Positions 1-33,157 of a stretch of DNA of 33,157 nt are shown here, one piece after another. Each line of letters starts with the position of its first letter. Position 1 is the stretch's first letter. The notes under the pieces are model-generated. The model saw only the letters and a list, made by a program, of their open reading frames with translations. It did not search any database and had not been told where the DNA came from. The translations under genes and the position numbers were made by a program. Source of the DNA: an uncultured Alphaproteobacteria bacterium (GTDB lineage: Bacteria > Pseudomonadota > Alphaproteobacteria > Geminicoccales > Geminicoccaceae); contig CALBAK010000100.1 of the NCBI GenBank assembly GCA_937926445.1, positions 1 through 33,157 of the forward strand, in the 5' to 3' direction.

Positions 1-357
1 CGTTGGACCGGCCGGGCGGAGGCCGCGGCCAGCGGCGAGGAGGCGTGCGGGCCGCTCGAATTCGAGTTGTTCCGCGACGCGCTCTCGATCGGCGGCCGGG
101 CCCGCGAGCCCGAGGCGAAGGGCGAGGGTGTGCTCGCCGCGGCCGGAAGCTGGTGGGTGGAGGGCACTGTCAGCCCCAACGGTACCTTCCTCTTCAGCCT
201 GCGCCGACAGGGCCCTTTCGCGGTCGAGGGACCGCGACCGGCTTCCGTCTGGCGCGGCCGCTTCGGTCCGGGCGAGGTCGTCGCGATCGAGCAGCCGCCC
301 TCCTGCGGACGGCGGGTCCGACTCGTGCGGAAGGCGGCGGGCACGCCCGCCTCCTGA
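1..357 (+). CDS. 3' end of an unidentified protein
   Basis: An open frame runs from the left edge to a TGA at 355-357, giving about 118 residues of a C-terminus whose start lies outside the window. The reading keeps the strong third-position GC bias of the neighbouring genes. The segment is polar, with a WWVEGTVSPNGTF stretch and a Cys near the end (PPSCGRR), which could be a small beta-rich or periplasmic domain. I do not recognise a family. It ends seven bases before the ATG of the ion-channel gene, so the two may be co-transcribed. Functional assignment is not possible from this fragment. Confidence 0.55.
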   Translation, partial: RWTGRAEAAASGEEACGPLEFELFRDALSIGGRAREPEAKGEGVLAAAGSWWVEGTVSPNGTFLFSLRRQGPFAVEGPRPASVWRGRFGPGEVVAIEQPPSCGRRVRLVRKAAGTPAS

Positions 358-364
358 GCCACCG

Positions 365-1538
365 ATGGGCATTCGCGCCCGCATCTACGAGCTGATCGAG
401 GACGAGGAGGCGAGCGGGACGGCGGTCCGCGCCGTGCGGGGCGGCCTCGCGGTCGCGATTGTGGTGGCTGTCCTTGTCGTCATCGTCGAATCGGTCGAGC
501 CCTGGGCGGCGCGGCTCGGTCCCTTCTCGACTGTGGCCGAGTTCGCCTTCGCCGCGGTCTTTTCCCTCGAGTACGGCGCGCGGCTGTGGGTGTGCGTCGA
601 GGACCGGGCCGGCCGCTACCCCCATCCGCTCCTCGGCCGGCTGCATTGCGCTGACCCCGGCCGCGCTCGTCGACCTGGTCGCGGTGCTGCCCTTCTGGCT
701 CGAGGCCTTCTTCCCCGCCGACCTCTTCCTCCTTCGGCTCGTGCGGCTGTTGCGGATCCTCAAGATCGTCCGCCTGTCGCCGGCACTCGCCACGTTCCGG
801 GTCGTGCTGCACGCCCAGAGGCGCCAGCTCGGCGCGATGGCCCTCCTGCTCACGATCCCGCTCCTGTTGCTCGCCGGCACGATGCACGCCCTCGAGGGGC
901 GGGTGCAGCCGGAAAACTTCGGCTCCGTTCCGAAGGCGCTCTACTGGGCGGTCGTTACGCTCGCCACGGTCGGCTACGGCGACGTCGTGCCCGTGACCCC
1001 ACTCGGGCGGCTCGTCGCGGCCGCCGCCGCGCTCCTCAGCCTCGCCACGATCGCCTTCCCGACGGCGATCCTGGGTGCCGGTTTCGTGCGCGAGATGCAG
1101 CAGCAGGACTTCCTCGCACGCGCCAAGATGGTCGCGCGCGTGCCGCTCTTTCGCCATCTGCGACCGGCCCAGCTCGCCGAGATCACCGCACTTCTGCGTC
1201 AGCGGAACCTGCCGCCGCGCTACACCGTCGTGCGCCGCGGCGAGCATCCGGAGGCGATGTACTTCATCGACCAGGGCGGGGTCGTCATGCGGATCGGCGA
1301 TCGGCGGGTCGTACTCGGGCCCGGCAGCTTCTTCGGCGAGCTCGCCCTGCTCGAAGGCCGACCGCGCGAGGCCACGGTGATCACACTCACCGCCTGCCGG
1401 CTGCTCGAGCTCGACGCCGGCGACGTCCACCGCTTGATCGGCGGCGACCCCGAGTTGCGCGAAACCCTCCTGGGCGAGGCCCGCGAGCGGGCGCGGACGA
1501 TGGGCCATCCGCTGCCCGAGCAATCGGCGGCCGGGTAG
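365..1538 (+). pseudogene. Voltage-sensor K+ channel with cyclic-nucleotide-binding domain, frameshifted
   Basis: The product would be a six-segment inner-membrane potassium channel gated or modulated by cyclic nucleotides, like MloK1. The first part is read from ATG 365 and gives hydrophobic segments S1 (GLAVAIVVAVLVVIVESV) and S2. The rest lies in a different frame (third register, from about 645): S3 (ALVDLVAVLPFWL), an arginine-rich S4 (LRLVRLLRILKIVRL), a pore with selectivity filter TVGYGD near 970-985, S6, then a cNMP-binding domain with the phosphate-binding cassette GSFFGELALLEGRPREAT at about 1320-1380. The two frames join only if one base between about 641 and 650 is skipped, so one extra base (or two missing) breaks the gene between S2 and S3. 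Both halves are otherwise family-like, so the lesion is recent or a sequencing error. An internal start in the second frame would lack S1-S2. Confidence 0.85.
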
Positions 1539-1556
1539 GCACCGCCGGGGACCGCC

Positions 1557-2438
1557 TCAGCCGGCTAGGAACCGCGCGAGCGCCGTGGCGGTCGCTTCGG
1601 GCGCCTCCTCGGGCAGGAAATGTCCGCAAGGAAGCGGACCACCCTCGACCTGGCCCGCCGCCTTTTCGCGCCAGGTGGCGAGCACGTCGAAGCGGCGCTG
1701 TATGAGCCCCTTCTCGCCCCAGAGCACGAGCAGCGGACAGGTGACCCGCTGCTCCGCATCGGCCGCGTCGTGTTCGAGATCGATGGTCGCGGCGGCGCGA
1801 TAGTCCTCGCAGCTCGCATGGATCGTAGCGGGATCGCGGAAGGCGGCCCGATAGGCCTCGAGCGGCGGACCCGCGAAGGGCCCGAGATCGCCCGTGCCGG
1901 ACCAGCGCGCGAGCAGCGTCTCGAGCCAGAGGTCGGGATCGGCGCCGATCATCCGCTCGGGGAGCGGAGCGGGCTGGGCCAGGAAGAACCAATGGAAATA
2001 GCCGAGCGCGATCGTCCGGTCGGTCGCTTCGAAGACCGTACGGGTTGGCACGATGTCGAGCACCGCGAGCCGCTCGACCCGCTCGGGATGGTCGAGCGCC
2101 AGCCGATGGCCGACCCGACCGCCGCGATCGTGCCCGACCACCGCGAAGCGCTCGAAGCCGAGGGCGCGGGCGAGCTCGACCAGATCGCGGGCGCTCGCCC
2201 GCTTGGCGTAGGTCCGATGGCCGGGATCCCCGGGCGGCTTGGCCGAGGCGCCGTAGCCGCGCAGGTCGGGACAGATCACGGTCCGCCTCGTGGCGAGGAT
2301 GGGCGCCACCCGGTGCCACATGACGTGGCACTGGGGATAGCCGTGGAGCAGCAGGACCGGCGGCCCGGAGCCGCCGATGCGGACGGCGATCTCACCGACC
2401 GCGCAGCGAATCCGTCTCAGGGTGAAGCCTTCGAACAT
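1557..2438 (-). CDS. Haloacetate/fluoroacetate dehalogenase-type alpha/beta hydrolase
   Basis: This 293-residue protein matches fluoroacetate dehalogenases, cytosolic alpha/beta hydrolases that displace halide from 2-haloacids through an aspartyl ester. Visible residues: oxyanion motif HGYPQ (32-36), nucleophile elbow GHDRGGR with Asp104 and the carboxylate-binding Arg105 and Arg108, acid Asp128, halide-pocket His149-Trp150 (YFHWFFLAQP) and Tyr213, and catalytic His273 (CGHF). Compared with the Rhodopseudomonas enzyme numbering recalled from the literature (D110, R111, R114, D134, H155, W156, Y219, H280), the offset is a constant six, then seven at the end. The ATG at 2438 is preceded by a good AGGAGAGG ribosome site. 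It is convergent with the channel gene, 18 bases apart. Fluoride versus chloride preference cannot be read; an epoxide hydrolase is less likely because of the Arg pair and HW pocket. Confidence 0.82.
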   Translation of the reverse strand: MFEGFTLRRIRCAVGEIAVRIGGSGPPVLLLHGYPQCHVMWHRVAPILATRRTVICPDLRGYGASAKPPGDPGHRTYAKRASARDLVELARALGFERFAVVGHDRGGRVGHRLALDHPERVERLAVLDIVPTRTVFEATDRTIALGYFHWFFLAQPAPLPERMIGADPDLWLETLLARWSGTGDLGPFAGPPLEAYRAAFRDPATIHASCEDYRAAATIDLEHDAADAEQRVTCPLLVLWGEKGLIQRRFDVLATWREKAAGQVEGGPLPCGHFLPEEAPEATATALARFLAG

Positions 2439-2660
2439 CGGCCCTCTCCTGTGAGCACGGCGAGGTCGACGGGCCGATAGCGACCCGCAGGCCGGCAGCC
2501 CGAGCGCAACGTCCGGTAACCGGCGAAAAGCGTGCCCCGGACCTCGGCGAGCCGCAAGGCCTCGAGCTCCACCGCGGCCGTCGCCGCCTCTCGTTCGTAG
2601 TGCTTCTCGAGCTTGGCCGCACGGTTCACCGGATCGCCGATCACCGTGGATTCGGGCCGC
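2417..2660 (-). pseudogene. C-terminal remnant of a class III adenylate/guanylate cyclase
   Basis: The minus strand reads STVIGDPVNRAAKLEKHY, the hallmark end of the class III cyclase catalytic domain (usual form FTVIGDxVNxAAxLE). It continues as an Ala-rich helix and a tail RPVDLAVL typical of alphaproteobacterial cyclases. Nothing upstream (about 2661-2850, all three minus frames) resembles the preceding metal-binding and substrate-binding segments, so about two thirds or more of the domain is gone. The frame runs on to a stop at 2417 and overlaps the first 22 bases of the dehalogenase gene, whose ribosome site lies inside the remnant. It could not be an active cyclase. Confidence 0.62.
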
Positions 2661-3015
2661 TCGCGGCTGGAGCCTCGGTCGAGCCATCGGCGCGTCGCCC
2701 CGACCCGAGGGGGGCGTGCCCGGCTGCGCGAGGGCGGCACGAGACCGCCCCGCGCCCGCCGGCTCACCATGCCGCGCTTCCCTCTTGCCGCGTCGCCGAA
2801 GAGTGGGCGAGCTCGATCCATTCGTCTGGTTTCGACGGTTTTCTAGGAGGTTGAGCTCGAGCGATCGAGCGATGTCGCAGACACAATGCTGCGTTGCAGT
2901 AGGACCGGACTGCCGACCGGGCCGGGGTCGACCCATATAGCGTGTCGCGGCGGACACGCACGGTCGGAACCTGCGCTGTTTCCGCAACAGTCGGATCGGA
3001 CCGAGGAGAAGCAGG
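2661..3015. other. Intergenic stretch upstream of the DUF1127 gene
   Basis: No recognisable gene. The left part may be scrambled cyclase sequence. The right part (about 2830-3000) has lower coding character than its surroundings and is the likely promoter and leader region of the DUF1127 gene. I could not identify convincing -35/-10 boxes. A GAGGAGAAG ribosome site sits at the right end. Confidence 0.4.
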
Positions 3016-3249
3016 ATGATCATCACCAGCCTCGCCGGGCGCAGCGCCCTCGCCGCGGGAGCGGGCGGGCGGCCGGGTGGGGTCGCCAGCCTCGTGCGGC
3101 GGCTCGTCGCCTGGTGGGAGGAGCGCCGGCGGATCGCGCGGACGATCGCCGAGCTCGAGCAGCTGAGCGACGCCGAGCTCGCTGACATCGGCATCAGCCG
3201 GGCCGACATCGTGCGCGTGGCGCGGCGCAGCGTCCGACCCGACCATTGA
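3016..3249 (+). CDS. DUF1127 family small protein
   Basis: A 77-residue protein with the DUF1127 signature in its second half: a basic/aromatic helix (RLVAWWEERRRIARTIAEL), then LSDAELADIGISRADI and a basic tail. DUF1127 proteins are short alphaproteobacterial proteins with YjiS-like domains; some act in RNA-related, stress or phosphate responses, but the role of this one cannot be read. The ATG at 3016 has a strong GAGGAGAAGCAGG leader. It stands alone, followed by a long hairpin and a convergent gene, so it is probably monocistronic. Confidence 0.88.
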   Translation: MIITSLAGRSALAAGAGGRPGGVASLVRRLVAWWEERRRIARTIAELEQLSDAELADIGISRADIVRVARRSVRPDH

Positions 3250-3261
3250 GACGGGCGGGCG

Positions 3262-3293
3262 GGGCGGGCCGATCCCGCGAGATCGGCCCGCCC
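3262..3293. terminator. Perfect 13-bp hairpin between convergent genes
   Basis: The arms 3262-3274 and 3281-3293 are exact inverted complements (GGGCGGGCCGATC), with a six-base loop CCGCGA. It lies 12 bases after the DUF1127 stop and 7 bases beyond the end of the minus-strand DUF294 gene, so it can serve both directions. There is no T-run on either strand, so if it terminates transcription it does so as a GC-rich, U-poor stem. Confidence 0.6.
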
Positions 3294-3300
3294 GCGGCCC

Positions 3301-4764
3301 TCAGATCAGCTCGCCCGTGAGCTCGCTCTTGAGCCGCGTGCGAAAATCGTTGATCGCCCGGAAGGCGTCGCGCAGCGCTTCGCGCTCGCGCTCGGTGAGC
3401 GTGCGCGGGTCGAGGAAGTTGCCGACCGGGCGGCCCGCCTCGTAATCGGCGAGCTGTTGGCGCAGCTGCAGGCCGGTCACGAGAGCGAAGGCGGCGCGCA
3501 GATGGTCCGCCTCGTGCTCGCTCGTCTTGCCGAGGGCGAGCAGGGCGTCGAGCCGGGCGAGCGTACCGGTGGCGGCCACCCCGTGCCGTAGCGCCAGCAG
3601 GCGGACCGCCTCGGCGAGCGGCAGCGTGCCCATGAGCTTCAGATTGATCTGGCCGCGGTGCGCGGGGTCCTGCCGTTCGGTGATGAAGCGGTTGAACAGG
3701 CCCACCGCGGCGCGGTGGTCGGCCTGGATGCCGAACATCTCGCGCAGGAACATCGGGTTCTTGGGAGCCGCCTCGGTCACGAAAGCGCGCAGCTCCTCGG
3801 CGAGCGCCCGCTCGCCCCAGACCGGCTGGAAATCGAAGAAGATGTCGCAGGCGAGGAGCATCGCCTCGTGCTTCTTGCGCATCCAGCCCGCCACCTGCGC
3901 CTTCCACTGCGAAAGCGTCTTGCGCCAGAGCGGGTTGGTGGCCATGACCCCGCCCTTGCAGAGCGGGAAGCCGAGCTCGTCGAGCGCACGGGTCATCCGC
4001 TCCGCGCATTCGATGAACCAGGGGTCGATCGAGGCGTGCGCCTCGTCCGGATAGTCGGCCAGCACGAAGCCGTTGTCCTGATCGGGAAAGAGATAGCTCT
4101 CGCGCCGGCCCCCCGAGCCCATCACGATGGCCGCGAACGGCACCGGGGGCGGCCCCCAGCCCTCGGCCTCCATCCCGGCGACCACGAGGCGCAGGACGCG
4201 GCGGTAGATGTCGTTGTTGATGTCGGACACCAGCGCCTGGATCTCGGGGGCGGGCACCGCGTCGGCCAAGAGCGCGCGAGCGAGCTGGACCTGGGCCGCC
4301 TTGACTTGGGCGAGCCCGGCGAGGCTGTCCTCGTGGGTCAGCCGGTCGATCTGCTCGACCAGGTGACCGGTGGCGACCGCGAGCGCGTCGTGCAGGAAGA
4401 GCATGCCGACGAGCCGGCCGGCGTCGTCGACCACCGGCATGTGGCGCAGCCGCTTGCGACGCATGAAGCCGATCGCCTGGTAGAGCTGATCGTCGGCGCG
4501 GACGGCGAGCACCGGCCGGGTCATGAGGCCCTCCACCGGCTGCTCGCCGATCCGTCGGCAAGCGATGCGGCGAACCACGTCCTGTTCGGTCAGGATACCG
4601 CAGATCGTGCCGTCCGGATCGACGATCACGGCGGCCGAGGCGCGAGTCGTGGCCATCCGGGCGACCGTCTCGGCGGCGGTACTCGCGCGGGCGACGACGA
4701 CCGGTGCTTCGACCATGTGGTCGCGCACCAGGTGGCGGAAGACGGCCGTCTGGGAATGTGGCAT
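3301..4764 (-). CDS. CBS-domain DUF294 nucleotidyltransferase
   Basis: A 487-residue cytosolic protein with two CBS motifs at the N-terminus (about residues 10-130; GILTEQDVVRRI and a second copy containing HMPVVDDAGRLVGML). A putative nucleotidyltransferase domain follows, with GSGGRRE at 216-222 and acidic residues in PDQD (D228, D230), then a C-terminal DUF294 helical region. These resemble the GlnD/GlnE-type fold and are called signal-transduction proteins; the target is unknown. CBS pairs usually bind adenine nucleotides. The common N-terminal cNMP-binding domain of this family is absent. ATG 4764 is chosen because CBS homology begins just after it. The open frame extends upstream to 5019 but that part overlaps the divergent glycosyltransferase gene and looks non-coding. 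Confidence 0.85.
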   Translation of the reverse strand: MPHSQTAVFRHLVRDHMVEAPVVVARASTAAETVARMATTRASAAVIVDPDGTICGILTEQDVVRRIACRRIGEQPVEGLMTRPVLAVRADDQLYQAIGFMRRKRLRHMPVVDDAGRLVGMLFLHDALAVATGHLVEQIDRLTHEDSLAGLAQVKAAQVQLARALLADAVPAPEIQALVSDINNDIYRRVLRLVVAGMEAEGWGPPPVPFAAIVMGSGGRRESYLFPDQDNGFVLADYPDEAHASIDPWFIECAERMTRALDELGFPLCKGGVMATNPLWRKTLSQWKAQVAGWMRKKHEAMLLACDIFFDFQPVWGERALAEELRAFVTEAAPKNPMFLREMFGIQADHRAAVGLFNRFITERQDPAHRGQINLKLMGTLPLAEAVRLLALRHGVAATGTLARLDALLALGKTSEHEADHLRAAFALVTGLQLRQQLADYEAGRPVGNFLDPRTLTEREREALRDAFRAINDFRTRLKSELTGELI

Positions 4765-4915
4765 GGACCGGCTCCGCTGGCCAGGGTTTCGCCTCCATCT
4801 TGTCGGAGGGTTCGCCACCTCGCCATGCCGGCCTGAGGTCGCACCGGCGGGCGGGCGAACTGCCGAGGCGTACCGCCGGACGCCGGGATCTTGGCGCGGC
4901 GCGACGTTCGGATGT
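4765..4915. promoter_or_regulatory. Divergent intergenic region, probable promoters for DUF294 gene and glycan operon
   Basis: These 151 bases separate the start of the minus-strand DUF294 gene from the first plus-strand gene of the glycan operon. Because the next nine plus-strand genes are nearly contiguous, the operon promoter most likely lies here (or up to about 4987 if the TTG start of the first gene is used). No clear promoter boxes or operator repeats could be picked out by eye. Confidence 0.4.
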
Positions 4916-6052
4916 ATGAGGATCGCGAAGGCTCGACCGCCGATCCTTCGTGAATTCGGCACGCGCCCATCCGGAACGGCAGCACGTTTGAGCGAGCCCG
5001 GCCCCATCAGCCTCTGCATCGTGAACTACAACGGCGTGCGCCATTTGGAGCGCACGTTGCCGGCGGTCGTGGCGCTCGCCGACGAGTTCGCCGAGATCGT
5101 GCTGGTCGACAACGCCTCGACCGACGGCAGCGTCGCGTTCGTGGAGGCCGGCTTCCCGACCGTGCGGGTCGTCCGGCTCGACCGCAACGACGGTCCCGGT
5201 GCGGCGCGCAATGCCGGGCTCGCGGCGGCCCGCACCGAGCTCGTTTTGTTCGTCGACAACGACGTCGTGCCGGAGCCGGGCTGTGCCCGCAAGCTCGCCG
5301 AAGCGCTCGCCGGCAACCCGCGCGCCGCGGTCGCGGCACCACGCATCCTCTACGCCCACAAGCCCGACATCGTGCAGTACGACGGGGCGGACAATCACTA
5401 TCTCGGCCTGATGATCCTGCACCATCAGGACATGCCGCGCCACGAGGCAGATAGCCAGGTGCGGGCGGTCGACGGGGTGGTCAGCGCGGCCTTCATGGTC
5501 GTCCGTTCGCGGCTGCACGGCGAGGGCTTCGACCCGCGTTTCTTCATCTATGTCGAAGACCACGATTTCGGCCTCCGCTTGCGTCTCTTGGGGGCGGAGA
5601 TCCTCTCGGTGCCCGGCGCGCTCTGCCTGCACGGCGACGGTAGCGACGGACTTTCGGTTCGGGCCGTCGGCAGCTATACTCGACGGCGTGCCTATCTCTT
5701 GATCCGCAACCGTTGGTTGCTCCTGCTCAAGAACTACACGGCGCGCTCGCTGTTCGTGCTGGCCCCCGCCCTTCTTGCCTTCGAGCTCGCCCAACTCACG
5801 ATCGCCGCCAAGAAGGGCTGGCTTTCCGAGTGGTGGTCGGCGTTGCGATGGATCCTCCACCATCGCGGCGAAATTCTCGACGAGCGCCGACGGATCCAGG
5901 CCAAGCGGCGCCTCCCGGACCGTGCGCTCCTGCGCGGCGGCGCCGTTCCCTTCCGCGCCGAACTCACCACGAGCGCCGGCGAGCGGATCGCCCGCCGGCT
6001 CTTCGACGGTTTCGCCATCGCCTATTGGCGCGTGGCGGCCGGTCTGCTCTGA
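4916..6052 (+). CDS. Family 2 glycosyltransferase
   Basis: A GT2-type inverting glycosyltransferase of up to 378 residues, with a GT-A fold working at the cytoplasmic face of the membrane. The sequence starts ISLCIVNYNGVRHL, then VDNASTDGS (nucleotide-sugar binding) and LFVDNDVVPEP (the DXD-like metal motif). It continues with FIYVEDHDFGLRLR (the ED catalytic-base region) and one C-terminal hydrophobic stretch (FVLAPALLAFELAQLTIAA) that may anchor it. It resembles rhamnosyl or WcaA-like transferases, but the sugar cannot be assigned. Start is uncertain: ATG 4916 has a poor leader, while TTG 4988 lies just before the conserved beta-strand and has GGAACGG upstream. First gene of a nine-gene operon; the next starts 9 bases after the stop. 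Confidence 0.86.
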   Translation: MRIAKARPPILREFGTRPSGTAARLSEPGPISLCIVNYNGVRHLERTLPAVVALADEFAEIVLVDNASTDGSVAFVEAGFPTVRVVRLDRNDGPGAARNAGLAAARTELVLFVDNDVVPEPGCARKLAEALAGNPRAAVAAPRILYAHKPDIVQYDGADNHYLGLMILHHQDMPRHEADSQVRAVDGVVSAAFMVVRSRLHGEGFDPRFFIYVEDHDFGLRLRLLGAEILSVPGALCLHGDGSDGLSVRAVGSYTRRRAYLLIRNRWLLLLKNYTARSLFVLAPALLAFELAQLTIAAKKGWLSEWWSALRWILHHRGEILDERRRIQAKRRLPDRALLRGGAVPFRAELTTSAGERIARRLFDGFAIAYWRVAAGLL

Positions 6053-6061
6053 GCGGTCGTC

Positions 6062-7324
6062 GTGACGGTCGCCGAACCGGTCGCGACCGGGCAGCTCGTC
6101 GGCGCCCGGACCGCGTCGGCGCGCCGGCTGCGGATCTGCTACCTCGTGCCGGGGCACGGGCTGCTCTCGACCGTCGGCCCCTCGCGCAACGTCCTCTCGC
6201 TCGCGCGCGCTCTCTCCGCGTACGCCGACGTCACCCTCGCCTTCCGCTACCGGCTCGAAGACCCGACCCCGGAGGGCCTGCCCCTGATCGAAATCGAGCC
6301 GGAGCGGCGACCCGCGCTGGCGGTCGACGATTCGGCCATGCGCGGGATGGGTGTTCCGGAGTTCCTCCGCTACATGGCGCGGCTGCGCCGCTTCGTGCGG
6401 GAGGCCGACGGCCGCTTCGACGTGATCCTCGAGAAGAGCTGGCTGCTTTCCGGCCATCTCTCGGCCTACGGCCTCTCCCGGGGTGTTCCGGGTGTGCCGG
6501 TCGAGAACGTGGTGCCGAGCGCCGCCCGCCACGTCGATGCCGGGCTCCTCAAGCGGTTGCGGGTCGAGGTCGGCCGTCGGCTGGCCGGGCCGGCACTGCG
6601 TCGCGCACCGGTGGTGCTCGCCGAGACCGAGCAGCTCAAGGCCCAGATCGTGGCCGTCTGGGGCGTCGCCCCCGAGCGGGTCGCGGTCGTGCCGCTCGGG
6701 GTCGATCGCGAGCTCTTCCGACCGCGCGATCAGAGCGAAGCGCGACGCACGCTCGGGCTCGTCCTCGACCGCACGATCCTGCTCTATGTCGGCGTGCTCG
6801 ACGAGACCCACACGCTCGACGGGATCATCCAGGCCGTACTCACCGTGCGCCGGCCCGGCCTCGAGCTGCACGTGGTGGGCGACGGACCGCGCCGGGCGGC
6901 CTATGCGGAAAGGGCCTCGACCTCGGGCGGCACCGTGATATTGCACGGCCGCGTCCCGCATACGATCGTTCCGACCTGGATCGCTGCCGCCGATCTCTGT
7001 CTCGCACCCTACGAGCCGCGCGCGTTCGCCACCGGAGCCTTGGGCTATGCCACGATGAAGGTGCCGGAATATCTCTCGGTTGGCCGCCCGGTGGCGGGCA
7101 GCCCGAGCCCGCGCATGCGAGAGCTCCTGCGCGGCGGCGAGCTCGGCTTCGAGGTTCCCGCCGACGCCGCCTCCTGGTGCGCCTTCCTCGCGGAGCTGCC
7201 GGACCGCGAACGGCTCGCGGCGATCGGCCGCGCTGCCCTGCGCCACCCACAGCCCTCCTGGGACGACACCGCGCGCGGCTATCTCGCGGCGTGCGAGCGG
7301 GCTCTGGCGAGCCTCGGGAGGTAG
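6062..7324 (+). CDS. Family 4 (GT-B) glycosyltransferase
   Basis: A 420-residue retaining glycosyltransferase of the GT4 group. The N-terminal Rossmann half begins RICYLVPGHG with a Gly/Pro/Ser acceptor loop (GPSRNVLSLARAL). The C-terminal half has VPLGVDRELFRP, ILLYVGVLDETH, LHVVGDGPRR, ILHGRVPH and the sugar-nucleotide region MKVPEYLSVGRPV, where the usual EX7E acidic pattern is only partly present. Start is GTG 6062. It probably adds a sugar to the lipid-linked chain begun or extended by the GT2 upstream. The donor is unknown. The next gene follows after two bases. Confidence 0.87.
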   Translation: MTVAEPVATGQLVGARTASARRLRICYLVPGHGLLSTVGPSRNVLSLARALSAYADVTLAFRYRLEDPTPEGLPLIEIEPERRPALAVDDSAMRGMGVPEFLRYMARLRRFVREADGRFDVILEKSWLLSGHLSAYGLSRGVPGVPVENVVPSAARHVDAGLLKRLRVEVGRRLAGPALRRAPVVLAETEQLKAQIVAVWGVAPERVAVVPLGVDRELFRPRDQSEARRTLGLVLDRTILLYVGVLDETHTLDGIIQAVLTVRRPGLELHVVGDGPRRAAYAERASTSGGTVILHGRVPHTIVPTWIAAADLCLAPYEPRAFATGALGYATMKVPEYLSVGRPVAGSPSPRMRELLRGGELGFEVPADAASWCAFLAELPDRERLAAIGRAALRHPQPSWDDTARGYLAACERALASLGR

Positions 7325-7326
7325 GC

Positions 7327-7755
7327 GTGGACCTCTATCGGCTCGCGGCCTTCGCCCATCTCGTGCTCGCCGTGCTGGTGACCGGCTACGCGCTATTCTG
7401 GGCGATCATGGCCCTCGCCCTGCGCCGGGTCTGCACCCCGGCCGAGGTCGAGAGGCACCTCGCCACGGTCGCCGCCGCCCGCTGGCCGCACGTCGCCGTG
7501 CCGCAGCGTTTGCGCCTGCCTCTGCCCCTGGTGGGCTGGATCCTCCTCGCCGCAGCGATCGCGAGCGGGGTCCTGCTCGGCGCACTCGGTGGCCCGCACG
7601 GGCCGGCCCTTGCCTTCTGGCTCAAGCTCGCGGCCCTGCTCGCGCTCCTGGCACTGCATCGCTCGCTCGCCCGACGACCCCGTCCCGGTCCGGCCTGGCT
7701 CGGGCTGCCCCTCGTGCTGTTCGTGCTCGTCCTCTCTGTCCCGCTGGTCCGCTGA
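7327..7755 (+). CDS. Small four-helix membrane protein, first of a tandem pair
   Basis: A 142-residue very hydrophobic protein with about four membrane segments: AFAHLVLAVLVTGYALFW, LVGWILLAAAIASGVLL, AFWLKLAALLALLAL and LVLFVLVLSVPLV. GTG 7327 follows the upstream stop with a two-base gap, so translation is probably coupled. The N-terminal pattern LYRLAAFAHLVLAVLVTGY resembles the start of the next gene's product (LHRIVVAVHLVAMALWIGH), so the two may be diverged duplicates. The HLV and GYxLFW features recall CopD or DUF2269-type membrane proteins, where such His can bind heme or metal, but I cannot name the family. Location inside a glycan operon is unusual for that group. Confidence 0.7.
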   Translation: MDLYRLAAFAHLVLAVLVTGYALFWAIMALALRRVCTPAEVERHLATVAAARWPHVAVPQRLRLPLPLVGWILLAAAIASGVLLGALGGPHGPALAFWLKLAALLALLALHRSLARRPRPGPAWLGLPLVLFVLVLSVPLVR

Positions 7756-7764
7756 GGTGGCCCC

Positions 7765-8196
7765 GTGACCCTGCACCGGATCGTCGTGGCGGTTCATCTC
7801 GTGGCGATGGCGCTCTGGATCGGCCACATGCTGGTCTGGTCGATCGTCGCGGGACCCGCCCTCAAAAAGGTCGAGCCCGAAGCCACCGCGGCCTTCCTGC
7901 GCGAGCGAATGGTCTATCTGGGCGGGCTCGGCTGGCCGGCGCTCGCGATCCTCGTGCCGACCGGGCTCTACCTTCTCTGGCTGCGCGGCATCGGCCCGGT
8001 CGATCTCGTGACCTTGGGCTTTCTCGATCGGCCGGACGGCGGTCCCCTCGCGCTCAAGCTCGCGCTCGTGCTCTGGATGATCGTCTACCAGTCGGTGTGG
8101 GGGCACCGGCCGGCGCCGATCGCCAACTGGTTCAACATCGCGGCCGCACTTTCGATTCTCGCCTGCTCGGTCGTGATCGTGCGGGGTTGGTCGTGA
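7765..8196 (+). CDS. Small CopD-like membrane protein, second of a tandem pair
   Basis: A 143-residue integral membrane protein with about four helices. The first contains HLVAMALWIGHMLVW, with two His and two Trp arranged as in CopD-like or heme-bearing membrane proteins. Later helices include LGWPALAILVPTGLYLLW and ALKLALVLWMIVYQSVWGH. GTG 7765 starts nine bases after the previous stop. The 3' end overlaps the next gene in a GTGA (stop at 8194-8196, next start at 8193). Its role in a glycan operon is unclear; a redox, metal or scaffold function are all open. Copper import is only a loose guess from family resemblance. Confidence 0.7.
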   Translation: MTLHRIVVAVHLVAMALWIGHMLVWSIVAGPALKKVEPEATAAFLRERMVYLGGLGWPALAILVPTGLYLLWLRGIGPVDLVTLGFLDRPDGGPLALKLALVLWMIVYQSVWGHRPAPIANWFNIAAALSILACSVVIVRGWS

Positions 8197-9743
8197 GCCG
8201 GCGGGTCCTGGTCCTCGCCCTCGAGCTCGGCGACGGCGCCTTTCTGCGTCGCTTCGCCGCCGAGGGCGTGATGCCGACGGTCGCGGGGCTCTTGGCCCGC
8301 GGTCGTGCGGGCGCGCTCGAGACCCCGGCGGAGCTCCTGCACGTGGCCGCCCTGCCCTCGCTCTACACGGGCGTGGGACCGGCCCGGCACGGCGTGTGGT
8401 TCACCTTCCAGCCGGCCCCGGGGGTGCAGGGCTGGCGCCGCTTCGCCCCTGGCCTCTACGGTGCGCCGACCTTCTGGTCTCTGGCGGCCGCGGCCGGCCG
8501 GCGCTGTGTCGTGTTCGACACACCCTACGCCCATCCCGAGCCGGGCTTTGCGGGCGAGCTGATCCTCGAATGGGGTACCTGGGCGCAATATCTCGAGCCG
8601 GTCTCGCAGCCGGAAGCGCTCCTGGGCGAGCTCGTTGCCGCCGTGGGCCGACACCCGCTCGGCCTCGAGGCGCATAGGCTGGGTTTCGCCCCGCTCGATC
8701 CGGCCGACACGGCGCGCCGCCTCGAAACGGCGCTCGACGCCCGCGCCCGCGCCACCGCCTGGCTCCTGCGGCGGCGGCCCTGGGACCTGTTCGTCACCTG
8801 CCTCGACGAGACGCACCCGGCGGCCCATTACTGTTGGCTGCCCCCGGCCGACGGCACGCTCGAGCCCCCGGCGGAGCAGCCGCATCTGCGTGCCGTCTAT
8901 CGGGCCCTCGACCGCTGCATAGCGACGATCCTCGAGGGGGCGGGTCCGGGGACGACGGTCCTGCTCGTCTCGGGCGACGCGATCGGACCCAACCGGGCCG
9001 GCTGGCACCTCCTGCCGCGCGTTCTGGCCCGGCTCGGCCATCTCGTCTCGGCCGACCTCCGCGAAGGGTCGCCGGAGGCGTCGGCGGAGCCCGCCCGCGG
9101 CTTCGACCCGGTCAAGGCGGTCCGCGACCTGCTGCCCACGGATTTCCGCAAGCGGCTCGCCGATCTCTTGCCGCGCGGTCTGCGCGACAAGCTGGCCCGA
9201 AGGGTCGATACCGCGGCCATCGACTGGTCACGGACGCGGGCCTATTGCCTCATCACCGATCTCGAGGGCTGCATCCGGGTCAATCTGCGCGGCCGCGAGC
9301 CCCTGGGGATCGTCGCCGTGGAGGACTACCCCGCCCTTCTCGACCGGCTCGAGGCCGAGCTTTCGGCGCTCGTCGAGCCGGTGAGCGGCCGACCGGCGGT
9401 CGCCCGTATCCTCCGCGCCGACCGCGAGCTCGCGGGCCCGCGCAGCGCCTGGCTTCCCGACCTCGTCGTCCACTGGTCGCGCGAGCGACCGATCCGGAGC
9501 CTCGAGAGCCCCGCGATCGGGCGGGTCGAAGGCGTGTCGCCCGACCCACGGCCCGGCACCCACGCCGGTCCCGGCTTCGCCCTGCTCGCCGGACCCGACA
9601 TCGACCGCGGTGGTCTGCCGACCGATGCGCGGCTGGTCGACGTCGCCCCGACCGTACTCGCCGCCCTCGGCCTCGAGCCGCCTTGCGGGCTCGAAGGCCG
9701 GCCCTGGCCGCTGTCGCCGTCCGAGCGAGGAGAGCCTTCGTGA
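8193..9743 (+). CDS. Alkaline-phosphatase-superfamily protein A, atypical active site
   Basis: A 516-residue protein of the type I phosphodiesterase/nucleotide pyrophosphatase group within the alkaline phosphatase superfamily. Recognisable features: LxxGxxPxxARHG pattern (LYTGVGPARHG), a DETHPAAHYCW helix, LLVSGDAIGPN and PGTHAGPGFALLAGP. Against the usual family pattern the first metal Asp is Glu11 (LALELGD), the Thr/Ser nucleophile slot is His50 (LLHVAALPS), DxxxH has become HxxxH, and SDH has become SGD. The final His is kept. It shares these changes, except Glu11, with the paralogue two genes downstream. No signal peptide is evident, so a cytosolic role is likely. GTG 8193 overlaps the previous stop and the 3' end overlaps the next start as GTGA, indicating tight coupling. 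Confidence 0.82.
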   Translation: MSRRVLVLALELGDGAFLRRFAAEGVMPTVAGLLARGRAGALETPAELLHVAALPSLYTGVGPARHGVWFTFQPAPGVQGWRRFAPGLYGAPTFWSLAAAAGRRCVVFDTPYAHPEPGFAGELILEWGTWAQYLEPVSQPEALLGELVAAVGRHPLGLEAHRLGFAPLDPADTARRLETALDARARATAWLLRRRPWDLFVTCLDETHPAAHYCWLPPADGTLEPPAEQPHLRAVYRALDRCIATILEGAGPGTTVLLVSGDAIGPNRAGWHLLPRVLARLGHLVSADLREGSPEASAEPARGFDPVKAVRDLLPTDFRKRLADLLPRGLRDKLARRVDTAAIDWSRTRAYCLITDLEGCIRVNLRGREPLGIVAVEDYPALLDRLEAELSALVEPVSGRPAVARILRADRELAGPRSAWLPDLVVHWSRERPIRSLESPAIGRVEGVSPDPRPGTHAGPGFALLAGPDIDRGGLPTDARLVDVAPTVLAALGLEPPCGLEGRPWPLSPSERGEPS

Positions 9744-10774
9744 CTGTCCGCGTCCTGCAGATCGGTTCCGGCATCCGTGGCCGGCACTGGCTCGAATACG
9801 TGAAGGCCTTCGCCGGCACCGAGTGCGTGGCCCTGGTCGAGCCCGACCCGGCGAACCAGGAGAAGGCGCGTGCCCTGCTCGCGCCCTCCTGCCGGATCTT
9901 CGGCGAGCTCGGCGCAGCCCTCGCCGCGGTCGAGGCCGATGCGGCGCTGATCGCGAGCCCGGACCGGCTGCACGCCGAGCAGGCGCTCGCCTGCCTCGAC
10001 AGGGGCCTCACGGTCCTGATCGAGAAGCCTTTCGCGCCGACCGTGGCCGAGGCCGCGCGCGTGCTCGCCCGGGCCGCCGAGGTCGGCCGTCAGGTGATCG
10101 TGGCCGAGCAGTATCGCTTCTGGGCTGCCGAACGGACGGTGAAGAAGCTGATCGAGGAGGGCCGCATCGGTCGGATCGACCACTGTGTCTTCGTCGATCA
10201 TCGGGCGATGCGCGCCGCGAGCGAGGGCCCCTGGCTCGCCGAGGTCGATTATCCGCAGCTGCAGGCGGTGGCGGTCCACCATTTCGATTCGCTGCGGATG
10301 TGGTTCGGCCGGCCACATGCGCTTGCGGTCGAAGCGTGGCGCGCGCCCTGGTCGGACTACAAGGGCTTCGAGTGCAGCCAGGCGCTCGTGGACATGGGCT
10401 CGGTGAAGGTCTCGTATCTCGGTACGATGAGCGCGCCACGCTACGGCTGCTCGATCCGGATCGACGGCGAGCGGGGTGCCATCTGGACCAACCGCCGTTG
10501 GGTCTTCCTGCGCCGAGAGGGAAGCCGTTTCTTCGTGCCGGTACGCAACGTCGCGGTGCCGCCGGGTGACGAGAAGTCCTACCCCCAGGGCGGCACGACG
10601 GCGCTCCTCATGGCGCTCGTCGCGGCCGTGGAGCGGGGCGAGCCCGCCGAGACGCGCGGCGAGGACAATATCTGGTCGATCGCCATGCTCGAGGCCGCCA
10701 AACGGTCGGCCGCCGAGGGCCGCAGGGTGACCGTCGGCGAGGTCGGCGACGGCCGGTTCGTTCCACGGTCCTGA
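9740..10774 (+). CDS. Gfo/Idh/MocA family oxidoreductase
   Basis: A 344-residue cytosolic NAD(P)-dependent dehydrogenase of the sort that oxidises sugars, inositols or nucleotide-sugars. The Rossmann start is VRVLQIGSGIRGRHW, the family EKP motif appears as VLIEKPFAPT near residue 95, and AVHHFDSLRMWFG carries the usual catalytic histidine region in the second domain. GTG 9740 overlaps the upstream stop, with GAGGAGAG as ribosome site. Sitting between two related alkaline-phosphatase-superfamily genes, it may oxidise the same glycan or sugar-nucleotide they act on. The substrate cannot be read. A UDP-sugar 3-dehydrogenase role is one option because such genes often accompany surface-glycan operons. 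Confidence 0.87.
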   Translation: MTVRVLQIGSGIRGRHWLEYVKAFAGTECVALVEPDPANQEKARALLAPSCRIFGELGAALAAVEADAALIASPDRLHAEQALACLDRGLTVLIEKPFAPTVAEAARVLARAAEVGRQVIVAEQYRFWAAERTVKKLIEEGRIGRIDHCVFVDHRAMRAASEGPWLAEVDYPQLQAVAVHHFDSLRMWFGRPHALAVEAWRAPWSDYKGFECSQALVDMGSVKVSYLGTMSAPRYGCSIRIDGERGAIWTNRRWVFLRREGSRFFVPVRNVAVPPGDEKSYPQGGTTALLMALVAAVERGEPAETRGEDNIWSIAMLEAAKRSAAEGRRVTVGEVGDGRFVPRS

Positions 10775-10785
10775 AGGAGCTCGAG

Positions 10786-12369
10786 GTGCCCACCGCCGAC
10801 CGCCGTGTGCTGCTGATCGGGCTCGACAGCGCCGATGCCGACCTGATCGAGCGCTGGACCGCCGCCGGTCATCTGCCGACCCTGGCCCGGCTGATGGCCG
10901 AAGGCTCCTGGTCGCGCCTGCGGACCACCGCCGAGGTCCTGCACGTCTCCGCTTGGCCCACGATCTACACGGGTGCCACGCCGGGTCGGCACGGGCTCTA
11001 CCACGCCTACCAGGTGCGCGCCGGCGACCAGCGGATCCACCGGACGGATCCGCGCTGGATGGCCCTTCCGCCCTTCTGGCGCCGGCTCGACGAGGCGGGG
11101 CGACGCTGCATCGTCTTCGACGCCTTCATGGACTGCCGCCTGCCCGGGTTCGAAGGCGTGCAGATCGGCGAGTGGGGCACCTGGACCTGGTTCGGCGAGC
11201 CCTTTTCGAGCCCCGCCGGCCTGCGTGACGCCCTGATCCGCGAGGTCGGCCCCTACCCGGCGCCCGAACACAGCGCACAGGTCACCGTCCCCGACCAGGT
11301 CTGGTTCCGCGACCGCCTCGTCGAAGCCGCCGCCGCCAAGGGCCGTGCAACCGACTGGCTGTTGCGCAACCACCCGTGGGACATGGCCTTCGTCACCTTC
11401 GGCGAGCCGCACGGCGGCGGTCACTATCTCTGGCACACGGGCGATCCCGACTACCCCACCCATCGGCCGATCGCCGAGCTGCCGCATCCGCTGCTCGACG
11501 TCTATGCCGCGGTCGACCGCGCCATCGGCGATCTGCTCGCGCGTCATCTCGACGACCGCACGACCGTTTTGGTGGTCTCGGGAGACGGGATGGGCCCGAA
11601 CTATTCGGGCGCGCATCTGATGCCCGAGCTCCTCCATCGGCTCGATCTCTACCACGCACCGGGCGTCGGCGACGGAGCGGCCGAGAAGGTGCAGGCGGCA
11701 CCCAAGCGGAGCGTCGCGGTGCGACTGCGGGAGCTGATCCCGCTGCCGGTTCGCCAGTCGATCAGCCGCTGCCTGCCGCGCAGCGTCAAATATCGGCTCT
11801 CGCTCAAATGGATGAACGCCGATATCGACTGGAGCCGGACCAAGGCGTTCCCGATCCACAACAACAACGAGGGCTTCGTGCGCCTCAACCTCGTGGGCCG
11901 CGAGCCGCGGGGGATCGTCGAGCCGGGGACGGCACAGGAGGAGCTCCTGGCCATGTTGGCCGAGGAGCTCGCCGGCCTCACCAACCCGAGCAACGGCCGG
12001 CTCGCCGGCCGGGTGAGCCTGATCGACGCGCTCTTCCCCGGCAGCGAACGGCCGCACCTTCCCGACATCGTGATCAGCTGGGACGAGACGGCGCGGGTGC
12101 TGGACCGCGTTCAGGGCAGACGGGCCGGGCTCGTCTGCGGCAAGTGCGGCCACGAGACCCCCGCCTACTACACCGGCAACCATCGCCCGGTGGCCTTCCT
12201 GCTCGCGGCCGGCGCTGGCGTGAGTGCCGGCGCCCGCATCACCAACGGGCACATCTTGGATGTGCCGGCGACCGTGCTGGCGTTGCTCGGTGTCGACCCG
12301 CCGGCGCATTTCGAGGGACGCGAACGGACGGGCAGCCTCGTCAAGCGATCGTTAACCGAGGCCGTGTAG
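10786..12369 (+). CDS. Alkaline-phosphatase-superfamily protein B, atypical active site
   Basis: A 527-residue paralogue of the protein encoded at 8193. It starts VLLIGLDSADADLIERW, keeping metal Asp14. The segment LRTTAEVLHVSAWPTIYTG aligns without gaps to the usual LRSTxPPVTPxAWTSLYTG, putting His53 where the Thr nucleophile normally sits. Further motifs are GEPHGGGHYLWH (His209, His213; usually DxxxH), VVSGDGMGPNYSG (Gly266-Asp267; usually Asp-His) and GNHRP (His466 kept). EWGTW occurs in both paralogues. The changes look concerted rather than random, so the fold may use a different metal site or chemistry: hydrolase, phosphotransferase or a non-catalytic role. GTG 10786 has AAGGAGC upstream. 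No signal peptide is seen. Confidence 0.85.
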   Translation: MPTADRRVLLIGLDSADADLIERWTAAGHLPTLARLMAEGSWSRLRTTAEVLHVSAWPTIYTGATPGRHGLYHAYQVRAGDQRIHRTDPRWMALPPFWRRLDEAGRRCIVFDAFMDCRLPGFEGVQIGEWGTWTWFGEPFSSPAGLRDALIREVGPYPAPEHSAQVTVPDQVWFRDRLVEAAAAKGRATDWLLRNHPWDMAFVTFGEPHGGGHYLWHTGDPDYPTHRPIAELPHPLLDVYAAVDRAIGDLLARHLDDRTTVLVVSGDGMGPNYSGAHLMPELLHRLDLYHAPGVGDGAAEKVQAAPKRSVAVRLRELIPLPVRQSISRCLPRSVKYRLSLKWMNADIDWSRTKAFPIHNNNEGFVRLNLVGREPRGIVEPGTAQEELLAMLAEELAGLTNPSNGRLAGRVSLIDALFPGSERPHLPDIVISWDETARVLDRVQGRRAGLVCGKCGHETPAYYTGNHRPVAFLLAAGAGVSAGARITNGHILDVPATVLALLGVDPPAHFEGRERTGSLVKRSLTEAV

Positions 12370-12400
12370 CCTCCGCGACCGCTGCCGCAGGAGACGAGCG

Positions 12401-14302
12401 ATGTGCGGATTGGCCGGCGTGCTGTGCCGCGGCCCCGATATGGCGGGCGCGCAGTACGCGCCGGTCGTGGCGCGGATGTGCCGAGCGATCGCCCATCGCG
12501 GGCCCGATGACGAGGGGATCTGGAGCGACGGTCCGGTCTGCCTCGGCTCGCGCCGGCTCGCCATCCAGGACCTGTCGCCGGCCGGCCACATGCCGATGCT
12601 GGATCCGACCGGTCGCTATGCTCTCGCCTACAACGGCGAGCTCTACAACGCCGCCGAACTGCGCGAAGAGCTGCGGGCTCGCGGGATCCGCTTCCGCTCG
12701 ACCGGCGACACCGAGGTCGTCCTGCAGAGTCTGATCGTCTGGGGTCGGGAAGTACTGACCCGCTTCGCCGGGATCCTGGCCTTCGCTTTCTGGGACCGCG
12801 AGCGGCGCGAGCTCTGGCTCGCGCGCGATCACCTCGGTGTCAAGCCGCTCTATTATCTCGAGAGAGGCGACCTCCTGCTCTTCGCCTCCGAGATCAAGGC
12901 ATTGTTGCCGGAGCATCCCGACCCGGAGATCGACGATGCGGGCCTGATCGAATGGTCGCTCTACCGCAACCTCGACTTCCCGACGCGGGCCACGCTCGTG
13001 CGCGGGATCGAGGCCGTCCGGCCGGGCGAACTCGTGATCGTTCGGAACGGCCGACGCCACCACGCTTCCTACTTCGAGCCCAAGGACGCGGTCGATCCGA
13101 GGGAGTACGGACGCAGCCGCGGCTTGTCGCCCGAAGCCGTGGTCGAGGAGACCAAGGAGTGCCTCGAGCGGATCGTGCGCCAACAACTCGTTTCGGACGT
13201 GCCGGTCGGAACTCTCCTTTCGGGCGGGCTCGACTCCTCCGTGCTCACGGCGATGGCCGCCGAGGTCCGGAGCGACCTCACTGCTTTCCACGTCTCGATC
13301 GCGGGCTTCCCCGATCACGACGAGCGTCCCTTCGCCGAGGCTCTCTGCCGCGACAAAGGGCTCGCCTTCGTGCCGATGACGCTCGACGGCCCCGGGTTCC
13401 GTCGCGCCCTCGCTCGGACCGTGTGGCTGTCCGATCTGCCGCTCACCCATCCGAACTCGGTGGCCTATCATCTCGTCAGCCGGGTGGTCCGCGAGCACGG
13501 CGTGATCGTGGCGCTCGCCGGTGAGGGCGCGGACGAGCTGTTCGGCGGCTATTCCTGGGCCTATCGGCGCCGACGCCGCCTGCAGCGCCTGCGACCCTGG
13601 TTGCAACGGGTCCCGGCCGTCGTCCGCGAAACGCTCGCGCTCCTGCTCTACGCCGAGGCGGATCTGCCGGTGACTTCGATCCGCTTCCGCGACCTGTTGC
13701 CACCGAGTGTGGCGCTGGTCGATCGCTTCCAGCGTGAGGAGTGGCTCGCGACCTGTATCGAGGCCTACCGATTCGTGCCCGAGCCGGACGATCGCGAGAT
13801 CCTGGGCGCGATGCTCGCCGATTTGTCGGATTTCCTGAGCCCGCTCTTGCGCCGGCTCGACCGCACGAGCATGGGGGCCTCGGTCGAGTGCCGGGTGCCG
13901 TTCCTGGACCCGCGGCTGGTCCGCCGAGCCGTCAACCTTCCGCTCGACTACAAACTCGGCCGCCACGCCGACAAATGGGTGTTGAAGCGGGTGGCCACGC
14001 GCTACATGCGCAAAGAGCTCGTGTTTCGGCGCAAGATGGGGTTCCCTCTGCCCCTCGCCGACTGGGCGCGGCCGTTCGCGCGGCCCGACTTTTTCGAGGA
14101 GGGTTTCTTGCGCACCCGGCTCGGTTTCGGCCGGCACGGTGTGGCTCGCCTGGTCGACCGGGCCCAGCGATGGATCCACGCCTTCTTCGGCCTCGTGACC
14201 CTCGAGATCTGGGGGCGAATGAACCTCATGGGTCAGAGCCTCGGCGAGGTCGAGACCTGGCTCGCCGGCTTCGAGCCGCGACCGCGGACCGGGCGATCCT
14301 GA
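12401..14302 (+). CDS. asnB: Asparagine-synthase-type glutamine amidotransferase
   Basis: A 633-residue AsnB-like enzyme. The mature N-terminal nucleophile Cys2 is present (MCGLAG) and begins a class II glutaminase domain with RGPDDEG and YNGELYN. The C-terminal synthetase has the ATP-binding PP-loop SGGLDSS at 274-280, GEGADELFGGY, and the late motif SVECRVPFLD. In polysaccharide operons such enzymes often transfer ammonia to a sugar uronate or other carboxylate instead of making asparagine, which is the likelier role here. ATG 12401 has CAGGAGACGAG upstream. The stop overlaps the flippase start (TGATG). Substrate is inferred from context only. Confidence 0.9.
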   Translation: MCGLAGVLCRGPDMAGAQYAPVVARMCRAIAHRGPDDEGIWSDGPVCLGSRRLAIQDLSPAGHMPMLDPTGRYALAYNGELYNAAELREELRARGIRFRSTGDTEVVLQSLIVWGREVLTRFAGILAFAFWDRERRELWLARDHLGVKPLYYLERGDLLLFASEIKALLPEHPDPEIDDAGLIEWSLYRNLDFPTRATLVRGIEAVRPGELVIVRNGRRHHASYFEPKDAVDPREYGRSRGLSPEAVVEETKECLERIVRQQLVSDVPVGTLLSGGLDSSVLTAMAAEVRSDLTAFHVSIAGFPDHDERPFAEALCRDKGLAFVPMTLDGPGFRRALARTVWLSDLPLTHPNSVAYHLVSRVVREHGVIVALAGEGADELFGGYSWAYRRRRRLQRLRPWLQRVPAVVRETLALLLYAEADLPVTSIRFRDLLPPSVALVDRFQREEWLATCIEAYRFVPEPDDREILGAMLADLSDFLSPLLRRLDRTSMGASVECRVPFLDPRLVRRAVNLPLDYKLGRHADKWVLKRVATRYMRKELVFRRKMGFPLPLADWARPFARPDFFEEGFLRTRLGFGRHGVARLVDRAQRWIHAFFGLVTLEIWGRMNLMGQSLGEVETWLAGFEPRPRTGRS

Positions 14303-15798
14303 TGGCGCCAATCGCCGGCCCCGGATGGCTCGGGCCGTTCCTGGTGGCGGCCGGCCAGTTCGCCCTCGCCGCCGCGGGCTTCCTCGCCGCTCTTCTGCTC
14401 GCGCGGGAACTCGGCCCGGCGACCTACGGGGTGTGGGGGATCGTCTACGCGATCCTCGCCGGGGTCGAACAGATCGGGAGGCTCGGCATTCCGCAGGCCA
14501 CGAGCCGCCTCGTCGCCGAGGCGGACGGCCGCGACCCGATCCTGGAGCGCCGGGCGACCACGCTCGTGGCGATCCTGTACCTTGCGCTCGGGGTGGCCAT
14601 GTGGCTGGCGGCTCCCTGGCTCGCCGAATTGTTCGCCATCCCCGACGGGACCCGCCTCCTGCGGATCGCTTCTCTCGACCTCGTACCCTTCGGCCTGTTC
14701 GCGGTGACGATCGCGATCCTCAACGGCCGACGCGACTTCGCCGTCGAGGGCCTCGGCAACCTGGTCTACGCCGGAACCCGCATCGCGGGTCTGTTGGTAG
14801 TCGCTCCCTTCGGGCTCACCATCGAGGCGGCCCTCGTGGTGACCATTCTCTCCTCGCTCGCCGCCTGCATCGCCACGCTGCTGCGGCTGGGCCCGGGCGT
14901 GTTGCGGCCGCGGTTCGACGGTTTCCGGCCGATCCTCGCGGTCTCGGCGCCGGTGGCGGTCGCCTGGACCGTGTCGAGTATGTTGAGCAATCTCGATCTC
15001 TGGGCCCTCAACGCCTTCGGCGGCGCGGTCGCTCCCGAAGTCAAGGGCTGGTACACGGCTGCCCTCAATCTCGCCCGTCTGCCCAATCTTTTGGCTTTCG
15101 TCGGCACCTCGATCCTGGTCCCGACGATCGCCCGGGCGCTCGGTCTCGGTGATCGCACGGGTGCGCTCATCGCCTTGCGCCACGGCGCGACCCTGTTGTT
15201 GGCGCTACTCGTCCCGACGGTTGCGATCGGCGCGATCGAAGCGCGCGCTCTCCTCGAGTTCCTGTTCACGAGCCTCTATGGTGACGGTGCGCCTCTGCTC
15301 GCCGTTCTCCTCGCGGCCCACGGTGCCTTCTACACGATCTTCGTGACGCTCGGATCGATTCTGCTCGCGGCCCGCCGGGAACGGGTCTCGGCGTTGCTCG
15401 CGGTCGTAGCGGCCACTCTCGCCCTTCTCTTCTTGCCTGTCGGGACCGTGCTCGGCGGGGCGCTCGGAACCGCGCTCGGTGCCCTCGGTGCGGGCATCGC
15501 GAGCTGCGCGCTCTCCGCCTGGAGCGTTCACCGTAAGATCGGGCCGCTGATCGACCCGGGAGCGGCCGCGCGCATCCTGCTCGCCACCGGGGTCGCAGCC
15601 GCCTTCGCCTCGGCCGTTCCGGGAAAGGACGCCTGGCTCCTCGCGGAGCTCGCGGGTGCCGGCATTCTCTATCTCGGAGTGCTGTTCGCAACCGGTGTGC
15701 TCGGACCCGTGCTCGGCGGCTCGGTCGCCGCAGGCCTGGCCGGAACGCGGCATCGGGAACCGCCTGCGCCGATGGACGGGCGCAGCCCGAGCGTGTAG
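14302..15798 (+). CDS. Wzx/MATE-like polysaccharide flippase
   Basis: A 498-residue polytopic inner-membrane protein with 12 or more hydrophobic segments and the opening GQFALAAAGFLAALLLARELGPATYGVWGIVYAIL, typical of the polysaccharide biosynthesis (RfbX/Wzx, MurJ-like) transporter superfamily. Such proteins move lipid-linked oligosaccharides from the cytoplasmic to the periplasmic leaflet. It is the last gene of the operon, its ATG overlapping the stop of asnB, and is followed by a short hairpin. A Wzy polymerase or ligase is not seen in the window, so the polymerisation or attachment step must be elsewhere. Confidence 0.88.
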   Translation: MAPIAGPGWLGPFLVAAGQFALAAAGFLAALLLARELGPATYGVWGIVYAILAGVEQIGRLGIPQATSRLVAEADGRDPILERRATTLVAILYLALGVAMWLAAPWLAELFAIPDGTRLLRIASLDLVPFGLFAVTIAILNGRRDFAVEGLGNLVYAGTRIAGLLVVAPFGLTIEAALVVTILSSLAACIATLLRLGPGVLRPRFDGFRPILAVSAPVAVAWTVSSMLSNLDLWALNAFGGAVAPEVKGWYTAALNLARLPNLLAFVGTSILVPTIARALGLGDRTGALIALRHGATLLLALLVPTVAIGAIEARALLEFLFTSLYGDGAPLLAVLLAAHGAFYTIFVTLGSILLAARRERVSALLAVVAATLALLFLPVGTVLGGALGTALGALGAGIASCALSAWSVHRKIGPLIDPGAAARILLATGVAAAFASAVPGKDAWLLAELAGAGILYLGVLFATGVLGPVLGGSVAAGLAGTRHREPPAPMDGRSPSV

Positions 15799-15809
15799 GA
15801 AACGGGGCG

Positions 15810-15824
15810 CGGGCGGTACGCCCG
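15810..15824 (+). terminator. Short GC hairpin after the glycan operon
   Basis: Arms CGGGCG (15810-15815) and CGCCCG (15819-15824) enclose a three-base loop, starting 12 bases after the flippase stop. There is no T-run, and six pairs is short, so this is only a possible operon end. It fits the change from glycan to cobalamin genes at this point. Confidence 0.3.
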
Positions 15825-15930
15825 GCCGAGCCGCGGTGGCTCGCGTTGGGCGAGTCGCCGCGGGCGTCGCGCCGGCGGATCCGGGTCGACCGTCGGCACC
15901 GCCCATGGCCCGGTCGCGGTTGGGCGAGCG

Positions 15931-16647
15931 ATGCGGCGCGGCAAGCTGATCGGTCTCGGTGTCGGCCCGGGCGATCCCGAGCTGTTGACGGTGCGGGCGG
16001 TCCGCCTTCTCGAGGCGGCCCAGGTGGTGGCCTTCGTGGCCGCGGCCGGTCGCGCGAGCCGGGCCCGCGAGACGGCGGGAGCTCATCTCCGCCCGGGCAC
16101 CCGAGAGCTCGTCGCGGTTCTTCCGATCGGGGCCGACTCGGCCGCGACCTCGCGGGCCTATGGTCAGCTCGCCACCGGCATCGTGGGCGAGCTCGGGCAG
16201 GGTCACGACGTGGTTTTCCTGTGCGAGGGCGATCCCCTGCTCCACGGTGCCTTCGCCCACCTCGTCGAACGGCTCGGCACCCGGTTCGAATGTACGGCGG
16301 TGCCCGGTATCACCGGTTTCGCGGCCGCCGCCGCGGCCACCCTGTGGCCGCTCGCACTTCGCGAGCAGGCCCTCGCCATCCTGCCGGCGAGCCTGCCGCC
16401 GCGCCGCCTCGAGGCGATCTTGAAGGACGTCGATCGGGCCGTGCTGGTGCGCATCGGTCGCAATCTGGGCAAGGTGCGCCAGGCCCTGCTCGCTTCGCGC
16501 ATGGCCAGAGGTGCCGTACTCGTCGACGGAACGGGTGCGAGCGGCACCCGCGGCCGGCCGCTCGAGGAGGCCGGGGACGGCCCCGTCCCGGCGACCGCGG
16601 TGGTGCTGGCGGCGCGCGAGCCGCCTTCGGGGCCGGAGCGCGGCTGA
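15931..16647 (+). CDS. cobI: Precorrin-2 C20-methyltransferase
   Basis: A 238-residue SAM-dependent tetrapyrrole methylase, close to the usual CobI/CbiL length. It opens LIGLGVGPGDPELLTVRAVRLL, the SAM-binding GVGPGDxxLLT motif of the family, and has VVFLCEGDPLLHGAF, the LCEGDPL form typical of the C20 methylase, and VPGITGFAAAAA. It would methylate C20 of precorrin-2 using S-adenosylmethionine in the aerobic B12 route. The ATG at 15931 is used; the leader lacks a strong ribosome site. cobJ, cobM and other pathway partners are not adjacent. No cobalamin riboswitch was recognised in the 132 bases upstream. Confidence 0.83.
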   Translation: MRRGKLIGLGVGPGDPELLTVRAVRLLEAAQVVAFVAAAGRASRARETAGAHLRPGTRELVAVLPIGADSAATSRAYGQLATGIVGELGQGHDVVFLCEGDPLLHGAFAHLVERLGTRFECTAVPGITGFAAAAAATLWPLALREQALAILPASLPPRRLEAILKDVDRAVLVRIGRNLGKVRQALLASRMARGAVLVDGTGASGTRGRPLEEAGDGPVPATAVVLAAREPPSGPERG

Positions 16648-16746
16648 TCCGGAAAGCCCGCCGAACGGCCGCGATCGGAGAGTGAAGAACGACGCGAAAC
16701 CGTCTAAGTTCCCGCATCGCTCGTGACCAGGAGATCCTGCCGACCC

Positions 16747-18063
16747 GTGAGCGCGCCCGCGATCCTGATCGCCGCACCGATGACCGGGTCGGGGAAGACC
16801 ATCCTGTGCCTCGGCCTGTTGCGGGCACTCGCCGACCGGGGTCACGCAGTGGGGTCGTTCAAGGTCGGACCGGATTTTCTCGACCCGGCGTTCCACGCCC
16901 GGGCGAGCGGCCGACCCGGCCCGAGCCTCGATGCCTGGGCGATGCGGCTCGCGACCCTCGTCGAGCTGCTCGACGATGCCGCCACAGGCTGCGACCTCCT
17001 GATCGGCGAGGGGATGATGGGGCTCGCCGACGGCGCCCCGGACGGCAGCGGCTCGACCGGCGATCTCGCCGCCCTTCTGGGCCTTCCGGTGATCCTCGTG
17101 GTCGACTGCGCGCGGCTCGGCGGCTCGGTGGCACCGCTCGTCGACGGCTTCCTGCGCTGGCGCGACGAGGTCGAGATCGTGGGCCTCGTCTTCAACCGCG
17201 TCGCCGGCCCCGACCATGCCGAACTCCTCCGCGAGGCCTGCGAAGCGGCCTTCTCCAACCGGATCCTTGGCTGGCTGCCCGAAGATCCCGCCCTCGTACT
17301 GCCGAGCCGCCATCTAGGGCTCGTCCACCCCGACGAGCTCCCGCAGCTCGACAGGGTGCTGGACCAGGCGGGCCGGCTCTTGGCCGAGCATCTCGAGCTC
17401 GACCGGATCGTCCGGCTCGCACGGCCGCCGAGCCTCGCCTGCCTCGGCCCCAAGCCGAGACCCTTGCCGCCGCTCGGCCAGCGCATCGCGGTGGCGCGCG
17501 ATGCCGCCTTCACCTTCGCCTATCCCGCCGTCCTCGAAGGCTGGCGAGCGGCCGGCGCCGAGCTCGTGCCGTTCTCGCCGCTGGCCGACGAACCACCCGA
17601 CCCGCGAGCGGACGCCGTCTTCCTGCCGGGCGGCTATCCGGAGCTCCATGCCGGCCGGCTCGCGGCGGCCGAGCGGTGGCGTGCCGGGATCGCCGCCGCT
17701 GCGGCCCGCGGCGCTTTCGTCTATGGCGAGTGCGGCGGCTACATGGCGCTCGGTCGGACCCTCGTCGACGCCGCGGGTGAGGCCCACGCGATGGCCGGCC
17801 TGTTGCCTCTCGCCACGAGCCTCGCCGAGCCGGCGCCGAAAATCGGCTGGCGCCGCGTGGCGCTGGTCGGTGCGAGTCCGCTCGGTAGCGAGGGCGCGCG
17901 CTACCGGGGCCACGAGTTCCACATGGCCCGCGCACTCGCCGAGCCGGGCCCGCCCTTCGTTCGGCTCGCGGACGCCAGCGGGCGCGATCTCGGGGCCGCG
18001 GGCTGCCGGATCGGCACGGTGGCCGGCTCCTTCGTCCATCTGGTCGACCGCGAGGCGGACTAG
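16747..18063 (+). CDS. cobB: Cobyrinic acid a,c-diamide synthase
   Basis: A 438-residue CobB/CbiA enzyme that amidates the a and c carboxylates of (hydrogeno)byrinic or cobyrinic acid using glutamine and ATP. Near the start lies the P-loop APMTGSGKT (10-18), followed by VGPDFLDPAFH, the dethiobiotin-synthetase-like domain. The C-terminal class I glutaminase has PGGYPELH and GECGGYM with the nucleophile at Cys329, and ends GSFVHL. GTG 16747 is preferred because the family begins a few residues before the P-loop and AGGAG lies upstream; GTG 16723 is an alternative. Located 99 bases after cobI. Confidence 0.9.
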   Translation: MSAPAILIAAPMTGSGKTILCLGLLRALADRGHAVGSFKVGPDFLDPAFHARASGRPGPSLDAWAMRLATLVELLDDAATGCDLLIGEGMMGLADGAPDGSGSTGDLAALLGLPVILVVDCARLGGSVAPLVDGFLRWRDEVEIVGLVFNRVAGPDHAELLREACEAAFSNRILGWLPEDPALVLPSRHLGLVHPDELPQLDRVLDQAGRLLAEHLELDRIVRLARPPSLACLGPKPRPLPPLGQRIAVARDAAFTFAYPAVLEGWRAAGAELVPFSPLADEPPDPRADAVFLPGGYPELHAGRLAAAERWRAGIAAAAARGAFVYGECGGYMALGRTLVDAAGEAHAMAGLLPLATSLAEPAPKIGWRRVALVGASPLGSEGARYRGHEFHMARALAEPGPPFVRLADASGRDLGAAGCRIGTVAGSFVHLVDREAD

Positions 18064-18140
18064 CCCGGACCCGCGCGCTGTTCAGCGGGCCGAGATCGGT
18101 TTAGCAGCGGGAGCGGGTTCGCTTGAAGGAGGGTTGCGCG

Positions 18141-19217
18141 ATGCTGCGACGGGGACTTCTCGCTTCGGCCGGTGCCGCCGCCGCGACCGGTCTCGCCGCA
18201 CCGGCCATCGCCCAGGGCCGGTTGCGTTGGACCATGGCGATGCCCTGGCCCAAGGGAACGCCGGGCGTGGCCGTCAATGCCGAGCGCTTCGCCAAGCGTG
18301 TCGAAGCGATGTCGGGTGGGCGCATCGAGATCAAGCTCTTCGGCGCCGGCGAGCTCGTCCCGCCCTTTCAAGTCTTCGATGCGGTCCACGCGGGCACGGC
18401 CCAGCTCGCCCACGGCACGCCCTACTATTGGGCGTCGAAATCGCCCGCACTCCACTGGTTCACGGGCGTGCCCTTCGGCCTGACTGCGATGGAGCTACCC
18501 GCTTGGCTCTATTGGGGCGACGGCGGCAAGCTCTGGAAGGAGGCTTACGACCCCTTCAACGTGGTCGCCTTCTATGCCGGCTCCTCGGGCGTCCAGGCCG
18601 GTGGCTGGTTCCGCAAGGAGCTCAACTCCCTGGCCGACCTCCAGGGTCTCAAGATCCGCATCGCCGGGCTCGGAGCCGACGTGATGCGACGGCTCGGGGC
18701 CACGACGGTGACGACACCGCCCGGCGAGATCCTGCCCGGCCTCATGAGCGGTGCGATCGACGCCGCCGAATGGATCGGTCCCTGGAACGACCGCGCCTTC
18801 GGCCTCCACAAAGTCGCCAAGTACTATTACGTTCCCGCCTTCCACGAGCCCGGCCCGGGCCTCGAGATCATGGTGAACCGCCAGGAGTGGGAGAAGCTGC
18901 CCCCCGACCTCCAGGCCATCATCGAGGTCGCGGCCTCGGCCACCGCCAACGAGACCTTGGCCGACTTCGTCTACCACAATATCGAGAGCTTCGTACCGCT
19001 GCTGGGTGAAGGGGTGGAACTGCGTACCTTCCCCGAAGATATCGTGAGAGCAATGGGTCGAGAAGCCTTCGCGGTCTTCGAGGAGATCGCATCCAAGGAT
19101 CCGCTCGCCCGCAAGGTGCACGACAGCTTCCTCGCCTTTCTCAAAAAGGCGGTCGTCTACGGCGATCGGTTCGACGCTCGCCTCCTCGCCATGCGCCGGC
19201 TGGTCGTGCCGCTCTGA
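18141..19217 (+). CDS. TRAP transporter substrate-binding protein (DctP/TakP-like)
   Basis: A 358-residue periplasmic binding protein of the DctP family. The N-terminus MLRRGLLASAGAAAATGLAAPAIAQG is a Tat/Sec-type signal with RRG before a hydrophobic core and AIAQ cleavage region. Mature features include WTMAMPWPKG, FAKRVEAMSGGRIEIKLFG and GEILPGLMSGAIDAAEW, matching members that bind monocarboxylates or 2-oxoacids. ATG 18141 has a strong GAAGGAGGG leader; a TTG 18 bases earlier is less likely. No DctQ or DctM membrane subunits occur in the window, so its transporter must be encoded elsewhere. It interrupts the cobalamin genes. Ligand unknown. Confidence 0.87.
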   Translation: MLRRGLLASAGAAAATGLAAPAIAQGRLRWTMAMPWPKGTPGVAVNAERFAKRVEAMSGGRIEIKLFGAGELVPPFQVFDAVHAGTAQLAHGTPYYWASKSPALHWFTGVPFGLTAMELPAWLYWGDGGKLWKEAYDPFNVVAFYAGSSGVQAGGWFRKELNSLADLQGLKIRIAGLGADVMRRLGATTVTTPPGEILPGLMSGAIDAAEWIGPWNDRAFGLHKVAKYYYVPAFHEPGPGLEIMVNRQEWEKLPPDLQAIIEVAASATANETLADFVYHNIESFVPLLGEGVELRTFPEDIVRAMGREAFAVFEEIASKDPLARKVHDSFLAFLKKAVVYGDRFDARLLAMRRLVVPL

Positions 19218-19227
19218 TCCGAGCCGC

Positions 19228-19257
19228 GGCCCGATCGGCTCCCGGGTCGATCGGGCC
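19228..19257 (+). terminator. 10-bp hairpin after the TRAP binding-protein gene
   Basis: Exact arms GGCCCGATCG (19228-19237) and CGATCGGGCC (19248-19257) enclose a ten-base loop, 10 bases past the TRAP gene stop. It is followed by C-rich rather than T-rich sequence. It probably ends the TRAP transcript before the cobS-like gene, though the U-run of a classic terminator is missing. Confidence 0.5.
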
Positions 19258-19294
19258 CCCTCGCGTCCGCCCACGCCCCCGCTTCGAGACCGCC

Positions 19295-20023
19295 TTGCCG
19301 CTCCACGACCTCGAGGTCGCACTCGCGATCCTCACCCGGCTGCCGTCGCGCCTGCGGGCCGCGCCGGGCCCGCGGGAGATCGAGGCGGCGGTCCACTGGT
19401 TCCCGCTCGCTGGCGCCCTCGTGGGCGCGCTCGCCGGTATGGCCTACTTCCTGGCCGGCCTGATCGGGCTGCCCGGGCTCTCGGCCCTCCTCCTCGCCCT
19501 TGCCGTGCAGGTGCTTTCGACCGGCGCGCTCCACGAGATCGGCACCGGGCGGACGGTCGAGGCGCTCACGGCGGCCGCGGGCCGAGCCGGCGAGGCCGCA
19601 GCGAGCGGCCCGCACGCAGCGACCCTCGCTCTCTGCCTCCTTCTCCTCGCCCGGATCGCCGCCCTGACGAGCTTCTGGAGCCCTTGGAGCTTCGTTGCGG
19701 CTCTGGTGGCGGCGGGCGCGGTCTCGCACGCGGCCATGGCCGCAGTCCTACTCGGCCGAGCGGCTTCGGGTAGATTCCGGCCCGAACCGACCCGCGTCGG
19801 CCTCGGGCTCGCCCTCGCCGGCGCGCTCGCGCTTTCGCTCCTGCCGCCGCTTCTGGCGCTCCAGGCCTCGCTCTGGGCCGCGCTCGCCGCCGCCGCGGTC
19901 GCGCTCTGGCTGGTCCGCAAACTCGGCGGCTGCGACGGGAACGGCCTCGGCTCGGTCCAGCAGGCGGCCGAGCTCGCCTTCCTACTGGCGCTCGCCGCCG
20001 AGGGCTGGCCGCGCGAGGGCTGA
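19295..20023 (+). CDS. CobS-like protein with degenerate acidic motif
   Basis: A 242-residue membrane protein resembling adenosylcobinamide-GDP ribazoletransferase (CobS), which joins alpha-ribazole to the corrin at the inner membrane. Similarity is in the overall layout: an early AILTRLPSRLR-type start, WFPLAGALVGAL, five or so membrane helices and a late LGGCDGNGLGSVQQAAEL that corresponds to the family GGxTGDxLGAxQQxxEL. The defining LHxDGLADxxDG segment instead reads LHEIGTGRTVEAL (His80 onward), losing three conserved Asp, and the MRDSRxGxxG region reads AASGPHAATL. Catalysis of the standard reaction is therefore doubtful. Start TTG 19295 is the likely one. It could be a repurposed paralogue, with a canonical cobS elsewhere. 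Confidence 0.68.
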   Translation: MPLHDLEVALAILTRLPSRLRAAPGPREIEAAVHWFPLAGALVGALAGMAYFLAGLIGLPGLSALLLALAVQVLSTGALHEIGTGRTVEALTAAAGRAGEAAASGPHAATLALCLLLLARIAALTSFWSPWSFVAALVAAGAVSHAAMAAVLLGRAASGRFRPEPTRVGLGLALAGALALSLLPPLLALQASLWAALAAAAVALWLVRKLGGCDGNGLGSVQQAAELAFLLALAAEGWPREG

Positions 20024-20141
20024 GCCGTGCCCATCCGCCGGGCGATTGCAGCCGGCGAGCCTCGGTCGTGGAGCCGCCACGAGCGACGCGGTATGACCGA
20101 TCCCCGAATCCAACCTCCGCGTCGTAGAAAGAGGTTCGGAG

Positions 20142-21209
20142 ATGACGATGGCTTCGACCCGCGCGACCTTCGACGAGCTCGAGACGCTGCTCGCCGACCC
20201 GGACGTCCCCGATTCGGCGATCCGTCCCTATCTGACCGGCGCGCCCCAGGTCTCGCTGCCGTTCGCGCCGGTGGTCGTGCCCGACGCGACGCGCGTCGCC
20301 ATGCGGCCCCTCGACGAGACGCGGGTCCTTGGCCCGGTTTTTCTCGACTGGGCCAACCGCTGGTCGCGCTGGCGGCGGCAGAAGCGGTTCGAGCGTCGCC
20401 TGGCGGCGGGCGACCCGGCGCCGGTCCTGGTCTCGGAGGGCGACAGCTGGTTCCAGTTCCCCCTCTTGCTCGACGACGTGATCGACCAGCTGGAGCCACG
20501 CTATCTCATTCTCAGTCTCGATGCGGCCGGCGACACGCTCGCCGCGATGACGGGTCCCGGTCGCGAATACGTGGCGCCGCTGGTGGATGCCAAACTCGGT
20601 CCGCGTGTGCGCGGCTTCCTCTTCTCGGCGGGCGGCAACGACATCATCGGCGAGGAGCGCGGCCCGGACGGGCGCATGCGCTCGGTTCTCGAAACGCTCG
20701 TGCACGAGCGCCGGCCGGGCCTACCCGCTGCGGCGCAGATCGACGAGGCCGCCCTCGAGGAGCGACTGGCGCGGATCGAGGCCGGGTATCGCAAGGTCCT
20801 CGAGACGGTGGCGACGCTGCGGCCCGGCGTCTTCGTCGTCGGCCACGCCTACGCCCATGCGATCCCGGCGCACCCGGCAGACCCCCGCGATCCCCGCTGG
20901 ACGCGGCACGGCGGCTGGCTACGCGATCCCTTGCGACGGCGCGGCTTCAAGGAGCCGGAGGAGCAGCGCGCCATCGTCGCGGCCCTGATCGACCGTTTCC
21001 ATGCCCGCCTCGAGAGGCTCATGGGCGGTAACTGTCCGGGCGGAGCCTATCCACAAGGCTGGCTGGTCGACTGCCGCAACCTGCTCGACCGGACCGAGGA
21101 ATGGGCCGACGAGATCCACCCGACCGACGCGCCGGGACGTGGCTTCGCTCGGGTCGCGGAGCGGTTCGACGCGGTGATCCGATCGGCACTGGCCTCTTCG
21201 ACCGGCTGA
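20142..21209 (+). CDS. SGNH/GDSL-like hydrolase
   Basis: A 355-residue protein with the SGNH blocks in order: SEGDSWFQFP (Ser102 in block I), DAAGDTL (block II Gly), SAGGNDI (Asn166, block III) and DEIHPT (Asp323, His326, block V). This is the catalytic arrangement of esterases, lipases and acyl-carbohydrate deacetylases. There is no obvious signal peptide, and an N-terminal extension of about 95 residues precedes block I. ATG 20142 is preceded by GAAAGAGG; a second ATG two codons later is possible. The substrate is unknown. It is convergent with gshA, with a 32-base gap. Confidence 0.78.
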   Translation: MTMASTRATFDELETLLADPDVPDSAIRPYLTGAPQVSLPFAPVVVPDATRVAMRPLDETRVLGPVFLDWANRWSRWRRQKRFERRLAAGDPAPVLVSEGDSWFQFPLLLDDVIDQLEPRYLILSLDAAGDTLAAMTGPGREYVAPLVDAKLGPRVRGFLFSAGGNDIIGEERGPDGRMRSVLETLVHERRPGLPAAAQIDEAALEERLARIEAGYRKVLETVATLRPGVFVVGHAYAHAIPAHPADPRDPRWTRHGGWLRDPLRRRGFKEPEEQRAIVAALIDRFHARLERLMGGNCPGGAYPQGWLVDCRNLLDRTEEWADEIHPTDAPGRGFARVAERFDAVIRSALASSTG

Positions 21210-21241
21210 GCCGGGCCTCGGCCCCCTTTTCCCGATCGGGC

Positions 21242-22609
21242 TCAGAAAGCGAACTCGGTGAAGAGCGGATCGACCGAGCGGCCCCATTCCTGCTCGAACC
21301 GGCGCAGCTTCACCTCGGCGGGGGTGAGGCCGGTGGCGACCGTCTCCTCGAGCGGCGCGAGATAGCGCGTCTCGTCCTGGCCGTCCCAGTTGAGCCGCGC
21401 GCGGCGGGCGAGCCCCGCCCGGGCGAGACCCACCACGTGGCGTGCGACCTCGAGCAGGGTGCCGCCTCGGAAGGGCGTCGCGAGGCCGAGCCGCGGCACC
21501 TGTTCGCGCAACCGCTGCCGCTCCTCGGCCGACCAGTCGGCGACGAGCTCCTGCGCTCGGGCGAGCGACTCCTCGTCGTAGAGGAGCCCGACCCAGAGGG
21601 CCGGCAGGGCGCAGATCGTCCGGAAGCGGCCGCCATCGGCCCCCCGCATCTCGAGGTAACGTTTGAGGCGAACCTCGGGAAAGGCGGTGGTCACGTGATC
21701 GGCCCAATCGGCGATCGTCGGACGCTCGTCCGGCAGGGCCGGTAGCCTGCCGGCCAGGAAGTCGCGGAAGGACTGGCCCGCCGCATCGATGTAGCGGCCG
21801 TCGCGGTAGACGAAGTACATGGGCACGTCGAGCAGGTAGTCGACGTAGCGCTCGAAGCCGAAGCCCGGCTCGAACACGAAGGGCAGCATGCCCGAGCGGT
21901 CGGGATCCGTGTCGAGCCAAACCTGCGAGCGCAGGGAGAGGTAGCCCGACGGTCGGCCCTCGAGGAAGGGCGAGTTGGCGAAGAGTGCGGTGGCGACCGG
22001 CTGCAGTGCCAGGCTCACCCGCATCTTGCGGACCATGTCCGCCTCGGATCCGAAGTCGAGATTGACCTGCACGGTGCAGGTCCTGAGCATCATGTCGAGG
22101 CCGAGCGTGCCGCGCTTCGGCATGTAGGCGCGCATGATCCGGTAGCGCCCCTTGGGCATCCAGGGGATGTCCTCCCGCCGCCATTTGGGATTGAAGCCGA
22201 GCCCGAGCATTCCGATGCCGAGCGGCTCGGCGACCTTCTTCACTTCGTCGAGGTGAGTGTGCACCTCGCAGCAGGTCTGGTGCAGCGTCTCGAGGGGGGC
22301 ACCGCTCAGCTCCAGCTGGCCGCCCGGCTCGAGCGTCACGGAACAGCCGTCCTTGACGAGCGCAATCGGCCGACCCTCCTCGAGCACGCGCTGCCAGCCG
22401 AAGCGCTCGGCGAGGCCGTCGAGCAGGGCTCGAATGCCGGCCCGGCCCTCGTAGGGCAAGGGCCGGAGATCGGCCGTGGTGAACGCGAACTTCTCGTGCT
22501 CGGTGCCGATGCGGAACGCGGCCTTGGGCTTGCATCCCCGCTCGAACCATTCGACGAGCTGGCGGCGATCGGTGATCGGCTCGCCCTTTCCGATCGGCGG
22601 CGCGGACAT
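21242..22609 (-). CDS. gshA: Glutamate-cysteine ligase
   Basis: A 455-residue ATP-dependent gamma-glutamylcysteine synthetase of the plant/alphaproteobacterial type, the first step of glutathione synthesis in the cytosol. Motifs include [12 protein letters not shown] (near residue 34-45), [28 protein letters not shown] and [10 protein letters not shown], all characteristic of the group. The ATG at 22609 has GGGAGAGACGC upstream. Length is normal for the family. It is transcribed away from the divergent genes to the left and follows the ParA-like gene on the same strand after a 76-base gap. Confidence 0.93.
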
Positions 22610-22685
22610 GCGTCTCTCCCACTGCGGCCGCAGCCTCATAGCCGCCGGCCCCGGGCGCGGCAATCCGGGCCACCGTCGCCGCGCG

Positions 22686-23318
22686 TCAGAGCAAGGGCGA
22701 GAGCTCCTCGAGGAGGGCGCGGACCTCGCCCGCCGCCGCCCCTTTGGGCTCGGCTTCGACCACGCCCAGGCCGCGGGCGAAGCTCGCCACGTAGACCTGC
22801 CGGTTGCCGAGCTCGGCCACCGCCGTGGGCCAGCCCTCGCGGCCGACCGCGGCGCGCGCCTCCTCCACCACCCGGCCGCGCGCCGGCATCCGCGTCCAGA
22901 CGAGCCGCGCCGGTCTGCGCTCTTTGGCAGCGAGCTCGAAAGTGGCGCGGCTCGCCCAGATGTCGGCAGGGCTCGGCTGACAGGGCACGAGCACGAGATC
23001 GGCACGTCGGATGGCACCCTTGGCCTCGCTCTCGGCGTGCGGCGGGGTGTCGATCAGAACGAGATCGACCTCGGGTGCGAGGCGATCGAGCTCGACCCCG
23101 AGCCGCCAGCCACCCACCATGGCGAAGCGCAGAGCGGGAACCGTGCGGGCCTCGTGCGTGCGGATCCGCATCCAGCCCGTGAGGCTCGCCTGCGGGTCGA
23201 TGTCGACGACCGCGACGCGCCGGCCGGTGCTCGCCGCGGCGGTAGCGAGCTGCACGAGGAGCGTCGTCTTGCCTGCACCACCCTTCTGCTGCGCGACCGT
23301 GACGATGCGAGCACGCAT
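22686..23318 (-). CDS. ParA/MinD-type ATPase, orphan
   Basis: A 210-residue deviant-Walker ATPase. It has KGGAGKTT in the N-terminal P-loop (about residues 10-17), [10 protein letters not shown] (switch/Walker A' region) and LVLIDTPPH (Walker B). Such proteins position plasmids, chromosomes or large complexes by dynamic dimerisation. No parB gene or obvious centromere-like repeats are nearby, so chromosome segregation by a classic ParAB pair is not supported here. ATG 23318 is chosen since homology starts directly after it. It lies 13 bases after the end of the 2-hydroxyacid dehydrogenase gene on the same strand and may be co-transcribed. Confidence 0.85.
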
Positions 23319-23331
23319 GGGCGTGCGCGCC

Positions 23332-24261
23332 TCAATAGCCGCGCTGTCGATCGACGCGGTGCAGGAGCGGCGCCCCGGCCCGCAGGCGGCGGATGTTCTC
23401 GGCAATGATCTCGGCCCCGCTCTCCGGGAGGCTGTAGGAAGCGGTGTGCGGGGTCACCGTGATCCGCGGATGCCGCCAGAACGGGTGGTCGGACGGCAAA
23501 GGCTCACGCGTGAACACGTCGAGCGTGGCATGGGCGAGCCGGCCGCTGCCGAGCGCTTCGAGGAGGTCCTGCTCGACGAGGTGAGCACCCCGGGCGAGGT
23601 TGACGAGCCGCGCGCCCCGCGGCAGCCGGGCGAAGAGTTCGGCGTTCAAGATGCCGCGGGTCGCCGGGGTCGAGGGCAGGAGGCAGACGAGCACCCCGAC
23701 CTCGGCGAGGAACGGGTGGAGCTCCTCGGGTCCGGCGAAGCAGCGCACCCCTTCGATCGTCTTGCGCGTCCGGCTCCAGCCGCGGACCGTGAAGCCGTGG
23801 CGGACCAGGAGCCGCGCACTCGCGCCGCCGAGCTCGCCGAGCCCCAAGAGTCCCACCACGGTCGCCGAGGCCGGCCGCGGCATCACGAGGCGCCACTCGG
23901 CCCGCCGCTGCTGCTGCTCGTAGACGTCGAGATCGCGGTGGTAGCGGAGCGCGTGGAGGAGCACGAACTCCGCCATGCTCGCGGTGAGCGAAGGGTCGAC
24001 CATCCGGCAGATCGGCACGTCCGCCGGGAGTGTGGGGTCCTCGAGCAGCCGGTCGACACCGGCCCCGAGCGAGAAGATCGCGCGAAGTCGCGGCAGGCTC
24101 GCGAGGAGCCCGGGTGGCGGCAGCCAGACCAGCGCCGCTTCGATCTCCGCCGGATCGCCGATCTCGGGGAAGACACGGACCTCGAGGTCCGGGATACGCC
24201 GTTGCAGCGCCTCGCGCCAGGCGATCGGATCGTCGTCGGGACTCGCGAAGAGAAGCGCCAC
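23332..24261 (-). CDS. D-2-hydroxyacid dehydrogenase, GhrA-type glyoxylate/hydroxypyruvate reductase
   Basis: A 309-residue NAD(P)H-dependent dehydrogenase that would reduce glyoxylate or hydroxypyruvate. An N-terminal substrate domain has SLGAGVDRLL, typical of GhrA. The nucleotide domain has VGLLGLGELGGASARLL (GxGxxG). The catalytic Arg lies in VNLARGAHLV, and His in TPHTAS, near the C-terminus. GTG 24261 is preferred, with GAGGCGG upstream; a TTG at 24345 would add an unsupported 28-residue tail. Followed closely by the ParA-like gene, and divergent from the DUF3750 gene. Confidence 0.87.
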   Translation of the reverse strand: MALLFASPDDDPIAWREALQRRIPDLEVRVFPEIGDPAEIEAALVWLPPPGLLASLPRLRAIFSLGAGVDRLLEDPTLPADVPICRMVDPSLTASMAEFVLLHALRYHRDLDVYEQQQRRAEWRLVMPRPASATVVGLLGLGELGGASARLLVRHGFTVRGWSRTRKTIEGVRCFAGPEELHPFLAEVGVLVCLLPSTPATRGILNAELFARLPRGARLVNLARGAHLVEQDLLEALGSGRLAHATLDVFTREPLPSDHPFWRHPRITVTPHTASYSLPESGAEIIAENIRRLRAGAPLLHRVDRQRGY

Positions 24262-24385
24262 GGGGACCGCCTCGAGAGGCCGGGACCGCCCGCTTGTGGC
24301 CGTCCCGTGACCGAGTGGCAAGCCCGGGCTTGTCGGGACGCCCAAGAGATGCAGATGAGGCCCTGCAACCCCGCGGAGCCTTCCG

Positions 24386-25159
24386 TTGCGAGCCTTCTGG
24401 ATCGCGTTTCTGTTTCTGCTGCTCGGACCGGTCGGCTGCTCGCTGATCGCCCAGCGCGCGGGCGGGCAGACTCATTGGAGACAGGCGCGCTGGGCGTCCG
24501 CGGGTCTCGCCCCCGACCCGAGCGTTCATCCCGAGGCGATCGTTCAGGTCTACGCGGCCCGGACCTGGGGCTGGAAATCCGCCTTCGCGGTCCATTCCTG
24601 GATCGTGGTCAAGGAGGAGGGGGCGGCCGAGTACGAGCGCTTCGAGGTCGTGGGCTGGGGTGTCGGCCGCGGCCTGCCGGCGGTCCGCCGCAACCTGCGA
24701 CCCGCGGACGGTTTCTGGGCCGGCAACCCGCCCGAGATCGTGGGCGAGAAGCGGGGTCCCGAGGCCGCGGCACTGATCCCGAGGATCAAGGCCACCATCG
24801 CCGCCTATCCGTGGCCCGACAGTTACCTCACCTGGCCCGGTCCCAACTCCAACACTTTCGTGGCGCATGTCCTGCGCGCCGTGCCCGAACTCGGCGTCGA
24901 GCTGCCGCCGACCGCGATCGGCAAGGACTATCTGGGCGCGAACCTGCTCGCACCCATGCCGAGCGGCACCGGCTGGCAGCTCTCGTTCCTGGGCCTCTTG
25001 GGCATCGGCGTCGCCCGCGAGGAGGGCCTCGAGGTCAACCTCCTGGGGCTCGTGGTAGGGCTCGATCCGGCGGATCTGGCGATCAAGCTACCGGGCCTCG
25101 GCCGGCTCGCGATTCCGCTCGCGAACGGCGGGTGCGGGGGCGAGACCGTCGGCAGCTAG
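24386..25159 (+). CDS. DUF3750 domain protein
   Basis: A 257-residue protein matching DUF3750, a conserved proteobacterial family of unknown function. The features recognised are VHSWIVVKE, a GWGVGRGLP segment, FWAGNPPEIVGE, WPGPNSNTFVAHVLR, LPPTAIGKDYL and PSGTGWQLSFLGLLG. The N-terminus is a hydrophobic helix ending GPVGC, which could be a lipoprotein signal (the -3 position is not ideal) or a membrane anchor. TTG 24386 is the likely start; an ATG with the right context is missing. The conserved His, Asn and Gly residues look like an enzyme active site, but no reaction is known to me. Confidence 0.8.
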   Translation: MRAFWIAFLFLLLGPVGCSLIAQRAGGQTHWRQARWASAGLAPDPSVHPEAIVQVYAARTWGWKSAFAVHSWIVVKEEGAAEYERFEVVGWGVGRGLPAVRRNLRPADGFWAGNPPEIVGEKRGPEAAALIPRIKATIAAYPWPDSYLTWPGPNSNTFVAHVLRAVPELGVELPPTAIGKDYLGANLLAPMPSGTGWQLSFLGLLGIGVAREEGLEVNLLGLVVGLDPADLAIKLPGLGRLAIPLANGGCGGETVGS

Positions 25160-25258
25160 GCTCCACCCGGCAGATCGGAACGGGACCGCGCCGGGTGCGC
25201 TCGACAGGCCGGCATCTGCTCCCTAGCCTCCGCCGCAGGTTGCGAAGGGGAAGTTACC
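25160..25258. promoter_or_regulatory. Intergenic leader of the PRISE-type reductase gene
   Basis: A 99-base gap between the DUF3750 and PRISE-type genes. A GCGAAGGGGAAG ribosome site lies just before GTG 25259. No promoter boxes or operator repeats were clear, so a promoter here is only suggested by spacing. Confidence 0.25.
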
Positions 25259-26311
25259 GTGGGCCGGAAGAAGGCGGTGGTGGTGGGGGGCGTCGGCGTG
25301 ATCGGCCGCAACCTCCTCCTTTGGCTCGAGCGCAACACCGACTGGGAGCTCGTGGGCCTCTCCCGGCGGGCCCCGGACTTTCCGACCCGTGCCCGGTTCG
25401 TCTCGGTCGATCTCCTCTACCGCGCCGATGCCGAGGCGAAGCTCTCGAGCCTCGACGACGTCACCCACGTTTTCTACGCCGCCTTCCAGCAGGCGCCGAC
25501 CTGGGCGGGCCACGACGCCCCCAACCTCGCCCTCTTGCGCAACAGCGTCGAGCCGATCGCCGCCGCCTCGAAGGTTCTCGAGCACGTCCACCTGGTCGAG
25601 GGGACCAAGATTTACGGGTCCCATCTCGGGCCGTTCAAGACGCCGGCCAAGGAGAGCGACCCGCCGCACATGCCACCGAACTTCTACAACACCCAGGAGA
25701 CCTGGCTGCGCCGGTTCCGCGAGGGCAAGGCTTGGAGCTATTCGGTGCTGCGGCCGCAGACGGTCTGCGGCTTCGCGGTCGGCAATCCCATGAACCTCGC
25801 CGTGGGGCTCGCCGTCTACGCCGCGATCTCGAAGGAGCTCGGCCTGCCGCTGCGTTATCCCGGGACCGAGAAGGCCTTCCGATCGCTCTACCAGGTGACC
25901 GACAGCGAACTCCTCGCGGCCTGCATGCACTGGTGTGCGACGAGCCCGGCGGCGCGCGACGAGGTCTTCAACATCACGAACACCGACTATTTCCGCTGGG
26001 AACATCTGTGGCCCGGCTTCGCCAAGAGCTTCGGTATGGAGCCGGGTGGTGTCCAGACCATCAAGCTCGCCGAGTTCATGGCTGACAAGGGACCTTTGTG
26101 GGCCGCGATGCAGAAGAAATACGACCTTCTGGCCATTCCCTACGAGCAGCTGGTGGCCTGGCCGTTCGTCGACTATTGCCTCACCCGCGACTACGACGTG
26201 ATGACGGACACGATCAAGATCCGCAAGGCGGGCTTCCATCTCTGCGTCGACAGCGAGGAGATGTTCGCCCGCCTGTTCGCCGAGTTTCGCCGGATGCGCG
26301 TGATCCCTTGA
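25259..26311 (+). CDS. PRISE-type enone reductase (progesterone 5-beta-reductase/iridoid synthase-like SDR)
   Basis: A 350-residue extended short-chain dehydrogenase. The cofactor motif is VVGGVGVIGRNLL. The sequence then follows the PRISE pattern: EGTKIYGSHLGPF with Lys117, NFYNTQETWLR with Tyr143 (the pair corresponding to Lys147/Tyr179 of plant progesterone 5-beta-reductase), SVLRPQTVCGFAVGNPMNL, FNITNTDYFRWEHLW and a C-terminal GFHLCVDSEEMF. PRISE enzymes reduce activated C=C bonds of enones with NADPH. The natural substrate in a bacterium is unknown. GTG 25259 has GAAGGGGAAG upstream. It ends four bases from the end of the convergent SRPBCC gene. Confidence 0.8.
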   Translation: MGRKKAVVVGGVGVIGRNLLLWLERNTDWELVGLSRRAPDFPTRARFVSVDLLYRADAEAKLSSLDDVTHVFYAAFQQAPTWAGHDAPNLALLRNSVEPIAAASKVLEHVHLVEGTKIYGSHLGPFKTPAKESDPPHMPPNFYNTQETWLRRFREGKAWSYSVLRPQTVCGFAVGNPMNLAVGLAVYAAISKELGLPLRYPGTEKAFRSLYQVTDSELLAACMHWCATSPAARDEVFNITNTDYFRWEHLWPGFAKSFGMEPGGVQTIKLAEFMADKGPLWAAMQKKYDLLAIPYEQLVAWPFVDYCLTRDYDVMTDTIKIRKAGFHLCVDSEEMFARLFAEFRRMRVIP

Positions 26312-26315
26312 GGGA

Positions 26316-26750
26316 TCAGCCCGTGAGCTTGCCGGCGACCGCGTCGATCCCGGCCTCGTAGACGCCGCGGATCAGGCCGACCATGGCCTCCCGGTCGGCG
26401 GGTGCCACCTCGAAGCGCGACCACCATTCGACGAAAGCGCGGTCGCCGATCGTGACCGGCGTAACACGGAGCGTGGCGATGTATTCCGAGATCGGCAGGG
26501 GCGAGCTCAGGATCGTGTAGACGCAGGTCCGCTCGAACTCCGAGAACCCGATCAGCCGCTCGCGGATCTCGCCACCGTCCCGAAGGCCGAGGAGCCGTTC
26601 CGCACCCACCAGGTTGGCGGGCACCCCGTTGGTGATCACGCTCGACGTGAAGGCCGGGTGCCAGCCCGCGAGCCCGTCGAAGGGCGCCACGATCGACCAC
26701 ACGCGGCTCGCGGGCGCCGCCACGACCCCGCTCACATAGACCTGTGGCAT
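26316..26750 (-). CDS. SRPBCC-fold (polyketide cyclase-like) small protein
   Basis: A 144-residue protein with the START/SRPBCC pattern: an N-terminal beta-strand VYVSGVVAAPASRVWSIV, the loop FDGLAGWHPAF, a central region RERLIGFSEFERTCVYTIL, strands SEYIATLRVTPV and FVEWWSRFEV, and a long C-terminal helix. This fold binds hydrophobic ligands and is common in MxaD/PYR-like proteins. No reaction can be assigned. ATG 26750 has AGGGAGGATCC upstream. It points toward the PRISE-type gene, convergently, so a shared ligand is conceivable but unproven. Confidence 0.78.
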   Translation of the reverse strand: MPQVYVSGVVAAPASRVWSIVAPFDGLAGWHPAFTSSVITNGVPANLVGAERLLGLRDGGEIRERLIGFSEFERTCVYTILSSPLPISEYIATLRVTPVTIGDRAFVEWWSRFEVAPADREAMVGLIRGVYEAGIDAVAGKLTG

Positions 26751-26798
26751 GTCGGATCCTCCCTGCTCCGGTTCGTGCCGGCGTCCGCCGACGTCCGC

Positions 26799-27250
26799 TC
26801 ATTGCACGACCATGCTGCCCTCGACCAGCGGGATCGTACCGGTACGGAAGCCCACCCCGTCGGGGGTCGGGAACAGGATGAAGTCTGCGATCTCCTGGGG
26901 GCTGTCGGTCCGGCCGACGGGCCGGCGCGCCGCCAGCATCCGCCGCATGCGCTCGCCGTCCGGTCTGCCGGCCACGACCCGGTCGTCCCCGGTCGTCACT
27001 GTCGGCTGCCACCGCGACGGGTGCCGGCGGGACCACCCGGCCCCCACTCGAGGGATCGACCGCCGTCCCGCGGGTCGGGGTCGCTACAGCACCTCCGGAC
27101 GCGACCCAAGCGGCTCGTCGGACATGCCAACGAAGGAGACGCTGGAAGCGACATCGACGATGGTGCCGCCCCCTCGCTGGCGCATCATCGGCACCACCGC
27201 CTTCGAGCAGAGGAGAAAGCCTTCGACGTCGGTCTGCGGGAGCCGTCGCT
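26799..27250 (-). pseudogene. Decayed short-chain dehydrogenase/reductase
   Basis: Pieces of an SDR can be read on the minus strand. Nearest 27250 is DVEGFLLCSKAVVPMM, then GGGTIVDVASSVSFVGM, which is the usual GGxIVNxSSxxGxxG region. An in-frame TAG follows at 27084-27086. In another frame WVASGGAVATPTRGTAVD lies where YxxSKGAVxxLTRxxAxD should be, so catalytic Tyr and Lys are now Trp and Gly. The original frame returns with RMLAARRPVGRTDSPQEIADFI and a terminal GTIPLVEGSMVVQ. The N-terminal cofactor domain is missing. It lies just upstream of the SRPBCC gene on the same strand. Confidence 0.75.
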
Positions 27251-27456
27251 GCGCTGCGCCGGCCCGGCCTCACCGTCCGGCTCGGCCGGATCGCGGCCCG
27301 GCCCTCCTCCGCCCGGACCGCCCGCCGGTCGGGCCGAGCGGGAGGCCCTTCCTCCGGCTGCGTCGCGGCGCGAGCGCGAGTGGGACCCTTCCGGTCGAGC
27401 GCCTTCGGCCCTAGCGTGCGGCCGCCCTCTCGGCCGTCCAGCGCGGAGGATCCTCC
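27251..27456. other. Non-coding remainder before the hydantoinase genes
   Basis: No gene is recognised. It may contain scrambled N-terminal sequence of the SDR remnant, but nothing matches a GxxxGxG motif. The right end carries GCGGAGGATCC, the ribosome site of hyuB, and the promoter of the hyu pair is likely in this stretch. Confidence 0.35.
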
Positions 27457-29121
27457 ATGCCCGTCGATCCGATCACCGTTTCGGTCGTCCAGCACCGGCT
27501 GCACGGGATCGTCGAGGAGATGGGAGAGGCGATGCTCAGGACCTCCTATTCCCAGATCCTCAACTCCTCGCGCGACTTCTCGACCGCGCTCGCCGACCCG
27601 AGGGGCCGGCTCGTCGCCCAGGCCGAGCACGTACCGATCCACGTGGGTGCGCTGCCCTTCGCGGTGCGCGCCGTGCAGGCCGCCTTCGAGGGTGCGATCC
27701 GTCCGGGCGACGTGTTCCTCCTCAACGACCCCTACAGGGGCGGCAACCATCTGCCCGATCTGACCGCCTTTGTCCCGGTCTTCGGCGGAGGACGGCACCT
27801 CTTCTGGGCGATCAATCGGGCGCACCAGTCGGACATCGGCGGTGCCACCCACGGCGCTTACAACCCGGCCGCCACCGAGATCTGGCAGGAGGGGATCCGA
27901 ATTCCGCCGCTTCGGCTCTACGACGGCGGGATCCTGCGCGCGGACGTGCTCGAGCTCCTCGCCCTCAACGTCCGCCATCCGCGCGACTTCAAGGGCGATC
28001 TCGCGGCCATGATCGGCTCGGCCCGGCTCGGCGCCCGCCGCCTCGAGACGCTGCTCGCCGAGCTCGGCACCGAACTCGCCCTCGAGGCCGTGGAAGCGGT
28101 CCTGGACGGTGCCGAGCGACGGGTTCGCGCGATCCTCTCGAGCTGGCCGGACGGGGTCTATCGAGGCGAGGCGGTGCTCGACGACGACGGCCACGGCCGG
28201 AGCGATGTCACGATCCGGGCGACCGTCACCAAGCGTGGCAGCGATCTCGAGGTCGACCTTTCGGAAAGCGACCCCGAGTGCGAAGGCTTCGTCAACTCTT
28301 CCTACCCCAACAGCTACTCGGCCTGCGTGGTGGCCCTCGCCTACCTGATCGACGCCGACATCCCCAAGAACGACGGCGCTTTCCGTCCGCTCACGATGAA
28401 GGTCCGCGAGGGCACGGTGGTGTGCCCGCACGAAGGCCGGCCCGTGACTCTGTGCACCAACCATTGCGGCCAGGAGATCATCGAAGCGATCGTGAAGGCG
28501 CTCGCCCCGGCTTGCCCGGAGCGAGCGATGGCCGGTTGGGGCCGGCGCTTCCGGGTCGCCCTCAAGGGCATCGACCCGCGCAACGGCCGCCCCTTCCTCT
28601 GGCATTTGTTCCAGGCCCGTCCGGGCGGTGGCGCTTCGATCGCAGGCGACGGCTGGCCGGCCGCGGGCGAGTGGCAGGCGGCGGGCGGCATCAAGTTCGG
28701 CTCGCTCGAGGTCCACGAGGTGCGCTTCCCGCTCTTCTTCCGCCGGCACGAGCTCCGGCCCGGCAGCGGCGGCGACGGCGAGTATCGCGGCGGACCGGGT
28801 GCGGTTCTGGAGATGGCGATCGAGGTGGCGGAGCCGGCGGTGGCGAACACCGCGGGCGACGGCGTGCGGTACGGGGCGTGCGGGATCCTGGGCGGGAAGG
28901 ACGGCGCACCGCACGACTACCGTTTGCGCTCCGCCGACGGCAGCGAACGTGTCCTGCGCACCAAGGAAGTCGGGATCACCGTGCGGCCCGGCGATGTGCT
29001 CGTGGCGCTTTCGGGCGGCGGTGGCGGCTGGGGCGATCCGGCGCGGCGCGACCCGCGCGCCCGCGCGCGCGATCGGGACGAGGGTTACGTCGAGGAGGCG
29101 GCAGCGGAGGCCGGGCGGTGA
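27457..29121 (+). CDS. hyuB: Hydantoinase B/oxoprolinase-type subunit
   Basis: A 554-residue HyuB family protein, the partner subunit of HyuA in ATP-dependent N-methylhydantoinases and 5-oxoprolinases (also related to acetone carboxylase). Recognisable motifs are MLRTSYSQILNSSRDFS, GRLVAQAEHVPIHVGALP, FLLNDPYRGGNHLPDLT and, near the C-terminus, RRHELRPGSGGDGEYRGG. Cytosolic. ATG 27457 has GGAGGATCC upstream. The gene overlaps hyuA by GTGA. The exact substrate (hydantoin, oxoproline or another cyclic amide/ketone) cannot be told from sequence. Confidence 0.9.
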   Translation: MPVDPITVSVVQHRLHGIVEEMGEAMLRTSYSQILNSSRDFSTALADPRGRLVAQAEHVPIHVGALPFAVRAVQAAFEGAIRPGDVFLLNDPYRGGNHLPDLTAFVPVFGGGRHLFWAINRAHQSDIGGATHGAYNPAATEIWQEGIRIPPLRLYDGGILRADVLELLALNVRHPRDFKGDLAAMIGSARLGARRLETLLAELGTELALEAVEAVLDGAERRVRAILSSWPDGVYRGEAVLDDDGHGRSDVTIRATVTKRGSDLEVDLSESDPECEGFVNSSYPNSYSACVVALAYLIDADIPKNDGAFRPLTMKVREGTVVCPHEGRPVTLCTNHCGQEIIEAIVKALAPACPERAMAGWGRRFRVALKGIDPRNGRPFLWHLFQARPGGGASIAGDGWPAAGEWQAAGGIKFGSLEVHEVRFPLFFRRHELRPGSGGDGEYRGGPGAVLEMAIEVAEPAVANTAGDGVRYGACGILGGKDGAPHDYRLRSADGSERVLRTKEVGITVRPGDVLVALSGGGGGWGDPARRDPRARARDRDEGYVEEAAAEAGR

Positions 29122-31166
29122 TCCGGATCGGTATCGACGTGGGCGGCACCTTCACCGACCTCGTGGCGGTCGACGGTGCCGGACGGCTGCACCACGCCAA
29201 GGCCCCTTCTACACCGCGAGACCAGTCCCTGGGCGTCCTCGAGGGTCTCTCCCGGCTCGCCGAGGCGATAGGGCTCGACCGGCCGACGCTCTTGGCCCGG
29301 ACCGAGCGCATCGTGCACGGCACGACGGTCGCCACCAACGCGCTCCTCGAGCGCAAGGGCGCCAAGGTGGGTCTACTCACGACCGAGGGGCATCGCGACG
29401 TTCTCGAGATGCGCGAGGGGCTCAAGGACGATCGCTACGACCTCCGCCAGCCGCCGCCCGAGCCGCTCGTACCGCGGCGGCTGCGCCTGCCGGTGCGCGA
29501 ACGGATCCGGGCCGACGGGCGGGTCGAGATCCCGCTCGATCCGGCCTCCCTCGAGGCGGCGATTGCGCGGCTACGCGCGGAGCGTGTGGAATCGGTCGCC
29601 GTCTGCTACCTGCACGCCTGGCGCGACCCGGTCCACGAGCGGGCGACCCGGGCGGCGGTCGAGCGGCTGTTGCCGGGCGTGCCAGTCTCGCTCTCGAGCG
29701 AGGTCCTGCCGCAGATCAAGGAATTCGAGCGGCTTTCCACCACGGTCGTCAACGCCTACGTCCAGCCCGCGCTCGCGCGTTATTTGCGCAATCTCGAGAT
29801 GCGGCTGCGCGAGGCCGGCTATGCCGGGCCGATCCTCGTGATGATGAGCCACGGCGGTGTGGCGACGATCGAGGAGATCGTCCGCCTCGCGGCCGGCGCC
29901 GTGCTCTCCGGACCCGCCGGTGGCATCGCCGCCGCCCGGTGGGTCGCGCAGGTGATGCGGGCACCCGATCTCGTGCCTTTCGACATGGGCGGCACTTCGA
30001 CCGACATCGCCCTGATCCGCGGCGGGCGCGCCGGCATCGCCGCCGACCGCCGGCTCGGCGGTCAGCGAATCGCTCTCTCGAGTCTCGACATCGTCAGCAT
30101 CGGGGCGGGCGGCGGCTCGATCGCCCGGGTCGACGCGGGCGGCATCCTCCGGGTCGGGCCCGAGAGCGCCGGGGCCGATCCCGGCCCCGCCTGCTACGGT
30201 CGGGGCGGCACGCTCGCCACCGTGACCGACGCCGACCTCGTGCTCGGCTATCTCGACGTCGAGCGGTTCGCGGCCGGCCGGATGCGGCTCGACCGGGCGG
30301 CCGCCGAGCGGGCCGTCGCGGAGATCGCCCGCGCTCTGGGTTGCGAGCTCGCGGCGGCCGCCCTCGGCATCCAGCGGGTGATCGACACGAAGATGGCCGA
30401 AGGCGTGCGGCTCGTCTCGGTCCGCCGCGGGATCGATCCCCGCGGCTTCGCGCTGCTCGCTTTCGGCGGTGCCGCTGGGCTGCACGTGAGCGCGGTCGCC
30501 CGCCAGCTCGGCCTCGCCCGCGTGATCGTACCGCGCCTCGCCTCGGTGCTCTCGGCCTACGGCATGCTCGCTTCGGATCTGCGCGTGGAGGTGTCGCGCT
30601 CGCACGTGGCCGAGGCGCACGCGCTCGCACCCGAGGAACTTCGGGCCCTGTTCGCCGAGCTCGAAGCCGAGGGCCGCGCCCGGCTCGCGGCCGCCGGTTT
30701 CGAGGGGCCGATCCGCGTCCACCGGACGGCCGACATGCGCTATGGCGAGCAGATCTTCGAGGTCGCGGTCGACCTCGACCCGATCCCCCGAGAGGCACCC
30801 GATCTCCTCGAGCAAATCGCCACCGCGTTCCACCGCCGGCACGAGGAGCTCTACACCTATTGCCTGCCCGACCGGGCACCGGTCCTGGTCAATGTCCGGG
30901 TGGCCGTGGTCGGCGAGCTCGCTGCACCCCCCGACGAGCCTCCGCGGGAAGCCGCTCCGTCGGCACCGCCTGTCGGCCGGCGTTCGATCTTTCTGGACGG
31001 ATGGGTCGAAGCACCGCTGTTCGCCCTCGACACGCTGGCACCCGGCCAGACGATCGACGGGCCCGCGCTCGTGGAATCGGCGACCACGACGGTCCTCTTG
31101 CGGCCCGGCGATCGGGCGACGGTGACGCCGCAAGGCTGGCTGGACCTGGCCCTGCCGATGGCGTGA
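29118..31166 (+). CDS. hyuA: Hydantoinase A/oxoprolinase-type subunit
   Basis: A 682-residue HyuA family protein with an actin-like ATPase fold. The start VIRIGIDVGGTFTDLVAVD is the phosphate-1 motif. Further motifs are HGTTVATNALLERKGAKVGLLTTEG, FDMGGTSTDIALI, GAGGGSIARVD, and FGGAAGLH. With HyuB it would hydrolyse a cyclic amide or carboxylate activated by ATP. GTG 29118 overlaps the hyuB stop, so the two are translationally coupled. The order hyuB-hyuA is the reverse of some well-known loci. The 3' end converges on ppk2. Confidence 0.9.
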   Translation: MIRIGIDVGGTFTDLVAVDGAGRLHHAKAPSTPRDQSLGVLEGLSRLAEAIGLDRPTLLARTERIVHGTTVATNALLERKGAKVGLLTTEGHRDVLEMREGLKDDRYDLRQPPPEPLVPRRLRLPVRERIRADGRVEIPLDPASLEAAIARLRAERVESVAVCYLHAWRDPVHERATRAAVERLLPGVPVSLSSEVLPQIKEFERLSTTVVNAYVQPALARYLRNLEMRLREAGYAGPILVMMSHGGVATIEEIVRLAAGAVLSGPAGGIAAARWVAQVMRAPDLVPFDMGGTSTDIALIRGGRAGIAADRRLGGQRIALSSLDIVSIGAGGGSIARVDAGGILRVGPESAGADPGPACYGRGGTLATVTDADLVLGYLDVERFAAGRMRLDRAAAERAVAEIARALGCELAAAALGIQRVIDTKMAEGVRLVSVRRGIDPRGFALLAFGGAAGLHVSAVARQLGLARVIVPRLASVLSAYGMLASDLRVEVSRSHVAEAHALAPEELRALFAELEAEGRARLAAAGFEGPIRVHRTADMRYGEQIFEVAVDLDPIPREAPDLLEQIATAFHRRHEELYTYCLPDRAPVLVNVRVAVVGELAAPPDEPPREAAPSAPPVGRRSIFLDGWVEAPLFALDTLAPGQTIDGPALVESATTTVLLRPGDRATVTPQGWLDLALPMA

Positions 31167-31176
31167 GCGCGGGTCA

Positions 31177-31192
31177 CCGGCCTCCGCGCCGG
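31177..31192. terminator. Small hairpin between hyuA and ppk2
   Basis: Arms CCGGC (31177-31181) and GCCGG (31188-31192) with a six-base loop lie between two convergent genes. Five pairs and no T-run make this weak; it is listed only because it is the sole candidate structure in the 34-base gap. Confidence 0.25.
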
Positions 31193-31200
31193 CGTCCGCT

Positions 31201-32073
31201 TCAGGGAACCAGCGGGACGACCCGCAGCGCTCGCAGTCGTTCCGGGACGTCCTTCGGACGCTTCGGCGGCTTCGGCGTCTCGGGCAGGTCTAGCTTCACT
31301 TCCTCGTATGGGATGAGGCTCAGGAAGTGACGGATCAGGGCGAGACGCCCATGCCGCTGATCGTCGAAATCGACCAGATACCAGGGCGCGAAATCGGTAT
31401 CCGTCGCATCCAACATCTGCTGGTACGCCTGCGTGTACTCCCAGTAGCGCTTGACCGATTCGACGTCCATGGGGCCGAGCTTCCAGTGCTTCTTCGGATC
31501 GGTGAGGCGCGAGCGAAAGCGCTCCAGCTGGACGTCTTGACTGACCTCGAGAAAATACTTGATCAAGACAATGCCGGATTCGACGATTTGGCGCTCGAAG
31601 AAAGGTGTGACCTGGAGAAACCGTTTGGTGTCCTTGGGGCTGCAGAACCCCATCACCGGCTCGACCCCCGCCCGGTTGTACCAGGATCGGTCGAACAACA
31701 CGATTTCACCGGCCGCCGGGAAATGAGCGATGTAGCGTTGCATGTAGAGCTGGGTCCGCTCGCGATCCGACGGTTTCGGCAGGGCCACGTGCTTGAACAC
31801 GCGCGGGCTCGTGCGCTGCAGGATCCGCGCGATCACCCCACCCTTGCCGGCCGTGTCGCGGCCCTCGAAGACGACCACGATCCGCGCCCCGGTGGCGACC
31901 GTCCATTCCTGTAGCCGCACCAGCTCGACCTGGAGCTTCTCGAGCTCCTTCTCGAACGCCTTGCGCTTAATTTTCGGCAACCCGCTGCCGACGGGTGCCA
32001 TCGGCATCGGTTCGACAGTTTGCTCTAGCGAAACATCGTCGCTTTTGTCTTTGTTTTTCTTGTTTTTCGCCAT
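31201..32073 (-). CDS. ppk2: Polyphosphate kinase 2
   Basis: A 290-residue PPK2 family enzyme that moves phosphate between polyphosphate and nucleotides (or AMP/ADP/GDP), in the cytosol. Walker A GRDTAGKGG lies at 71-79, Walker B FDRSWYNRAGVEPVMGF near 120-135, and PKPSDRERTQLYMQRY and KHWKLGPMDVESVKRY are typical. The N-terminus is lysine-rich (MAKNKKNKDK) and coded by unusually AT-rich DNA for this window. ATG 32073 has TGGAGCC upstream; an earlier start at 32103 would add ten residues. Class I versus II or III (direction and nucleotide) cannot be set without alignment. Confidence 0.92.
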   Translation of the reverse strand: MAKNKKNKDKSDDVSLEQTVEPMPMAPVGSGLPKIKRKAFEKELEKLQVELVRLQEWTVATGARIVVVFEGRDTAGKGGVIARILQRTSPRVFKHVALPKPSDRERTQLYMQRYIAHFPAAGEIVLFDRSWYNRAGVEPVMGFCSPKDTKRFLQVTPFFERQIVESGIVLIKYFLEVSQDVQLERFRSRLTDPKKHWKLGPMDVESVKRYWEYTQAYQQMLDATDTDFAPWYLVDFDDQRHGRLALIRHFLSLIPYEEVKLDLPETPKPPKRPKDVPERLRALRVVPLVP

Positions 32074-32121
32074 GGATGGCTCCAGATCAGCGCATGCTCT
32101 CATGCTATCGTCACGGAACGA

Positions 32122-32979
32122 TCAGGGCAACGCCGCCCGTTCCGACTCGATCAGGCGAAAAGTGACGGGTACGCTCACCCGACCCTCGACGGCTTCCCGA
32201 CCCCGCCGAGCAGGTCGGAACCGCCAGCGCCGCACCGCCTCGACCGCGGCTTCGTCGAGCAGTCCCGAGCCGCTCGAGCGGAGGATCTCGACCCGGTCCG
32301 GCAGCCCCGCCGGACTCACCAGCACCTCGAGCATCACCGTGCCCTCGATGCCGCGGCGGCGGGCGGCCGGCGGATAGCGCGGCAAGGGATTGTCCGCCGA
32401 ACCCGGGGCGAAGCCCGGCGGCTCGCTCTGCGCTGCCGACCCGGCCGAGCCTTCGCCGCCCGAGCGCCCCGCGCCGAGGCCGACCGGCGTGCCCGGCGGC
32501 CCCTCGCTCCCGTCCACGGTCGGCGCCGGCTCGCGCGGTGCGTTCGTCGTGCCGGCGGGCAGCGCTGCAACCCGTTTCGGCTGGCGCGTCGGAGCTACGG
32601 CCGTGGCCGGCCGCGAGCGGGCCGCTCGCACGGGCTCGGCGACCGGGCGCTCGGGGGCCGGTTCGGGCGCGAGGGCAGGCGAGGGCTCCGGCTCCTGCTC
32701 GACCGCGCCGGCTGCGCCCGCTGCCGCCTCGCTCGTAGACGCGCCCGCCTCCTTTCCCGGATGCCCGGACGATTCCGCCCCGCGCTCGTCCACCGCGCCG
32801 CTCGGCTCGGCGACGAGCTCGACAAGCACCGCCGGCGGTGGCTCGGGCGGGCTCGCCGCTGGCGCCAGCAGCACGGCTGCGAGCACCGCCCCGTGCACCG
32901 CGAGCGAGGCCGCGAGCGCGAGGAGCGCCCGAGCGGCCGGCGGGCGCTGCGGCTCCGGTCGCGCCCGCCCCCTGCGCAC
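32122..32979 (-). CDS. tonB: TonB energy-transducer protein
   Basis: A 285-residue TonB family protein linking the ExbBD motor to outer-membrane receptors. It has one N-terminal membrane helix with the SxxxH pair (Ser25 and His29 in ASLAVHGAV), a long Pro/Ala/Glu-rich periplasmic spacer, and a C-terminal TonB domain: PRYPPAARRRGIEGTVMLEV, SPAGLPDRVEILRSSG and VRRWRFRPARR. GTG 32979 begins three bases after the receptor stop, so translation is probably coupled. The neighbour makes it likely to serve that receptor. exbB and exbD are not in the window. Confidence 0.9.
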   Translation of the reverse strand: MRRGRARPEPQRPPAARALLALAASLAVHGAVLAAVLLAPAASPPEPPPAVLVELVAEPSGAVDERGAESSGHPGKEAGASTSEAAAGAAGAVEQEPEPSPALAPEPAPERPVAEPVRAARSRPATAVAPTRQPKRVAALPAGTTNAPREPAPTVDGSEGPPGTPVGLGAGRSGGEGSAGSAAQSEPPGFAPGSADNPLPRYPPAARRRGIEGTVMLEVLVSPAGLPDRVEILRSSGSGLLDEAAVEAVRRWRFRPARRGREAVEGRVSVPVTFRLIESERAALP

Positions 32980-32982
32980 CGG

Positions 32983-33157
32983 CTAGAGCCCGAAGCGGCT
33001 CTTGAGGCCCACGAACACACCGAGGCCCTGGCCGCGATAGCCGAAGGCCTCCTCGTAGGTCTCGTCGAGGAGATTCTCGACCCGACCGAAGAGAGTCACC
33101 CCCGGCACGATCTCGTAGGCGGCGCTCGCCTGGACCAGCCAGAAATCGTCGAGCGTC
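32983..33157 (-). CDS. TonB-dependent outer-membrane receptor, C-terminus (BtuB-like), partial
   Basis: Only the last 58 residues are inside the window, ending at TAG 32983-32985. They read LFGRVENLLDETYEEAFGYRGQGLGVFVGL and finish in KSRFGL, the last beta-strands of a TonB-dependent barrel. The NLLDExYEExFGY pattern and terminal Phe-x-Leu resemble vitamin B12 receptors (BtuB). With cobalamin genes nearby, B12 or a related corrinoid is a plausible ligand, though siderophore receptors share this end. The rest of the gene and any riboswitch lie beyond the right edge. Confidence 0.75.
   Translation of the reverse strand, partial: TLDDFWLVQASAAYEIVPGVTLFGRVENLLDETYEEAFGYRGQGLGVFVGLKSRFGL

Follow-up and report, generated by a model that had tools for sequence, protein, structure and literature searches.

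Paralogous alkaline phosphatase superfamily proteins with a rewritten active site in bacterial polysaccharide gene clusters

The alkaline phosphatase superfamily is well known for the divergence of its catalysis. According to PMC11677397, its nucleophile is a Ser, a Thr or a Cys-derived formylglycine at the end of a conserved helix. In the ENPP scheme, one metal site consists of two His and one Asp (the Asp of the DxxxH motif), and the second metal site consists of two Asp and one His (the Asp-His pair of the SDH motif). Described systems that resemble the proteins studied here are the NPP family (PF01663; XacNPP 2gsn, ENPPs) and the phosphonoacetate hydrolases (PhnA; 3szy, 3t02 and 1ei6). No paper on the clade described below was found in the open-licence PMC literature.

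The window, by which we mean the whole stretch of 33,157 nucleotides that was analysed, encodes two old paralogues of this superfamily, here called A and B. They lie in a cassette of glycosyltransferases, two small membrane proteins, A, a Gfo/Idh oxidoreductase, B, AsnB and, often, a Wzx flippase:

5009..6052, + strand, domain part of a family-2 glycosyltransferase (GT2; PF00535, E 6.1e-25)
6062..7324, + strand, family-4 type glycosyltransferase (GT4; PF13692, E 1.2e-15)
7327..7752, + strand, small membrane protein TM1, start approximate, four hydrophobic segments by hydropathy
7765..8196, + strand, small membrane protein TM2, weakly CopD-like
8193..9743, + strand, protein A, superfamily paralogue with a rewritten active site (516 aa, GTG start)
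9740..10774, + strand, Gfo/Idh/MocA oxidoreductase (PF01408, E 8.7e-19; PF02894, E 2e-9)
10786..12369, + strand, protein B, superfamily paralogue with a rewritten active site (527 aa, GTG start)
12401..14302, + strand, AsnB-type glutamine-dependent amidotransferase (TIGR01536, 389 bits, cut-off 267)
14299..15798, + strand, Wzx/MATE-type polysaccharide flippase (PF13440, E 2.9e-16; PF01943, E 1.4e-15)

The GT2 open reading frame covers positions 4523-6052 and its 5' part overlaps a gene on the opposite strand; the true start is probably near 5000. The start of the Wzx gene is approximate, the codon at 14299 being CTG. No Pfam match was found for TM1, and TM2 matched PF05425 below the cut-off both in the window (E 0.014) and in locus L065 (E 1.9e-5). 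The stop codon of TM2 overlaps the GTG start of A, and the stop codon of A overlaps the start of the Gfo/Idh gene, in both cases as GTGA. Hydropathy analysis revealed no membrane-like segment in A or B.

Both proteins matched the Phosphodiest profile PF01663 above its gathering cut-off of 23 (32.8 bits for A, 98 bits for B), and the models of both (pLDDT 83.9 for A; pLDDT 87.7 and pTM 0.90 for B) displayed the core fold of the superfamily. The B model matched XacNPP 7n1s in Foldseek (E 1.2e-16), with VIA Z values of 26.0 to 2gsn and 26.4 to ENPP7 (rmsd 3.6 over 345 residues) and a Z of 26 to NPP/PafA structures, and the best PDB match of the A model was phosphonoacetate hydrolase 1ei6 (E 1.3e-12). 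Among PDB profiles, the A/B alignment likewise matched PhnA best (E 8.8e-5), over about 100 N-terminal residues, and no close solved relative was found in that search. Against the phosphonoacetate hydrolase model TIGR02335, B scored 22.3 bits, compared with a cut-off of 407.55, and A gave no match at E 0.001.

The fold, the motif order, the last metal His and the second His of DxxxH are shared with the NPP family, as is the first Asp in the case of B, whereas in the A/B clade the Thr nucleophile is replaced by His, DxxxH by HxxxH, and SDH by SGD, SAD or SGE. The column of the Thr nucleophile in PhnA is likewise His in A and B. Canonical bacterial and haloarchaeal relatives are homologous to A and B over the full length (hhalign probability 100) but retain the seven classical residues. 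Some of them are located near glycosyltransferase, AsnB or sulfotransferase genes, and those on plasmids were annotated as "alkaline phosphatase family protein". The active-site residues of A and B are:

8223..8225, + strand, A E11, first metal-ligand column (Asp in canonical rows)
8340..8342, + strand, A H50, nucleophile column (Thr/Ser in canonical rows)
8814..8828, + strand, A H208-x3-H212 (canonical DxxxH)
8970..8978, + strand, A S260-G261-D262 (canonical SDH)
9561..9563, + strand, A H457, last metal His, retained
10825..10827, + strand, B D14, first metal-ligand column
10942..10944, + strand, B H53, nucleophile column, at the N-terminus of model helix 53-62
11410..11424, + strand, B H209-x3-H213 (canonical DxxxH), model helix 207-215
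11578..11586, + strand, B S265-G266-D267 (canonical SDH)
12181..12183, + strand, B H466, last metal His, retained

These open reading frames and residues agree with a preliminary description of the locus, which had reported two paralogous superfamily proteins with His50 and His53 at the nucleophile position, HxxxH, SGD and a retained last His. It did not mention the first metal-ligand Asp, which is retained in B and is Glu in A. In the A model, H50 was located outside any helix. The alignment of homologues that it had proposed as a check upheld the rewritten pattern. In a MAFFT panel of 103 rows, all seven classical residues fell in matching columns in 51 rows, the hhalign profile-profile alignment was ungapped at the active-site motifs (E 9.1e-86), and in neither alignment were the usual Thr and Asp-His ligands seen elsewhere in the sequences. 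Furthermore, an ungapped alignment to PDB profiles placed H53 opposite the Thr of 3szy and an Ala in 3t02. The register of the motifs is based on these three alignments, the last of them for H53 only. A shift by one residue, which would pair D267 of B with the Asp of SDH, was ruled out by sister rows reading SLHGMGPN, SAHGMGPS and ALHGM in ungapped register.

A phylogeny was inferred from 98 rows after removal of the active-site columns. The poorly aligned rows L040, L042 and L047 were excluded from both trees and the long-branch canonical rows L110 and L118 also from the second; the copy in L174 is already present in L147, and rows L171-L173, which read HxxxH, are absent from the tree. A single branch separated 48 HxxxH rows from the rest, and within these the 32 rows with the full pattern formed a single clade that required one change (SH-aLRT 100). 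The clade included Alphaproteobacteria, a Gammaproteobacteria MAG, a MAG titled Gemmatimonadetes and Desulfobacterales. Orthologues of A and B are also encoded by Marinimicrococcus flavescens YIM 152171 (L061). Since the pattern marks one clade in a tree inferred without these columns, at a mean pairwise identity of 46%, it is unlikely to have arisen by chance. Column 209 required two changes on the whole tree, one of them being D to A in L020; the remaining 49 of the 50 tree rows beyond the HxxxH clade contained Asp.

The nucleophile column holds His, rather than Ser, Thr or formylglycine, in A, B and all 32 clade rows, ungapped in hhalign. The Asp column of the two-His-one-Asp metal site is His throughout the 48-row clade, and at the second site the 32 rows have G/A in column 266 and D/E in column 267. 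Expressed as columns, site 1 has gone from Asp-His-His to His-His-His (H209, H213 and H466 in B), and site 2 from Asp, Asp and His plus the nucleophile to Asp/Glu at 14 (D in 20 rows, E in 12), His at 53, the nucleophile slot, and Asp/Glu at 267 (D in 30 rows, E in 2). The rewritten columns 53, 209 and 267 are now His or Asp/Glu, with Gly/Ala at 266. The 32-row group was defined by H53, H209, H213 and D/E267, so that the invariance of these positions is no separate evidence, and an estimate of 4e-5 for invariance of the His columns by chance was set aside because three of the four columns had been used to pick the rows. H466, E207 and N272 were likewise invariant in all 32 rows. Conserved polar residues that canonical rows seldom or never carry (Q76, R86, D112, N272, H277 and R366) suggest a rebuilt pocket.

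Both genes are under purifying selection, with dN/dS values of 0.11-0.23 between close relatives. The single clade, the invariant columns and these values rule out simple decay, and coordinated change, as first proposed, is borne out by the clade, the selection and the conserved operon. An origin from phages or mobile elements was rejected, since a phage collection contained no match to A or B, and 18 pattern matches on viral contigs included no confirmed relative. The family-level search covered 31 genomes, to which the order-level search added nothing; the phylum-level searches scored no more than 3 or 5 candidates in each genome, which makes absences at that level soft.

The reading that we prefer, at a rough probability of 45%, is that A and B are old duplicates within a clade that has given up the covalent Thr/Ser mechanism and rebuilt its two-metal centre with permuted ligands, making them putative metal-water enzymes that act on a sugar intermediate. 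Site 1 would hold its metal by three His, and H53, rather than serving as nucleophile, would either be a site-2 ligand or act next to that site as a general base. A metal-bound water or hydroxide would attack or activate the substrate directly, with no covalent enzyme intermediate. Judged from the aligned columns, the ligand pattern fits a new metal site, and a permuted second site is possible: the make-up of the putative set (two carboxylates and one His) would be kept and the column moved, and the set appears complete only when H53 is counted as a ligand. From the former His column an Asp may fail to reach a metal, as may a His from the former Thr column. Metallo-beta-lactamase-type dinuclear hydrolases have a His3 metal site, a mixed second site and a metal-bound hydroxide as nucleophile; their fold is unrelated to that of the alkaline phosphatase superfamily, and any likeness to A and B would stop at the concept of a metal held by three His with a hydroxide on a metal as nucleophile. 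The dehydrogenase would make or consume a sugar intermediate linked to a nucleotide or a lipid, and A and B are predicted to process it in the cytoplasm, either in successive steps or as one heteromer.

The gene neighbourhoods were compared for 13 HHH loci, excluding L059 (A cut by the contig end), L063 (the contig of L146) and L071 (a masked stretch). GT4 was found in 12 of these, AsnB in 11, GT2 in 8 and Wzx in 7, and relatives of TM1 and of TM2 each preceded A in 12. The exception to this conserved place among glycosyltransferase and flippase genes was the Desulfobacterales locus L069, which has the A/B pair and a short Gfo/Idh-like reading frame (134 aa, 65 bits), and in which no GT, AsnB, Wzx or other glycan gene was found. 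That distant bacteria share one conserved form of the replacements in A and B points to a changed enzyme used in the synthesis of a surface sugar polymer. The hint of linked sugar chemistry, first drawn from the Gfo/Idh gene between A and B, was strengthened: a sugar dehydrogenase (Gfo/Idh or GMC) adjoined 19 of 30 HxxxH loci versus 1 of 23 canonical loci. The flanks that were counted mostly spanned 9-10 kb at HHH loci and about 6 kb elsewhere, and the Gfo/Idh and GMC profiles were seeded partly from the loci being counted. Without the weak L069 the count was 18 of 30 (p 3e-5, with related loci counted as independent).

These counts, which split into 13/13 HHH loci (L069 weakly), 6/17 other HxxxH loci and 1/23 canonical loci, are also compatible with A and B being neither hydrolases nor transferases, the rebuilt metal site instead polarising a ketosugar made by Gfo/Idh or GMC for epimerisation, isomerisation or beta-elimination. 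The GTGA overlaps on either side of A and a Gfo/Idh gene that overlaps the superfamily gene in genome G017 are in line with such a role, as is the window's Gfo/Idh, for which the best NCBIfam match was inositol 2-dehydrogenase, followed by sugar 3-dehydrogenases, all far under cut-off. We nevertheless regard it as unlikely, given that 11 of the 17 other HxxxH loci lacked a sugar dehydrogenase in the fetched flanks, that the loci counted are not independent, and that to our knowledge no precedent for epimerisation, isomerisation or elimination exists in the superfamily. The fuller version, in which a nucleophile-free pair of metalloenzymes with a His3 site and permuted ligands carries out such non-phosphoryl chemistry on an oxidised sugar intermediate during polysaccharide assembly, seems rather unlikely.

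It is distinctly doubtful that A and B are catalytically dead, serving the polymer machinery as subunits that form a scaffold or bind sugar; the nucleophile and two classical ligands are gone and purifying selection can also act on a pseudo-enzyme, but in a dead site one would not expect new His and Asp/Glu residues to become fixed at matching places in distant bacteria.

In sister rows with the HxxxH core, the nucleophile column was occupied by T, S, A, V, N, D, P, R or H, with Thr/Ser in 6 of the 16 other HxxxH rows (Thr in L081, L133 and L055; Ser in L082, L156 and the third copy of L147), so that loss of the nucleophile is not universal across the wider HxxxH clade. A phospho-histidine-like intermediate on H53/H50, with a single His3 metal, as carrier of a transferred phosphate, sulfate or other group is very improbable and the early suggestion of a His-based mechanism went unsupported: in the B model H53 does coincide with the nucleophile column, starting the conserved helix at its N-terminus, and a His in this column is the mark of the entire 32-row clade, but the variation in sister rows indicates that the His3 core needs no single nucleophile at that column, and the second site would be left incomplete, with two carboxylates, without H53. 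A His ligand with metal-bound water, as in the preferred reading, is probably the likelier arrangement.

The automatically assigned name "alkaline phosphatase family protein" may mislead on mechanism in a set of polysaccharide clusters. With a clade that has lost the nucleophile and permuted its ligands, the passage from a covalent to another mechanism becomes testable by comparing natural proteins, for which HxxxH rows whose nucleophile column holds Thr, Ser, Ala, Val, Asp or another residue provide living intermediates. It was also noted that contig C49 of genome G428 encodes a further family member, with an unclassified active site, and a Gfo/Idh gene 3.4 kb away.

Proteins A and B are encoded within a run of genes on the + strand, from GT2 to Wzx, that forms an apparent operon:

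about 5009-6052, +, GT2
6062-7324, +, GT4
about 7327-7752, +, small membrane protein TM1
7765-8196, +, small membrane protein TM2
8193-9743, +, A (PF01663, 32.8 bits; cut-off 23)
9740-10774, +, Gfo/Idh
10786-12369, +, B (PF01663, 98 bits; cut-off 23)
12401-14302, +, AsnB
about 14299-15798, +, Wzx flippase

The sequence GTGA forms the overlap at both the TM2/A and the A/Gfo junctions, and AGGAG is located directly 5' of the GTG start of B. The window spans a complete contig. The GC content of the contig is 71%, and the closest named relatives of the genome are the Geminicoccaceae MAGs HOT.CON.139 (89%) and KatS3mg117 (88%), along with 3 others (80%).

The residues at the motif columns were D14, H53, H209-x3-H213, S265-G-D267, and H466 in B, and E11, H50, H208-x3-H212, S260-G-D262, and H457 in A; below, columns are numbered as in B. 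The canonical set of D14, T/S53, D209, H213, D266, H267, and H466 was retained in the same columns in 51 of the 103 rows in the panel, while the full A/B pattern was found in 32 rows, HxxxH in combination with other changes in 16 rows, and odd readings in 4 rows (L020, L040, L042, and L089). When the A/B profile was aligned to 13 canonical rows by hhalign, none of the 5 motifs contained a gap (probability 100, E 9.1e-86). Panel and alignment both bear out the motifs proposed in the preliminary description, which had placed His at the nucleophile position, HxxxH and SGD at the metal motifs, and a retained His at the end. In a PDB comparison with the A/B profile, the H53 column corresponded to Thr in phosphonoacetate hydrolase 3szy and to Ala in 3t02. 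We regard the identity and conservation claims for A and B as firm.

In a 98-row tree computed without the 7 active-site columns, all 48 HxxxH rows fell on one side of a single branch (support 99), and the 32 rows with the A/B pattern formed one clade with no foreign row inside (support 100), in agreement with an earlier 93-row tree (42 HxxxH rows at 100 and 31 A/B-pattern rows at 99). Since the rows were grouped by H53, H209, H213, and D/E267, the evidence is the single clade and not the invariance of those columns. The mean identity of the 32 rows was 46%, and H466, E207, N272, and H69 were also invariant in them, with D (30 rows) or E (2) at column 267, G (26) or A (6) at column 266, and D (20) or E (12) at column 14. 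The dN/dS values (NG86) for 4 Geminicoccaceae sequences were 0.11 to 0.17 for B and 0.17 to 0.23 for A, and 0.31 to 0.50 against the more distant L061, where dS seems too low for such a distance. Simple decay of the active sites is rejected by the clade, the conserved residues and the low dN/dS among close relatives, which uphold the earlier suggestion of shared, coordinated changes.

The other 16 HxxxH rows retained H209, H213, and H466, whereas column 53 was occupied by T, S, A, V, D, N, P, or H. The 3-His core is thus fixed throughout the clade, with the nucleophile position free to vary. Columns 266 to 267 read LH, AH, SH, DL, LQ, or GP in these rows. Three extra copies outside the tree contained V, V, and R at column 53, with HxxxH and LH. 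The Planktothrix row L055, with Thr at the nucleophile column, HxxxH, and SLQ, has an intermediate-looking active site, although its branch is long. This gene (3617-5263, on a plasmid) is flanked by a phytanoyl-CoA dioxygenase gene and nadB-asnB, and no annotated glycosyltransferase was found in the 11 kb fetched around it. L020 (1462-3039), from the same family as the window, contained G, T, A, H, D, C, and H at the 7 columns, which reads as another active-site alteration, outside the HxxxH clade.

According to PMC11677397, one zinc in ENPPs is bound by 2 Asp, 1 His, and the nucleophile, and the other by 2 His and 1 Asp. In A and B, judging from the aligned residues, the latter set would have become 3 His, while the former would still provide 2 carboxylates and 1 His in shifted columns, with the second carboxylate in the old His column and the His in place of the nucleophile. 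Such permuted ligands may be an economical route to retain 2 metals while losing the nucleophile. The best reading, with a probability of roughly 0.45, is that A and B would act without a nucleophile through a metal-bound water, with the His serving as a ligand. Non-phosphoryl chemistry on a ketosugar is a further, less likely reading. In the model of B (pLDDT 87.7, pTM 0.90), helix 53-62 begins with H53 and helix 207-215 contains H209 and H213, and in that of A (pLDDT 83.9, pTM 0.86), H50 is located between helices 46-49 and 54-59. The B model matched the folds of XacNPP (E 1.2e-16), ENPP7 (Z 26.4, rmsd 3.6, 345 aligned), and PafA (Z 26.1), and the A model that of phosphonoacetate hydrolase (E 1.3e-12).

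The order A, Gfo/Idh, B, AsnB was identified in 10 of 14 contig loci (L058, L060-L062, L064-L068, and L070) and also in L059, where A is cut at the contig end, but was absent from L063, L069, and L071. Relatives of TM1 and TM2 were located directly ahead of A in 12 of 13 loci with the full A/B pattern, the exception being L069; they are a possible electron-transfer partner of the dehydrogenase. TM1 and TM2 adjoin each other (7327-8196), and TM2 is weakly CopD-like, with a score under the cut-off. In L146, from a Gammaproteobacteria MAG, the order was GMC oxidoreductase, 2 membrane proteins, A, Gfo/Idh, and AsnB, while B adjoins GT2 and GT4 at another position of that contig; the GMC gene (3763-5373), present besides Gfo/Idh, directly precedes the genes for the membrane proteins and A. 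GMC neighbors were also seen in the HxxxH relatives L159, L165, L167, and L168. In genome G431, genes for a carbamoyltransferase, GT2, 2 GT4, and Gfo/Idh preceded the A/B pair. In L069, from a Desulfobacterales MAG, the pair is adjacent (8845-12551), beside genes for pyruvate/ketoacid:ferredoxin oxidoreductase (POR) and amino-acid dehydrogenase, with only a short Gfo/Idh-like ORF (134 aa) directly behind it and no glycosyltransferase seen around it, which counts against a strict glycan role.

A Gfo/Idh or GMC gene was present within the fetched stretches in 13 of 13 loci with the full pattern (weakly in L069), 6 of the 17 remaining HxxxH loci, and 1 of the 23 canonical ones; the profiles used for this count were built in part from these same loci. 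Fisher p values were 8e-6 for 19/30 versus 1/23, 3e-5 at 18/30, and 0.03 for 6/17 versus 1/23, with loci treated as independent though related and with unequal flanks. With Pfam's own models, no Gfo/Idh or GMC gene was found within 6.5 kb of 21 canonical copies (one genome each), 2 of which had Gfo/Idh at about 10.5 kb. A family member of unassigned active-site type, G428:C49, had a Gfo/Idh gene 3.4 kb off. Of 15 HxxxH-bearing genomes, 7 (G005, G734, G740, G003, G430, G428, and G732) had a GMC gene no more than 5 kb from an HxxxH copy. Canonical copies also had glycosyltransferase matches nearby (GT2 in 14/23, GT4 in 6/23), many of which were weak, so the glycan setting is partly common to both groups and the dehydrogenase link is the difference. 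The Gfo/Idh gene between A and B, previously taken as a hint of linked sugar chemistry, thus gains support from the 19/30 to 1/23 contrast.

Relatives of B (E 0.001) were found in 17 of 31 genomes of the family. With the A/B profile at E 1e-40 and 3 candidates scored per genome, 2 of 398 evenly drawn Pseudomonadota matched, namely the window's own genome and G067, the copy in which is canonical. Among relatives of the Gammaproteobacteria MAG, 5 of 79 matched, with the full pattern in the MAG itself only. The pattern is rare, but occurs in records titled Alphaproteobacteria, Gammaproteobacteria, Gemmatimonadetes, and Desulfobacterales (taxa by title only); for the Gemmatimonadetes-titled MAG, the genome set's own phylum holds 7 genomes, so its true placement may differ. 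All 7 genomes in the phylum group of G428 contained 3 to 6 wider-family matches at E 1e-30, with some open frames exceeding 900 aa.
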